From IMG/VR virus record IMGVR_UViG_3300030329_002480, positions 1-54,502 of that record: 54,502 nucleotides of DNA. One strand, 5' to 3'. This document shows, one piece after another, positions 1 to 54,502 of the stretch. The notes beneath the pieces were generated by a model. That model did no database searches and had not been told where the DNA came from. It saw only the letters and a program-made list of their open reading frames with translations. The first letter of the stretch is position 1; each line of letters opens with the position of its first letter. The DNA is from a virus. The translations under genes were made by a program, and so were the position numbers.

Positions 1-98
1 GTTTGAGATGCAGTTGATGGAAGCGGCAGCACGTAAACGTGCGTGGCTTGTAGAAACAATCCATGACTTACTCACTAGCGGACAGAAAGTGACCGTGT
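1..98. repeat. Terminal direct repeat, left copy
   Basis: These 98 bases are identical to 54404-54501; the next base differs (t here, c at the last base of the window). Joining the copies restores one open helicase frame, so this is the overlap of a circular or permuted genome assembly. The sequence alone cannot say whether it is an assembly overlap or a real short terminal repeat. Confidence 0.95.
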
Positions 99-586
99 TT
101 ACGGGACGACGTAAAGACTGTGAGAAGTTATACGCGGCTATCGCAAAGAAGATGAAGAAGACAAACATCCCTGTCCTGTCTGGTCACGGAGGCGATTCGT
201 TAAAGGTGCGGCAGGAACTTGTAACTAAGTACGCGGAGCTCGAAACAGCGTGCGCGTTCGTCGGGACAACCGACGCATTCGGAGAGGCTATTGATGGATT
301 ACAGAACACCGACACCGTGTTCTTCGCGCTGCTCCCGTACACTCCGGGACAGATTGTTCAGGCCGAAGGTCGCTTTTCACGACATGGCTCGACAAGACCT
401 GTGCTCATCAGTTATGTCATCTGCGAGGGAACCGTAGACGAACACGTAGCAGACCTATTGCTGGCGAAGCTGGAAGCAGTTGAGGCGACATTAGGAGATG
501 AAGAGGCGGGCAATGTCGCAAGGACGCTCGCCGGAGAAGACGACGAAGAAGCCATTATCAACCAACTACTCACTATCAAGGGATAA
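1..586 (+). CDS. Superfamily 2 DNA helicase, C-terminal part
   Basis: This is the second half of the helicase that begins at 53520. Across the end join the gene is 1470 nt and encodes 489 residues. The visible part holds the second RecA-like lobe: a strand-and-helix stretch starting VTVFTGRR, then FVGTTDAFGEAIDGL, and a motif VI of the form Q-x2-Q-x2-G-R-x-S-R-x-G near residues 414-423 of the joined protein. The last 50 residues are acidic. The family uses ATP to translocate along or remodel duplex DNA. In this rightward replication block a role in replication, recombination or origin opening is inferred. It ends 3 nt before the next gene. Confidence 0.9.
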   Translation, partial: FEMQLMEAAARKRAWLVETIHDLLTSGQKVTVFTGRRKDCEKLYAAIAKKMKKTNIPVLSGHGGDSLKVRQELVTKYAELETACAFVGTTDAFGEAIDGLQNTDTVFFALLPYTPGQIVQAEGRFSRHGSTRPVLISYVICEGTVDEHVADLLLAKLEAVEATLGDEEAGNVARTLAGEDDEEAIINQLLTIKG

Positions 587-589
587 AAA

Positions 590-850
590 ATGAAAGACCA
601 ATCAGCAACAGAAGAAGTTTTGAAGTTCCGCAAAGAACTGATGGACCTTGTAACTGAATCCGAGGCAACCAAAGGCGAACTAGTCGATGAGCTACTCGCT
701 GGGGTGGCGTCGTGTCTAGTGCTATTCAAGTGCGCTAGCTTCGGGCATGCATGTGAGCGACTAAAGACTCACATGGATATCTCTGGGCAGGTACTAGCCA
801 TAAGGGAGAACAACCCCTTCGGCTATCCGTCCGCGATTATCGACGCCTAG
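590..850 (+). CDS. Hypothetical protein, 86 aa
   Basis: This small gene lies between the helicase and the Cas4-like nuclease in the same operon. The protein is mostly helical in appearance, with a charged N-terminal half (KFRKELMDLV) and a neutral C-terminal half containing two cysteines. No known motif was recognised. Spacing of 3 nt upstream and 8 nt downstream argues for co-transcription. The ribosome-binding site (AAGGGAT) is weak, so translation may depend on the preceding gene. Confidence 0.7.
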   Translation: MKDQSATEEVLKFRKELMDLVTESEATKGELVDELLAGVASCLVLFKCASFGHACERLKTHMDISGQVLAIRENNPFGYPSAIIDA

Positions 851-858
851 AGGTAGTT

Positions 859-1695
859 ATGAAACACCTGATCGATCCGGGCCCATCCCGCAAAGGATGG
901 CACCGGCTAGCTAAAGTGCTGCGTTGTCCTAGACTATATGCTCTGTCTTATTTGGTAGAGCATCGGACCTCCGACGAGCCTCCGGCTGAGCCCCTGATGA
1001 AGGGCTCTCTGATGCACATCGGGCTCGCGCACCATTACGCACAGAAGTCTGACCTGTTTGAAAACGAGGACATCTACTCACCGCAGGAAGCTATCGAAGT
1101 CTTAGCCCAGCAACAACCCGCTGGGCACCGCGCGGCATGGCAACGTCATGTCCCAGAGATACAGAGAACGCTAGCTGATTATCAGATTCATTGGTCAGGT
1201 GAGCAATGGAAGACTATTGCGATTGAGCATGAGCTTCTTGTCAACGTGTTTGATGAGGAGCGCAACAAGTCGTACCTGTACACACAACGTGTGGATGCCG
1301 TATGGGAACACCCCATGACGGGCAAGATTTACTTTGTAGACCACAAGACCGCCGGTCGGTTTACCTCGCGCACCCTTGGGGGCTACAGTATGAACGGACA
1401 GTTTCTTGGCTATCAGATGATAGGCGAGAGAATGTACAAGGACCGATGGGGAGGCGTACTGCTAAACGTCATCGAGTGGGGGAAAGGAGGGGGCTCTCCA
1501 ACATTTCAACAGATGCCCATCAACCCGGCACCGCACTCCGTCGTGCAGTTCCCGAATGCCATCATTAGAGCAGAGAGGACTATTCAAGACTATGAGAAAA
1601 CTCAGCCAGCAAAGTGGCCAGCAACGCATCAGGAATCGGCGTGCTGGGCATATCGTCAATGTCGATTCTATCAAACATGTCAGTGGGGGAAGTAG
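859..1695 (+). CDS. Cas4/RecB-like PD-(D/E)XK nuclease with iron-sulfur cysteines
   Basis: The 278-residue protein shows the layout of Cas4-type exonucleases: LRCPRLY with Cys23 near the N-terminus, GSLMHIGLAHH (about 49-59), an aspartate in RVDAV (146), the catalytic VDHKTA (D161, K163) and a Q-x3-Y helix (GQFLGYQ). It ends in a cysteine triplet C262-x5-C268-x5-C274. Together with Cys23 this gives the four cysteines that bind a 4Fe-4S cluster in Cas4 and AddB. The family resects DNA ends. The next genes are a RecA-like ATPase and a single-strand-binding-type protein, so a phage recombination module is inferred. No cas1 or cas2 is nearby, so this is not a CRISPR adaptation gene. Confidence 0.88.
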   Translation: MKHLIDPGPSRKGWHRLAKVLRCPRLYALSYLVEHRTSDEPPAEPLMKGSLMHIGLAHHYAQKSDLFENEDIYSPQEAIEVLAQQQPAGHRAAWQRHVPEIQRTLADYQIHWSGEQWKTIAIEHELLVNVFDEERNKSYLYTQRVDAVWEHPMTGKIYFVDHKTAGRFTSRTLGGYSMNGQFLGYQMIGERMYKDRWGGVLLNVIEWGKGGGSPTFQQMPINPAPHSVVQFPNAIIRAERTIQDYEKTQPAKWPATHQESACWAYRQCRFYQTCQWGK

Positions 1696-1698
1696 AAA

Positions 1699-2589
1699 AT
1701 GAATCTGTTTATTATCCTTTATGGTCCTGCCAAGACCGGCAAGACCTTATCCGCAATCGCATCTTGGCCTGATGCACTCGTCGTTGGGCCGGTGGGGGGT
1801 ACTCTCTCCAGTCGGTTCTTAAACCACGAGCCCAAGTTTATTCCGGTGGGAGACCAAATCACCGTGAAGCAGATTGGTGAGATTATCCAGAAGGCGCAGG
1901 ATGAATACCCGTGCATCATTATTGATGACTTTAGTATCATCTGTTCTTCTGAGCTCATGCTCTGTCAACAGTCCTTTAGGGGGTGGGATGCCAACAAGGA
2001 GTTCAATAGGCGCATCCGTGTGCTTAGGGACATCATCCGTAATGCTAACTGCCACGTCGTTCTTACGATGCATGAGCAAGCCCCTAAGGTCGTTGGCCAA
2101 GAGGGTGAGCAGAGGAAGCTACCGGGATGCCCTATGATTCCGGGGTGGCAACTACCAGAGCAGTTCCCGACACACGCCGACCTCGTAGCCAGAGTTATCT
2201 ACGATGAGGACGCACCGGGGAGTTGGCCTTACCTGTATCAGACTGGACCAGACGAGATTTACACTACAGGTGACCGTCTTGCCATCACACCCGAGAAGTT
2301 TCCCATGAATATCCGAGAGGCTCTCCTACTTGCGGGCATCGACGTCCCGCGCCCTGAGCCCTTGGCCTTTATGGAAGATTATATCCCGGTTATCGTCGAT
2401 GCGATCTCCGAGGAGATGGCCACCAAACGACCTTCACTTAAGAAGGTCTTCACACCGTTTGCCGAAAAAATGATAGAGGAGGGGATTGACACTCGGCACA
2501 TCCGCTGGATATTCAACGACGCTCTCCATAGAGAGCACTTGACCCGGCACAACAACAACCTGATTACTAACTTCATTAATACACTCTGA
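1699..2589 (+). CDS. Sak4-like RecA-fold ATPase (recombinase/annealing factor)
   Basis: The 296-residue protein opens with a P-loop GPAKTGKT (residues 9-16). A hydrophobic strand ending in two aspartates (CIIIDDFS, about residues 73-80) acts as Walker B, and VVLTMHEQAP resembles the sensor segment of AAA_24/Sak4-type phage ATPases. Sak4 proteins bind single-stranded DNA and promote strand annealing with a partner SSB, and such a partner is the next gene. A good ribosome-binding site (GGGGGAAG) precedes the ATG. The C-terminal 100 residues are not recognised. It could instead be a generic nucleoside-triphosphate-binding AAA_24 protein. Confidence 0.75.
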   Translation: MNLFIILYGPAKTGKTLSAIASWPDALVVGPVGGTLSSRFLNHEPKFIPVGDQITVKQIGEIIQKAQDEYPCIIIDDFSIICSSELMLCQQSFRGWDANKEFNRRIRVLRDIIRNANCHVVLTMHEQAPKVVGQEGEQRKLPGCPMIPGWQLPEQFPTHADLVARVIYDEDAPGSWPYLYQTGPDEIYTTGDRLAITPEKFPMNIREALLLAGIDVPRPEPLAFMEDYIPVIVDAISEEMATKRPSLKKVFTPFAEKMIEEGIDTRHIRWIFNDALHREHLTRHNNNLITNFINTL

Positions 2590-2596
2590 GGAACAC

Positions 2597-3109
2597 ATGT
2601 TCAACTTTGACTTTACTTCTACTAGCATCAACCAGTCCCCAAGTAAGTCGGGTGTCTTCCCTGTGAAGATCACCGGCATCGAGGGCTACACGTCCAAAAG
2701 CGGCAATGCCCGCATTCGTATCCGCGCCGCAGTCTCTGAAGGCGAGTGCGAGGGATGCACCATCGTCGATGGCATCAACCTGCCCACCGAGGAGAACTCC
2801 AAGGTTAAAGGCATTTGGCTTCGGTTCTTCGCGTCTCTCGGCCTGACTCCGTCCGACGTGAAAGAGTCTTTCAGCAAAGACTACAAGAACCTTGACGATG
2901 CCGTTAAGCACATCAGTAAGGTGCTGATGGACCTCAAGGGCTACTGCTACTACGCGCCTGCCGTAGGAGAGGGAACATACCCTACGAAGAAGTGGCTCAC
3001 CTCAGCGCAAGCTGAAGGTGCGCGTGAGTCTTCCTCCGCTGGAACTGCCGCTAGTGGCAGCACAAACGCTGCGTCTGACGCTCTGAAGGACTTCATCAAC
3101 GTCCGTTGA
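2597..3109 (+). CDS. Probable single-stranded DNA-binding protein (OB-fold, DUF669-like)
   Basis: The 170-residue protein has an N-terminal beta-rich domain with alternating strands (GVFPVKITGIEGY, ARIRIRAAVSEG) typical of phage SSB-like proteins. A low-complexity Ser/Ala/Gly tail follows at about residues 137-160, and the C-terminus is ALKDFINVR. Bacterial SSB tails normally end in an acidic tip, which is not obvious here. Position right after the Sak4-like ATPase and Cas4-like nuclease supports a partner role in recombination and replication. The assignment rests on context and general composition rather than a diagnostic motif. A strong terminator follows immediately. Confidence 0.6.
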   Translation: MFNFDFTSTSINQSPSKSGVFPVKITGIEGYTSKSGNARIRIRAAVSEGECEGCTIVDGINLPTEENSKVKGIWLRFFASLGLTPSDVKESFSKDYKNLDDAVKHISKVLMDLKGYCYYAPAVGEGTYPTKKWLTSAQAEGARESSSAGTAASGSTNAASDALKDFINVR

Positions 3110-3117
3110 TTCTTGCT

Positions 3118-3155
3118 GGGGGGTGCTTCACTGGTTGGGGCACCCCCCTTTTTTT
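3118..3155 (+). terminator. Rho-independent terminator after the SSB-type gene
   Basis: A perfect 9-bp stem (GGGGGGTGC at 3118-3126 with GCACCCCCC at 3140-3148) is followed by seven T residues at 3149-3155. It starts 8 nt after the stop codon of the SSB-type gene. Downstream genes in the same direction begin only 10 nt later, so polymerase gene transcription must come from read-through, antitermination or a promoter inside the SSB-type gene. Confidence 0.88.
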
Positions 3156-3165
3156 CGGGGGCGTT

Positions 3166-3360
3166 ATGAACTGTTGGCATTGTAAGACTGAACTAATCTG
3201 GGGTGGCGACCACGACGCGGAAGAGGATACCGAGGTCTTCACTATGGTCACCAACCTATCGTGCCCAAAGTGCAACTCACTTGTGTTGGTGTACTCTGGC
3301 GTAAAGGAGAATCTACCACCCGCCCGTATCGAACTAGGTGGGGATAACGATGGCGTTTGA
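3166..3360 (+). CDS. Small zinc-ribbon protein, 64 aa
   Basis: The ATG at 3166 is chosen because an upstream in-frame TTG would place the start inside the terminator hairpin. The protein carries two cysteine knuckles, CWHC near residue 3 and CPKC near residue 34, that would bind one zinc. The remainder is acidic. Its last 11 bases overlap the start of the DNA polymerase gene at 3350, suggesting coupled translation. Function is unknown; similar ribbons in replication operons can be transcription or replication accessory factors. Confidence 0.75.
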   Translation: MNCWHCKTELIWGGDHDAEEDTEVFTMVTNLSCPKCNSLVLVYSGVKENLPPARIELGGDNDGV

Positions 3361-5821
3361 TAAAGCCAAGTGTGAGCAGTGCCCACTTAAAAAGCACTGG
3401 CAAAAGAAGAAGTGCTGGAGCCCCGTAGACTTCGAGCAGAGAGCGTCGGGGGACGGAGGCATACTCATCCTAGGGGAAGGACCGACAAAGACCGACATGA
3501 GCCTTGGGAGGCCATTCTCGGATATGTACGGGGCCGACCTACTAGATGCACTAAAGACCCTAGGGCTACGTCGAGAGGACGTGTCGTGGGGGCACGTTAT
3601 CGGATGCCGTTGGCCAAACGATGACCCAAAGACATACATTGCAAGGCTTCGCGCGTTGAACCGACGTCGAGCAAAGAAGTGGGGGAAGGGGCCTTTGCTT
3701 TCCCCCATCGAGGCGTGTCGTCAGCATACAGAGCACCATATGCAAAAGAGCGAAGCCATCCTCTCCTTGGGCTCGCTTGCGACCAAGGCAGTCTTTGGTA
3801 ACAACGTGAAGCTCGATGGTGTTCGTGGCGCACCTTCCTTTGTAGGGAAGACCAAGGTCGTACCATCGTACACACCGCAAGTTGTGAGGAAGAACCCTAG
3901 GTTTCGGGATGTGTTTCTTAGAGACTTGGCCAAGATGCTACGTCACTACAACGATGAGCTCCAATGGAAAGACCCAGAGGTTATCTACAATCCGACTTAT
4001 GAAGTAGCTAAGGAGTTCTTTGCGTCCGTCAAAGAGCAGGGCGACATACTGGTGTACGACGTTGAGACCGATGGTATCGACGCCCTGAGTACTGACCTGC
4101 GTTGCGTGGGTATCGGAACAAAAGACCGCGCACTCGTTATCGGATTTGTTAGCATCGACGGTGTCAGTCGCTTCTACTCTAAGGAAGACGAAGCACAGAT
4201 GAAGGACCTGTTGCGAGAGGTCTTTACCGACGAGACCTTCTTGAAGGGCGGACATAACGCTGGATACTTTGACCGGCTGGTTATCGAGCAACACCTAGGG
4301 GTCACGCCCCGTCCGCTGGTGGATAGCATACTTCTCCATAAGCTAGCGGCATCCGAACACCGACACAACCTAGGGTTCATCGGCTCGTATGAGCTCGACC
4401 TACCCGCGTGGAAGGCAGACCATACAGGGGTGGAGGCTAAGACCGACGAGGAGTTGCATGCGTACTGCGCGACGGACGTAGCGGTCACCGGACGTATCAT
4501 GCTCCCTGTTCGCCATCAGGCAGAGATGAGGCAACAACTCCACCTCTACTCCTTTGATGAGAAGATTCAGAACATCTGCGCGGGCATGCGTAGGATGGGC
4601 ATGAGGATTGACGAGGGTCGTCGGCTCGCGCACGAACAGGAGCAAGCCGAGTTGGTGGCACGACACCGCAAGGTGATGGAGAAGATGCACCCAGAGGTAC
4701 ATCCCAACTCGACTGCCCAGCTCAGGGAACTTCTCTTTACCGAGTGGGGGCTCCCCCCCTCTTCGTTTACACCTACGGGGGAGATCTCCGTTAACGCCGA
4801 TGCCTTACGTACACTCGCCACATCCCCCCTGCTTAGCGACAAACAACGTAAGTACGTGAAGTCTCTCCGCTTCTACCGCAGAGGGGAAAAGCTCCTGTCT
4901 ACTTACTTGCGTAAGTTAGCCCCCGGTGCTGGGCTGGTCCGTGACGGGTACGTCTACCCCAACTGGAACTCCCACGGCACTGTTACCGGTCGGTTGTCTA
5001 GCTCTGGGCCCAACTTCCAGAACATCCCTTACGCTCTGCGAGACATGTTTATCCCCCCGGAAGGGTGCGTGTTTGTTGGTGCTGACTATGACCAGTTAGA
5101 GCTTCGATACTGCTCTGGTCTGGCAGGCGCGGCACACTACCTCGATGCGTTTGAGAAACAGCTTATTGACCCACACAACCTGACCGGAGACCTCATGTTT
5201 GGGGAGAAGTTCTGGCAGGTGGAAGGAGCCCCGGAGACTAAGATGGGCAAGGGCACGGGGCAGTTTAAGCGGATGCGAAACCTCGCCAAAGCTATCTGCT
5301 TCGCTAGTCTCTACGGTGCGAGCGCACCCAAGATTCATGAGCTCGTGACCAGCACCGAGGACAATGATGGGAACCTCATCTACGCCCATTACACCCTCCA
5401 GCAAATCCGCGTCCTGCATCGCAGGTGGAAGCGGCAAGCACCGGAGTTCGCGAGGTGGTGGGCTAAGACGTTAAGATTTTGTAAAGAGAACGGGTATGTG
5501 GCGGAGTCGGTGTTAGGCAGGCGTCGTTATTTCCACAAGGAGGACTACAACGCTGTACTCAACTTCCCGGTGCAAGCCGGGGCGTTCAACGTGGTGGCGT
5601 TGTCGATGATTGATTTGGTAGAGAACCACCTGCCGTTCGACTTCAAGAACAAGATTGGCTTAGTGAATCAGCTTCATGATGCCGTCTTGTTCAGCGTACC
5701 GGTGGCGCAAGCCGAGGACGTAAAACAACTTGTTACTGAAACACTCACGAGACGGGTGGATGGTCTGCCCGTCACATTTACCGCAGAAGCAGAGATTGCA
5801 GAATCTTGGAGGGAAGCATGA
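3350..5821 (+). CDS. Family A DNA polymerase with N-terminal UDG-like iron-sulfur domain
   Basis: The gene encodes 823 residues from the ATG at 3350; a GTG 12 nt upstream is less likely. Residues 1-200 resemble family 4 uracil-DNA glycosylases: CEQCPL (C8, C11), GEGPTKTD (43-50), GRPF (53-56), an IGC (C86) and EAC (C123) giving the four cluster cysteines, and a YTP (174-176) where the family has a His-Pro. A 3'-5' exonuclease domain follows, with DVET (237-240), a GHNAGYFD segment and YCATD. The polymerase domain has motif A DYDQLELR (from D579), motif B with K647, F651 and YG (655-656), and motif C reading HDA (776-778) instead of the usual HDE. This is the replicative polymerase of the phage. 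Confidence 0.95.
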   Translation: MAFDKAKCEQCPLKKHWQKKKCWSPVDFEQRASGDGGILILGEGPTKTDMSLGRPFSDMYGADLLDALKTLGLRREDVSWGHVIGCRWPNDDPKTYIARLRALNRRRAKKWGKGPLLSPIEACRQHTEHHMQKSEAILSLGSLATKAVFGNNVKLDGVRGAPSFVGKTKVVPSYTPQVVRKNPRFRDVFLRDLAKMLRHYNDELQWKDPEVIYNPTYEVAKEFFASVKEQGDILVYDVETDGIDALSTDLRCVGIGTKDRALVIGFVSIDGVSRFYSKEDEAQMKDLLREVFTDETFLKGGHNAGYFDRLVIEQHLGVTPRPLVDSILLHKLAASEHRHNLGFIGSYELDLPAWKADHTGVEAKTDEELHAYCATDVAVTGRIMLPVRHQAEMRQQLHLYSFDEKIQNICAGMRRMGMRIDEGRRLAHEQEQAELVARHRKVMEKMHPEVHPNSTAQLRELLFTEWGLPPSSFTPTGEISVNADALRTLATSPLLSDKQRKYVKSLRFYRRGEKLLSTYLRKLAPGAGLVRDGYVYPNWNSHGTVTGRLSSSGPNFQNIPYALRDMFIPPEGCVFVGADYDQLELRYCSGLAGAAHYLDAFEKQLIDPHNLTGDLMFGEKFWQVEGAPETKMGKGTGQFKRMRNLAKAICFASLYGASAPKIHELVTSTEDNDGNLIYAHYTLQQIRVLHRRWKRQAPEFARWWAKTLRFCKENGYVAESVLGRRRYFHKEDYNAVLNFPVQAGAFNVVALSMIDLVENHLPFDFKNKIGLVNQLHDAVLFSVPVAQAEDVKQLVTETLTRRVDGLPVTFTAEAEIAESWREA

Positions 5822-6795
5822 TTAAAACACTTGTTACTAACATCAAACGAAACGCCGACATGAGGTACCGATTCACACACCCACACGTCCTCGTGCTTGG
5901 GGACAATGGGTCGGGCAAGAGCTCACTCGTTCACGGCATTGAGCTCGCCTGCTTCGGGCAGGTGTTCGACGCCGCAGGCAAAGACATCAAGCTGAAGAGA
6001 CATCTTGAGTTCATGGTCGGACACAACGAAGAGGTCAACGCCTCTATCCTACTGGCTGACTGCGAGTCATACCGGTATGGCAACGACAAGCCCGATGTGC
6101 TGAACGCCATGCAGATGGCTACGTCAGCCCTGACTGGTGGGACCAATGGTCTCTGCCGGTTCTTGTTGAAGTACATGGACGAGGACATGCCCCTGTGTGT
6201 CACGTATCAGGGCTGGAGTGAGCAGGTGAAGCAGCACGGGTCATACCGCGCCGCACTTCTTCGGATGGAAGAGGTCGTAGGCAAGTCGCTTAGAAAGCAT
6301 CGCGCCACCATCAAAGAGCTCGACGTTGCTCTGAAGTACTCCCCACATGACGAAGACCTTCTTGCCCGTCGCGCCCAAGCGGTCCTGCACGAGGCTACGT
6401 CGAAAGACTTGTCCGCGCAGATCCAGAAGGAGATGCTGCGGTTTGTGGAGGAGGTCAGCAAAGGGCTGGAGGACCGCATGCTCCGCTACACACCGGACGG
6501 CATGGGCACACCCAAGCTCTTTATTCGAGGCAACGACGTCCGTATTGGATTCGCTGAGCGTCCCGTTCCATCAGGCGCGGAAGGCGTGGCACTAGCCCTC
6601 GCACTAGCGGCTGCGGTTTTGCCGATGGAGAAGAGTATTATCGTGTTTCCTGACCGGGCATATGATAAGAGGACACTAGGCAAGATGATGCGTGTCGCAC
6701 GCAGCATCCCTGCTTTTGGCGTGTACGTTCAATCCACAGTGCTTCCAGAACATTATGAGGCAGAGGAGTTGGGATGGCAGATAGTGAAGGTTTGA
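5818..6795 (+). CDS. SMC/RecF-like P-loop ATPase
   Basis: The ATG at 5818 overlaps the polymerase stop (ATGA) and has GGAGGG five bases upstream. The 325-residue protein has a P-loop GDNGSGKS (about 29-36) of the RecF/SbcC type, a short helical middle (about 160-215) and an ABC-like signature SGAEG near residue 249. The expected Walker B acidic pair is replaced by a strand reading IIVFPDRAYD. It is far shorter than SbcC or RecN, with almost no coiled coil. Its place after polymerase suggests handling of DNA ends or replication intermediates, possibly with the Cas4-like nuclease. The exact role is unknown. Confidence 0.75.
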   Translation: MIKTLVTNIKRNADMRYRFTHPHVLVLGDNGSGKSSLVHGIELACFGQVFDAAGKDIKLKRHLEFMVGHNEEVNASILLADCESYRYGNDKPDVLNAMQMATSALTGGTNGLCRFLLKYMDEDMPLCVTYQGWSEQVKQHGSYRAALLRMEEVVGKSLRKHRATIKELDVALKYSPHDEDLLARRAQAVLHEATSKDLSAQIQKEMLRFVEEVSKGLEDRMLRYTPDGMGTPKLFIRGNDVRIGFAERPVPSGAEGVALALALAAAVLPMEKSIIVFPDRAYDKRTLGKMMRVARSIPAFGVYVQSTVLPEHYEAEELGWQIVKV

Positions 6796-7322
6796 CCTCT
6801 AAGATTCTAACCGCGCTATCCGTATGGGCACCGTACCGCTACGGGGGGAAGGTGGATTTTCCGCCTGACGTCCGTGGCGTCCCATCCTCGCTTCTCCGCA
6901 CAGGAACCCGCTGTATCGACTGTTCGAGCTTTACGTGGGCCATTCTTTCTCAGGTATTCCCTGACCTTAAGTGGTCAACAAAGTACTATAAGAGATACCA
7001 GATGTGGGACCGCACCGATATGTGGGCCCCCATCCGGGTAGCAGAGGAGCTAGGCATTGGCAAAGACGAACACGGTGATGGGTGGTATTTGTATCAAGTG
7101 TGGAAGGGTGAGTGGGAAGGAGGACATTCCTTCCTTGGTCTCTCCCGTGGTGGTCGATTGCTTGTGCTGGAAGCGACGAAGAGCTGCCGGAACGGGTGCA
7201 ACCACGACGGGGTCGTGTGGCGCGGCATCGGACCAGCAGGACCAGAGCTCCCAGACATGCCCGAATACTGCGAGCACGAAGCCACCAGAGGGCTAGTCTT
7301 CGCTAAGACGAAGCTGGGCTAG
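6774..7322 (+). CDS. NlpC/P60-like cell wall hydrolase (probable endolysin)
   Basis: The 182-residue protein contains a TRCIDCSSFTW segment in which Cys50 sits where the NlpC/P60 catalytic cysteine (D-C-S) does. GGHSFLGL follows with His118 as the likely second catalytic residue. NlpC/P60 enzymes cut peptidoglycan stem peptides or related amide bonds. No signal peptide is visible, so it would need a holin; a candidate is the gene at 10747-11049. The gene overlaps the ATPase by 22 nt and ends at the convergent junction with the late operon. An amidase of the CHAP group is a less likely alternative. Confidence 0.72.
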   Translation: MADSEGLTSKILTALSVWAPYRYGGKVDFPPDVRGVPSSLLRTGTRCIDCSSFTWAILSQVFPDLKWSTKYYKRYQMWDRTDMWAPIRVAEELGIGKDEHGDGWYLYQVWKGEWEGGHSFLGLSRGGRLLVLEATKSCRNGCNHDGVVWRGIGPAGPELPDMPEYCEHEATRGLVFAKTKLG

Positions 7323-7687
7323 TTGTAGACGAACGTGAGCCCGCAGGCATTGCTGGGTGCGGCTGGACTTCCCGCAGAGTTACTCGCAGTCGTCGTGGCG
7401 ACGTATGAAATACCTGTTCCCAAGGCGAGGCCCATGGGGATAGACACGTACTCTTTCGTGGCTCCCGCAGCCTTGACAATAATCGAGGGCTCCGTAGTGC
7501 CCAAAGTCACCGAGGTGGCCTCGTAAATCTTGAGGTAGGTGACCGCTGAGTTAGCCGTGTTGTCGAACTCAATGTGAAAGATTGTACTTGAGCCGGAGAC
7601 TGCGTTGACGGCGCTGTTGCTGGCCGCTGTGTCCGTGTACCGTTTCCCGCCAATCGGGTTTGAAATAGTAACCGTTGTCGTAGCCAT
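7319..7687 (-). CDS. Small structural-type protein, paralogue A (122 aa)
   Basis: This is the last gene of the leftward late operon. The protein is rich in Thr, Ser, Ala and Gly, lacks charged clusters and looks like an all-beta virion protein. It shares a pattern with its neighbour at 7696-8073: a DNTA segment followed by YLK(I/L)Y, then GTT-x-P, then a Pro-x-Gly and a GxxY pair. The two are tandem paralogues. Similar short Thr-rich proteins occur as capsid or tail surface proteins, but function is not known. Its stop codon lies in the CTAG at 7319-7322 that also ends the rightward lysin gene. Confidence 0.75.
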   Translation of the reverse strand: MATTTVTISNPIGGKRYTDTAASNSAVNAVSGSSTIFHIEFDNTANSAVTYLKIYEATSVTLGTTEPSIIVKAAGATKEYVSIPMGLALGTGISYVATTTASNSAGSPAAPSNACGLTFVYN

Positions 7688-7695
7688 CTAGTCCC

Positions 7696-8073
7696 TCACT
7701 TAAACACAAAGAGTAGGTTCGCGTATGCGGCACCGAGGTTGCTTCCCTTGGTTGTACCTGCACCTTGGCTGGCGCTATAGCCTAGCCCGTTGCTAAACGT
7801 GATGCCTTCAGGGAACAGGAACACCTGCCGTGTGTTGGTAACAACGCGGAACTCAAAGTCAGGGACAGTGGTTCCGTTAGTTACCGCAGCCACAGTATCG
7901 TACAGCTTCAGATACCCACTGGATGAACTCCCTGCGGTGTTATCCACGTAGATAGCGTACAGCTTACCAGAGGTACCCGCAGCGTTGTTCCGAGCGGTAG
8001 AACCGTCGAGCCCCGTGTCTTTGATGTACCGGAAGTCGATCCCGGTAAACTGGTTGTTGACTGTGATTGCCAT
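7696..8073 (-). CDS. Small structural-type protein, paralogue B (125 aa)
   Basis: This tandem paralogue of the 7319-7687 product carries YVDNTAGSS, YLKLYD, GTTVPDF and FPEGI in the same order as the matching segments of its neighbour. It is beta-rich in appearance and has no signal peptide or transmembrane segment. The gap to paralogue A is 8 nt. It probably assembles on the virion surface, judged only from composition and operon position downstream of the tail and internal proteins. Confidence 0.75.
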   Translation of the reverse strand: MAITVNNQFTGIDFRYIKDTGLDGSTARNNAAGTSGKLYAIYVDNTAGSSSSGYLKLYDTVAAVTNGTTVPDFEFRVVTNTRQVFLFPEGITFSNGLGYSASQGAGTTKGSNLGAAYANLLFVFK

Positions 8074-8076
8074 TGA

Positions 8077-8253
8077 TTACCCCATGATTTCGTCGAGATA
8101 CTCGCTGATCTCTTCAAGCAAAACTGCGATAATCAAATCCCGCTCACGATCACTAATCTTGCCGTCGTCAGACAGGGCGCTAGTAATCTCTCGGCCAACC
8201 CGAAGGATGCGGGAAGCGAGTGCGAAGATATTAAACTTACCTTTCTTTGCCAT
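8077..8253 (-). CDS. Small acidic protein with EF-hand-like loop, 58 aa
   Basis: The start at 8253 is set by a good ribosome-binding site (GGAGAG) lying inside the last codons of the phosphoesterase gene; a longer frame reading further upstream lacks one. The protein has a basic N-terminus (MAKKGKF) followed by helices. Around residues 29-40 a DDGKISDRE segment resembles the second half of an EF-hand loop (D-G-x-I-x3-E), although the first positions are not acidic. Small phage proteins with this DGKI motif often sit near lysis or tail genes. Calcium binding is a guess. Confidence 0.7.
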   Translation of the reverse strand: MAKKGKFNIFALASRILRVGREITSALSDDGKISDRERDLIIAVLLEEISEYLDEIMG

Positions 8254-8254
8254 G

Positions 8255-9634
8255 CTACTCTCCAATAAGCTGTTTCCAGCCGGTGTCAAACGCAATGTGT
8301 TCTGCGGGGTCTTGTCCCTCGATAACACGTCCGTCGTAAAGAAGCGAGCCCTCAAGTATAGGTAGCACTTGCATATGGACATGTTCAGTCTCTTCATCAA
8401 ACGTAGCAATGCCGCACCCCTGCTGCCAGTCAGGACTCTGTGTTACTCCGGGCACCGCCCCGTCCACCCGACACAGGCATCCGGGGCTCATAGCGGTGAT
8501 CACATTACGCCCGAAAGGTCCGTGATAAGTTTTCTGCCCCAACTCTACACGATGAATGTGCCCATAGACCTCACTCCAACGTGCCGACTTTAGTATCGCA
8601 GCCGCCGTGGCCCCCCCGCCAGAGCGTACTTTATTGCCATGTGTGATACGTACCCGGTCCCATAGCCACCAGTCTGCGCCGTAGGGACCAACGTACTCGA
8701 TACCTAAGTCATCTAGACGGAGGAGGTTGCGGACACTTAAGGCGGGAGACTCCTCGAAAGCCCGTGAGAGGTGTGTCGCCTCAGGTAGTTTTTCTACCAT
8801 TGCCTTTGACATCCGCTCTTCGTGATTGCCAGCCATGTAAGTAACTTTTGCTCCGGGAGCAGACGAACGTATCTCCGCCAACCACCAGTGGAGCTCATCA
8901 ATGGTGGGTTGCGTGGTTTGCTTGTACTCCGGCTTGCGGGGGAATCGAGTACTCCATGGAGCAAAGTCAACCATATCACCTAGTAAGACCACATAGTGGG
9001 GGTTCACCTCACGGATTAGTCCTAGGACTGCGTCCATAGCTTTTCGGTCATGCATTGGCTCAAGGTACGTGTACCTATTCCGCCACGCAAAGCCCGCTTG
9101 CAAGTCAGGGACTATGACTGCGTGCTTTAACCGCTCCTTCCGCCCCGGATGGTCAATGCGGACCATTGGCCTCGCCGGTTCAGCGGGCCGGTATGTCGCC
9201 TCTATGCGCCGCTCAAGGTTGGCCTTGACTTGATGCAAGGTAACCTTCTTCATCGTGTCCCTAACCTTGTGAGCTGACTCCCAAGCGTTTGCTCTCCAAC
9301 TAGTTACTCGCCACTCTTTCTCATCCACGCAGGCGACTTTGAGCAGGTCGTCTAGGGTCTTAATGGACAAGCCCTTGGTAGAGATTTCTCTCTCAAAGGG
9401 GTTGGGGCTGTGGTCTTCGATGCGGGTCGAGGGGTCAGACCGGCCTGTGTGCTGCCCCTTGGGGAGGTCGAGCTCCTTAATCACCCTCCGCGCCTTGTGC
9501 TGCGTCACGTACTCGCCGGTCCATTCGGTGAGCATTGCGGCAATCGCGCGTCGGCCCGGAGTGTACTCGGCAAACTCGCACGCCTCCCTCAGCTTAGACC
9601 CGTACTTCTCGGCTAACTCTTTATAGCTGGCCAT
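8255..9634 (-). CDS. Calcineurin-like metallophosphoesterase with N-terminal helical domain
   Basis: The 459-residue protein carries the ordered metal-binding motifs of metallophosphoesterases: PDLQ (D177), GDMVD (219-223), GNHEER (269-274), HGN (332-334) and GHIH (358-361). The first motif is D-x-Q where D-x-H is usual. Residues 1-60 are helical with a possible helix-turn-helix (AAMLTEWTGEYVTQHKARRVI). Family members hydrolyse nucleotides, nucleic acid ends or phosphoproteins in a two-metal site. It lies between small structural genes at the end of the late operon, so it may be packaged or act late. The substrate is unknown. Confidence 0.88.
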   Translation of the reverse strand: MASYKELAEKYGSKLREACEFAEYTPGRRAIAAMLTEWTGEYVTQHKARRVIKELDLPKGQHTGRSDPSTRIEDHSPNPFEREISTKGLSIKTLDDLLKVACVDEKEWRVTSWRANAWESAHKVRDTMKKVTLHQVKANLERRIEATYRPAEPARPMVRIDHPGRKERLKHAVIVPDLQAGFAWRNRYTYLEPMHDRKAMDAVLGLIREVNPHYVVLLGDMVDFAPWSTRFPRKPEYKQTTQPTIDELHWWLAEIRSSAPGAKVTYMAGNHEERMSKAMVEKLPEATHLSRAFEESPALSVRNLLRLDDLGIEYVGPYGADWWLWDRVRITHGNKVRSGGGATAAAILKSARWSEVYGHIHRVELGQKTYHGPFGRNVITAMSPGCLCRVDGAVPGVTQSPDWQQGCGIATFDEETEHVHMQVLPILEGSLLYDGRVIEGQDPAEHIAFDTGWKQLIGE

Positions 9635-9657
9635 TCAGATCCCAAGTGAGGGGTAGT

Positions 9658-10224
9658 CTACGGGAGGGGCTCGATGTCGAGGATCGCAGTAACCGAGGTC
9701 ATCGCAGTGTAGTTAAAGACAGACCCGTCCCCGCTCAAGGTAAGAAACAGGGTTCCCGATTGCGTGGGACCGAGTGTTGTCCCGCTTGCATCGTACACAA
9801 TCGGGCTACCATCTGAGAAGGCGTCAATGCTTCCCTGCGTAACCGTGCGGGAGCTTTGGTTTTGAGCCAGCACGACGCTCACCACATAGGTGCTCGATGC
9901 GAACAGGTTTGTTCCACCCATGTGATCTGCGTTATGCAGAGAAAAAGGGAACTGGGCAACAATGCTGGTCGCCTCGCCCGCCACGGTGTTGTCCTTGCCC
10001 GCGCCAGCCGCGCAGGTGGTGTGGATGTAACAGGCGTCTTCCATGAGAGCGTTCGCGCCGAAAGACGACCCATCAACCAGTACGAGCGCGGCCCGATGCA
10101 CAATGCCCCGAGTGGGCACCGTGAACGACCAAGTGTAGGTAGAAGCGGTAGATGAATCCGGCAGGTCGGAGACGGTAGCCGCCGACGAAACCTGAATCCT
10201 AGAGGCCGAAGTTGAGCGTGGCAT
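9658..10224 (-). CDS. Hypothetical virion-type protein, 188 aa
   Basis: This Ser/Thr/Ala/Val-rich, probably all-beta protein lies in the late operon. A run of strand-like segments (TYTWSFTVPT, YVVSVVLAQN, GTLFLTLSGDG) suggests a jelly-roll or Ig-like fold of the kind found in capsid decoration and tail fibre proteins. Two cysteines lie in CYIHTTC. No enzymatic motif is visible. The ATG has GGGGG upstream. A virion surface role is inferred from composition and location only. Confidence 0.68.
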   Translation of the reverse strand: MPRSTSASRIQVSSAATVSDLPDSSTASTYTWSFTVPTRGIVHRAALVLVDGSSFGANALMEDACYIHTTCAAGAGKDNTVAGEATSIVAQFPFSLHNADHMGGTNLFASSTYVVSVVLAQNQSSRTVTQGSIDAFSDGSPIVYDASGTTLGPTQSGTLFLTLSGDGSVFNYTAMTSVTAILDIEPLP

Positions 10225-10235
10225 TCAGCCCCCTA

Positions 10236-10691
10236 CTATGCGATGGCGGCTAGGTTCTGGACGCCTTCCCCGGAAAACTGGACCTTGCCGGTGGTTGCAT
10301 CGCCAACCACTAGTACGGTGCCAATCTCTCGAATCACATCGCCACTTGCGCTTGGCGCGGTCAACGTCATTTCGCCCGCCGTGAGGGACACGTACACAGG
10401 GTCACCCACCGCGCCTGCGGCAGTGTTGAAGGTCACGATCTGCCAAGGCAGCGCGACACCGTACCCGCCAGCAGGAATATCATGCTTGGCGATTAGGAGC
10501 CGTCCCCGAGTAGTGGCAAGAGCATCCGCGTCTGTCTTGCCCACCTTCATAAAGGGGCCCTCTGCGCCCACGCCGCAGAGAATAGTGCCTGCGGGCAGTG
10601 CGTTCACGGTGTCGTTGTTGAGGACTTTGACGCCTTCGGCATAGTTAAAGTCGCGACCGGCCTTAATCAACCTTTGCTTAAGATTACCCAT
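10236..10691 (-). CDS. Possible capsid decoration protein, 151 aa
   Basis: The ATG at 10691 is preferred over an upstream TTG because TATAGGAGA lies just before it. The protein has repeated beta segments with a LPAGTI segment, a GDPVYVSLTAGEM segment and a VIREIGTVLVVGD segment. This pattern (GDpVyv then lt-taGe, ending in an iG-vl strand) is common in DUF2190-like head decoration or stabilisation proteins. It usually sits near capsid genes, whereas here it follows the internal virion proteins. The identification is tentative. Confidence 0.6.
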   Translation of the reverse strand: MGNLKQRLIKAGRDFNYAEGVKVLNNDTVNALPAGTILCGVGAEGPFMKVGKTDADALATTRGRLLIAKHDIPAGGYGVALPWQIVTFNTAAGAVGDPVYVSLTAGEMTLTAPSASGDVIREIGTVLVVGDATTGKVQFSGEGVQNLAAIA

Positions 10692-10746
10692 AATGTCTCC
10701 TATAGACTTCAATCAGGCCCATGGCCTTGCTTGTTTGATATTGGAT

Positions 10747-11049
10747 TTACGGAGCTATGTCAACCGTTTCTGCGGCATTTGCTTGTGCCATACTGTCAGC
10801 CATGACAAGCATAGCGTTGTTGCCCAGCAGCCCGCCTAGTACCGTGAGGATCATAATCAGGGTTTGAGGGTGCTTTAGGGCCGACGAGATACTCCATAGT
10901 GAGCGTTGTCCCATTTCATCGAGGCGTTCCTCGATGCGTCCAAGCGCACTAACTGTGTACTTTTGTTCCGTCTGGATGACCGCTACCGTTTCCCGTATTC
11001 CGCCAACCTGCTCTTCAAGATTGGTTACTCGCTGTTCAAGCCCCGACAT
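10747..11049 (-). CDS. Coiled-coil membrane protein, candidate holin (100 aa)
   Basis: Residues 1-48 form a heptad-like coiled coil (LEQRVTNLEEQVGGIRE and onward). One hydrophobic segment follows at about residues 62-83 (TLIMILTVLGGLLGNNAMLVM), then a short acidic tail. This layout matches XhlA-type haemolysin/holin-associated proteins. The lysin candidate is on the other strand at 6774-7322. The gene starts directly at the end of the giant internal protein gene. It could alternatively be a virion membrane-interacting protein. Confidence 0.6.
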   Translation of the reverse strand: MSGLEQRVTNLEEQVGGIRETVAVIQTEQKYTVSALGRIEERLDEMGQRSLWSISSALKHPQTLIMILTVLGGLLGNNAMLVMADSMAQANAAETVDIAP

Positions 11050-14000
11050 CAGTCCTCCGTAGGTACGATCGGGGTCTTCGCCTGACGCTCCAGATCGTTC
11101 TCCAGTCTCTTCAATCTATCACTAACATCATCCTCTTTCCAATAACGCTCACTATCCCCATTGTAAAACAATACCTTGCCGGTATTGAGCAATGCGCCGA
11201 GAGCCTCCAGACGAGCCCGCGCTGGGCCCGAGTCTACGGCAAGAGCGCGGATCTCACTGGGTGCCATGCCGGGGAATGCGAGGCTAAGCATAAGGCGGAA
11301 ACGATGATATTCGGTTTTAGGAATCTTGGCGATCGCGGCACCGACCGGTCCCGCCGGATAGCGGATTCGCTTTGTCCGTGTGTCCTGTGGGTCTTGTGTC
11401 AGAACCGCGAGATCTGGCGCACCAAGCATCCCAAGGAGCTCTACAAACTCCATGTCCCCGTTCCGCATCCTGAGCCCGTATTCGGATGCGGGGACGTCAC
11501 TGACACCCACTAGCTCTTGGAAGAAGTCTTCAAACACGTCCGAGTATACGGGAGCTAGGAACTGGTCGATTGTTGAATCAATCAAAGACTCAAACGCTTT
11601 CTCCGGGTTCGAGGATAGTGGAATAACCTTCCCTTCTGGGTCCACAATGTTCCCTCCCGCAACGGCAAGGGCTGAGAGACTGGCTGCGATGTCAAGCATC
11701 CCAAGCATGTACTCGGTTGTGGTGGCTTTCGGAAAAATGCGGGCAAAGTGTGTTCGGACATAGCCCCCTTTTGCCATCTCCGTGACTGCGTTTTCTGGCA
11801 TTTCACCTAGAGCAAGAAGGGGATACTCCTCAAGGTACTTAGGCATCTCCCGCATCGACGCATACTTGGCTTGCTCTTCTTCGGTCAGCTCAGTGTACGG
11901 GTCCGTCATCGCTGCGGGGTACTGGGTCATGAGCCGACTAACTACCTCAAACCGTTGTAACTGAGTCGCGCCCCTAGCATAGCGGCTCATGTACTCCTTT
12001 ACGCCGACGTCGGAGGCCTCAAAGAACATCCGAAACACCTGCGCCATAGCGTTCTTCGAGAGTGTGTAGAACAGGACGTAACGGCCAATAAAGGACATCT
12101 CATGCTTTCCAACTGAATGCGACCAGTCGTACAGTGTATTCGACAACTCCCGGAAGGCCTCCTGCTCCGTCAGCCCCCGGTTGATGCGGGCGTCGGCGTA
12201 CATGAGAAGGCGCTGACGACGAGTAACTTCACGGATTTTCATCTCCATGATGTTCTGCATGTAGCCGAGATCTTGACCTGCACGCGAAAGGGCTCCGAAG
12301 ACACCCGGATTTTTCTGGCGTTCAACCATAAGGGTGCGCCGAATCGCAGCGGAGAAGTCTTGGATGCGGATGTTCTCCCCGATTCCTGCGCCAATCGCTT
12401 CGGCGTAAAACTCGGCGTAAGTCATTTTGGTGCCGTCTTTAAGTGTCAGCACATCCTCACTGGCCGTTAAGATTTTATCCAACGCACCGTTAAACATCGC
12501 AGAAAAAGCTGTAGGGAGCCCCTCTTTGCCGGGGGGTAGCTGTGCGATCGTCCTAAAGTAGGCGTTCTGTAGCGCCTTTCCGTACACAGGGACGTAAGCG
12601 AGTGAGCCCATGAAGGTCAGATTCGCGGCCCTAGCTGGTCCCACGGTGATCCACATCTGGGAAAAGTCACCAAACAACTGGTTCATAAAGTACGCAGGTC
12701 GCGGGATAACGAGCCCGGTGAGGATGTGTGTCTTGAACCACCGAAGAAACTTCTCGTACAGCCTTAGACCACTGGAGTGCAGCATTGTGGATGCCGCGTC
12801 CTCACTGATCGCTTCGTCGAGTTCTTTCTGAATCTTGGTAAGGCTCTCGTTGAGATCGTTCAAGATGCTCTGAGGCACCATCAACACGTTGCCCTTTGAA
12901 TCGACCGATGCGGCAACCATGCGTTGGTACGCAGTACGGGTAGCATGTAGCTCATCCGTCTGGCCTTTCCGGCCAATGCTGGTCAAGCTACCCGTCCCCC
13001 AGATACTAAATCCGTCCAGTGCATCCAGAAGAGACAACCGGATATCGCGATGAAGCACCTCGTCAAGAGGGACCACAAGAAGCTCGCCCTTTTGTCCCCC
13101 CGCTGGGCTGGACAAGTAGACGACGTTCGCCTTCTTATCGATCTTATTGATGCGGTACGCCGACTTTCCGAGCGCATCCATACCTAAGTCTTCCAGCTTC
13201 GGCAAACGCACAAACGGCTTACCTGCACCGCGTCCCGCAGCAGGGACTGCGCCTGCTTGAGGATAAGGTGTTTGTCGGAGTTTAGCGACATCAGGGAAAG
13301 GACCGGCTCGACTAACGCTAGGTAGTTTTGTGAGGTCTACATGCGGTCCCAACAACAACGCGGCCTGATGCTCCGCGACATAGCTAAGCATGTTCTTGAC
13401 CTCATCATTGATTCCCGGAATCAGTTGCTTGAAGAAGTCCATCTGCTCGAACCACAGGGGTGTCTGCCTACTTTCATACCGGATCAAGCTTAAGAACTTC
13501 TGAACATCCGGGTTCTCAAAAGGCACCGTGTGGATTTCCGCAAAGCCCTCCCGATTCAGTACTTGGTCCCAAAAGCCACGGTTGAAGATATACGAGACAC
13601 GATTAGCCATTCGCCGCGCTCTAGCGGGATCCATACCTAGCTTTTTGGTTAGCTCCTCCCCCCGCTTGAGAAGAGTCGAGTTACCCATATGAATGTAGGG
13701 ACGAAGCAGTTCCTTCATCTCAAGCTGATGTGCTTTTGCTTTTTCCACGATGGCCATAGATGCCGCATCACCAGTTTCTAAGGCACGAGCTCTATTGGTC
13801 ACCACGTTGTGCAGTGCCTCATGAATGATGATCTGCGCGTTAAAATAGCGGGGGTCAAAGTTCATGTGGTCTGGGCCCGAGTGGGCGTTGTTGTACCTCC
13901 GCTGGAAGTAGATGGGGTTTGTGTCGGAGGCGTAAGGGACAAGGGCTTCGGCCATTCGCCGGTAGTTCTCCCCGCGCGCGTTTTGTGAGAGCCATTGTAA

Positions 14001-17000
14001 GATGTCACGGGTGCTATACAGCATGTCGCCCGCCACGGGTTTCTTCATGGTAATGGGGTTCAGGAAACCGTCACTGTGACTGTCTTTGACTGTAGAAAAC
14101 TCAAGCGTCGGGGTGACCTCACGCAAAAACTCCTCACGTAGTTCTCGTGCTGTTCTCTCCTCGAAGCCCTTGCCTTCTGCTCTCTTTGCATACTGTGTGG
14201 CAACCACGCTTCGTTGTCCCGGCAAAGTAAGCTTTTTGATTCTCCCGTCTTTTTCTTCGATGCGAAGACGCTCTGTGAGTTGATTAAACAACTCCGCGTC
14301 TTTTCGCAGCATCACGTAGTCACCCACCATGAAGTCTACTTTGGCAAAGTTGTCGGTCGCCTCGGCTCCTTCACCCATCAAAAAGTTCATGGCCCGAGCC
14401 ATACGTGGATTAAACCTAGGGCCAATGATGTTTGCGACCTTATCAAAGAAATCCGCCTGCATCGCGCCTAACACAATCCCTTTGTAGAACTTGGTCATGC
14501 CACCTGCGGTGGTCAAACTAGACAAGTCCAGCGTCACGGGCTTTTCTTTTACCCCTAAGATTGCGGAGCGAATCACATTCTCGAAGCCCGCGAGGAGTGC
14601 GTCTCCGGGAGCGGACAGGTCCATCTTTGCGACCCCGTCGTACACCCGACGAACAAGTTTGTCGTACTGTCCTCCCGGCTCGTAGAACTTGTCGCGGTTT
14701 GCCAGTGTGGACTCATCAATAAACGCTTGAATAGCCGCCGAAAGACCGGGGTTTTCGATAAGCTTGTCGCTGGGAGCCGCCATGTCCCGTGTTTTCCGCA
14801 TGCTTGTCACTTGCCGAAGGAACGTAGCAATCAAGGACTCAGAACGGCCAACGATGCCCGTTAGTGTTAATGTTGCTTTCTCGGTGCCCCACACACGATA
14901 CCGTGACGCTACTTCTTGGATGCCCCCTGCTGAGGTCAACATGCCACGCACTAAAGCGTTCGCCTCGTCAAGATCGTCTACATTTGCCAAGATGATGTTA
15001 AAGGAATCTAGTAGATCTTGGACCCTGCGTGCGATGACCTTTGCTGCATCATCTACGTCCCGTCGCACCACCGACTCCAGAAGACGCACATTTGTAGAGA
15101 AGAGAGGAACTTTCTCCATGACGCGCCCGATCGCTAGCGTGCCCCACACAATCAGCGCACGCGGCTGACGGAATAGGCCGGGAATGCCATCCTCAAGTCG
15201 GAGCCCGAGTTGGATCATGCTGAGAGGGTCTTTGAAGACCTTAATCAGGGCGCTTGTTGTATAGATGTCGTCCACATGGCTAGGAGCGAGGGCTTCTGCT
15301 AGTTCGTCCCCAAACATGCGCTGGTCATGTACGTCATACTTGAATGCAGCGCGGGCTCTTCCCTCAACCGCATCCATCATCTTCTTAAACACCGCAGGCT
15401 TAAGCCCCGTGACTGCTGCCGCTCCCTTTGCGAGTCCCCGCATAGCTTGTAAGTACTCGTTGTACTCGTTCACGACAAACGCATCAATCCGCTCCGGTGA
15501 CATCGCATCTAATGCTTCGGTGCGTTCTTTAAGATTGCGCGTCTCACTGTTGAGCGCGCTCAGTTGGTTGGCTACATCATCGAGCGCAACGATGTTTGCG
15601 TCATACCTTTTTTGTAAGGCCTCTACGAGAGCGGGTGATCTCCTACTTCGTACCGCAGCGTCGAGTTTCGCGTACTCTCCCGTCTCAAGATTTAGCTCTT
15701 GGAAGAGTTTCGTGAGGAGATCTTCAATCTGGCCGAGAGCCCGGAGGGACTGGCCTTTGACGTTCTCGTAGAGATTTTCTGTGGCCCCACTAAACATCTG
15801 GTTCAGTTCTGCCCTAGTCGCCTTAGTCTCTACCTTTTGGAGCAACTCAAGGATTCGATCGGAAATCAACGCATGCACTTGCCGCGCTCGCGCCTTTATG
15901 TCTGCATCGTCCTTGCGTCCCCTAAGTTTGACTCCTTTCAGGAGTCCGTGGGCTTCTGCGACACTCTCCATGTCTTTTTTCCCGCGTAGTGCGGCGAATG
16001 CGTCGGAGATAAAAGCAGAGGCGTCTGGATCAACGTAGCGTTGTGCGTACTCCGCAAACTTTTGGCGCATCTTAGTGCTTCTTGCAAAAGTAACGACTGC
16101 ATCGTTGACCTGCTTTTCAGCGTTGATTGCCAGTTCTGCGGCGCGGATCTCATACTGAATAGCAGACAACTTAAGATCCGCCTTGCGAGCCATATCCGAC
16201 GCTTGCTCTGCCGCTGCTCTCTGCTTGTTTGCCTTCTCCAAAAGCTTTTTACTTTCTACCTTAAGAGAAGTGTACATCTCCATAGAACGACGCACCGCAG
16301 TCGATCTCATGTTCGCTGCAAGCCCGTGGTCCATCAGCTTGCCTGCGCTAGCCAGTAGGCTGTATGCCGCTACCCCGCCTGTTTTGTCTTGTCGTGCCGC
16401 TTTGTTGATAAAGCTGTCAACGTCTTTAATCTCGTCGGGGGAGGTGACTTGGCCTTTGCCTCCCGTAGCTTGCTGGATAATCCGCTCAAGGGCCACACCG
16501 CTGCGCCCAATATTAGTTTGGGAGGTCAGGCCAGTAACATGCGCCAGTTTTTGTCCGCCTACTTTACCCCCCACAGCTCCGGCTGCGACAGCAGTGAAGA
16601 TATCGGGACTCGCAATGAAGGTTGCAAGGGCCGCGATAGAGCCCACTGCGGTCCCTAGGCGCGGATTCTCTCTGCCGTATGTCCCCAAAAAAGGGTTGAT
16701 AAAGGCGTCACCAAACTCTGTTAGGAAGCGTCCCCCTGCGATGTCGTCTTTGATGGTGTAGGCAAGATGCTTTTCGGTGCCCACGTTAGCCAGCATGTTC
16801 CTGACGATACGTCCGGGTCGGCCCGAATCCATCTCATTACCAGATCTAGCCTCTTCGTCTACAGCAAGAGCAAACGACCGCACCAAGGGCTCGTCCACAG
16901 AAAAGCGTAGGATGTAGTCCAGCATATTTGTTGCTTTAGACTCGCCTAACAAAGGCACAAAGAAGTCGCCTTCGCGGACAAAGTCGAGCTCCTCGCCCCC

Positions 17001-18380
17001 CTCGGTTACGATTCCCGCAGTTCGGCGTGGCAACGTAACAGCGATAAGCGCCTTAGCTATCCGATCAGGCAAGTTATCGAGGATCTTCTCTTTCTGGCCC
17101 AAAGTAAAAGCTGTGTTGAGTGCCGACGCAACCTTGAAGATTTCCGCGCGGGTGCCTTTGCCCTCCGTAAAATCACGGAGTGCGCCTTCTGGGTCAACAT
17201 GAACCACTAAAGAGTCTCGATCCATCAACGAGTTAATCATGGTCCGAGTGCGGTTGCGACTACGCTCCCGAAGGTCTTCCTTCTGCTGTTCTGACAACTC
17301 GCTTGTCTTAAGCCCGAGCTTCTTCCTCTCCTGATGAAACAACAGGTTCTCAATACCTTTCTGGAGTTCTTCGCGATTAATGCCGTACCTGTTGTCCCTA
17401 GTTGTGGACACTGGAATGTATACGTCCGAAGGCCTCGCTTTCGCGCGACTGAAAAAGGCATTCTGCTTAATCATGTTGGCGTCTTCGGTGTTGCCCATGG
17501 CGGCGAGCAAGTCTTCGTCGCTCTGCCCTACCCGAAAGCCCTCGGCATACATGCGGAACAGATCTTTCGACGTTTTGTCCGAGTACAACAGGCGAATCAG
17601 GTTGTTTGATGTCGCCTCGACCATAGACTTATCGAATGCATCGTTAAATCGGGGGACACCCACAACTCTCTGTCCGTTAACCACTGCGTGATGAATCGCG
17701 CTGGGACGCTGTGTTGTGATCTTTTTCTGGAGCAGGCCCATAGCTTCGTTTTCAAGATCTTCTTGCTGCTTTGCGGCTGCGCTAAAGTTGTCGTACAGGT
17801 CTCTTGGAGACTCAAACTGTCGGGCCAAGTTCTCCATCGACCAGATATTCAAAATATTAGCCGCGTTGCGGTCGATATGATTGGGAATATCAGGGTTAAA
17901 AAGTGGGTTACTCGGATCATAAGCCACTTGGGCTCGCGCGTCTGCGATTAGTTTATCGAGTAGCTGCTGCTGGTTCTCCTCGTTGTTGGGTAGCCCTTGG
18001 GCTTTGAGGATGCGCCCTAGTCGGGTAACTCGATCTTTAAGAAGGGTGTTCCCAAAACCAAGCTGAAAGAGGCCGCGCTCTTCGCGCAACTTCTCTTGGT
18101 ACGCTTTGCGTTGGCTCTCCGTGGGCAGTGCGGCGCGGATCTCGTCTAATCTCTTGGCGTCTTGGTCCACCGAAGGTGGCTTCGTGACATCCGCACGACG
18201 CGGCAGGCCCATCTTCTCCGCAATCTGCTTACGCTTTACAGCGTAGGCGCGATGGATGGGCCTCAGGTGCAGGGGAAGCTGCTCTTCGGTAACACCAAAA
18301 AAATGCTCTTCTGGGTCGGGGGACTCAAACTTTATTTCGTCCACCGCCGCATCAGGCGTCTTAGTAGTCTTGTCCGCCAC
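11049..18380 (-). CDS. Giant internal virion protein, 2443 aa, with zinc-metallopeptidase-like motif
   Basis: This is by far the longest gene, about 13% of the genome. It starts with GTG at 18380, overlaps the upstream gene by 20 nt, and has GGGAGA upstream. The N-terminal half is charged and helical, with a small Ala/Gly-rich hydrophobic stretch near residues 575-610 and long helical arrays near 690-1000. An HEALH motif at 1520-1524, in a hydrophobic helix, matches the HExxH zinc site of metallopeptidases. A conserved-looking region with PRPAYFMNQLFGDFSQMW lies near residue 1900. Position as third in a run of internal proteins parallels T7 gp16, which enters the cell and forms the ejection channel. 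No lysozyme or RNA polymerase motif was found. Confidence 0.88.
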   Translation of the reverse strand: MADKTTKTPDAAVDEIKFESPDPEEHFFGVTEEQLPLHLRPIHRAYAVKRKQIAEKMGLPRRADVTKPPSVDQDAKRLDEIRAALPTESQRKAYQEKLREERGLFQLGFGNTLLKDRVTRLGRILKAQGLPNNEENQQQLLDKLIADARAQVAYDPSNPLFNPDIPNHIDRNAANILNIWSMENLARQFESPRDLYDNFSAAAKQQEDLENEAMGLLQKKITTQRPSAIHHAVVNGQRVVGVPRFNDAFDKSMVEATSNNLIRLLYSDKTSKDLFRMYAEGFRVGQSDEDLLAAMGNTEDANMIKQNAFFSRAKARPSDVYIPVSTTRDNRYGINREELQKGIENLLFHQERKKLGLKTSELSEQQKEDLRERSRNRTRTMINSLMDRDSLVVHVDPEGALRDFTEGKGTRAEIFKVASALNTAFTLGQKEKILDNLPDRIAKALIAVTLPRRTAGIVTEGGEELDFVREGDFFVPLLGESKATNMLDYILRFSVDEPLVRSFALAVDEEARSGNEMDSGRPGRIVRNMLANVGTEKHLAYTIKDDIAGGRFLTEFGDAFINPFLGTYGRENPRLGTAVGSIAALATFIASPDIFTAVAAGAVGGKVGGQKLAHVTGLTSQTNIGRSGVALERIIQQATGGKGQVTSPDEIKDVDSFINKAARQDKTGGVAAYSLLASAGKLMDHGLAANMRSTAVRRSMEMYTSLKVESKKLLEKANKQRAAAEQASDMARKADLKLSAIQYEIRAAELAINAEKQVNDAVVTFARSTKMRQKFAEYAQRYVDPDASAFISDAFAALRGKKDMESVAEAHGLLKGVKLRGRKDDADIKARARQVHALISDRILELLQKVETKATRAELNQMFSGATENLYENVKGQSLRALGQIEDLLTKLFQELNLETGEYAKLDAAVRSRRSPALVEALQKRYDANIVALDDVANQLSALNSETRNLKERTEALDAMSPERIDAFVVNEYNEYLQAMRGLAKGAAAVTGLKPAVFKKMMDAVEGRARAAFKYDVHDQRMFGDELAEALAPSHVDDIYTTSALIKVFKDPLSMIQLGLRLEDGIPGLFRQPRALIVWGTLAIGRVMEKVPLFSTNVRLLESVVRRDVDDAAKVIARRVQDLLDSFNIILANVDDLDEANALVRGMLTSAGGIQEVASRYRVWGTEKATLTLTGIVGRSESLIATFLRQVTSMRKTRDMAAPSDKLIENPGLSAAIQAFIDESTLANRDKFYEPGGQYDKLVRRVYDGVAKMDLSAPGDALLAGFENVIRSAILGVKEKPVTLDLSSLTTAGGMTKFYKGIVLGAMQADFFDKVANIIGPRFNPRMARAMNFLMGEGAEATDNFAKVDFMVGDYVMLRKDAELFNQLTERLRIEEKDGRIKKLTLPGQRSVVATQYAKRAEGKGFEERTARELREEFLREVTPTLEFSTVKDSHSDGFLNPITMKKPVAGDMLYSTRDILQWLSQNARGENYRRMAEALVPYASDTNPIYFQRRYNNAHSGPDHMNFDPRYFNAQIIIHEALHNVVTNRARALETGDAASMAIVEKAKAHQLEMKELLRPYIHMGNSTLLKRGEELTKKLGMDPARARRMANRVSYIFNRGFWDQVLNREGFAEIHTVPFENPDVQKFLSLIRYESRQTPLWFEQMDFFKQLIPGINDEVKNMLSYVAEHQAALLLGPHVDLTKLPSVSRAGPFPDVAKLRQTPYPQAGAVPAAGRGAGKPFVRLPKLEDLGMDALGKSAYRINKIDKKANVVYLSSPAGGQKGELLVVPLDEVLHRDIRLSLLDALDGFSIWGTGSLTSIGRKGQTDELHATRTAYQRMVAASVDSKGNVLMVPQSILNDLNESLTKIQKELDEAISEDAASTMLHSSGLRLYEKFLRWFKTHILTGLVIPRPAYFMNQLFGDFSQMWITVGPARAANLTFMGSLAYVPVYGKALQNAYFRTIAQLPPGKEGLPTAFSAMFNGALDKILTASEDVLTLKDGTKMTYAEFYAEAIGAGIGENIRIQDFSAAIRRTLMVERQKNPGVFGALSRAGQDLGYMQNIMEMKIREVTRRQRLLMYADARINRGLTEQEAFRELSNTLYDWSHSVGKHEMSFIGRYVLFYTLSKNAMAQVFRMFFEASDVGVKEYMSRYARGATQLQRFEVVSRLMTQYPAAMTDPYTELTEEEQAKYASMREMPKYLEEYPLLALGEMPENAVTEMAKGGYVRTHFARIFPKATTTEYMLGMLDIAASLSALAVAGGNIVDPEGKVIPLSSNPEKAFESLIDSTIDQFLAPVYSDVFEDFFQELVGVSDVPASEYGLRMRNGDMEFVELLGMLGAPDLAVLTQDPQDTRTKRIRYPAGPVGAAIAKIPKTEYHRFRLMLSLAFPGMAPSEIRALAVDSGPARARLEALGALLNTGKVLFYNGDSERYWKEDDVSDRLKRLENDLERQAKTPIVPTED

Positions 18381-19689
18381 TGCCGTCTCCCACCTTTACA
18401 GTTGTAGAAGCGGGCGAAACGGGCTGGACAATAGTCGCAGAAGGAGACGCCGCTTGTGTTCCCAATCTAGCTTTGTCCTCGTTTTCTTGCAATGCCTTCA
18501 GCGCCTTTAGCGACTGAGGGGAGTCAACGCGGGGCTGCTGACGAAGTAACATACGGTCCTGCTTTCTCTTCTTCCTGCGGGCCTTACGCATCTGGCGCTT
18601 CAGCGAGATAAACGCGGCGCGATCGGTGGAGAAGCCCATCGAGTCTTTGTACGCGAGGAATCCGGGGTCTTGTAGGAGCTGGTCTCTAGCGATTTCAACA
18701 GCAGAGGCCGCGTTGGGGTTGTACATCTGACCCAACAACACTTCCTTGTGCCGCTCCTGATTTGAGTGAAGCATCGCCTCTTCGGGCGTCATGCCAATCT
18801 CTCCCACTATGTCATTAAGTGCCTCTTGAATCTCTTCGGTATCCCCCGCTGAGAGCCCCCCTGCGAGCTCTGCCAGAGTAGCACCAAAGCTCCCTCCTGT
18901 GGACGCCTGCATGTTGTTGATGCGGTCTTCTTGCATGTAAAACATCGCATTGGCTGACGCGGGATCGGACCCTAAAGCATGACCCATCTCCACGTAGGAC
19001 CGGTCTTGGGGGCTCTCCGCCCCGGCACTTGCGTAATACTCATCGGGTAAGCCCATCGCAAGAGCGGCGTCTTCCGCTCCGCTACGGATTGCGTCGATAC
19101 TGTGCTTTCCACTTCCACTTTCCTCAAGAAACTTGCCCACCATCTGTAGCGCGGCCTCTCTATCCTGTGGATTTTTAAGGTCACCTGCGAGGTCTGCCCC
19201 GATGCGAATCGAGTTGTACCTGTCACCTTTGGCCTCTAGCATAGCTGCGTTTGCCGCTTTCAAGATCTTGTCTTGTCCGACAGAAGCAAACGGGGACGCG
19301 CCCTCAGCTTCTTGGGACAACTCTAGGCCTTTTTGGAGGTTGGTAATGTTGCGTCCGTACTCAATCAAACGAGTCTTCTGCATGCCGGTAACTGCCGCAG
19401 CGCGAGAACGAATGACACCTTGAACAGCAGTAAGCATGGACTGTAACGCCTTCGTCCTCTCCTTCCGGCGCTCACTCTCATTCGTGAAAATCTTACTTTG
19501 TAAATCCACCAACTCCTTAAAGTACGGCTGGAGAGCAGCGTTATACGTCGTCATCTGCTCGATAGAAGGGTCTTCGTCGGGACCAAACAACTGCCTGACC
19601 GCCTTGCGCTTTACCGCACGACGCTCAGCCATGTAGTCCGCCAGTCTACGCTCCAAGCGGCTCACAACATTGGTATCTTGTTCAGCCAT
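18361..19689 (-). CDS. Internal virion protein, gp15-like position (442 aa)
   Basis: This highly helical protein is rich in Glu, Arg, Ala and Gln, with a basic RRKKRKQDR patch around residues 375-395 and a Ser/Thr/Pro-rich C-terminus. It contains no catalytic motif. It sits between the Ala-rich small internal protein and the giant protein, the same relative place as gp15 in T7-like phages, so a role in the ejection machinery is inferred. Its stop overlaps the start of the giant gene, suggesting matched expression. Confidence 0.7.
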   Translation of the reverse strand: MAEQDTNVVSRLERRLADYMAERRAVKRKAVRQLFGPDEDPSIEQMTTYNAALQPYFKELVDLQSKIFTNESERRKERTKALQSMLTAVQGVIRSRAAAVTGMQKTRLIEYGRNITNLQKGLELSQEAEGASPFASVGQDKILKAANAAMLEAKGDRYNSIRIGADLAGDLKNPQDREAALQMVGKFLEESGSGKHSIDAIRSGAEDAALAMGLPDEYYASAGAESPQDRSYVEMGHALGSDPASANAMFYMQEDRINNMQASTGGSFGATLAELAGGLSAGDTEEIQEALNDIVGEIGMTPEEAMLHSNQERHKEVLLGQMYNPNAASAVEIARDQLLQDPGFLAYKDSMGFSTDRAAFISLKRQMRKARRKKRKQDRMLLRQQPRVDSPQSLKALKALQENEDKARLGTQAASPSATIVQPVSPASTTVKVGDGSGGQDY

Positions 19690-20288
19690 TATTCAATCTT
19701 CCCTTCAGATACAGTTTTGGCAAACTCGCCTACCTCGGATGCACCACCAGTCAAGATCGCGGCGGTGGCCCGGATTGCGGGGTCTGCGATTCCGCTAATA
19801 GTCTGTGCTGTAGATGCAAGCCTTCCTTGCTTTCTCGCCAGCATGCGGTCGGCAGCACCCGCTGCTTGTGCCTGCGCCTGAGCAATCTTCGCCATGCTAC
19901 GTTGTGCCGCGTCTCCGTAGGCCTGTCTGCCTGCGGCTTGTGCGCCCATTGCTAGCTGTTGCGCTGCTCCTTCAAGCTGACCAGCGGGAACTGCGCCCGT
20001 CAGTGCTGCTTGGGCGAGCTCTTCCTGCTGTGCCGCAGCACCCGCCGCAGCGACCTGTTGCGCGGCCAAAGCGTCCTGCATCTGCTTCTGCTGAGAATCA
20101 CCAAACTGCGTAGGGTCAGCTTCAAACGCCTTCATTTGCTCGTAGTCCTTGGCCTGCGCCATAGCACCAAGACCACCTGCTCCGTACTCGGACTTTATGT
20201 CTTTTTTGGCTGCTTGCCACTCTTTGCCTTTGTCGCGGAGCTTGGCAGACCGTTCTTGGAGACGTTCGGATCTAGTTTTCTTTGCCAT
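19689..20288 (-). CDS. Ala/Gln-rich internal virion protein, gp14-like position (199 aa)
   Basis: The N-terminus is basic (MAKKTRSERLQERSAKLRDK). The middle is an Ala/Gln/Gly-rich helical stretch from about residue 45 to 150 that could be amphipathic or membrane-active. T7 gp14, which inserts in the outer membrane, has a similar length and composition. The gene comes directly before the gp15-like and giant genes, in the order expected for three ejection proteins. The start codon overlaps the preceding stop by one base. The functional call rests on order and composition. Confidence 0.68.
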   Translation of the reverse strand: MAKKTRSERLQERSAKLRDKGKEWQAAKKDIKSEYGAGGLGAMAQAKDYEQMKAFEADPTQFGDSQQKQMQDALAAQQVAAAGAAAQQEELAQAALTGAVPAGQLEGAAQQLAMGAQAAGRQAYGDAAQRSMAKIAQAQAQAAGAADRMLARKQGRLASTAQTISGIADPAIRATAAILTGGASEVGEFAKTVSEGKIE

Positions 20289-21034
20289 TAGAGAGTCGCT
20301 CCATACTTAAAGTACACATATTTCATCGAGCGGGCCCGGATGCGGGTTTGCTTGATACTACCGTGGGCGCAAAGCCTAAGAGATACATCGTGAAAACCTG
20401 CCGCAAGGGTCGCTGGCACCCAACAATGACCGCTCCAAGTTCTAGACTTATAACGGTCTTGGAGTTGGCTCGCACTCAAAACGGTTACTCCCGGAGACGA
20501 GCCCCCGGCGTCGGCATCTGATCCTCCGTACATGGTGCGACGCACTCGCCGTGCAAACGGAGTATTGGTAATAGTCCGCGTATCAACGCCAATAGTCTCG
20601 GAGTCGTTTAGGAACAGCGCGATGCGCGATTCTTTGAGTCCCTCGTTATTATCGTTAACCCAAGTGACCGTCCAAAGGAGAAGAACGTGGGCCTCGTAGG
20701 GGAGATAGAACTTAAGGGAGGCTCCGGGAATAGGGAGATACCTCTTTGCATTCTCTATGTTCGCACCCCTAAACCACCCACTTCCCAACGGCCCTTCTTC
20801 GCCCCCAAAGAAATCGAGGTTAGCGGTGCCCGCAACTTGGCCACCCCCAGAAAACGAGTTTTTCTGGACATGCTGGTACTGCACATCCACATTGGTTTCT
20901 AGGTTTGTAGCCTCTAGTTGGCCGTTAAGGTTCTCCAACGAGTCATTGGTCACACCGTAGAGGTTCTCATACACTATCGACGCAATGTTTAGCGTGCCGT
21001 CGTTGATCAACTCAAGGGTAACTTCTCCACTCAT
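20288..21034 (-). CDS. Hypothetical virion surface protein, 248 aa
   Basis: A beta-rich protein with a C-terminal segment PATLAAGFHDVSLRLCAHG followed by a basic RIRARS strand. The first of these resembles the (P)G-x-H-x-V/I-x-(L/V)-R motif of the two genes upstream. Together 20288-22598 form a run of three similar-sized genes joined by TGATG and TAATG overlaps. They probably encode tail fibre, spike or head-tail surface components. No receptor-binding or enzymatic motif is recognised. Confidence 0.68.
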   Translation of the reverse strand: MSGEVTLELINDGTLNIASIVYENLYGVTNDSLENLNGQLEATNLETNVDVQYQHVQKNSFSGGGQVAGTANLDFFGGEEGPLGSGWFRGANIENAKRYLPIPGASLKFYLPYEAHVLLLWTVTWVNDNNEGLKESRIALFLNDSETIGVDTRTITNTPFARRVRRTMYGGSDADAGGSSPGVTVLSASQLQDRYKSRTWSGHCWVPATLAAGFHDVSLRLCAHGSIKQTRIRARSMKYVYFKYGATL

Positions 21035-21828
21035 GAGATACGCCTCACTTCTGCATGAATAGGAATAACCGTTAGATTACGTTTTGTCAGCTCAACGCCC
21101 GGATCTCCGAGCCCGGACATTTCTGCCGTCAAATACCGGGTGCTTGCGCTAATGGTGAATCCGTAGACACGGTCCATGCCGTAAGCTTCAATGTCCTCAG
21201 CGAGGACAATCGTCCGTATTGCAAGGTCTTTGAAGGCGAAGCCCCTGTCCGGGGTGATCGCCTGTCCGGGCCAGTAATAGTTATTTTCTTCATGTGCTGT
21301 TGCTACGCTGGGCATTGTGGCGTTGGCCATTGTCCAACCGGGGGAGATCGCCCGTGCGGAGTGAGGAACCATTTGGCCAGTCCCATCCTCCTCGGTAGCC
21401 ATCACAGTAAACTTAGTCCCGATAAAATCCTCATACGCCCGCTCGATAGGCATGGCTGCGCCACCGTCATCAACAAACCTTCGGATAGTAAAGTTTGCAA
21501 GGATGATGAATGCAGTGACATTATCCGCAGCCATATCGATCCCGGCGGGGTAGTCAATCCGCGTCACAGGCACAGGAGCCGTGCCCATTAGTGTTACGGA
21601 GGAACTACCGTCGAAGGAGAGACCTACGTGGCTTTGGAATGCGGTAAAGTCACCCGCCTCGCCGCCCGACGGACCAATAAGTTGTGGGAGGTGCTCGTGC
21701 CGAAATGCCCCATGAGCAAAAGCTGAAGACTCTAGTGAGTTAAGCGAATCACGCACCGATTCTAACCTGCTATTGAGGGCTTCTGCGGTGTATGCCGTAC
21801 CATCCGTTAGGTATGTATAGCCTGACAT
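21031..21828 (-). CDS. Hypothetical virion surface protein, 265 aa
   Basis: The middle gene of a three-gene set. The N-terminus reads like a fibre attachment helix (LTDGTAYTAEALNSRLESVRDSLNSLE) as seen in phage fibre and baseplate-type proteins that start with a YTxxxxxNxR segment. Beta-rich sequence follows, containing FIILANFTIRRFVDDG and ending with IPIHAEVRRIS. It overlaps the next gene by 4 bases (ATGA) and the previous by one. Fibre or adaptor function is inferred. Confidence 0.7.
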   Translation of the reverse strand: MSGYTYLTDGTAYTAEALNSRLESVRDSLNSLESSAFAHGAFRHEHLPQLIGPSGGEAGDFTAFQSHVGLSFDGSSSVTLMGTAPVPVTRIDYPAGIDMAADNVTAFIILANFTIRRFVDDGGAAMPIERAYEDFIGTKFTVMATEEDGTGQMVPHSARAISPGWTMANATMPSVATAHEENNYYWPGQAITPDRGFAFKDLAIRTIVLAEDIEAYGMDRVYGFTISASTRYLTAEMSGLGDPGVELTKRNLTVIPIHAEVRRIS

Positions 21829-22598
21829 TATCTGGTCAACTCCAAAGCAAAAAGTTCCGACGTTGAAACATAAGTCGGTCGGTTCGCCGCTACCCCATTA
21901 GACGCCAAGATATCCATAATGGCAATCCGAATCGTATGGGGTCCGGGGGAGAGATCGATAACCGCATCTACAACCACAGAGTTCATCGCCCCGTTTATGC
22001 CACCACCGCCAACCGGGAAAAATGTTATCGGCACGGGGGCCGTGCTGTCATCGACCAACACAGACTTATTGACGTGGTTCTCGATAGTGAGATCACCCGA
22101 CCCCACCAGTGATTCTCCGATAATCGCGCCGTCCACTTCGATAGCCACGTTAAACCCGAAGCCTTTCTGTTTCCCGTTGGTTGAGTTCGATCTTGCGTCA
22201 CTATTCATATGCGGGTAGAGGGTGCGGGGTACGGGATGGGTGTGTAGCGTAAATGACCCACAAATCCACACCTTGCCTCCTCTAAATCGCGCATTTAGTG
22301 AGAAGCCCTTCTTGGCCTTGGTCTGGTAGAAGTCAAGAGGCGTAAACCTAGACCAGTTGGTTCCGTCCACGTTTGTCGGGTCGGTTCCTTCTTCGCGAGA
22401 GTAGATCAAACGCATGCCGATGTCTTTCGGCAAATCGGCACGGGCGAAGAGCAGGTCTGCCGAGTTCCACGACTTAAAGTTGTGCTCATTCAGATACGAA
22501 GACGTCTCTTCCACAACCGAGAGGAAGTTCTCGTTGATAGGGTCGATGTCGATAACATAGGTATCTTTTAGGGGAAACTTCGGGTATTTCCATGACAT
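21828..22598 (-). CDS. Hypothetical virion surface protein, 256 aa
   Basis: The first gene of the three-gene fibre-like set, preceded by a strong ribosome-binding site (AGGAGG). The N-terminus reads DTYVIDIDPINENFLSVVEE, similar in style to the fibre-adaptor start of its neighbour, and it has a late segment SPGPHTIRIAIMD. The H-x-I-R pattern recurs in the third gene. The protein is likely beta-rich and part of the tail surface. Confidence 0.68.
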   Translation of the reverse strand: MSWKYPKFPLKDTYVIDIDPINENFLSVVEETSSYLNEHNFKSWNSADLLFARADLPKDIGMRLIYSREEGTDPTNVDGTNWSRFTPLDFYQTKAKKGFSLNARFRGGKVWICGSFTLHTHPVPRTLYPHMNSDARSNSTNGKQKGFGFNVAIEVDGAIIGESLVGSGDLTIENHVNKSVLVDDSTAPVPITFFPVGGGGINGAMNSVVVDAVIDLSPGPHTIRIAIMDILASNGVAANRPTYVSTSELFALELTR

Positions 22599-22606
22599 AG
22601 CGCCTC

Positions 22607-24907
22607 CTACGGCGGAACTTGTGCGCCACCGAAGGCACGCGGGGTGATATCGACTTGAAGACCCACAAACTCCCAGTTTCCGGTGCCTCGGATACGGAAC
22701 TTAAAGGTCTCATTTGATGGCAAGTAAATCTGGGCTCGTGTCCAGTATGGACGCCGACGAACAAACGTCGCTCCCGGTGTGCCAATCGGGGTCGAAGAGT
22801 AAAACTTAGGGACGTCAGCCCCGGAGTAGCGTTGGAGAGACACAGTCTCTACTGTCGTATTACGCCAGTCCCTAAGCACCTCTACTGTTATGTCTGCGTC
22901 TTCGCTTTCTCGCAACCAGAGGTACGCAACACGAGTAGTGTTTTTAGCTAGCGACTGCTGACCTTGCATCCAAGCAGTCTCAATCAGCGCCTCTCGATCG
23001 TCAATCACGGTCTGGAGTGTAGTGTCTTTAGCGTTCCCGGACTTGTCGAGAACATACACTCCTTGGTGCGTCTCATCGTCTCCGCGCACCTTACCCGCCG
23101 CAAGCATGTACCTTCGGTGATCTTGTGTCACACAAACCGCAGCCGGAGCCACATCTGTACGTGTGCGCCACCCGTTACCGTCAAACACGAAGCATGTCGT
23201 GTTCTGCACGTCTCCGTCGGTAGACAACCAGCACCGATACTCCTGTGATACCGGGTCATACGCCGCCGTCGCTTGTTTCATCCGAGAGGTGGTGACCCGC
23301 TTAAACGAGTCTCTAAGGCCTGCGGAGATCAGTTTGATAGATGACCCGTCATAGGCGTAGAAACCGTCCCTTCCGAGCCATACAATCCGACCGTCACCTA
23401 ACGTCGCAAGTGAGCTGGGTGCCTCGCAGCCGATTTGTGAAGAGAGAGCAAGGAACCGGAACCCATCGGCGTCGTCGTAGGGCTGGATCACAAATGTGCC
23501 CGATCGGGTGAATACCAACAACGAGCCATTTCCTGCCCAAAGTCCGGTGATCTCGCCGCCCGACGGATCTGGGTAGAACTCCTCACCCTCAAGGAAGGTG
23601 CCGTACCTACCGGGCATCGACGGTCGGACCATGCCGGGGGTATCTGGCATGTTGGCAATCCAAAGGCGACCGAATGCCAAGCGGCACAGATTAAAGTTAG
23701 GCACGGGCACCACATCTTTAGCGGGCACAATCAGGAACCCGTCGGGGATGTTGTCTGGGTAAATCCGTGTCTCGTTATCAGGAATGGTAGCAAACGCCCC
23801 TGCAATGTTAGCTGCGTTCTGTGTGTGCCTAAAGTAGTCGGGCGTGCCTGAGTTTATCAGGTCTTTGGTGCGGTACAGGATGCGCCCAATACAATGGTCT
23901 GGGCCGGTAGGGATGCCAGTCCATGCAATCTGCTTCCGCATGGCATCCGCAGATACCGTCTGGGAATCTCCCGACCCTGTCGGGCTAGGGATTTCTGATG
24001 CTTGGAAGTTTAGCTTAACCGTATCTGATGGGGGAGATAGTGCAGAGAGATTACCGAAGTAGTCAATAAACTGGGCCTTGCACCGATACTCACCGGCAAG
24101 CAGCCAGCCTGCATTGGCTGCGTTGTCAAAGTCGCCTCCTCCACTAGAACTGTCGAAAACCGAAGCGTCAAAGGTGAGGTTTGCAATCGTGCCTACTCGG
24201 CAGAGATTGAAGCCCGCTGTCATGCCTACTTGGTAGTTATTTCTGTCGTTTAGCCACTCTGTGCCATCATGCGTGTACCCTCGGTCATTTACGCCGACGC
24301 CGCGATCTGTAGTCACCGTCTTGCTGCTCTGCGGGCCCCTAGCTGTAGGCGAACTGGGCACCTCACTAAAGCCCAAGGGTGCGATGGTCGTGCCGTCGTA
24401 GAAGTAGGCGCGATTATCTTGAGGGACAATGACCACCCCATTTCCCGTACACTCGAACTGAGTAGGAAACTGGGGTGACCGGTCATCTATCAAGTTTGCT
24501 TGGAGCCCGTAGGTGGACGCGGTGGGGGAAAGTAACCGCCTCCAGTTACGGGACCATCCCTGAAACTCCCATAGCTCATCACCGGTATGTAGAAGCAACA
24601 CGTCACGCTGTCCCTTCTTCAGTGTGCAGTGGTAAATACCATGCATCCGCGAACCGTAGATAATAGCGTTGCGGGTAGGTGCGACCTCGGAGGTCGAAGA
24701 CGTTGGCCGGCCAGTCTCCGGCCCCCTAGGGCTAGATGTGTGATTGTCTATCAGGGCGGCTGGGCCCCAGACAGAGCGAAGCGTGCCCTCCTGCATTGGA
24801 TACAGGTTCTTGACCTCCTGCGCGATATCATTGGACAGGAAAAGTTTCCCTTCCTGAACGCGCAGAATATAAGGGCCAAGAGAGGCGACTCCGCTTTTGT
24901 TCGCCAT
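22607..24907 (-). CDS. Tail tube/nozzle protein, gp12-like (766 aa)
   Basis: The 766-residue protein is built of beta-strands with repeated propeller-like segments: ALSSQIGCEAP, LGDGRIVWLGRDGFYAYDGSSIKLIS, and LWAGNGSLLVFTRSGTFVIQ around residue 460. This composition and length match the tail tubular protein B / nozzle family of podoviruses (T7 gp12 is about 790 residues). Its position after the gp11-like gene and before the internal proteins fits the T7 order. It would form the distal tail and tail-tip channel. Confidence 0.78.
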   Translation of the reverse strand: MANKSGVASLGPYILRVQEGKLFLSNDIAQEVKNLYPMQEGTLRSVWGPAALIDNHTSSPRGPETGRPTSSTSEVAPTRNAIIYGSRMHGIYHCTLKKGQRDVLLLHTGDELWEFQGWSRNWRRLLSPTASTYGLQANLIDDRSPQFPTQFECTGNGVVIVPQDNRAYFYDGTTIAPLGFSEVPSSPTARGPQSSKTVTTDRGVGVNDRGYTHDGTEWLNDRNNYQVGMTAGFNLCRVGTIANLTFDASVFDSSSGGGDFDNAANAGWLLAGEYRCKAQFIDYFGNLSALSPPSDTVKLNFQASEIPSPTGSGDSQTVSADAMRKQIAWTGIPTGPDHCIGRILYRTKDLINSGTPDYFRHTQNAANIAGAFATIPDNETRIYPDNIPDGFLIVPAKDVVPVPNFNLCRLAFGRLWIANMPDTPGMVRPSMPGRYGTFLEGEEFYPDPSGGEITGLWAGNGSLLVFTRSGTFVIQPYDDADGFRFLALSSQIGCEAPSSLATLGDGRIVWLGRDGFYAYDGSSIKLISAGLRDSFKRVTTSRMKQATAAYDPVSQEYRCWLSTDGDVQNTTCFVFDGNGWRTRTDVAPAAVCVTQDHRRYMLAAGKVRGDDETHQGVYVLDKSGNAKDTTLQTVIDDREALIETAWMQGQQSLAKNTTRVAYLWLRESEDADITVEVLRDWRNTTVETVSLQRYSGADVPKFYSSTPIGTPGATFVRRRPYWTRAQIYLPSNETFKFRIRGTGNWEFVGLQVDITPRAFGGAQVPP

Positions 24908-24910
24908 CGG

Positions 24911-25141
24911 TTACCCCTTCTTTGGTCGTCCTACATTGGGTGACGCGGGTCGGCCAACCAGTGAAAACTGCGCCCACCTAGAGGACGCATACTCGATCGT
25001 CTCCGGGGCGTGCCCCGCTAATAGCATGACGCCCCGCTTGGTGCCGTGCTGATCGATCGTCATACAAACCAACGTACCTTGCTCTGGCGTGTCCTCAGAT
25101 CCATTTACCTGATAAACGCCTCCACAAATCATGCGATCCAT
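24911..25141 (-). CDS. Hypothetical protein, 76 aa
   Basis: The ATG at 25141 is chosen because AGGAGAGAGG lies directly before it; an upstream GTG extension lacks such a signal. The protein has a beta-like core (GTLVCMTIDQHGTKRGVMLLAG) and a Gly/Pro-rich basic end (NVGRPKKG). It sits between the two tail-tube genes, where small head-tail adaptor or tail chaperone proteins are common. No family recognised. Confidence 0.68.
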   Translation of the reverse strand: MDRMICGGVYQVNGSEDTPEQGTLVCMTIDQHGTKRGVMLLAGHAPETIEYASSRWAQFSLVGRPASPNVGRPKKG

Positions 25142-25155
25142 TCCCTCTCTCCTAG

Positions 25156-26901
25156 CTAGGAAGTTGTGTACCACTTCCGATAGTAGTTGTTACTGCGGTA
25201 AGAGCTTTGTGCTCTTGTCATCCGTCGTAACACAGGAACGCCGGGAGGTCGAAGATCCCCGTATCGTTTTGAGAGAGTTAAGAGCTCCTCTCGATAGTTC
25301 GCATAGCAAACTTGAGAGAGTTGGGGTTGCCCAAGGTTTTCATAGAAAAGCGCCATAGACCGCTGTATTAGCACATTGAGCGCCTCAGGGTGAATGACAG
25401 GCGTGTCGTCATCATCAACGAGCTCATTGGGCCGAAGCACACACCGGATATCCGTCACGTACCGCTTGTCCGGCTTAGGGTAAAACTGCATGGTCTGATA
25501 CCCATGCACGTCGCGGAGCCTGCGGTCGTAGTCAGGCATGATCTGCCCATCGTCGTAGAACACACCACCGTTTGTGTCCTCGACCCGGAACTCGGCCAGC
25601 AGGTAGAACGCCTCGGCTGAATCAAGCTGCGACGTAGAGAGCCCGTCGGCCCTTAGTTTCATCTCATTGTAGTGGCCGAGCGACGTAGACGTTCGCTTAC
25701 GGTAGATACGGACGTACACACCACTCTGATGCAAGGAGTCCCGTGTCGCCGTGGCGCTTCCGGTCACGGAGATAAACTTGTTCAGGAAGCCCATTGCGTA
25801 TTCGGCGTTGGGTAGGGAAATCTTCACCGCAGGGTAAGGAGTAGACAATATCCCGGTGCGTGTAACCTCGACCTTGTTAGACGCGGGGGACGGGGCCGAC
25901 TCAAAACGGGGCTCCCGGTAACGGTTTCTGGCCGCATTTAGCGGAGTTGTTGATAACGTGTTCCCTGAAGCAGGGTTCTTGGACAGGAACGTCTCTGTGT
26001 CCGTATTCTTAAAGGGCACCGCATGGTCATTCCATTGTGCGAGCCCCGGAAGCATGAACTCTGTGTCCCGCTTACCCCATGTGTATGTCACGACATACTC
26101 GAAGGTACCGGGAGGTTCGGGCCCAAACCAAGGGCGCATAAACAAACCCGCAAGCTCCGCCGCAGATTGGTCGTAGACTTCTTCGTCCACTGTGGCCACC
26201 GGAGCAACCGACGGGCCACGCATCTTCTGGTGGCCGCGCCGAAAGATGACACGAGGGATACCTGATGCCACTTGGCTGTTCGGGCCGTCTAGCTGGCGCT
26301 CCTCTGCTTCCTGCTGACCAAGAACATCCAGAGGGTAGTTGTTGTCTACGTCCCGTAGGCGGGCCGACTTGAGCTGAATCACGTCATCAGGCAAAGCGTA
26401 GTAGGGGCTGTAGACGCGGAACTTCAAGTTTGCGGTCCCAAAGGCATTGTCGTAGGGGCGCACTAGGGTGAAGTAGATTTTATTGTCGGACGTGTTCTTC
26501 CACACCGACCGAATCTGATTGTGGACGAGAGTGCCATCTGAGGTGGTAAACTCAATCATCCTGCCGTCCCACGACCGATCGATCTTCCAGTCAGTCAGGG
26601 TAGTGGGGGATGCGGCTTGTTGGACCGTGGTGTAGTCCGTTTTGAAAGTGAACGGCTCAACTTGTTCTGTGCCAATACTGCTTTGCACGATGCTCACAGT
26701 ATCGTCGTCTGATAGTGATTTGGAATCTGGTTCAGTTGCTAAATGTACTTTGGACTCAAAGAACATAAACGGGGCCTCAAGCGATAACTGCTTATAGGCC
26801 CGGTTTATGAATCCGTTGACGCGGGTGATCGCTTCAGGCGAACTATTCGGAGAATAATCCGCCTGAGCGAACATCGCAGTACGAATCTCCTTGAGATTCA
26901 T
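25156..26901 (-). CDS. Head-tail adaptor / tail tubular A-like protein, 581 aa
   Basis: The N-terminus (EAITRVNGFINRAYKQLSLE) resembles the helical start of gp11/gp4-type gatekeeper proteins. The C-terminus has a helical bundle-like region with NVLIQRSMALFYENLG and a basic end. T7 gp11 is about 196 residues, so this protein is nearly three times longer and contains a large beta-rich insertion (about 60-430). It lies right after the capsid and decoration genes and before the gp12-like gene, the expected place for the adaptor. Confidence 0.65.
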   Translation of the reverse strand: MNLKEIRTAMFAQADYSPNSSPEAITRVNGFINRAYKQLSLEAPFMFFESKVHLATEPDSKSLSDDDTVSIVQSSIGTEQVEPFTFKTDYTTVQQAASPTTLTDWKIDRSWDGRMIEFTTSDGTLVHNQIRSVWKNTSDNKIYFTLVRPYDNAFGTANLKFRVYSPYYALPDDVIQLKSARLRDVDNNYPLDVLGQQEAEERQLDGPNSQVASGIPRVIFRRGHQKMRGPSVAPVATVDEEVYDQSAAELAGLFMRPWFGPEPPGTFEYVVTYTWGKRDTEFMLPGLAQWNDHAVPFKNTDTETFLSKNPASGNTLSTTPLNAARNRYREPRFESAPSPASNKVEVTRTGILSTPYPAVKISLPNAEYAMGFLNKFISVTGSATATRDSLHQSGVYVRIYRKRTSTSLGHYNEMKLRADGLSTSQLDSAEAFYLLAEFRVEDTNGGVFYDDGQIMPDYDRRLRDVHGYQTMQFYPKPDKRYVTDIRCVLRPNELVDDDDTPVIHPEALNVLIQRSMALFYENLGQPQLSQVCYANYREELLTLSKRYGDLRPPGVPVLRRMTRAQSSYRSNNYYRKWYTTS

Positions 26902-26904
26902 CTA

Positions 26905-27390
26905 CTAGCCCATGCAGTTGATGTAGGCTTCGAAGGTCGTCGCGGAGGCAGAGCCGCCGAGAGTCTGTCCGAAACACTGGTCTGCATTGTCAGCGTCGTC
27001 ATGAATGACAGTGCCAACAGCACTTCCGCCCTTGAGGGGGCAGTTGTGCGTAACTGCTGCCTGACCTGTAACGGTGGCGATGCCCTTCTTGATAACGAAA
27101 CCGTACGAACCGTTAGCAATCGGAGTATGCGTCACACCCACTACCTGAACGGTAAGGGCGTTAGCATCCGACTTAGCTACCTTGTACGTCGTGATCTGGG
27201 CAGTCGAGTCGCCGCTATCTTCGCGCTGGACAACCATAGCAGTTTCGATAAGGGAACCGCTATCGTTATGCACGTAGATGTAGGTCAGCAGACCTTTGTC
27301 GCCGTTAGGGACGGACAACTCAAAGCCGAGAGGGGCCTGCTGCGTAGTAGTGACTGTAGTTGGGCTAATGCCCGCTGCTGTGAAACCCAT
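26905..27390 (-). CDS. Probable head decoration protein, 161 aa
   Basis: This Thr/Val/Gly-rich beta protein lies directly downstream of the major capsid gene with a 12-nt gap. It contains LLTYIYVHNDSGSLIETAMVV, a YVHND segment echoing the DNTA patterns of late structural genes, and two cysteines. Its location and composition are those of capsid decoration or cement proteins that bind the HK97-fold shell. No membrane segment or enzyme motif is present. Confidence 0.65.
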   Translation of the reverse strand: MGFTAAGISPTTVTTTQQAPLGFELSVPNGDKGLLTYIYVHNDSGSLIETAMVVQREDSGDSTAQITTYKVAKSDANALTVQVVGVTHTPIANGSYGFVIKKGIATVTGQAAVTHNCPLKGGSAVGTVIHDDADNADQCFGQTLGGSASATTFEAYINCMG

Positions 27391-27402
27391 GAGATCCTCC
27401 TA

Positions 27403-28479
27403 TTAAGGCGTGCCAGCGCCAGTGACCATGAAGTTAGAACGAAGCTGCGTAGTGTGGAGACCCATCATGAGCACCAACTCGTAGCGGTAAATGTCCTGAT
27501 CCGGGATACGGAAGGGACCGCGAACTGCAAAGTCGCCCTTCGTCTCACGGGAAGCATCGTGACCAAGCGTGAACAGGTGCCAAGTCGGAGTCTTCAGACC
27601 GTAGATCACACCGTCCTGCTGTGCAGCAGACATGTACGACGTTGCCGTCACATCAATGGAGTCATCGAGGAAGAAGTCAGCGTCGAGGAACTTCACGCCC
27701 TGACGAACCAGAGGCGGAGCCTTGTCGCCTTCGACCTTCACCACGCGAACCTGATCGTCCAGATCCTCAATGTAGTTCAGGTAGGAACCTTCGTCACCAA
27801 TCATCAGGTCAACAGGGCCGGCAGTCTTGCCCTGACGCGAAGCGGCGAAGTACGCCTTACGCATCTGGCTACGACCGTTCACTGCGAACGACGAGATGTC
27901 TTGGTACTGGTTCTGCCAGCCCGAGATGCCGCTAGTGCCGCTCTCACAAACCAGACCGTGAACGGTGTTGGTGGAGGCTGCGCTCGCCTGAATGATCCCC
28001 TGACGGGTTTCGCCCTGTGGGGTGAAGGTGGTGTTACCGTTGAGAGTCACAAAACCGCCAACACCGTTACCGTTACCGGTACCGAGCTGGTTTGAGATCC
28101 GCTCATGGAAGTCGGACAGAGCCAACTCCGGGTAATGCTGAAGAATCCGGGCCAAGTCCATCTCACCGTTCGCTTCGGCCAAGTCCTTACCGGGCACGTC
28201 GAACGCATAGATCAGACGGGGTGCGATGACATTACCGCGATGGGCGTTCTGAGTACGACCACCGGCAATGATCTCGGTACCCGTGGACACTTGGGTCACG
28301 GTTCCGGGACCATCGGTCACCACTGCAAACTCGCGCTTAGGGCCCTTAAGGGCGGCGCGGTCAAGGTTACCATTTTGCATAACCTTTTCCATCAAGGGAT
28401 GGAACTTAACAAACAACTCACTGTATGACGGCATCAACTCATTAAGAGCGGTCGCCAATACGTCTGGGGAAATCGCCAT
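27403..28479 (-). CDS. Major capsid protein (HK97 fold)
   Basis: The 358-residue protein is preceded by the strongest ribosome-binding site in the late operon (GTAGGAGGTAA). It has an N-terminal helical arm, a G-rich loop (GTGNGNGVGG), a central GPVDLMIGDEGSYLNYIEDL segment and a late strand YRYELVLMMGLHTTQL, all usual for capsid proteins of this lineage. It follows an acidic scaffold-like gene, and portal and terminase genes lie further upstream in the same direction. Hexamers and pentamers of this protein would form the shell. Confidence 0.88.
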   Translation of the reverse strand: MAISPDVLATALNELMPSYSELFVKFHPLMEKVMQNGNLDRAALKGPKREFAVVTDGPGTVTQVSTGTEIIAGGRTQNAHRGNVIAPRLIYAFDVPGKDLAEANGEMDLARILQHYPELALSDFHERISNQLGTGNGNGVGGFVTLNGNTTFTPQGETRQGIIQASAASTNTVHGLVCESGTSGISGWQNQYQDISSFAVNGRSQMRKAYFAASRQGKTAGPVDLMIGDEGSYLNYIEDLDDQVRVVKVEGDKAPPLVRQGVKFLDADFFLDDSIDVTATSYMSAAQQDGVIYGLKTPTWHLFTLGHDASRETKGDFAVRGPFRIPDQDIYRYELVLMMGLHTTQLRSNFMVTGAGTP

Positions 28480-28481
28480 GT

Positions 28482-29375
28482 TTACCTCCTACGGTTTAGG
28501 GCGTTACGCGCAACTTGAGTTCGGTACTCTTTCAGAGACATCGGCTTGTCTTGGGCAAGCTCTGCTTGCTCCGAAGCTCTCGCCGGGGTTGTAGCCCCTG
28601 AGGTGAGTGCCGCTCCCGGACGGGGAGTAGCGGGCTTGCTCTTCGCGCCCTTAGCCAAGCGGATAGCATAAGCGTCCGGGACGCCATCCTTCTTCGCTTG
28701 CCGTGCAACATCTAGGACTGCTTTTGGAAGACGCGCAGCTTCCGCAGCATGTTCTAGAATCCAACCTTCTTCGAGCAGATCTGCAAAAGAAGTAGCCAAC
28801 TCATCGTTGTTAAAGAGCTCAGGGTTCTTTGCCGCAAACTCCTCCGCATACTCTTTTGATTCTGCATCAATAGCTTCTTGTACCACCTTCTGATATTCGG
28901 CGTACTCCTTTTCAAGAGCCTCGTACCGACCAGAGATGTCGAGATGTTTCTGTTCCCATTCAGTGAGATCACTCTGGAACTTGGCAATCCGGGGGTCTTC
29001 TTTACCACCGATGAGAGCTTCGTAAATCTCTCTCGTCTGGTCAATGTCCGAAGACATGCCCTCCATCCGTGCCTGATAATACTTGTCTAGGTGAACGCCC
29101 CAAGGACGTACCTCTTCGGGAAGAGTCTCAAGGTCTCCTGCCCATTCGTCCCAACCGAAATCATCCGAAGAAGGGTAAGAGACGGGAGCAGGCTCCTCCG
29201 AGTCAGTTTCTGCGGGGAGGGAAGTCTCCGCAGCCTCAGTGGTTTCTTCCGCTTCAACCGTTGAAGCCGCCTCTTCCGTATCGGTAGGAGCCGCTTCTAC
29301 CGGAGCCGATTCAACGGGAGCAGCCACTTCGACTGCCTCAGCCGGAGCCCCTCCCGCCTCAGTTTCTTCACTCAT
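28482..29375 (-). CDS. Probable capsid scaffolding protein, 297 aa
   Basis: A strongly acidic protein. The first 65 residues are almost only Glu, Ala, Thr, Val, Ser and Pro. A helical centre (about 125-210) with LEKEYAEYQKVVQEAIDAE has coiled-coil character, and the C-terminus is basic (ALNRRR) as in scaffold proteins that bind the capsid shell. The gene lies immediately upstream of the major capsid gene (2-nt gap). A start at 29375 is supported by GGGAAGGA upstream. Confidence 0.8.
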   Translation of the reverse strand: MSEETEAGGAPAEAVEVAAPVESAPVEAAPTDTEEAASTVEAEETTEAAETSLPAETDSEEPAPVSYPSSDDFGWDEWAGDLETLPEEVRPWGVHLDKYYQARMEGMSSDIDQTREIYEALIGGKEDPRIAKFQSDLTEWEQKHLDISGRYEALEKEYAEYQKVVQEAIDAESKEYAEEFAAKNPELFNNDELATSFADLLEEGWILEHAAEAARLPKAVLDVARQAKKDGVPDAYAIRLAKGAKSKPATPRPGAALTSGATTPARASEQAELAQDKPMSLKEYRTQVARNALNRRR

Positions 29376-29756
29376 TTATTCCTTCCCTTTTTTACCCTTC
29401 TTGGGCATGGCGTTCTTAGCCGCCTTGATAGTTGTGACTCGCAACTTCATACGCGGATTCATGGGTGCCCCGGCTGCTGCCATCGGCATCATGTCCTGCA
29501 AAATATCGGCCTCTTCGTCAGGCGCATCGTCCGGTCCCATATCGTCTGGGGACTCTTCGGGCTCTTCGGACACAACTTCCTCGTCCATCGGCCCTTCGTC
29601 AGTCATAGGCTCCGGCGCGTCCTCGTCGGGTAGCTCACCCTCTGGTTGCGTAGGCACAAGGTCGTAGCCCGTGGCTTTCAATACCTGCTCCAACTCCTCC
29701 GGGGTGTCCGGGGGGTTCTCTTTGAGAGTATCGATCAGTTTTTCCATCATAGGCAT
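29376..29756 (-). CDS. Acidic hypothetical protein, 126 aa
   Basis: The centre (about residues 35-90) is nearly all Glu, Asp, Pro and Met, and the last 25 residues are basic (AAKNAMPKKGKKGKE). This charge split resembles scaffold-associated or DNA-mimic proteins. It directly abuts the scaffold gene, so it may belong to capsid assembly. The ATG at 29756 has AAGGAGC upstream. No family recognised. Confidence 0.7.
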   Translation of the reverse strand: MPMMEKLIDTLKENPPDTPEELEQVLKATGYDLVPTQPEGELPDEDAPEPMTDEGPMDEEVVSEEPEESPDDMGPDDAPDEEADILQDMMPMAAAGAPMNPRMKLRVTTIKAAKNAMPKKGKKGKE

Positions 29757-29780
29757 AGGAAGCTCCTTTGAGTGTGATTA

Positions 29781-30194
29781 CTAGACATAAATGTTTTTGT
29801 CAAGACGACCAGACCTTTTTGCCTTGTCTTTTTTACGAACAGCACGCTTATGCTCTAAATCGTTGTAACCTTGTTTCCTCGCAGTCGCCTCCGCTTTAGC
29901 ATACGCCTTGTCCCGGTGGTCTCTCCAAGCATTTGATTCCGCAGACACAATCGCACAGTCTGGATTTTCTCGTTGGTACTTCTTCCACTCACGGTCAGAC
30001 TCAAAAGACTTACCCACTTGCTTAACGACAAGAGGCTTTGAGGGCATAGGTCCGATCGTCGCAACGGGACCAATCACCGTCTCCATAACGGCGCTACAAT
30101 CAGGACAAGTCGTAGATCCATGTTCTGACAAGGGGACGTAAATGTCATTGTAATAACCGCACCCGTCAGGACATTTGAAGTCGTACACCGGCAT
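29781..30194 (-). CDS. FmdB-type zinc-ribbon protein, 137 aa
   Basis: The N-terminus (MPVYDFKCPDGCGYY, then CPDC near residue 35) matches the FmdB/CxxC zinc-ribbon family, with the MP-x-Y-x-F-K-C start usual for it. The C-terminal half is charged and helical with a very basic end (KKDKAKRSGRLDK). A second, shorter FmdB-type gene is at 51523-51717. The role is unknown. It lies between portal and scaffold genes. Its start overlaps the stop of the preceding basic gene (TAATG). Confidence 0.8.
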   Translation of the reverse strand: MPVYDFKCPDGCGYYNDIYVPLSEHGSTTCPDCSAVMETVIGPVATIGPMPSKPLVVKQVGKSFESDREWKKYQRENPDCAIVSAESNAWRDHRDKAYAKAEATARKQGYNDLEHKRAVRKKDKAKRSGRLDKNIYV

Positions 30195-30331
30195 TAGTAG
30201 CCTCCTTTTTTGTCCTTCTTCTTTGTCATATTGAAAGCTATCGCCACCGCTTGCTTAGGCTTCTTGCCCTCTTTGCGGAGCTTACTAATCTTCTGGGAGA
30301 GAGCCTCTTTCTTATTCTTTGGGCCTTTCAT
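30194..30331 (-). CDS. Small lysine-rich protein, 45 aa
   Basis: The frame starts with ATG preceded by GAGGAGG and overlaps the next start by TAATG. Fourteen of 45 residues are lysine. A segment KKPKQAVAIAF resembles the KQAVAIA motif of small basic phage and bacterial proteins (DUF6496-like). It probably binds nucleic acid or another virion protein. It adds to the unusual number of small basic proteins in this late region. Confidence 0.65.
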   Translation of the reverse strand: MKGPKNKKEALSQKISKLRKEGKKPKQAVAIAFNMTKKKDKKGGY

Positions 30332-30422
30332 CTTTCCTCCTCTTTTTAAGTAAGGGAACGACAAACCTCAGGATTGCACCGGCAATCCCAAGAACTTCTT
30401 TGACTGGAACGCGAATACTCAT
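30312..30422 (-). CDS. Tiny basic amphipathic protein, 36 aa
   Basis: The ATG is one base after the portal stop (TAACATG), and the frame overlaps the next gene by 20 nt. The protein has a hydrophobic helix (VLGIAGAILRFVVPLL) followed by KKRRK. That layout fits a short membrane-active or signal-anchor peptide. It could be non-coding spacing between portal and the 45-aa gene, but the uninterrupted frame and tight coupling support translation. Confidence 0.5.
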   Translation of the reverse strand: MSIRVPVKEVLGIAGAILRFVVPLLKKRRKDERPKE

Positions 30423-30423
30423 G

Positions 30424-32211
30424 TTAGATCACCGGGTTACCGGGACCGCCAACGGGTGTGGGGACCGGAGGAGGCTCAGCCCCGGTGGGTAGTGCGCCGC
30501 TACCAAGAACATCCTCCCCTGCGGGTGGTGCGCCGGGAGGCATGCCCGGCATACCCGGAGGTCCGGGAGGCATGCCCGGAGGTCCAGCGGGAGGACCGGC
30601 AGGCTGCGGAGGAGCCATAACGTCACGGAGCTGAAGCAAGTCTAATAGCTTGATAATCAGCTTTTGCTGGTCTACGACCGGTGACTGGAGAAGCAGGGGC
30701 ATGTACTGTTGTAGCTTCTGAAGCTGAACCAGTCGATGGTTCTCCGTCGGGGAGTACGGGATCGCCTCGTAGTCGTAGTCCAAGGGCTGTTGTCCCGGAT
30801 CTCGGAGGTCTCGAAGCTTGAGTGTTTCCCGATTAACCTTCAGTACTTCCTGACTGTCGGTCAGGCGCACAGGCAAGTTCGTGTCCTCAGGTAGGTACTC
30901 TTCGTAGAGCCCGACGACTCGTTGGGAGATCCCCCGAATCATGTCTTCCACCATCTTGATACGCCGACCGTTACGGGTACGAGTTGCTGTATCTGCAAGA
31001 GCAACCTCGGTAGCCACGTCGGCAACACCCACAACGCCTCGCGAGTATTGTGGGATACCTAGGATAAACTCGATGACTTGGTTGCACCGCTCACGCATGT
31101 TTGCGAACGACGGGGAAATAGCCGGAATCGGCGTAGAACCAATGATATCACCAAGAGGAGCATTTGCCTTACCCTGCACCGCGATCATCGAACCGGGCTG
31201 GTTCGCATCTTGGAGAGCCGACATAATGTCTTCTGGGTTGTCTGTCAGTGCTGTATTCACCATCATGACAGGGGTAGATGTGTGAGCGTGCCACAACTCC
31301 AGCGTATCAATCTCATTGAGGCGCTCTTGCAATGACTGAATGAGCTTCACGTCCGAGAGCCCGCCGAGATCTTTCATGTTCTCGTTGAAGGCAAGATGAA
31401 CAAAGGGGTTCCTGATGTACCGGTACGGCAGCTCGCCCTCAAACAACGGCTCTTCTACATTATCCAAGAAATGGAAGTAACGTCCATCACCCTCGAAGTC
31501 GTACACCTCGTAGACCGTGACCCACTTGTACACCTGAGTAGATGCCTCATTCATCATGTTAGAGTTCTGAGACGTATCCTTAAGCCACGTAGGGTAGCCC
31601 GCGAAGATAGCTTTCTCCGCTACTTTCTTGTTGTAGGATGACTTGTTACCGCGCTTGGTCTTAGTCCTCTGCTTAAACTCGGCTTCGGTAAGGACGGTAA
31701 CCTCAACAAGGTACCGGATATCGTCCCACCGTGCGGCAGACATATCGAAGAATACCTGCCTAGGGTCTACCTCAAACATCTCGGCGGTGTTCCTGCGGAA
31801 GTTCCACACCACCTTCATGAAACCACGGCCACAGATTGAGGCGTTGGTCGCGCTCTTCCACAACAGAGAATGTAGGTTATTGCGGCGGAACACGTCCCCA
31901 AGCAACGCCTCTCGGAACTGTGCAGCACCTTTGAGCTCATCACGGCGCGCCATCACCGTAACCTTAGGATTCTGAGGACAGACGTTCGCAATCATCGTAT
32001 CGACGTATGCATAAGGGTAGTTTGTCTCGAAGTTGATTTCCTCCGAGAGATCTCCCCCAATCGGTGTCGAGCCCGATGGTTGTTCTTTGTCCGCGCCCCA
32101 GTAGTCGGAGGAGTACCACGACCGCCAACGGTCCCAGTCACTCCTTTCGACACGAGCCTTAGATTTATGTGTTTGAATGATCCCTTGGATCTGCTTTCCT
32201 GAAAGCGGCAT
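30424..32211 (-). CDS. Portal protein, 595 aa
   Basis: The sequence has the features of podovirus-type portals: an N-terminal charged helix, NFETNYPYAYVDTMIANVCPQNP, a stem/clip helical region (LRDPGQQPLDYDYEAIPYSP), and ASICGRGFMKVVW. The C-terminus ends in a Pro/Gly/Met-rich collagen-like tail (about residues 535-590) of PPG and MPP repeats. It lies between the large terminase block and the scaffold and capsid genes. Twelve subunits would form the DNA channel and packaging vertex. Confidence 0.85.
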   Translation of the reverse strand: MPLSGKQIQGIIQTHKSKARVERSDWDRWRSWYSSDYWGADKEQPSGSTPIGGDLSEEINFETNYPYAYVDTMIANVCPQNPKVTVMARRDELKGAAQFREALLGDVFRRNNLHSLLWKSATNASICGRGFMKVVWNFRRNTAEMFEVDPRQVFFDMSAARWDDIRYLVEVTVLTEAEFKQRTKTKRGNKSSYNKKVAEKAIFAGYPTWLKDTSQNSNMMNEASTQVYKWVTVYEVYDFEGDGRYFHFLDNVEEPLFEGELPYRYIRNPFVHLAFNENMKDLGGLSDVKLIQSLQERLNEIDTLELWHAHTSTPVMMVNTALTDNPEDIMSALQDANQPGSMIAVQGKANAPLGDIIGSTPIPAISPSFANMRERCNQVIEFILGIPQYSRGVVGVADVATEVALADTATRTRNGRRIKMVEDMIRGISQRVVGLYEEYLPEDTNLPVRLTDSQEVLKVNRETLKLRDLRDPGQQPLDYDYEAIPYSPTENHRLVQLQKLQQYMPLLLQSPVVDQQKLIIKLLDLLQLRDVMAPPQPAGPPAGPPGMPPGPPGMPGMPPGAPPAGEDVLGSGALPTGAEPPPVPTPVGGPGNPVI

Positions 32212-32230
32212 GTTTCCCTCTCTCTATGGT

Positions 32231-33796
32231 TTACTCTATCGGGGACGCAGGCGGAACACCCAAACGCTGGTTCAAAACCGTCTTAAAGTTGTCACCCGTT
32301 AATATGTCTTTGGTACGAAAACCGGGCTTCTCTGTCATGTACGGACCCAACTCTTCCCGCATTTGCCTAAACTCCTCCACGCGCCCTTCAAGCTGGGGGA
32401 GTTCATCCAAAACTGCTTGGGCCCTTTCGGGAGGGATGGTTTGTAAATAAAGATCTCGTGCCCGGTCGGATGGTTGACTGAGGTAGTTTATTGTCTCACG
32501 GTTTTGGGCGAAGTCGCTCTCCGTTTCGCGTGTATCATGGAACGCGTCGGAATCCCGCATAAGTCGTGCGGCTTCCCTAAAGTAATCCGCAGGGCCGACG
32601 CCCGGAGGAATGTCAACATCGGGCCTAAATGATGCGCTCCGGCCTCCAAGAATAATACCACCAAGCCGTTCCCTCTGTCTTGCGGACAAGCCGGGGACTG
32701 CCTGTGCGATTAGTCCTTGCGGGTCCATGCCCGCCCTCCTTAGTCGGGGGGATAGATGTATGATCTGTAGCTCAAGATCGGCGTTGGACGCTCCGGCTGG
32801 TGTCTCGGCAGACGCCTCTTCACCACGGGGTACGGGGGCCTCGGAGAACTGTTCCTCACTTTCGGGCCAGCCCTGAGGGCCTGCTTCTTGCATGTATTGA
32901 GCATACTCTTCACTTCCTGTGTCGGGACGGTCGGGACCGCCTGCCCCTTGGAACAGTTCCTGTCCCCTCTCTCGCTGAATCGCAGCGTAGTACTCGTCGC
33001 CCTCTGTGGAGGTAGCAATCTTCTTGCCTCTCCGGTAAATGTCCACAGAGGTCGGGGAGGTTTGGACGTAGTTGTACTCCCCACTACCAAACTCCGTGGG
33101 GAGTTCACCGGAAGCCGCCTCTGGGGCTACTGGGGCCTCTGCGGGTGCGTCGGCTCCAGCCGCATCCTCAGCACCTCGCAGCGCCATCGCAGCCTTGGCA
33201 GCGTCAAAGACATTGGGCATGCCTCTACCACGCATAGCCCGGCGGATGCCACGCTTCGCGGTTTGCATCTCGGTCACGTCCTTTTTCGCTTCGACAGCTT
33301 TTTCTGCTAAGTCCTTAATCACAGGCATGTTCTCCTGTGTTGCCGTCCGCATAAGCTGACGCACGGGACGCTTGGCAGCACGAGCTCTTTGGCGAAGCTG
33401 CTGTAGAGTCATCTTCTCGACAGGACCACTGGGGCCAAACATTGCTGACGTCCGGGCAACAGCATCTTCTGCGGACTCTTCTGCGGCTTCTTCTGGAGCA
33501 ACATCCGCAGGTGCAGGAGGGGCTTCGGGTTCTCCCGCAGAAACTGCCTCCCCGGCAATCGCCTCTTCAACTCCGGCCTCCCGCGTTTCGGGTGGGGAAG
33601 ACAAGATGTCTTCCATTCCTTTGGTGCGCTCAGCCGCCATCTCCTCAGCGATCTTGTCTTGACGCAACTTCTCGGCTACCTGCGCCTCGTCTCGCGCCAA
33701 CTGCTGACGCTCTTTGATGCGGCGGGCCTCTCGCTCCTTCTGCTCAAAGTCGCTGGTTTTCTTGGTCACAAGCTTACTAGATAGTTCTTCCGCCAT
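32231..33796 (-). CDS. Hypothetical protein between terminase and portal, 521 aa
   Basis: The N-terminal 100 residues are a charged coiled-coil-like helix (KEREARRIKERQQLARDEAQVAEKL begins it). Long Ala/Glu/Pro-rich low-complexity stretches follow at about 60-115 and 225-250, and the helical C-terminus resembles the KPGFRTKDI type of end seen in virion-associated proteins. No enzymatic motif was recognised. Placement between large terminase and portal makes a virion or packaging role likely, perhaps an internal or portal-associated protein. Confidence 0.75.
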   Translation of the reverse strand: MAEELSSKLVTKKTSDFEQKEREARRIKERQQLARDEAQVAEKLRQDKIAEEMAAERTKGMEDILSSPPETREAGVEEAIAGEAVSAGEPEAPPAPADVAPEEAAEESAEDAVARTSAMFGPSGPVEKMTLQQLRQRARAAKRPVRQLMRTATQENMPVIKDLAEKAVEAKKDVTEMQTAKRGIRRAMRGRGMPNVFDAAKAAMALRGAEDAAGADAPAEAPVAPEAASGELPTEFGSGEYNYVQTSPTSVDIYRRGKKIATSTEGDEYYAAIQRERGQELFQGAGGPDRPDTGSEEYAQYMQEAGPQGWPESEEQFSEAPVPRGEEASAETPAGASNADLELQIIHLSPRLRRAGMDPQGLIAQAVPGLSARQRERLGGIILGGRSASFRPDVDIPPGVGPADYFREAARLMRDSDAFHDTRETESDFAQNRETINYLSQPSDRARDLYLQTIPPERAQAVLDELPQLEGRVEEFRQMREELGPYMTEKPGFRTKDILTGDNFKTVLNQRLGVPPASPIE

Positions 33797-33799
33797 AAC

Positions 33800-33958
33800 T
33801 TACTCCTGCTCCTCAACGCGAGGGGTAATCTCGTCGTCCGCCCGTTGAAAAGTCTCCCCTAACGGAGTACCAAACTCTTCCTGCTGCTTCTGACGCTTCT
33901 TGATCTCAGCAAGGCGCTTTTGTGCGCGAATCATAGGATTAAACTTTGGTGCTTCCAT
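33800..33958 (-). CDS. Small charged protein, 52 aa
   Basis: The ATG overlaps the large terminase stop (TAATG), and the stop lies 4 nt before the next gene. The protein is a single charged helix (RAQKRLAEIKKRQKQQEEF) with an acidic tail. The tight stop-start coupling on both sides supports a real gene. Function unknown. Confidence 0.6.
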   Translation of the reverse strand: MEAPKFNPMIRAQKRLAEIKKRQKQQEEFGTPLGETFQRADDEITPRVEEQE

Positions 33959-35658
33959 TATCGCCTCCTATACTTGCTTCGTCGCCAGCGGCGTTGGTTG
34001 AGAGTTTTGGTCGTGTTTTTGCGGTGTGCCTCGACTTGATTGTACGTCATGTCTCGGAACAAAAGCACATTTCCCAGACCCTCTGGGGCAGTGTTTTTCT
34101 TATAACGCCTTGGTGCCCGTCTTGCAGCAAGACATGCCAGTTGTAACGCCGAAATCTTATCCCAGTGATGACGATCTCTTCGACGACCGGGTTTTCCCGA
34201 ATGAAGCATCTCCGCTGTAGCCGACCGCTCAACTTGCTTATCCTCACGGTACGAGCCCAGTTGGCCCACAGTATCTTCGTCGTACAGAATCAGCTCGTCT
34301 TTCAATGCATCTTGTAGGTAAGACAGCATCATAGAAACAGATTTAGCAGTCGCTGCCACACCGGGTCTGTATGCCTTCTCGTAATAGAGATTCGGATAGC
34401 CCGCGTCCTCAAGCAAAGCCAAAGTAGCAACACCCACACCGTTACTTTCCACGGCCACAAGGGCGTTATTATACCTTCTTCCCACATCTGAGATTTTCTT
34501 TGCGAAAAGAACAGGGTCTGTGATTCCTCCAAAGGTAGCAACTTGGGTCCATTCTCCATCATACACCTTCAAGACTTGAAAAGAAGCGTGGTCTCGCGCA
34601 GCATAACCAGCGGGGTCAACCCCCATGACGTATACGGCTCCGGCTTCGGGTTTCTCATACTCCATATAGGGGGCATTCCACGGAACTAGCATCTTCTCTT
34701 GATGTCGCTTTAGTAGCGAAGAGTGGAACACAGACCCAATGTTGGAGATCCAACAACTGATGTCGTCATACGGGTAGTAGACCTTAAATAGGTCTGGATT
34801 GCGCCGGATTTCGGCGTCAGTCTCTAGCATTAAACGACGAAATGCAAGATTTTCTTTTTTTAATCCGAGATGTCCGTATCTTTCTAAAAGACGAATCTCT
34901 TCATTCTCCAATGCCAAGTTATCCGGCCATTTACGCTGGTTTAGCTGCCCATCCCAAAAAGGAAAGAATGCATACACCCACCTACCGAGCCCCAGTTTTG
35001 CGTCCCTACACTGGTCTCTCCACCACTCGGTAGATGGCTCGATGATCGGAGCCGGGGTAGATTCTAATAAAACAAGAGAGTGATCCCTGTTAATCATGGA
35101 GGGATAAATCATTGAAAACTGATGACCAGCATTCCGCCAGTACGGCAACTCAGACCCGTGAAACGAGTCAGGAGACTGTCCGATACCCACCGCTCCAGAT
35201 TCACCTGACAGAACACGCATTTTCCCACCATGCTGAAACGTCAACTGACGCACCTCACGGTTGGGAACCGTCTTTGCTCTTACGGGTTCTGGCCACTTGC
35301 TATGCGTTAAGTGGATACGACGATGCAAATACTCGGCCCGGTCGCGATTATCTGCGATACAGACGTGATCGTGTCCGGGGGTGTACGCAGAGCGAACATA
35401 CCCACACAACTCAGACGTAAGGCTCTTACCCCCCTGACGGTAGCCCAAGAGAGTCAGCCATTTTGTTTGGCCAAGGTCTGTCTGCGGAGGATTTGAGTAA
35501 TAAGACACAACCGTCTCTTGCAGGCGCTTGGTGATCGCAAACGGATCGTAAGCATGCTCCTGACCCGTCTTCTGATCGATAATCTTCGCGTAGGCACGGA
35601 GACTGATCGCCGGGTCACGGAGAGCCTCTAAGGCTTCGTCCTCAAGAGGTAAGCTCAT
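33958..35658 (-). CDS. terL: Terminase large subunit
   Basis: The start at 35658 (MSLPLED) is chosen because it overlaps the previous stop (TAATG); a GTG 24 nt upstream is the alternative. The 566-residue protein has a terminase P-loop RQGGKS (74-79), followed by a Walker B-like strand LVLLEST. The nuclease domain shows VMGVDPAG near residue 345, VAVESNGVG, and a final HHWDKISA segment carrying the last acidic residue. It would cut concatemers and pump DNA through the portal encoded nearby. The packaging type cannot be read from sequence alone. Confidence 0.9.
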   Translation of the reverse strand: MSLPLEDEALEALRDPAISLRAYAKIIDQKTGQEHAYDPFAITKRLQETVVSYYSNPPQTDLGQTKWLTLLGYRQGGKSLTSELCGYVRSAYTPGHDHVCIADNRDRAEYLHRRIHLTHSKWPEPVRAKTVPNREVRQLTFQHGGKMRVLSGESGAVGIGQSPDSFHGSELPYWRNAGHQFSMIYPSMINRDHSLVLLESTPAPIIEPSTEWWRDQCRDAKLGLGRWVYAFFPFWDGQLNQRKWPDNLALENEEIRLLERYGHLGLKKENLAFRRLMLETDAEIRRNPDLFKVYYPYDDISCWISNIGSVFHSSLLKRHQEKMLVPWNAPYMEYEKPEAGAVYVMGVDPAGYAARDHASFQVLKVYDGEWTQVATFGGITDPVLFAKKISDVGRRYNNALVAVESNGVGVATLALLEDAGYPNLYYEKAYRPGVAATAKSVSMMLSYLQDALKDELILYDEDTVGQLGSYREDKQVERSATAEMLHSGKPGRRRDRHHWDKISALQLACLAARRAPRRYKKNTAPEGLGNVLLFRDMTYNQVEAHRKNTTKTLNQRRWRRSKYRRR

Positions 35659-36563
35659 TATCTCAAGTACTCCGAAACCCACGTAACTGGAGCAGACAAA
35701 ACTGGTTGCAGTTCGACGCCCGGAGAGAACATAGTGACGTAATCACCGGATTGAACCTTAGGTTTAGATTGTCCGGGGCGGATTACGGGGTGCCAGTTAC
35801 TCGGAGGGATGTACCTTCCGGTTAGCTTTTCTAGTTGTTTTGCGGCATGCTCATCCCCTTCAACAAGAATGCGCCACATGAGGCCACCGGGGACAACCCC
35901 CGTGGCACCGGGAACACTGCCACTTTTTGGATAAGCGTATGCTTTGGGAGCAATATCAATCAGCCTGTCCCCTTTGTCGATCACATGAACAGTTTGTCCG
36001 GGGTCTAGCCCTCGTGACATCGGGTGCGACCACTTCATCTTCTGTCCGAGTTGTGGGGTCCAGTTCGCGGCCCATTCAGGTGCCTTCTGTGTCGCTTCGG
36101 AAGTAGCCGTCTTCGCCACCGCTTTAGTGGCACCCTCTGCCGCTTCGTCTCCGAAACCAAGAGCGCGCTTAGCTGCTTGCCACGATCTGCCGAGCCTCCC
36201 AAACATAGCTCCCCCCGTTGCCTCTTGTGCAATAGTGGAGATTGGATCTGGAGCTAACTGCTTACCTGCGGTAGCTTCAATGTTACCCAACTGAGGCGCG
36301 CCAAACGTGGAGCGGTACGCCCTCTGCGCGGCTTGCTGCGCCCTGTTGGGGGTCGCGTAAATCTCACCATATTGTTCCGCCACGGATGGTTCCGCTACAG
36401 ATGATTCCGGTGCAGCAGCTTCCGCCATCGCCGCTTGCTGCTTCGCCTGCGAAGATAGCAGCGCATCATACGCCTCTCGGGAAGTGTCTTGTACACCAAA
36501 GGTATTGTCTACCCCCTGTCGTTGAGTAGCCTTCCAGCGTTCGTAGTCGTCCTCGTCAGCCAT
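35658..36563 (-). CDS. Hypothetical protein, 301 aa
   Basis: The start at 36563 lies in a TGATG overlap with the previous gene, and a GTG one codon upstream is possible. The N-terminal half is Ala-rich and helical (QAKQQAAMAEAAA). The C-terminal third (about 170-300) is beta-rich with HVIDKGDRLIDIAPKAYAY and ends WVSEYLR. No family recognised. It directly precedes terL, so it could be involved in packaging or be a virion protein. Confidence 0.72.
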   Translation of the reverse strand: MADEDDYERWKATQRQGVDNTFGVQDTSREAYDALLSSQAKQQAAMAEAAAPESSVAEPSVAEQYGEIYATPNRAQQAAQRAYRSTFGAPQLGNIEATAGKQLAPDPISTIAQEATGGAMFGRLGRSWQAAKRALGFGDEAAEGATKAVAKTATSEATQKAPEWAANWTPQLGQKMKWSHPMSRGLDPGQTVHVIDKGDRLIDIAPKAYAYPKSGSVPGATGVVPGGLMWRILVEGDEHAAKQLEKLTGRYIPPSNWHPVIRPGQSKPKVQSGDYVTMFSPGVELQPVLSAPVTWVSEYLR

Positions 36564-36868
36564 CACTTACCCCGCATGCTCTTGGAGCCCTTGCACTTCC
36601 ACCGTTTTCGCGAAAGGTTGTTGGGCGTGTTGGGATCGTTCCGCTTCGATGCGGGCAGTCTCTTCTTGATGCCCGCAGAGCGAGCGCAGTACGAGTCGCC
36701 TTTGGATGTACCGGGCCTGACGCGGGGGCCTCCATCTTTGGCCTTACCCGCTTGGCCGTAAGACACCTTCTTACCTGATGCTGTGCGTTTAACCTTAGCC
36801 TTGCCCTTACGTGGCTTAAGTGCCTTACGTGCCGCAGCCGTTCTCTTCTTCTTGTAGTAGTCAGCCAT
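36563..36868 (-). CDS. Small very basic protein (DUF6321-like), 101 aa
   Basis: About a third of residues are Lys or Arg. A C-terminal segment GDSYCARSAGI and later NNLSRKRWKCKG form the conserved pattern of small phage proteins of the DUF6321 type, with two cysteines that may bind metal. The first 45 residues are almost all Lys, Arg, Ala and Gly. It is one of three adjacent basic genes (36563-37292) and could coat or condense nucleic acid or be a virion core protein. Function not established. Confidence 0.72.
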   Translation of the reverse strand: MADYYKKKRTAAARKALKPRKGKAKVKRTASGKKVSYGQAGKAKDGGPRVRPGTSKGDSYCARSAGIKKRLPASKRNDPNTPNNLSRKRWKCKGSKSMRGK

Positions 36869-36870
36869 GC

Positions 36871-37110
36871 CTACCTCTTCTTGCCCTTATGTAGTCCGTG
36901 ACGGGCATGTTGGCGACCTTCCTTCGTCGCCTTCTGCTTGGCTTTCTTTGCCGCAGCGTAGGTGCGGTCTTTCATAGACTTGTATGCAGATGAAGGAAGA
37001 TAGGGCTCCCCCGTAGCTTCAGGGCCCTGTGTGCTAGGCTTGCCCGACTTGGTGCGCCACTTCTGTTTGCTCCAACGGTCGAGAGACTTCTGTGTTTCCT
37101 TCTTCGCCAT
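36871..37110 (-). CDS. Small very basic protein (DUF5872-like), 79 aa
   Basis: The protein contains LDRWSKQKWRTKSGKPS followed by GEPYLP, the signature of the DUF5872-type phage protein. The C-terminus is a Lys/Arg/His-rich tail (KKAKQKATKEGRQHARHG). Predicted charge is strongly positive. It is the middle member of the basic trio, separated by 2 nt from its downstream neighbour. Nucleic-acid or virion binding is inferred. Confidence 0.75.
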   Translation of the reverse strand: MAKKETQKSLDRWSKQKWRTKSGKPSTQGPEATGEPYLPSSAYKSMKDRTYAAAKKAKQKATKEGRQHARHGLHKGKKR

Positions 37111-37292
37111 CAGTCTGTATACCCCCCACCCTTCTCTTTGTATCGCTTAGCCAGCATTTGGGCCTTACGGGCAGACCATTGTCCCGGCTTCCCACCTTTT
37201 CCACCAGCCTTGATAGCCGCGTACAGTCGCTTCCGCATCATAGGCTTCGTGTAGTTGCCCGCCTCATTGACTTTGCTTTTCTTCTCGGCCAT
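37110..37292 (-). CDS. Small very basic protein, 60 aa
   Basis: The start at 37292 (MAEKKSK) is preferred to an upstream GTG. The protein has NYTKPMMRKRLY followed by AAIKAGGKGGKPGQWSARKA and MLAKRYKEKGGGY. This layout is familiar from small conserved proteins of marine and environmental phages. Its end overlaps the next gene by one base, and its start overlaps the stop of the polyvalent gene. With its two neighbours it forms a conserved-looking cassette of Lys/Gly-rich proteins. Confidence 0.72.
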   Translation of the reverse strand: MAEKKSKVNEAGNYTKPMMRKRLYAAIKAGGKGGKPGQWSARKAQMLAKRYKEKGGGYTD

Positions 37293-37293
37293 C

Positions 37294-39963
37294 TCAGTCC
37301 CGCCCACGAGGATTATCTATACTCTTTTCTTTCCCCCCAGCTTCCCCCTCCATGGTCCTGCGCGCTGCTTCTGCGGCAGCACCAGCTCCCACCAAAGGAG
37401 AGTATAGTTTTTGTGGCTTCTTAAGTCGCTCACGCAACTCATCTGTCAAAGGGTAGATGTAAGTTCTCATCCTGTCCCCACCCGTCATCGTCGGAAACTC
37501 CCCCCACTCTCGTTTCTTCGCTATTTTCTTAGCGTGACTTGCTACGATCTTATCGTAGAAATGGCGTGCCTTTTCCTCAGGAAAGTGTACATACTGAGTA
37601 ACCTGATATCCGGGAGCAATCGCAACACCGTCGTAGCCCTCGTCAGCGGCCATGCGGAAAAGACGTTTTAGGACCAGAGGCACCCACTCTTGGGTTTTCC
37701 GGTGAGACCCCGCAGCCGTATCGGGGCCCTCTTCTCTTAGTGTGTCCTGAAGAGCCGCAAGACTTAGCTTTTGATCTTCTACCCATTTTTTTTCTTGCGG
37801 CTTAGTGAGGCCGGATGGCATGGTCTCTCTGGATTTAATCAGCTCTTTAAGGCGGGCGATCTCCTTTTTTCGTTGTCGCATCCTCGCTAAGTTGGGTCGT
37901 TCATAGAAATCTTGTGGGCCTTGGTGCCAGTCTGATTGAATCTCATCGATAAATAGGATTCTTCGGCCCTTTTTATCTTTGCGGGTTGTAACTCTCGTGT
38001 GGGCCAAAACGTCCTCAAGAGGCCCGACGTTGTCTCGGTAATGCTCCCTCGGCCCTTCAAAGTGTGTGGCCCTTGCCCGTCCGCCCGGAGCGCGGATAAG
38101 AATCTCTCGGTAGTCTTCGCGTGGGCCCGGTGCGGTATGCACTTCATACGTCGGTCTTCTAACTCGATCGGACCCTATGTCTCTGCTGATCTTCCGTTCG
38201 AGGTTCATCATCTCCGCCATGCGGGGGCTTCTTGCAAGAGCCTCGACAGTATCGAGTGTCCGTATCCGGGTCTTTCTGTCGTTATGTGTTGTCGACTGCC
38301 TCAGTCGTCCCCGCCCAGAAAGACCTTGTAGTACGTCGTGGAAACGGAGTCTTAGCTGCGCTTGCGCGAGTGTGCGGAGAGTATCCTCCACTTGGGATGT
38401 GGTGAGACCTCGATTGAGCATAGCCTGAATCGAAAGACCTAGCGGGCTATGCATGTTGTCTGCGACGTGCCACAGCCAGTCCTCGTCCGACATCTCTTTG
38501 AGGGGCTTAGTGAAATCATACCCACTAATGTAGCCCTTGGCGTCGGCCTTGATCTCCTTCTCTCTGAGTTTCCTTGCCTTCCCTGTCAGAGGCCTAAAAC
38601 CAGTATCCTTAAACGGACTGACGGTCTTGGATCTGGCGTCTCTTAGTCGCCAATATCGAATCCCCGCTCTGGGATCTAACTGATACTTGGTCATTATGTG
38701 TCCCGCGAGGTCTCGCGCCGCATTTTCTGCCTCAATAACCTCAGGTTTCTCCAAGATAGCGTTCGCGTAGTCTTCTATTTCCTTGGTCCATTTTCTGGTA
38801 TCAACAACTTCTTTCAGCAAGTTTTCCGTTGTCTCAATGTCTTGGTGGATGTAGCCTCTATCTTTGTAGAAAGGGCGGAGCGCATGGTCATGATGTTGAC
38901 TCCCCTCTAGTCGCAAGGTGGTCCCGCGAGTCAGTATTTCGGCAAACTTTGGCCACTCGTACATGGGCTCGTCCGCAGAAATCAGCATCGTATTCAGTCC
39001 ACGGTCGAACTCCTTGGCTAAGGGCGCTACAACCTTATAATAAGGAGTTTCGTACACCGCTTTTGTCTCCCTTTCTGCGAGAGACGTTGCACGGTGGATA
39101 AGGTCAGCGTCTAGGTCTCGCTCTGCTGATTGCTGTAACAGCTCGTGTTGGAGCTTATTTCCTGCCTCCGTGTGGGCCGCTTTCAAAGGATGGTGAATGG
39201 CTCCGCCCTTCACAAACTCTTCTAATGGCTGACGCGCCTCACGAACGTGCTCTAAGATCTCATCTTTTGTGAGACTCTTCTTTCCCTGCTCTTTTGCTTC
39301 GCGGACCAAAGCATCAATCTGCGTGTCCCGCATCTCTCCGGCTTTCACTCCCTTACTAAGGAGTGCCTTCTCAACCGTATCCACAGCTAAAGGCTGCTTC
39401 ATCCCCTCAACAACTTCCTCAAGCTGTGAGTAGTACACAGGTGCATCTTCTGCTACTTCCTCAGCGCCTTCTTTCACGGCGCGGCCTATCAGCGGCGTTG
39501 CCGCAGCCTTTAGACCTGTCCCCAAAGCGGTGAGCCCCTTGCCTATGGCGGTGTCCGTTGCGGCTTCTGCGGCAAGTCGTCCTATGACGTTTCTGTTTTG
39601 GGGGTCAGGCAGTCCGGGTGCGGGAACCAACGCCGACCTAGCTAGGCCTTCGCGCGCTTTTTCCTCCATAGGAGGACGCTTAATCACCCCATACCGCTCC
39701 AACATCTCTTGGCGCTTAATCTCTTCGGGACTAAAGGGGGGGAACTGCCTTCGGGCTTGCTTCTCTCGTGCCTCTTGGCCCTCTGGACCCACAGCCAATG
39801 CTGCTGGGTCTTGATAAAAAAAAGACTCCGGGTCACGAGTAGACTTGATATACCGGTCAAACCTCTCCTTCTCCTCGGCATCTTCTTTGGCGATACGGTC
39901 TTGCCTATCTCGAAACGCCTTCATGACAAGTGCCGAGAGGTTGGTTGCGGTAGGAAGGGCCAT
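37294..39963 (-). CDS. Large polyvalent-type protein, 889 aa
   Basis: The protein contains the segment LFIDEIQSDWHQ near residue 670, and further on LVLKRLFRMAADEGYDGVAIAPGYQV near residue 770. These match the Large Polyvalent Protein-associated domain of phages and plasmids, which normally has EIQSDWHQ and K-x2-x-x-A-x-E-x-G-Y-D. The N-terminal 300 residues are helical and charged. Polyvalent proteins are often delivered with the phage DNA and combine several effector domains. Here only one domain was recognised. The gene starts one base before the previous stop. Confidence 0.8.
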   Translation of the reverse strand: MALPTATNLSALVMKAFRDRQDRIAKEDAEEKERFDRYIKSTRDPESFFYQDPAALAVGPEGQEAREKQARRQFPPFSPEEIKRQEMLERYGVIKRPPMEEKAREGLARSALVPAPGLPDPQNRNVIGRLAAEAATDTAIGKGLTALGTGLKAAATPLIGRAVKEGAEEVAEDAPVYYSQLEEVVEGMKQPLAVDTVEKALLSKGVKAGEMRDTQIDALVREAKEQGKKSLTKDEILEHVREARQPLEEFVKGGAIHHPLKAAHTEAGNKLQHELLQQSAERDLDADLIHRATSLAERETKAVYETPYYKVVAPLAKEFDRGLNTMLISADEPMYEWPKFAEILTRGTTLRLEGSQHHDHALRPFYKDRGYIHQDIETTENLLKEVVDTRKWTKEIEDYANAILEKPEVIEAENAARDLAGHIMTKYQLDPRAGIRYWRLRDARSKTVSPFKDTGFRPLTGKARKLREKEIKADAKGYISGYDFTKPLKEMSDEDWLWHVADNMHSPLGLSIQAMLNRGLTTSQVEDTLRTLAQAQLRLRFHDVLQGLSGRGRLRQSTTHNDRKTRIRTLDTVEALARSPRMAEMMNLERKISRDIGSDRVRRPTYEVHTAPGPREDYREILIRAPGGRARATHFEGPREHYRDNVGPLEDVLAHTRVTTRKDKKGRRILFIDEIQSDWHQGPQDFYERPNLARMRQRKKEIARLKELIKSRETMPSGLTKPQEKKWVEDQKLSLAALQDTLREEGPDTAAGSHRKTQEWVPLVLKRLFRMAADEGYDGVAIAPGYQVTQYVHFPEEKARHFYDKIVASHAKKIAKKREWGEFPTMTGGDRMRTYIYPLTDELRERLKKPQKLYSPLVGAGAAAEAARRTMEGEAGGKEKSIDNPRGRD

Positions 39964-40334
39964 TAGTCGTCCGTGTCAGCAGCCAAAGGAGCTTGGGAGT
40001 ATGTCGTGGGGAGCTCAGGAGTCGCCTTCTTTGCTGCCCGGTTGCGGAGGTCGCGAAGCACGTCCCGGTTAGGGGAAGGCTCCTCATCAATCTCTTCATC
40101 CGCAAACAGTGTCTCCACAGGAGGGGGCTCTTCCTCTGGTTCATTCTGCATGTCAACCAGAACTTGCCCTTCTTCGGGTGAGAGTCCCTCGGCATAATCG
40201 CTAAGGGCGTTGTTATACTCTGTCTCCGGGGGAGGCCCAAGCTTCGCCCTCAGTGCGTTCATAAACTCTTCGTTGTCCAACGCACGAAGGAAATCACGAA
40301 TCGTGCCCTCGTCCTTATTTGGGTTGTCCGCCAT
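39963..40334 (-). CDS. Acidic hypothetical protein, 123 aa
   Basis: The N-terminal half (DFLRALDNEEFMNALRAKL) is helical. The centre is Glu/Pro-rich (EPEEEPPPVETLFADEEIDEE), and the C-terminus is Asp-rich. Strong negative charge suggests a DNA-mimic, a scaffold-like role or binding to the basic proteins downstream. It overlaps its neighbours by 20 nt upstream and one base downstream, and is translated from the same operon. No family recognised. Confidence 0.68.
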   Translation of the reverse strand: MADNPNKDEGTIRDFLRALDNEEFMNALRAKLGPPPETEYNNALSDYAEGLSPEEGQVLVDMQNEPEEEPPPVETLFADEEIDEEPSPNRDVLRDLRNRAAKKATPELPTTYSQAPLAADTDD

Positions 40335-40761
40335 TTTTCGCCTCCACCATTACAGGTTCGCGTTTTTCTAGTAACTCGTTTGCATCAAAGTAGTCACCAC
40401 GAAGTTGCTTCGTCTCTCGTTTGACCTGTACAAGCGCAGTCACGATGTCTGTATACGCATCTTGCGGGTTACCCTCAACAGAGTTTTTAGTAGCCATAAT
40501 CGTGAAGTTTAGCTCATGCCATGCTCGCAGTTCTTGTGCGATCACCGGGGTAATGCGTCCTTCGACAAGCGCCGCCATGATCTTACAACTAAACCCGACG
40601 AGGTCGTCGTAGTCCTTAATCGGGTGCTCCTCGACAAACTTGGCAATCTCTTGGCGCTTGTCCTTAGGGACGAGCATCAACCAAGATGAGTAGTCGGCTC
40701 CCGGTGAGGGAGCAGCGCGCGAGGCGCGAGGGTTACTGTTCGATCTGCTTCTTCGTGACAT
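40315..40761 (-). CDS. Hypothetical protein, possible small terminase (148 aa)
   Basis: The first 20 residues are Ser/Arg-rich and disordered. Helices follow (DKRQEIAKFVEEHPIKDYDDLVGFS and ALVEGRITPVIAQELRAWHELNF), with a pattern of an l-x-G-x-I-x-P-x-A-A-type helix seen in phage small terminase or DNA-binding adaptor proteins. The length suits a small terminase and the gene is leftward upstream of terL, but two genes and a basic cassette intervene. No clear helix-turn-helix is visible, so this is a guess. Confidence 0.55.
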   Translation of the reverse strand: MSRRSRSNSNPRASRAAPSPGADYSSWLMLVPKDKRQEIAKFVEEHPIKDYDDLVGFSCKIMAALVEGRITPVIAQELRAWHELNFTIMATKNSVEGNPQDAYTDIVTALVQVKRETKQLRGDYFDANELLEKREPVMVEAKNGGQPK

Positions 40762-41521
40762 GAGGTTCCTCGGTGCGATAAAGTCTACAGCCCTTTGTAA
40801 GTCTCATACGCTTTGGAGAGCCATAAATCAAGTAAGAAAGGTAAGGTGGTGAGCCAGTGAGCCGCTTTGCAAGGTCGGCATCCGCGTAAAAAGGGTTGGA
40901 CTGAAGTGCTGCCAGAAACCGCATGCGCTTCCTCATAGGTACGTCCGTGAGAAACGGAGGATAAACACAGCGTCGGAAATCGGTCCCAGAGGCCCAGAGA
41001 ATATATTCTGGGATGTCCTGTAGGCCTTCGATGCCCAAGTACATAGTTCGGAGAATCGAGCTCTCTGGGAGCCTGTAGCCTTCTGCTATCTGAGGCACGG
41101 TCAGCCCCATGCAGTACAGCAACACCATAAGGAACGCACACATCTGCCGGTCGTTGCGAGCGTAACGGCTTGACATATCGACGTTTGCAATGTCGTGAGG
41201 TGTAGGGATGAGCCGATACTTAAAGGCGGGATAGATTTCTCTAGGCCACTCTGTAGGGGACCGTAAGCAGGCCTCAGACCTTGCCCAGTTGTTAAGCAAA
41301 GGGGTTTTTCTCACCCAATCATAGACACCTGAGTTTGGTCCTGAGGTGGTCTCGAACGTCCACGAGAAGCTTTTCTTGCGGATGTACATGATTGTCGAAA
41401 GGAACGGGTTCCACGATTTGGTTGTCGTCAAATATGGGGTGTAGAGCGTCCTAAGAGCCAGCACATGCGGGCTCTTATTCCGGTCCTTTACCCTAGGTAG
41501 CCTCTGCGTGGGTTCACGCAT
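40733..41521 (-). CDS. Hypothetical helix-turn-helix protein, 262 aa
   Basis: The ATG at 41521 is preferred over an in-frame TTG two codons upstream. It overlaps the primase-helicase stop by 8 nt. A segment MGLTVPQIAEGYRLPESSILRTMYLGIEGL near residues 135-165 has the spacing of a sigma-region-4-like or response-regulator helix-turn-helix. A second LAKRLTGSPPYLSYLIYG near residue 220 is similar. The N-terminal 100 residues are basic and aromatic (SFSWTFETTSG). It may be a transcription factor for late genes or a DNA-binding packaging factor. No family recognised. Confidence 0.6.
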   Translation of the reverse strand: MREPTQRLPRVKDRNKSPHVLALRTLYTPYLTTTKSWNPFLSTIMYIRKKSFSWTFETTSGPNSGVYDWVRKTPLLNNWARSEACLRSPTEWPREIYPAFKYRLIPTPHDIANVDMSSRYARNDRQMCAFLMVLLYCMGLTVPQIAEGYRLPESSILRTMYLGIEGLQDIPEYILWASGTDFRRCVYPPFLTDVPMRKRMRFLAALQSNPFYADADLAKRLTGSPPYLSYLIYGSPKRMRLTKGCRLYRTEEPHVTKKQIEQ

Positions 41522-43991
41522 CCGCAATCCTTAGACTCATAAATCCGGGCTTCTGGGCCCGCTCAACGCGAAGTCCGATACCCACCCATGCGCGGATAAC
41601 CTTGCCCCCGACACGTACAGAGCGTGTCTCGAAGTCCCGCTCCTTCAACTGACGGTTGAATAGCCGGTAGTTCTGTGGCTTTTGGCGCAGGTCTTCGCAC
41701 CAATCCGCGTAAGCAAGGTAGATATCCTTCTGTGATACAGAGTGTTGGGGGCCAATCAGGCAATGTTCGCCCATAAACTCGGCCAACACGTCCATCTCTT
41801 CCCGATACTCGTCCGTTGCTAGCGTCACCACCGCAGGTGGGCGCAGACCGTCACGCTGCCACTCCAAGCAACCCTCGACTAGGCGACGAAGAATGCCGGG
41901 AGCCTCCTCTTTTAGCTTATCAAGAAAGAATGGGTCTTTCTTATCGGCGGGAATACGGCGGTTCCACGGGATACGCATGACTCGCCGCCAGATACCTTCG
42001 TCGTTACCCTTGATGATAGGACGATGGTTGGCTGCGATGCAGAGTTTGTGCGTTGGCATGAACTCATAGAAGTCCTGACGCATCTTCCGGGCACGAATGG
42101 GGTCACTACCGGTGAGCTGCTTGATAAGCGACTCAGCAAACGGCTTGCCTTTCTCGACCTCGGCGTTTGCCACGAACCTCGCACCCTGCAAGTCGGCCAC
42201 CTCGGTAGGATGCGACTCATTCTTGCGAGCAAGCAGCAATCCGGGTGCTCCTTGGATAGCGTAGTCACCTAGGACATGCATGATCATGAGAAGCGCGGTG
42301 GTCTTACCATTGCTGCCGGTTCCCTCCATGAAGAGCAGCACTTGTTCTGTGACCAAACCGGTAAGGCAATAGCCAAAATAGCGGTGGATGAATGAGATCA
42401 CCTCCTCGTCCCCATGCATAGCAAAATCAAGAAAACTGTCCCATGTCGGGCATTTAGCAGTTGGATCGTAGACAATCGGGCTGTGCTTCGTCATGTAATC
42501 TGTACGATCGTGTCCTTGGAGCTGACCTGTCCGAAGGTTGATAGTGCCGTTTGCAACATTCAAAAGCCAAGGGTCTGCATCCATCCTGTCAGCCTTGATG
42601 GCAACCTCTGCCTCGGTGGACGCCAAGCTAATCATAGAGTTAATAGCTCGTGAGCTTTCACTACGGAGGGCATGTCGGCGCAGAGCACTGCGCTGTTTTT
42701 TATTCGCAGATGCGGCAGCTTCATCGAAGATAGAGGCAACTACCATTTTCGCTTTGCGATGGACCCCACCATCTAGATCTCTCTCCCAATGGGAGTCAGT
42801 GTACGTGTACCAAGACCCATGCGTTGGGCAATAAAGGAGTTCATTTTGAAAAAGTCTTATCAACCGCTTCGCGTTCCCCAAGTCCGTCAAGTTAGGCGAA
42901 TCCGCCGTAGACGCGGCCAAGGGCTGACGGCTAGAGCTTGGATTAAATGGATCGTCCGCGAGCTCTTGGAGCTTCTGCCATCCGATGTGCTTCCCATCCT
43001 CGTCCTTCTGCTTCCCTTCGCAGTTCTCGTGGAGGCATCCCGCTGCAATCCCGCCATCGTTGAACTGGAGGATATACGCACTCCTGTCCGTGTGTTCTGA
43101 GTTCCACGGACAAATATCAAATACCCAGCGGCGTCCTTTGCCTTGCCATGGTATAGGGTCGCCCAGATCTGGGAAGTTCTTTTTGATCCACTTCTCAAGA
43201 TCGTCGAAGACGTCTGAGGCGAGAGAAATAAGTTTTTTCTTGTCCTCCTCTTCCTCCTTAGAACCATCCGATATGATGCCCGTAAGCTGCTGCATTGAAA
43301 CGGGTACCAGATCTTCAGGCACCTTGAGGAGCTTGGCTGGCCTCCACGGCCTTTCTTTCCCCCCGTGTCCCTTTCTTGGCAAAGTACCGTACACCTTCCA
43401 GATGCGGGACGGGTTGAATACGAGGCGGTCTACCTCTGCTCCGTCGGTGCTGAACTTATCAGACAATGCTTCGAGGCAAAGGCGGATTGTCGTAGGGTCA
43501 GCCTCCTCAACTCGGTACATCATGTGGTAGCCGTTACCTGAATCACCGAAGATGGGGTCAGGCCAGCCTTGTTCCTTCAGATGGTCGTACACTGCGTCAC
43601 ATACGTTCTTGGCTTCCACCTTTTCCAGCGCAGTTGCCGACTTACCGGAGGGGCGCTTGGGATCAATGTCCACGAGCAGCCACCGAATCTCCTCGATGTC
43701 CTTGTCCTTAGTAGATTTACCTCTAGCACCCAGCGTTAGCGTGTGCAGATGGGGAGTTGCCTTCCCCGGACGCACGGGATTGGGGGTAAAGTAGACACCC
43801 TTGGCCCCTTGGTCCGATAATGTGGCCGCAGCCTCAGCTAAGATGCGGACATCGTTAAAGAATCCGCTATATGTGCGACGAATCCCGTCTTGGCCCGGAA
43901 CACTCAGGGCTCGAAGCTCTACATACTGACCTTCCTCCAAGATTTGCCGGAATGCCTTCTCAATCTCCTCGATACAGGCTTTGCTTGCCAT
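41514..43991 (-). CDS. Primase-helicase (AEP primase + D5/SF3 helicase), 825 aa
   Basis: The N-terminal 230 residues have archaeo-eukaryotic primase features: WLLVDIDPKRP (aspartates at 108 and 110), GNGYHMMYRV and NPSRIWKVYGTLPRKG. A cysteine/histidine pair region (CPWNSEH then CLHENCEG, about 295-330) may be a zinc site. A D5-type linker and an SF3 helicase domain follow, with Walker A GTGSNGKT (557-564), a motif B region ARFVANAEVEKG and a motif C-like LCIAANHRP (about 645). The protein would prime and unwind DNA at the origin, and the repeat array at 44247-44584 lies just upstream. It works beside the rightward DNA polymerase. Confidence 0.92.
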   Translation of the reverse strand: MASKACIEEIEKAFRQILEEGQYVELRALSVPGQDGIRRTYSGFFNDVRILAEAAATLSDQGAKGVYFTPNPVRPGKATPHLHTLTLGARGKSTKDKDIEEIRWLLVDIDPKRPSGKSATALEKVEAKNVCDAVYDHLKEQGWPDPIFGDSGNGYHMMYRVEEADPTTIRLCLEALSDKFSTDGAEVDRLVFNPSRIWKVYGTLPRKGHGGKERPWRPAKLLKVPEDLVPVSMQQLTGIISDGSKEEEEDKKKLISLASDVFDDLEKWIKKNFPDLGDPIPWQGKGRRWVFDICPWNSEHTDRSAYILQFNDGGIAAGCLHENCEGKQKDEDGKHIGWQKLQELADDPFNPSSSRQPLAASTADSPNLTDLGNAKRLIRLFQNELLYCPTHGSWYTYTDSHWERDLDGGVHRKAKMVVASIFDEAAASANKKQRSALRRHALRSESSRAINSMISLASTEAEVAIKADRMDADPWLLNVANGTINLRTGQLQGHDRTDYMTKHSPIVYDPTAKCPTWDSFLDFAMHGDEEVISFIHRYFGYCLTGLVTEQVLLFMEGTGSNGKTTALLMIMHVLGDYAIQGAPGLLLARKNESHPTEVADLQGARFVANAEVEKGKPFAESLIKQLTGSDPIRARKMRQDFYEFMPTHKLCIAANHRPIIKGNDEGIWRRVMRIPWNRRIPADKKDPFFLDKLKEEAPGILRRLVEGCLEWQRDGLRPPAVVTLATDEYREEMDVLAEFMGEHCLIGPQHSVSQKDIYLAYADWCEDLRQKPQNYRLFNRQLKERDFETRSVRVGGKVIRAWVGIGLRVERAQKPGFMSLRIADA

Positions 43992-44000
43992 AGTTCCCTC

Positions 44001-44225
44001 CTAGTTAAATAGATCTAGTTGAAGATGTGACTCGTCATGCGGATCGAACACGTCATCTCCACGCAGAAGCTGTTCTAACGCATACGGAGGGATACGCATA
44101 ACACCTCCAATACGGTAGGCGCGGAGCTCACCGCGCTTTATCATACGTTGAACCGTCCTTTTGCTCACATTCAGAAATCTCGCGACGTCTGTAATCGTGT
44201 GCATATGCCCTTCTAGTGTTCCCAT
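44001..44225 (-). CDS. Excisionase-type helix-turn-helix regulator, 74 aa
   Basis: The ATG at 44225 has GGAGGGA immediately upstream, stronger than an internal ATG at 44204. The protein has the MerR/excisionase-type HTH_17 layout: ITDVARFLNVSKRTVQRMIKRG followed by LRAYRIGGVMRIP and a wing. The C-terminal 25 residues are acidic. Such proteins bind short direct or inverted DNA repeats. Its own upstream region is packed with TGTAACA repeats, which are obvious candidate sites. No integrase is present, so it is more likely a regulator or origin factor than an excisionase. Confidence 0.8.
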   Translation of the reverse strand: MGTLEGHMHTITDVARFLNVSKRTVQRMIKRGELRAYRIGGVMRIPPYALEQLLRGDDVFDPHDESHLQLDLFN

Positions 44226-44273
44226 ATTCCCTCCTTCGCGACAGATGGTAACAAACGAGACAGGATATGCAAG

Positions 44274-44289
44274 CCCCGGTATGTCGGGG
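44274..44289 (-). promoter_or_regulatory. ACCCC-N-GGGG element upstream of the HTH/primase operon
   Basis: On the leftward strand the sequence is CCCCGACATACCGGGG, an inverted repeat of five bases (CCCCG/CGGGG) preceded by CA. A TTGCATAT segment follows. It is about 50 nt upstream of the 44225 start. It is the most divergent of five related elements and is included because of shape and position. Confidence 0.5.
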
Positions 44290-44306
44290 TGCCGTGTAAC
44301 AGAAGG

Positions 44307-44335
44307 TGTAACAAACGTAACTGAAGTTTGTTACA
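44307..44335. repeat. Perfect 10-bp inverted repeat inside the heptamer array
   Basis: TGTAACAAAC at 44307-44316 and GTTTGTTACA at 44326-44335 are perfect reverse complements with a 9-nt spacer that itself contains GTAAC. It looks like a dimer binding site composed of two of the array heptamers. Confidence 0.8.
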
Positions 44336-44422
44336 GCCATAACGTAGGTTGGAAGGGGCATACCCCAAAGTGTAACAGTGTAACAAGTTTTTCAGTATAA
44401 CGGCGGAACAGAAAAACGGGGG

Positions 44423-44444
44423 AGTTTCGTGTTTTTACGAAACT
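44423..44444. repeat. Perfect 8-bp stem-loop in the control region
   Basis: AGTTTCGT (44423-44430) pairs exactly with ACGAAACT (44437-44444) around a GTTTTT loop. An A/T-rich TGTGTATATA follows at 44451-44460, which could melt easily. It may be an origin hairpin or an operator. Confidence 0.6.
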
Positions 44445-44827
44445 AGAGAATGTGTATATAGAGGTTACTTGATACCTTGTTACATTGTTACACTGTTACA
44501 CACTAACGATATTAATGGTTCCCCCTGCCTTTTCGAGAAGGCCCCCTGTAACAAACTGAAAATGGACTTGTTACATCTGTTACACCAGCTTCTAACGGCA
44601 CTATCAGCAAGGGCTGGCCCTTTCGCGCAGCGTTTCCCCCACCAATCTTGACCAAACTGGATAAGTTAGTGGCTTGATTTTTCTAAAAACTCTGAGTTCA
44701 TTTTCGCGAACTTAATGAAACAGGCCTCCAAAAAGCCTTAAAGGGGGGCAAAAATGCCTATCATGTTGAGGGCACATACCGCCGGAGGCGAGCCGCCCGC
44801 ATTTCCGGGGCTGCCTCATGCGCGCAC

Positions 44828-44859
44828 AAAAAAACCTCCGAGCCTTTCGACCCGGAGGT
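44828..44859 (-). terminator. Leftward rho-independent terminator
   Basis: Read leftward, ACCTCCG at 44853-44859 pairs with CGGAGGT at 44834-44840, and a run of T residues follows at 44828-44834. It ends transcripts from the EF-hand gene at 44881-45075 and insulates the control region. Confidence 0.85.
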
Positions 44860-44880
44860 AGACCCGCCAGCAGCGCGGTT

Positions 44881-45075
44881 CTATGCTGTTTCGCGCCTGC
44901 GCACGCTTCGAAGAGTGGTGGCCGCTCCATCAAGCACCCGCTCGATGGCCTGGAGCTCTCCTGGTGTGATTGACCCGTCGTGGTCCGGGTTCAGGCGCTC
45001 GGCCATAATCGCCTGATGCGCGCGCTCGCATAAGTCAATCACGGCGCCGATTTTTAACAACGAAACTTCATCCAT
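44881..45075 (-). CDS. Small EF-hand-loop protein, 64 aa
   Basis: The start at 45075 has GGAGGG upstream. Residues 29-40 (NPDHDGSITPGE) fit the 12-residue EF-hand loop consensus, with acidic or amide residues at 1, 3 and 5, Gly at 6, Ile at 8 and Glu at 12. Hydrophobic helices on both sides (AVIDLCERAHQAIM and LQAIERVL) complete a helix-loop-helix. The C-terminus is basic. Calcium binding is a reasonable prediction. It is a monocistronic gene between a terminator and a leftward promoter-like element. Confidence 0.72.
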   Translation of the reverse strand: MDEVSLLKIGAVIDLCERAHQAIMAERLNPDHDGSITPGELQAIERVLDGAATTLRSVRRRETA

Positions 45076-45092
45076 TTTCCCTCCAGTGTAAG

Positions 45093-45109
45093 CCCCCAAG
45101 CGGTAGGGG
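45093..45109 (-). promoter_or_regulatory. ACCCC-N-GGGG element upstream of the EF-hand gene
   Basis: On the leftward strand: TTACCCCTACCGCTTGGGGGC, then a possible -10 TTACACT, then GGAGGG and the ATG. The closeness to the start codon (17 nt from the G run) would give an almost leaderless transcript, so it could instead be an operator. Confidence 0.6.
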
Positions 45110-45171
45110 TAAGACCATGTAACACGCGCGAGCCCGCGTGCAACAAAGAAAAAAAAGAGCTCACGCGCGAC

Positions 45172-45213
45172 AAAAAAAAGCGCGGCCCCGACCTATCATG
45201 TGGTGGGGGCCGC
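45172..45213 (-). terminator. Leftward rho-independent terminator
   Basis: Read leftward, GCGGCCCC (45206-45213) pairs perfectly with GGGGCCGC (45182-45189) across a 16-nt loop, and eight T residues follow at 45172-45179. It terminates the gene at 45295-45807. Confidence 0.88.
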
Positions 45214-45217
45214 TGGC

Positions 45218-45247
45218 TATCGCGTCGTTATCGCGTAGCTATCGCGT
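45218..45247. repeat. Three TATCGCGT copies spaced 11 bp
   Basis: TATCGCGT occurs at 45218-45225, 45229-45236 and 45240-45247, each 11 bp apart (about one helical turn). Two more copies lie near 45970 and 46053 (the second inside the HD-domain gene). The regular phase suggests cooperative protein binding. Confidence 0.7.
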
Positions 45248-45294
45248 GAGGAGATGGGCGGCTATGGCGATACAGACCCATAGCGCCATAACCT

Positions 45295-45807
45295 CTAACA
45301 CGACACGATGTCGGAATACTCCAGAACGGTTGGAGTCGCGGTCCTGTGGTGGGGAACGACCATCGCGCGCCCGGTTGGAGTCGAGCCACGATAGAACCCG
45401 TTCACGGTCTCGCCGGTCATCGGGTCCACGTACGACGCTCGGACCTGTTCTTTGCCTGACTCCTCCAAGCGCGCCAGCATGTACACGGCGCGCGCTTCCG
45501 AGCTCTCGGGAAAAGGGGTTTCTTCCTTCTCCGGCGGAAGACAAATGGTCTCACCAGTCGAGTGTTCGTGAGCAAACTTGATGATGTATGACCACGCGGC
45601 CGGCTCGTAGTTCTCCACCATCTGGGACACGGTCAACGCATTGCGTGCGCCCTTCATCGCGACGAAACGCCACGCGTTTCCCTTCTTGGTTTTGACTTCC
45701 TTTCCGACGATAGACGGGACCTCCGTACACTCATCGATCACGGTATTATCCGTGCTTTTCTTGCCCTTGGGATGGAACACAGGAGACGTCTTCTTTTCTT
45801 TGAACAT
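45295..45807 (-). CDS. Hypothetical protein, 170 aa
   Basis: A soluble, mixed-charge protein with a basic Lys-rich N-terminus, a central GNAWRFVAMKGARNALTV segment and a C-terminal beta-like part (GRAMVVPHHRTAT). No motif recognised. It has its own upstream ACCCC/GGGG element and its own terminator at 45172-45213, so it is probably a single-gene unit. An alternative leftward frame at 45239-45544 is shorter and overlaps it completely. Confidence 0.7.
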   Translation of the reverse strand: MFKEKKTSPVFHPKGKKSTDNTVIDECTEVPSIVGKEVKTKKGNAWRFVAMKGARNALTVSQMVENYEPAAWSYIIKFAHEHSTGETICLPPEKEETPFPESSEARAVYMLARLEESGKEQVRASYVDPMTGETVNGFYRGSTPTGRAMVVPHHRTATPTVLEYSDIVSC

Positions 45808-45873
45808 GAGATTTTTTATCCTTTTCTCGTTTGCGCCCCGACGGACAACCCGCCGGAGTCAAGCACAGTCTAT

Positions 45874-45890
45874 CCCCCAACCGGTAGGGG
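45874..45890 (-). promoter_or_regulatory. ACCCC-N-GGGG promoter-like element
   Basis: Leftward reading gives TTGACCCCTACCGGTTGGGGGATAGACT: a -35-like TTGACC, a 16-bp spacer made of the palindrome-like CCTACCGGTTGGGG core, and a -10-like TAGACT. It lies about 70 nt upstream of the 45807 start. Just upstream are two TGTCAA boxes 11 bp apart (45901-45917). Confidence 0.72.
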
Positions 45891-45982
45891 TCAATACCTC
45901 TTGACATCCTTTTGACATTCGGCCTATCGGGCCATAGGACGCGCGGGCATGTATGCAAAGCCCCGAGGTTATCGCGTGGTTC

Positions 45983-46645
45983 TTACCGGTTATAGTCAAC
46001 ATCATACCACGCTTCGCCATCTTCCGAGTTTAAGGCATCCCATAGCGTTACCTTATCGCGTGGGTAGAGCGCCTCATACATACGAACCATATCAGAGGCA
46101 AGTCGGCGTAACGCGGTATGGTCCTTAGTAAGAACCTGTAACAAAGCACGCTTTTCCCGCATGTAGATAGGCGCAAAGTTTCTATCGTGTTCAATGATGC
46201 TGCGGGAGTTGTCAATCATATCGGCAGACTTAATCATATGCGCCTGCCACCCTCCCTTACTTATATGGTGTCGGTCCATAGCTTTACGCCACGCCCGGTT
46301 ACCATCCTCCGGCTTACTAACGTCGGTGAGCTCGGCCACAATACGTGCGATGTTAGGACCGAACGTATTGTTTATATCCTCGTTAGATACTGAAGTATCC
46401 TCTACTACGTCGTGTAGTAAAGCGGCGCAGAGACTTTCCACGTCATGTACACCAAACTCCCTTAGGAGCCTGTATACATTAAGCGGGTGAGAGATGTACG
46501 GTATCCCTGTATACTTACGTACTTGGCCTTTATGTGCGCCTCTCGCATACTGAAACGCTGAGGCAACAAGCTTACGCTCCTCATCTATCATGGAGTGGAC
46601 GTCGTTTAACGTCAGGGTAACATCGCATGGTTCGTACTTAGGCAT
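45983..46645 (-). CDS. HD-domain (p)ppGpp hydrolase-like protein, 220 aa
   Basis: The 220-residue protein has the hydrolase half of RelA/SpoT enzymes and no synthetase. Residues match the known active site order: HKGQVRK (Arg43 in the RKYTG segment), SHP (His53), LLHDVVED (His78, Asp79, Glu82, Asp83), and a KSADMIDN segment (Asp141, Asn146). Such stand-alone hydrolases (Mesh1-like) remove pyrophosphate from ppGpp or cleave related nucleotides with manganese. A phage enzyme of this kind could block the host stringent response or nucleotide-signal defence. It overlaps the upstream gene by 8 nt. Confidence 0.82.
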   Translation of the reverse strand: MPKYEPCDVTLTLNDVHSMIDEERKLVASAFQYARGAHKGQVRKYTGIPYISHPLNVYRLLREFGVHDVESLCAALLHDVVEDTSVSNEDINNTFGPNIARIVAELTDVSKPEDGNRAWRKAMDRHHISKGGWQAHMIKSADMIDNSRSIIEHDRNFAPIYMREKRALLQVLTKDHTALRRLASDMVRMYEALYPRDKVTLWDALNSEDGEAWYDVDYNR

Positions 46646-46919
46646 TAGTACTCTCCGGGTCTGTCAAGATGTCAGTCAGGATACGAGGCACACAGTGGTA
46701 TTCCTTATGGTCGTAAAGGATAGCCCACGCTTCTTGTTGTGGCGTTTCCACCGGTTGACCATCTAGGTATAGATTACCTTTAGCCCTAAAGGTCTTAGGT
46801 ACGACGTCGTTCGCGTCATCGCACCACTTATCCATCGTTACTATACGATTAGGTACGTCCAGCTCGACCTTAAACCCGCAGTGCTTGCAGGTTAAGTAGC
46901 GTTTAACTTTACTATTCAT
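46638..46919 (-). CDS. Small zinc-finger-type protein, 93 aa
   Basis: The start at 46919 has GGGGGTG upstream; a longer frame beginning at 47138 has no such signal and overlaps the previous gene. The protein begins MNSKVKRYLTCKHCGFKVEL, a CxxC knuckle with only one pair visible. It ends in a helical part. It is encoded in the same operon as the HD-domain protein. Function unknown. Confidence 0.65.
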   Translation of the reverse strand: MNSKVKRYLTCKHCGFKVELDVPNRIVTMDKWCDDANDVVPKTFRAKGNLYLDGQPVETPQQEAWAILYDHKEYHCVPRILTDILTDPESTNA

Positions 46920-47262
46920 ACCACACCCCCATATTGAGAACGATGTACCTACGGTATGGTCCTGTGTTTGTATCAATGAATGCCATAAAGGTGCTATCCC
47001 CTTCAGTAGTTGCAGTTGTACGGTCTGCTCCCTGCAACGCGCGCTCGAAGATACTATAGCTATCATAGCTATAGTGGCGACGGGCATAGTCGTATCGTTC
47101 CAGCGCACGGATGTGTTGGTCAGTAAGACCCGCATCATCTATCTCCCTAAGGACACCACTAGCCGCCAATGAGCCTCGGATACTATCTACGTACTTTGCA
47201 TCCCATACAGCGGTAAGGTATCGTTGGAGGTATTCGTAAACTTTTCGTTCGTTCGCTTTCAT
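46912..47262 (-). CDS. Hypothetical protein, 116 aa
   Basis: First gene after the 47318 element, with GAAAGGAG upstream of the ATG. The protein is helical in its first 80 residues (VYEYLQRYLTAVWDAKYVD) and then beta-rich. Ten Tyr residues make it aromatic. It has no recognised family. The stop overlaps the start of the zinc-finger gene by 8 nt. Confidence 0.7.
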   Translation of the reverse strand: MKANERKVYEYLQRYLTAVWDAKYVDSIRGSLAASGVLREIDDAGLTDQHIRALERYDYARRHYSYDSYSIFERALQGADRTTATTEGDSTFMAFIDTNTGPYRRYIVLNMGVWYE

Positions 47263-47317
47263 TCGGTTTCTCCTTTCGCCGATGGATGAGCCCGTCGGTC
47301 AAGCGCATGGTATCACG

Positions 47318-47333
47318 CCCCCAACCGACGGGG
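47318..47333 (-). promoter_or_regulatory. ACCCC-N-GGGG promoter-like element
   Basis: Leftward reading: two TTGACA boxes 11 bp apart, then CACCCCGTCGGTTGGGGGCG and a TGATAC -10-like box. It lies 55-70 nt upstream of the 47262 start. The stop codon of the upstream gene (47347) is the TGA inside the first TTGACA. Confidence 0.72.
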
Positions 47334-47346
47334 TGTCAAGAGTTTG

Positions 47347-47646
47347 TCAAGTCGCGATTGTGTCGGTTCTACCCCCAGAATCTGGCAGCGGCATTCCCGC
47401 TTCATCATCCTTCTTTGAGGGGGATAGCCCGGTGGGGACTATGAGCTCCATAGTTCTGAACTTATAAGAACAGAACGTACACTCAAGGATACGCGCAGTA
47501 AAGTGCGCCTTATCCTTATCACCGGTAAGCGTGCTCTTACCCCATCGCTGTAGATACTCATGCCCCTTACCGGGTAGGTAGGTGTGATGACTATGAGCGA
47601 TGTCCTTTACCCGCGTTCCGTTCTTTCCACACTTTGGACAATACAT
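47347..47646 (-). CDS. NrdR-type zinc-ribbon protein, 99 aa
   Basis: The start at 47646 has AGGAG upstream; an earlier methionine lies outside. The protein begins MYCPKCGKNGTRVKD and later has RILECTFCSYKFRTMEL. Together these match the NrdR zinc ribbon (CPxC, then RxxEC-x2-C-x2-RFxT-x-E). There is no ATP-cone, so it is not a full NrdR repressor. In NrdR this ribbon binds DNA upstream of ribonucleotide reductase genes. A DNA-binding or decoy role is an inference. Confidence 0.75.
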   Translation of the reverse strand: MYCPKCGKNGTRVKDIAHSHHTYLPGKGHEYLQRWGKSTLTGDKDKAHFTARILECTFCSYKFRTMELIVPTGLSPSKKDDEAGMPLPDSGGRTDTIAT

Positions 47647-47654
47647 GGTTACTC

Positions 47655-48062
47655 CTAGATTTGATAGTTCGAGTAGTTGCTTACGCTCGCACAACCAGAG
47701 GAGCAATAGCCGTGATAGATTAGAAACTCTGGGTCTTCCTGTCCTTTGGGCAACTCGGCCTTACACACGCCGCAGTTCTCATACTCCCCATAAGGAATAG
47801 AGATAGGCTCAGCCGTTTTGTTGTGGTCGATAACCTCGACCGTGTTCTTTGTTTCAATCCAGCAATGAGCCCCACAACTCAAGGGCTTATCCGGGGAATA
47901 GACCACGCGGGCGACCTCGTTCCCATCCTTGTCCTTGATAATGGCGATGTGCCCATAACGGTTTTGCTGGTGGTCCTTTACCGTAAGGCACGGGTCTGTT
48001 TTCCCATGCTTACGGTTCGCCTTAATCACATGCTGATTCACATGAATCTTAGTGGTCTTCAT
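47655..48062 (-). CDS. Hypothetical cysteine-containing protein, 135 aa
   Basis: Six cysteines, including CGAHC, CGVC and a CSSGC pair near the end, suggest a zinc-binding fold. The N-terminal half has beta-like VKDHQQNRYGHIAII. No family recognised. It overlaps the upstream gene by 4 nt (ATGA) and sits 8 nt ahead of the NrdR-type gene. Confidence 0.65.
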   Translation of the reverse strand: MKTTKIHVNQHVIKANRKHGKTDPCLTVKDHQQNRYGHIAIIKDKDGNEVARVVYSPDKPLSCGAHCWIETKNTVEVIDHNKTAEPISIPYGEYENCGVCKAELPKGQEDPEFLIYHGYCSSGCASVSNYSNYQI

Positions 48063-48349
48063 TCCTCACCCCCGATTAGTTTTAAGTATTGCTTCCATCG
48101 TCTGATGGTTTCTTTCTTTACCGCTCCCATCTGGAACGACGCTAGGTCACCACTTGAATACTCGTGAAAGTCTTTACCAGATACGGTTGCGTGTGATGGT
48201 CCACGCGAACCACCGGGAAACACGCCTAAGTCGTAGTAGTGCCCGTCGTGTTTAATCGTCCCTAAGTAGATGCAGTATGTCCATATGTGGTGGTTACGTC
48301 CCCAATGGTATGTGCCTTCAGGTAGACCCTCAATCTCTTCTCCCATCAT
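48059..48349 (-). CDS. Hypothetical protein, 96 aa
   Basis: A soluble protein rich in Tyr, His and Gly with a YHWGRNHHIWTYCIYLG segment; no motif recognised. It ends in Gly-Gly-Glu-Glu because the last codons double as the ribosome-binding site for the next gene. Overlap 4 nt at each side. Confidence 0.65.
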   Translation of the reverse strand: MMGEEIEGLPEGTYHWGRNHHIWTYCIYLGTIKHDGHYYDLGVFPGGSRGPSHATVSGKDFHEYSSGDLASFQMGAVKKETIRRWKQYLKLIGGEE

Positions 48350-48612
48350 TCACCTCCCTGTTCAGGAGCCGACGTCCCACCAAAGCCTACGATAATGTCG
48401 TCCACCTGTTTATACAGGGACTCTCGCTTACCCTTTAGCCCTAGCATCTTACGGGCTAGGGTTGTTCCCATCGGGGTATTCCGACTCCATCGGATGCCGC
48501 TTCTTTGAAGCCCTAGGGCCGCGCGGATGCTCAGCAAGGTATACATGTCAGTTGCCGAGATGCTATCCCCCGTCACGTCAATCTTCCTCAAGTAGTCTGC
48601 TCTACCCATCAT
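48346..48612 (-). CDS. Hypothetical protein, 88 aa
   Basis: A basic helical protein with SATDMYTLLSIRAALGLQRSGIRW and a later ARKMLGLKGKRESLYKQVDDII. Starts with two Met codons (ATGATG) after AAAGGAGGTGA. Ends in Gly-Gly-Glu. No family recognised. Confidence 0.65.
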   Translation of the reverse strand: MMGRADYLRKIDVTGDSISATDMYTLLSIRAALGLQRSGIRWSRNTPMGTTLARKMLGLKGKRESLYKQVDDIIVGFGGTSAPEQGGE

Positions 48613-48764
48613 TCACCTCCTTTCTTTGACTGATAAGCAAGCCCGCACTTATTGCGGTACTTACTTGCCTGTCGGCTAGTGGGCTCAATGCCCGCGTTGG
48701 AACAAGCCTTACGGAACTCGGCGTTCCGTGCGGCAAACTCTTTGTTGGTCATTGCTGTCTTCAT
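48609..48764 (-). CDS. Small basic protein, 51 aa
   Basis: The frame has GGAGGTGAAG upstream and a stop inside the start of the next gene (TGATG). The protein is helical (NKEFAARNAEFRKACSNAGI) with a basic C-terminus ending KKGGE. The Gly-Gly-Glu tail again encodes the next ribosome-binding site. Confidence 0.65.
   Translation of the reverse strand: MKTAMTNKEFAARNAEFRKACSNAGIEPTSRQASKYRNKCGLAYQSKKGGE

Positions 48765-54502: not shown

Follow-up and report, generated by a model that had tools for sequence, protein, structure and literature searches.

It has been observed for years that some phage polymerases carry uracil-DNA glycosylase (UDG) domains. UDG-PolA fusions, in which an N-terminal UDG-like domain, a 3'-5' exonuclease and a family A DNA polymerase lie in one chain, occur in SPO1 (gp31) and Shbh1 (PMC5135824) and in the DNA polymerase I of PaBG (PMC7412058), as the earlier note recognised when it described such domains as known. 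The same arrangement is found in PHROG 17, which the architecture analysed here matches, and in 9qhs, the family A polymerase of phage phiLo solved with a modified template. For the SPO1-type domain, a role in processivity has been put forward (PMC5135824), and the literature searched yielded no test of the role of UDG domains on phage polymerases. The UDG-PolA architecture of the polymerase described below is thus not new in phages; what is new, judging from the sequences compared, is a clade that combines retained cysteines, a changing pocket and a Lys/Arg-rich insert.

A family 4 UDG-type domain on a phage replicase

The window, that is, the whole stretch of 54,502 bases analysed here, is IMG/VR virus record IMGVR_UViG_3300030329_002480. 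The sequence probably represents a genome that is circular or terminally redundant and imperfect at one end, since its first bases (at least 40) recur about 99 bases before its right end; an exact terminal repeat of the whole window end was not seen. Host assignment was attempted by a conserved-peptide scan of genome contigs, which returned no relative, and by comparing window positions 1-25000 with a phage collection, which returned no DNA match.

A single plus-strand ORF (3350..5821), annotated with Pfam, encodes an 823-residue family A DNA polymerase that joins a UDG-like domain, a 3'-5' exonuclease and a polymerase, the fusion of the SPO1/PaBG type. The ORF has two possible starts, GTG at 3338 and ATG at 3350, and its stop lies at 5821; because relatives of the window polymerase begin at the ATG with the pattern M[AS]F[DE]KAKC, residue numbering from 3350 is the right one. 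The exonuclease domain occupies approximately residues 215-400 (3992..4549, +; Pfam DNA_pol_A_exo1 at 220-383) with its catalytic residues intact, and D237, E239, D308, Y372 and D376 are invariant among 15 relatives. The polymerase domain follows at approximately residues 430-823 (4637..5818, +; Pfam DNA_pol_A at 432-822) with motifs A, B and C intact. When 15 polymerases were compared over 740 residues, none of the exonuclease and polymerase catalytic residues examined varied among the sequences that cover it. The DNA_pol_A match is near the Pfam family's own length, so no large thumb insert is evident, which does not prove its absence. When a full-length model was used in a fold search, matches to Klenow-type and other polymerases spanned residues 206-823 only.

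Directly upstream lies a small CxxC..CxxC (zinc-ribbon-like) ORF (3166-3360, +) that overlaps the polymerase start by 11 bases, and further replication genes for a PD-(D/E)XK nuclease, a Sak4-like AAA ATPase and an SSB-like protein are found nearby (859..3109, +). In three other loci (L005, L007 and L010), a nuclease and an ATPase gene come after the UDG-PolA gene. The window proteins that were scanned with Pfam included no recognisable sliding clamp, which is no proof that one is absent. Elsewhere, the window encodes an HD-domain (HD_4) protein (45983-46645, -) and a DUF932 protein (50226-51266, +), each in a region of small ORFs; an ARAGORN tRNA-Ala prediction (12498-12585, +) lies antisense within a 2443-residue ORF (11049-18380) and is probably a false positive.

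Residues 1-200 (3350..3949, +), which the earlier note had read as UDG-like, are a real family 4 UDG-type domain rather than a chance resemblance. Pfam PF03167 (UDG) matches residues 37-193, with an E-value of 1.5e-9 for the full protein and 8e-11 for the domain alone, and the corresponding scores of 38.5 and 42.6 bits exceed the family's gathering score of 24.3. The NCBIfam model TIGR00758 (UDG_fam4) gave 9e-15, although its 54.8 bits fall below the cut-off of 125.3. The extension also matched solved family 4 enzymes. A domain profile built from 15 viral sequences matched Thermotoga TM0511 at 7e-32 with the four cysteines of each aligned, and an hhalign comparison with those viral family 4 domains whose motifs are intact gave 3e-24, placing T175 opposite their His. 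An AlphaFold2 model of the domain, made from the same viral alignment (pLDDT 80.9, pTM 0.79), has as its best structural match the Sulfolobus family 4 UDG 4zbx (Z 19.3, rmsd 3.1 over 159 residues, spanning residues 10-203). The top matches 4zbx, 1ui1 and 1vk2, at Z 18.8-19.3, place the model in the family 4 alpha/beta UDG fold, and the ranking runs from family 4 UDGs to UdgX and then to 9qhs. The structural comparison and the profile search thus both bear out the proposed homology, and the motifs named beforehand (C8, C11, C86, C123, GEGP at 42-45, GRPF at 53-56 and YTP at 174-176) are all present.

Compared with the family 4 enzymes (UDGa: Thermus 1ui0, TM0511 and 4zbx), the window domain has the same fold, the four cysteines, GEGP and GRPF. 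Unlike them, it is fused to a polymerase, four residues of motifs 3 and 2 (Asn, His, Lys and Arg) are replaced, and the interval between C86 and C123 is longer.

Cysteines, pocket and insert across the clade

Conserved-peptide scans of viral contigs recovered about 30 loci of the window's own clade, from which 20 non-redundant domains, all from uncultivated viruses, were kept. In family 4 enzymes the four cysteines are the ligands of a [4Fe-4S] cluster. Their counterparts here are C8 and C11, which form a C-x2-C pair (3371..3382, +) aligned with KCTAC of TM0511, C86 (3605..3607, +) and C123 (3716..3718, +), and by this alignment we infer that they hold such a cluster in the window protein. C11, C86 and C123 are each retained in 20 of the 20 clade domains and C8 in all 19 in which it is covered, while synonymous codon variation occurs within the clade at all four positions, C86 included. 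Since scan patterns A1 and A6 contain C8 and/or C11, and C86 and C123 are absent from the patterns, only the retention of the latter two is unbiased.

The uracil pocket is altered in several places. Motif A reads GEGP (3473..3484, +), and the Gly that comes next in family 4 is T46 here. The uracil-reading Asn of motif 3 (TNxxKC) is replaced by H82 (3593..3595, +) and the Lys of this motif by G85; motif B, HPxxxxR in family 4, reads T175-P176 with K181 in place of the Arg, so that T175 (codon ACA, 3872..3874, +) occupies the position of the catalytic His. The Asn and His positions are those given by the alignment with TM0511. The pocket residues E43 and F56 are still present. The two most telling replacements fall on residues whose counterparts in UdgX, N91 and H178, contact uracil (PMC10359453), and the N91A and H178A mutants are inactive (PMC10776899). 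Loss of the motif B His by itself does not prove inactivity, because MUG/TDG-type enzymes of the UDG superfamily work without it (motif MPSSSAR) (PMC10359453). Taken with the replaced Asn, motif A Gly, motif 3 Lys and motif B Arg, however, it makes it very likely from the motifs that the window domain does not excise uracil. The earlier claim of a His-to-Thr change therefore holds, but it understated the loss, which extends to H82, T46, G85 and K181; its picture of a probably non-excising domain that keeps its predicted iron-sulfur ligands is supported by the replaced motif residues and the cysteines aligned with TM0511.

Neither pocket column is fixed in the clade. The Asn position is Tyr in eight domains, Asn in six, His in four and Thr in two, so that 14 of the 20 have Y, H or T there; the His position is His in 12, Ala in four, Thr in two and Ser in one, with one domain not covered; and 12 of the 20 have W, L or H at the F56 position. 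Asn, His and Phe are kept together only in three members (L050, L053 and L054). A special meaning for the His-to-Thr change, which had been raised, finds no support here: Thr is only one of several substitutes, and the occurrence of Ala, Thr and Ser at this position points to loss of constraint and speaks against Thr having acquired a specific new role. A tree of the polymerase made without the UDG domain requires four or more state changes in the Asn column and likewise in the His column. By contrast, the Asn never varies in 29 viral domains whose ORF has no detected polymerase, a set that leaves out the split Kuura gene. This column is free of search bias, whereas scan pattern A4 contains the HP motif, so that His conservation in the comparison sets arises by construction.

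Other phage fusions differ from the window clade in these features. Many keep both Asn and His, unlike the window protein, and relative to the SPO1/PaBG-type fusions the clade is set apart by its four kept cysteines, altered pocket and Lys/Arg-rich insert. SPO1 gp31 (L016:42242-45901) shows the reverse pattern, lacking all four cysteines and having Ser at the Asn position with His-Pro kept. Serratia/Pseudomonas-type fusions (L006, L007, L010, L151 and L153) have Pro at the Asn position and keep His-Pro, and the fusion of Pseudomonas phage SM1 (L012:4001-6907) keeps the cysteines but has neither the Asn nor the His-Pro motif. In Caulobacter phage Kuura (L015:1968-5372), the UDG-like and exonuclease-like part is separate from the polymerase gene, a split architecture.

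The interval between C86 and C123 is 36 residues long in the window protein (3608..3715, +) and 35-36 residues in 20 of 20 clade domains, compared with 15 residues in all but one of 30 polymerase-free sequences and 15-20 in the majority of other fusions. The clade thus has about 20 extra Lys/Arg-rich residues here, and in all 20 domains the interval lacks His and contains 8-11 Lys/Arg. In the HMM alignment, the additional stretch lies opposite the R-loop region of UdgX, and residues 93-111 are predicted to be helical in the AlphaFold2 model; from its composition and position, the insert would contact DNA. The window domain accordingly resembles Mycobacterium smegmatis UdgX in its family 4-like fold and in having a basic insertion that aligns at the corresponding position. 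Its motifs are otherwise not those of UdgX, with GEGPT in place of GEQPG, TPQ in place of HPS in motif B, and no equivalent of the R-loop KRRIH with its cross-linking His. We rejected UdgX-type cross-linking because none of the 20 clade domains has a His in the insert; the cross-linking residue H109 has no counterpart in the window domain, and the motif B His is gone as well.

The domain has nevertheless been maintained. Pairwise dN/dS values are 0.035-0.14 for the UDG domain and 0.016-0.13 for the rest of the protein; the ratios are rough for those pairs whose synonymous divergence exceeds 1. The domain is under strong purifying selection also where Asn and His are both gone, as in the trio L020/L021/L048 with His for Asn and Ala for His. 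Such selection means that the domain serves some function, and to judge from the changing pocket this is probably not the canonical reaction.

Possible roles of the domain on the replicase

The reading we favour, with roughly an even chance, is that the domain is a non-catalytic, iron-sulfur-stabilised module that holds DNA on the replicase. According to this proposal, the N-terminal domain would derive from a family 4 (iron-sulfur) UDG that lost uracil excision and was kept beside an intact proofreading exonuclease and polymerase. Its four cysteines would hold a [4Fe-4S] cluster that stabilises it, and the Lys/Arg-rich insert together with the old glycosylase face would grip DNA and so keep the polymerase on its template, through processivity or template tethering, as the poxvirus UDG D4 may illustrate. 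The family 4 fold and sequence, the retention of the cysteines while the pocket changes, the purifying selection and the insert all speak for this proposal; the persistence of E43 and F56, and of Asn, His and Phe in the three members named above, speaks against it. The absence of the cysteines from SPO1 implies that some polymerases of this kind do without a cluster.

D4 offers a functional analogue, being a UDG-fold protein in a viral replicase holoenzyme that, with A20, forms the vaccinia processivity factor (PMC5682278). It differs in being a separate polypeptide bound via A20 to the family B polymerase E9, whereas the window domain is fused to a family A enzyme, and the window domain model gives only a weak fold match to it (Foldseek E 5e-3). 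The window phage also encodes a D5_N-family primase-helicase (41514-43991, -); its occurrence together with a replicase that bears a UDG is reminiscent of vaccinia D5 and D4.

We offer a wider formulation only tentatively: within a phage replicase lineage, a repair-enzyme domain with several active-site changes under purifying selection would have become a non-catalytic iron-sulfur module that binds DNA and acts either as a built-in processivity element or as a cluster-dependent control element. That the domain is instead a purely structural cap, which would stabilise the polymerase, fold it or bind a different replisome protein while making no contact with DNA, seems to us unlikely. Its sequence diverges faster than the rest and yet retains purifying selection and invariant cysteines, as a cap might, but the conserved basic insert at the UdgX R-loop position hints at contact with nucleic acid.

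The earlier suggestion that the domain senses or binds uracil fares less well and is improbable. Such a read-ahead sensor would bind template uracil or another unusual base without cutting it and stall the polymerase. Archaeal family B polymerases stall at template uracil through a different pocket. The partly kept pocket (E43 and F56) and the modified template in the related 9qhs structure are compatible with sensing, but the window protein has H82 in place of the uracil-reading Asn, and the Asn and His columns both vary in the clade, as does the F56 position. Nor did the window proteins that were scanned include any recognisable uracil or base-modification gene. We consider uracil sensing less likely than a non-excising DNA-holding module. 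Thymidylate synthase, dCMP deaminase and thymidylate kinase genes adjoin the polymerase in L007 and L010, suggesting modified-thymine DNA there. A link between the window and hypermodified DNA was rejected: dCMP deaminase and thymidylate synthase genes adjoin fusions in Serratia and Pseudomonas phages, but none was recognised in the Pfam-scanned window proteins.

It is quite improbable, too, that the domain is an active glycosylase whose altered pocket removes another base by changed chemistry. Other families of the UDG superfamily do use different motif residues (PMC10359453), and strong purifying selection would fit an enzyme, but close relatives show several pocket combinations with no single new pattern fixed, and motif A of the window protein has Glu rather than the Asn of GINPG enzymes. 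A functionless, decaying vestige is scarcely credible: the canonical catalytic residues are replaced and the domain diverges faster (39-59% identity to the window, against 60-76% for exonuclease plus polymerase), but its dN/dS differs little from the value for the remainder of the protein, C86 and C123 are invariant, and the selection result disfavours it.

The clade naturally separates two possible roles, in that the glycosylase pocket changes while the predicted iron-sulfur ligands and the domain itself are held by selection. Through it, the question of whether such a domain is a repair enzyme or a polymerase accessory becomes directly testable, and its members, with Asn and His both kept, one lost or both lost, form a natural series for studying what an iron-sulfur domain may contribute to a family A replicase.

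What the first reader, a model, noticed from the sequence alone, without database searches (positions are those of the whole stretch)
44295..44584. Eleven TGTAACA/TGTTACA heptamers in a gene-free region: candidate origin or operator array
The array has an 8-bp period in part (44478, 44486, 44494) and a perfect 10-bp inverted repeat (44307-44335). It is next to an HTH_17 protein gene and a primase-helicase gene. This fits a replication origin with iterons, or a repressor operator.
Basis: partly seen in the sequence, partly recalled or inferred. Interest (0 to 1): 0.78.

Follow-up and report, generated by a model that had tools for sequence, protein, structure and literature searches.

The report
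Phage replication origin with switchable codeword
The repeated 7-letter words are very probably the start site for copying this bacterial virus's DNA; close relatives keep the same site layout but use different words, apparently matched to a small loop of the virus's own helicase.

Summary
The array is real: 11 exact TGTAACA/TGTTACA in 44295-44584, the strongest word cluster in the 54.5-kb phage genome. It lies upstream of an HTH_17 gene and a D5-type primase-helicase gene. All 30 relatives whose upstream DNA is held have an array at the same place, but with a different word in most clades. Site order, strand and spacing persist: 10 of the window's 11 sites fit the maps of relatives using other words. 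The map is a dyad of two half-arrays around an AT-richer gap. P4's ori1 matches one half, and its crr resembles the other. The primase C-terminus is predicted to fold like RFX DNA-binding domains and P4's origin-binding domain. Words track its wing, not the HTH_17 protein. In Firmicutes prophages one wing-tip residue predicts one base in 74 of 74 unique cases. Best reading: a P4/SaPI-type iteron origin, read by the primase-helicase, with fast-switching specificity. Binding and origin activity remain untested.

The parts
44295..44584 (.). Iteron array: 11 exact TGTAACA/TGTTACA words in a dyad arrangement; proposed replication origin
44478..44584 (.). Half-array on the side away from the primase operon: 44478-, 44486-, 44494-, 44547+, 44569-, 44578-; proposed loading module for one helicase hexamer
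   Evidence: mirror of the other half
44386..44477 (.). AT-richer spacer between the half-arrays (AT 0.62 against 0.464 for the window; the half-arrays themselves are 0.58-0.60); proposed melting region
44295..44385 (.). Half-array on the side of the primase operon: 44295+, 44307+, 44329-, 44371+, 44379+
44226..44294 (-). Leader of the HTH_17-primase operon; promoter-like by eye (TTGCAT at 44267-44272, TTACCA at 44246-44251); TGTTAC kept in relatives whose array word differs
   Evidence: sequence; promoter not tested
44001..44225 (-). HTH_17 protein (74 aa), conserved between array and primase gene; C-terminus QLDLF at 44007-44021 resembles a beta-clamp-binding motif
41514..43991 (-). D5_N-type primase-helicase (825 aa), proposed self-loading initiator
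41517..41795 (-). C-terminal winged-helix domain (residues 733-825), predicted RFX/P4 origin-binding fold; proposed reader of the array word
41586..41636 (-). Wing hairpin of that domain (residues 786-802), the segment whose changes track word changes

Best explanation
The array is the phage's replication origin, of the P4/SaPI kind. The D5-type primase-helicase encoded next door binds each word through its C-terminal RFX-like winged helix, mainly through the wing. Two groups of sites in mirrored order seat two hexamers facing each other across the AT-richer spacer, which melts so that replication can run both ways. Related phages keep the site map but change word and wing together, so each origin answers to its own initiator. 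Shown by computation: the array, the conserved map, the word switches, the domain fold prediction and the wing-word association. Inferred: binding, hexamer loading, melting and bidirectional start. The HTH_17 protein is probably an accessory factor or operon regulator, perhaps touching the host sliding clamp.
For: Array confirmed. All 30 relatives with upstream DNA held carry a repeated word there, with a conserved dyad map. P4's annotated type-1 repeats fit the map, and the same scan recovers them as P4's top clusters. The domain's best structural matches are RFX5 (Z 10.4), RFX1 (9.8) and the P4 origin-binding domain (8.3). Word-wing partial correlation given the helicase core is 0.478, p 0.0002, against 0.18 and 0.12 (not significant) for HTH_17 parts. 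In Firmicutes the wing-tip residue predicts the base after TAAC in 74 of 74 unique sequences, with at least 14 simultaneous changes on the helicase-core tree, and the residue sits in the wing loop of a model. RFX1 reads DNA with its wing in the major groove (PMC4333399, passages). SaPI Rep and SCCmec Cch2 bind downstream iterons through C-terminal domains (PMC7581432, passages).
Against: No binding, replication or read-depth data. Cumulative GC skew has its minimum at 49918, not at the array. The match to P4's half-map was p<=0.05 for 11 of 23 arrays with both halves and 6 of 23 with one half; arrays such as phi105 (L014) and L012 do not fit by exact words. In Firmicutes the array lies directly 3' of the wing codons, so co-transfer could explain co-change there. 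The podovirus words were aligned by hand, and L022 and L031 were left out because their sense was unclear. The spacer's AT excess in the window over its own half-arrays is small (0.62 against 0.58-0.60).
Confidence: 0.85

Rival explanations
1. The array is an operator or nucleation site for the adjacent HTH_17 protein, which controls the operon or acts as the origin-binding protein itself.
For: The HTH_17 gene is directly downstream of the array in relatives and is conserved there; HTH_17/excisionase-type proteins can bind repeats (general knowledge).
Against: Window, L022, L023 and L025 share the recognition core SKRTVQRM but have different words. Partial word-HTH_17 correlations are 0.18 (p 0.077) and 0.12 (p 0.16). 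Arrays occur in Firmicutes loci where the HTH_17 family is found in 1 of 85. The promoter-like leader lies between array and gene, not under the words.
Confidence: 0.08
2. Origin, but both proteins bind it: the primase reads the words and HTH_17 binds the leader or bridges to the host clamp.
For: The QLDLF-like C-terminus: LF within the last 6 residues in 22 of 28 unique HTH_17 proteins, no LF elsewhere in them. The plasmid initiator TrfA binds the clamp through a motif whose LF is needed (PMC4980987, passages). A fixed TGTTAC stands in leaders of relatives with different array words.
Against: The clamp-motif consensus itself is recalled. The phage has its own DNA polymerase A, so use of the host clamp is not given. 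L024, L025, L029, L045, L046 and L047 lack the terminal LF.
Confidence: 0.35
3. The array is another cis site, such as a packaging or partition site, and its place near the primase gene is incidental.
For: Repeat arrays of this size also occur at packaging and partition sites (general knowledge).
Against: Site maps and words track the primase across phages and prophages; the terminase gene is about 9 kb away at 33958-35682.
Confidence: 0.03

Closest known systems
Satellite phage P4 origin (ori1 plus crr, alpha protein)
   Same: Short iterons in both orientations; primase-helicase with a C-terminal winged helix (1ka8 Z 8.3). The site map of ori1 (0+ 10+ 21+ 43- 86+ 96+) resembles one half of the dyad, and crr (0- 9- 52+ 70+ 84-) resembles the other, with one site reversed.
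   Different: In P4 ori1 and crr are about 4.5 kb apart and the word is GGTGAACAG; here both halves are contiguous, the word is TGTAACA, and an HTH_17 gene stands between array and primase gene.
SaPI Rep / SCCmec Cch2 origins
   Same: D5_N/Primase_Cterm-type helicase; C-terminal domain binds iterons by its gene; [quoted passage not shown]
   Different: The SaPI/SCC origin lies 3' of the rep gene; here it lies 5' of HTH_17-primase. Site maps of SaPI origins were not compared.
RFX transcription factors (X-box readers)
   Same: Best fold match of the domain (RFX5 Z 10.4, RFX1 9.8); X-box half RGYAAC (PMC2375033, passages) shares GTAAC with the window word and AGTAAC with Firmicutes words.
   Different: Eukaryotic transcription factors, not helicases; about 14-20% identity over the domain.
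Plasmid TrfA/RK2 iteron origin
   Same: Iterons, AT-rich part, initiator with a clamp-binding motif (PMC4980987, passages).
   Different: TrfA is not a helicase; here the clamp-like motif is on a separate HTH_17 protein.

Membership tests
P4/D5-type iteron origin with self-loading initiator | D5_N helicase encoded beside the array | tested here: met
   PF08706 E 2.1e-33; array 0.3 kb upstream of the primase gene
P4/D5-type iteron origin with self-loading initiator | C-terminal P4/RFX-type winged helix in the initiator | tested here: met
   Model of residues 733-825 against 1ka8 Z 8.3, 1dp7 9.8, 8zjr 10.4; prediction, pLDDT 83
P4/D5-type iteron origin with self-loading initiator | Site map like P4 ori1/crr | tested here: met
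   Window, two halves: 9 sites matched, null mean 5.99, p 0.005; half alone 5 of 6, p 0.095
P4/D5-type iteron origin with self-loading initiator | AT-rich unwinding segment | tested here: inconclusive
   Spacer AT 0.62 against 0.464 genome but 0.58-0.60 in the half-arrays; the longest spacer is AT-richer than its locus in 24 of 25 arrays listed (L031 the exception)
P4/D5-type iteron origin with self-loading initiator | Initiator binds the iterons specifically | not testable with these tools
   Only indirect: word-wing association
P4/D5-type iteron origin with self-loading initiator | Replication starts there | not testable with these tools
   No read depth; GC skew minimum at 49918 does not support or exclude it, as gene direction confounds it
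Operator of HTH_17 protein | Word follows the HTH_17 recognition surface | tested here: not met
   Partial correlations not significant; near-identical helices with different words
Operator of HTH_17 protein | Sites overlap the promoter of the controlled gene | tested here: inconclusive
   The promoter-like leader at 44246-44272 is outside the array, judged by eye only
Beta-clamp-binding protein (for the HTH_17 protein) | QL[SD]LF-like motif | tested here: met
   QLDLF in the window, LF in 22 of 28 C-termini; consensus recalled; interaction not tested

The most novel reading that the evidence does not exclude
D5-type phage origins share one ancestral dyad map of two mirrored half-arrays, one per helicase hexamer. 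P4's puzzling ori1 and crr are the two halves of that dyad moved apart. Origin identity is set by a compact wing code in the initiator (in Firmicutes: second wing-tip residue K, G or Y/F gives C, T or A after TAAC) that phages rewrite together with the array, giving insulated replicons, and the GTAAC core is shared with the X-box of human RFX factors.
Probability: 0.45. Interest if true: 0.78.

Novelty: new variant of a known kind. Interest (0 to 1): 0.62.

Why it matters
It turns one odd repeat into a natural series of matched initiator-origin pairs. Close relatives (terminase 68-84% identical where found) use different origin words, so the protein-DNA recognition rule of a whole helicase class, the meaning of P4's split origin, and how phages keep their replication private can each be tested with simple binding and mini-replicon assays.

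Tried and rejected
Rejected or fruitless: the HTH_17 protein alone as query found no relatives in viral contigs. DNA similarity of the array against phages found only chance matches of 24-31 bases, and that of L084's array none. GC skew as an origin marker failed. L006, L015, L016 and L017 gave no clear array beside the primase in the first k-mer scan; L018's array lies about 2 kb away. The P4 half-map did not fit G004, L023, L028, L050, L014, L012, L013, L065 or L064 significantly, among others. The genome-contig search failed for lack of conserved columns and was not repeated. Partition and packaging readings were considered and dropped for lack of support. Dropped before counts: 10 of the 40 loci L022-L061 had no upstream DNA (contig ends) and were not; L022, L031 and L058 were not among the 21 loci; thirteen loci were not matched by the domain pattern; L143, L156, L157 and L084 were removed beforehand. 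In one search four of 38 unique wing segments failed the majority cut (L116, L140, L148, L152); one search used the commonest base without that cut. In one search the leader printed for L022 and L023 was a wrong stretch inside the gene and was not used.

Papers: passages read in PMC7581432, PMC7145576, PMC4980987, PMC2375033, PMC4333399 and PMC2533330 by term search; others seen only in search listings. I found no description of the shared map or the wing code in the listings, an open-access subset only. Ubeda 2007 and the P4 papers were not read.

Full report
OBSERVATION. The window is a whole virus record of 54502 bases; its first 98 bases recur at 54404-54501, so it looks complete. Gene content is that of a tailed, podovirus-like phage (portal, terminase, internal virion protein) with a DNA polymerase A and a D5_N primase-helicase. 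In a scan of every 6- to 9-mer the array is the strongest local word cluster of the genome (log10 expected number -16.6). The same scan on phage P4 returns P4's annotated type-1 origin repeats as its top clusters, a positive control.

RELATIVES SWITCH THE WORD. The first relatives (L003, L004; primase 58% identical) have no TGTAACA at all, but 12 copies of TGTCTAC/GTAGACA in the same place. A third, G004 (HTH_17 60% identical), has 10 copies of TGCTACC. A wider search gave 80 loci. Of the 40 loci L022-L061, 30 hold the upstream DNA, and all 30 have a repeated word there (at least 4 exact copies; L022 and L025 are weakest), upstream of the primase gene and, where an ORF was called, a small HTH gene. 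Words include TGTAACA, TGCTACC, TGTCTACA, ACTACAAA, CAGCCACAAA, TGTAGACGA, TGTAACCA, GGTTACAA, CTTGACA, TTCTACG, TTACTAC, TGACTAC and TGTAACCT. These are close relatives: the terminase is 68-84% identical in 8 of the 10 records tested, no match being found in the other two, which may be fragments.

THE MAP PERSISTS. In the primase gene's direction the window reads 0+ 9+ 31- 84+ 92+ 100+ | 199- 207- 249+ 271- 283- (TGTAACA sense). L030 (GGTTACAA) reads 0+ 10+ 20+ 41- 98+ 106+ | 207- 216- 261+ 273- 282-, and L037 (TGTCTAC) 0+ 11+ 22+ 47- 88+ 97+ 106+ | 217- 226- 267+ 282- 292-. Ten of the window's 11 sites match each of those maps within 8 bp and on the right strand; 2000 random placements reached at most 7 and 8. 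For L041 it is 9, L084 9, L033 7, L045 7, L088 7 (p 0.0005-0.0115). So the arrangement, two mirrored groups around a spacer of about 100 bp, is conserved while the letters change. The longest spacer is AT-richer than its locus in 24 of the 25 arrays listed (L031 is the exception); in the window itself the spacer is only slightly AT-richer than the half-arrays.

P4. The P4 record annotates type-1 repeats at ori and crr. In one sense they read 0+ 10+ 21+ 43- 86+ 96+ at ori, which is one half of the phage dyad, and 0- 9- 52+ 70+ 84- at crr, which resembles the other half except for the sign of one site. Using the P4 ori half as an outside template on 23 arrays chosen by me, both halves together match better than random placements at p<=0.05 in 11 of 23 (window p 0.005), one half alone in 6 of 23 (window p 0.095); Fisher's chi-square for two halves is 143.9 on 46 degrees of freedom, but the loci share ancestry.

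WHO READS THE WORD. AlphaFold2 gives the primase C-terminus (residues 733-825) a winged-helix fold, pLDDT 83. Among solved structures the best matches are RFX5 (8zjr, Z 10.4), RFX1 bound to its X-box (1dp7, Z 9.8) and the P4 origin-binding domain (1ka8, Z 8.3); RFX5 and RFX1 also appear, weakly (E 0.034 and 0.96), by sequence profile. RFX1 reads the major groove with its wing (PMC4333399, PMC2533330, passages). In the podovirus family the recognition helix of the primase domain hardly varies among the window's nearest relatives, while the wing does. Over 21 loci, with hand-aligned words, the partial Mantel correlation with word distance, given helicase-core distance, is 0.478 for the wing (p 0.0002), 0.270 for the helix H3 (p 0.001), 0.180 for the HTH_17 helix (p 0.077) and 0.117 for the HTH_17 wing (p 0.16). 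There the array is about 2.7 kb from the wing codons, so simple co-transfer is a weaker explanation.

A WING CODE IN FIRMICUTES. Bacillus-type prophages and phages (phi105 kin) carry the array directly 3' of the primase gene. The HTH_17 family is found in only 1 of 85 such loci (L157, within a 264-residue open frame). Wing tips KG[AS]KN go with AGTAACCC, NG[AST]KN with TTAACCC, KGTGN with AGTAACT, and GN[YF]N with AGTAACA. Over 74 unique sequences, from 82 loci, the second wing-tip residue and the commonest base after TAAC agree in all: K-C 47, G-T 20, Y-A 6, F-A 1. On the helicase-core tree both change at least 14 times, always together. G-T recurs in divergent backgrounds (L064, with another recognition helix; the L149/L155 group, with AATAACT), and K-C in L016. 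The residue after N[KR] also relates to the base before TAAC, less strictly. In the model of L088 these residues form the wing loop, positions 60-64. Caveat: adjacency allows wing and array to move as one block; the recurrence across backgrounds argues for function but does not prove it.

MECHANISM. Most likely the primase-helicase binds the words with its wing, the two groups of about six sites guide assembly of two facing hexamers, and the spacer opens. Two-hexamer binding at iterons is reported for SaPI Rep, and C-terminal-domain binding for SaPI Rep and Cch2 (PMC7581432, passages). The shared GTAAC with the RFX X-box half RGYAAC (PMC2375033, passages) fits a common interface but may be coincidence.

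THE HTH_17 PROTEIN. It is kept between array and primase gene in the relatives where it could be called. Its last residues are QLDLF-like: LF within the last six in 22 of 28 unique proteins, no LF elsewhere in them, chance about 0.018 each by composition (the proteins are related). TrfA needs such an LF to bind the clamp (PMC4980987, passages). A TGTTAC element stays in the operon leader of the window and of the six relatives whose leader was printed, even where the array word differs, as read by eye. I propose a helper or regulator role; this is inference.

AGAINST. There is no wet evidence. GC skew does not point to the array. Several arrays do not match P4's map by exact words. The clamp idea rests on a motif.

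NOVELTY. Iteron origins read by self-loading helicases are known (P4, SaPI). What appears new, within ten searches of an open-access library (listed in Tried and rejected), is the conserved map across word switches, its match to P4's two separate sites, and the wing-base association.

Noticed in passing
window 1-98 and 54404-54501: 98-base direct repeat of the record's ends, although the record is listed as linear: probably a complete, circularly closed or terminally redundant genome.
   Followed up: partly
window 44007-44021: HTH_17 protein ends in QLDLF-N, like a beta-clamp-binding motif; LF near the C-terminus in 22 of 28 unique relatives.
   Followed up: partly
window 44246-44272: Operon leader keeps TGTTAC in relatives whose array word has changed; may be the -10 region or a fixed binding site of the HTH_17 protein.
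   Followed up: no
window 3338-5821: DNA polymerase A whose N-terminal part matches the uracil-DNA glycosylase family (PF03167, residues 41-197, E 1.5e-9) ahead of the exonuclease domain: an unusual fusion.
   Followed up: no
window 12498-12585: ARAGORN calls a tRNA-Ala inside and opposite to the 2443-aa ORF; possibly spurious.
   Followed up: no
window 49900-50250: Cumulative GC skew minimum at 49918 coincides with the switch of gene direction.
   Followed up: partly
L047 1491-1881: Separate array of 9 ACACGTCAA/TTGACGTGT and ACGTGTCAA/TTGACACGT words, about 0.3 kb beyond the origin array.
   Followed up: no
L018 7783-8114: AcaML1 has six GGTTTCCA words in an intergenic gap about 2 kb from its D5 primase gene.
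   Followed up: no
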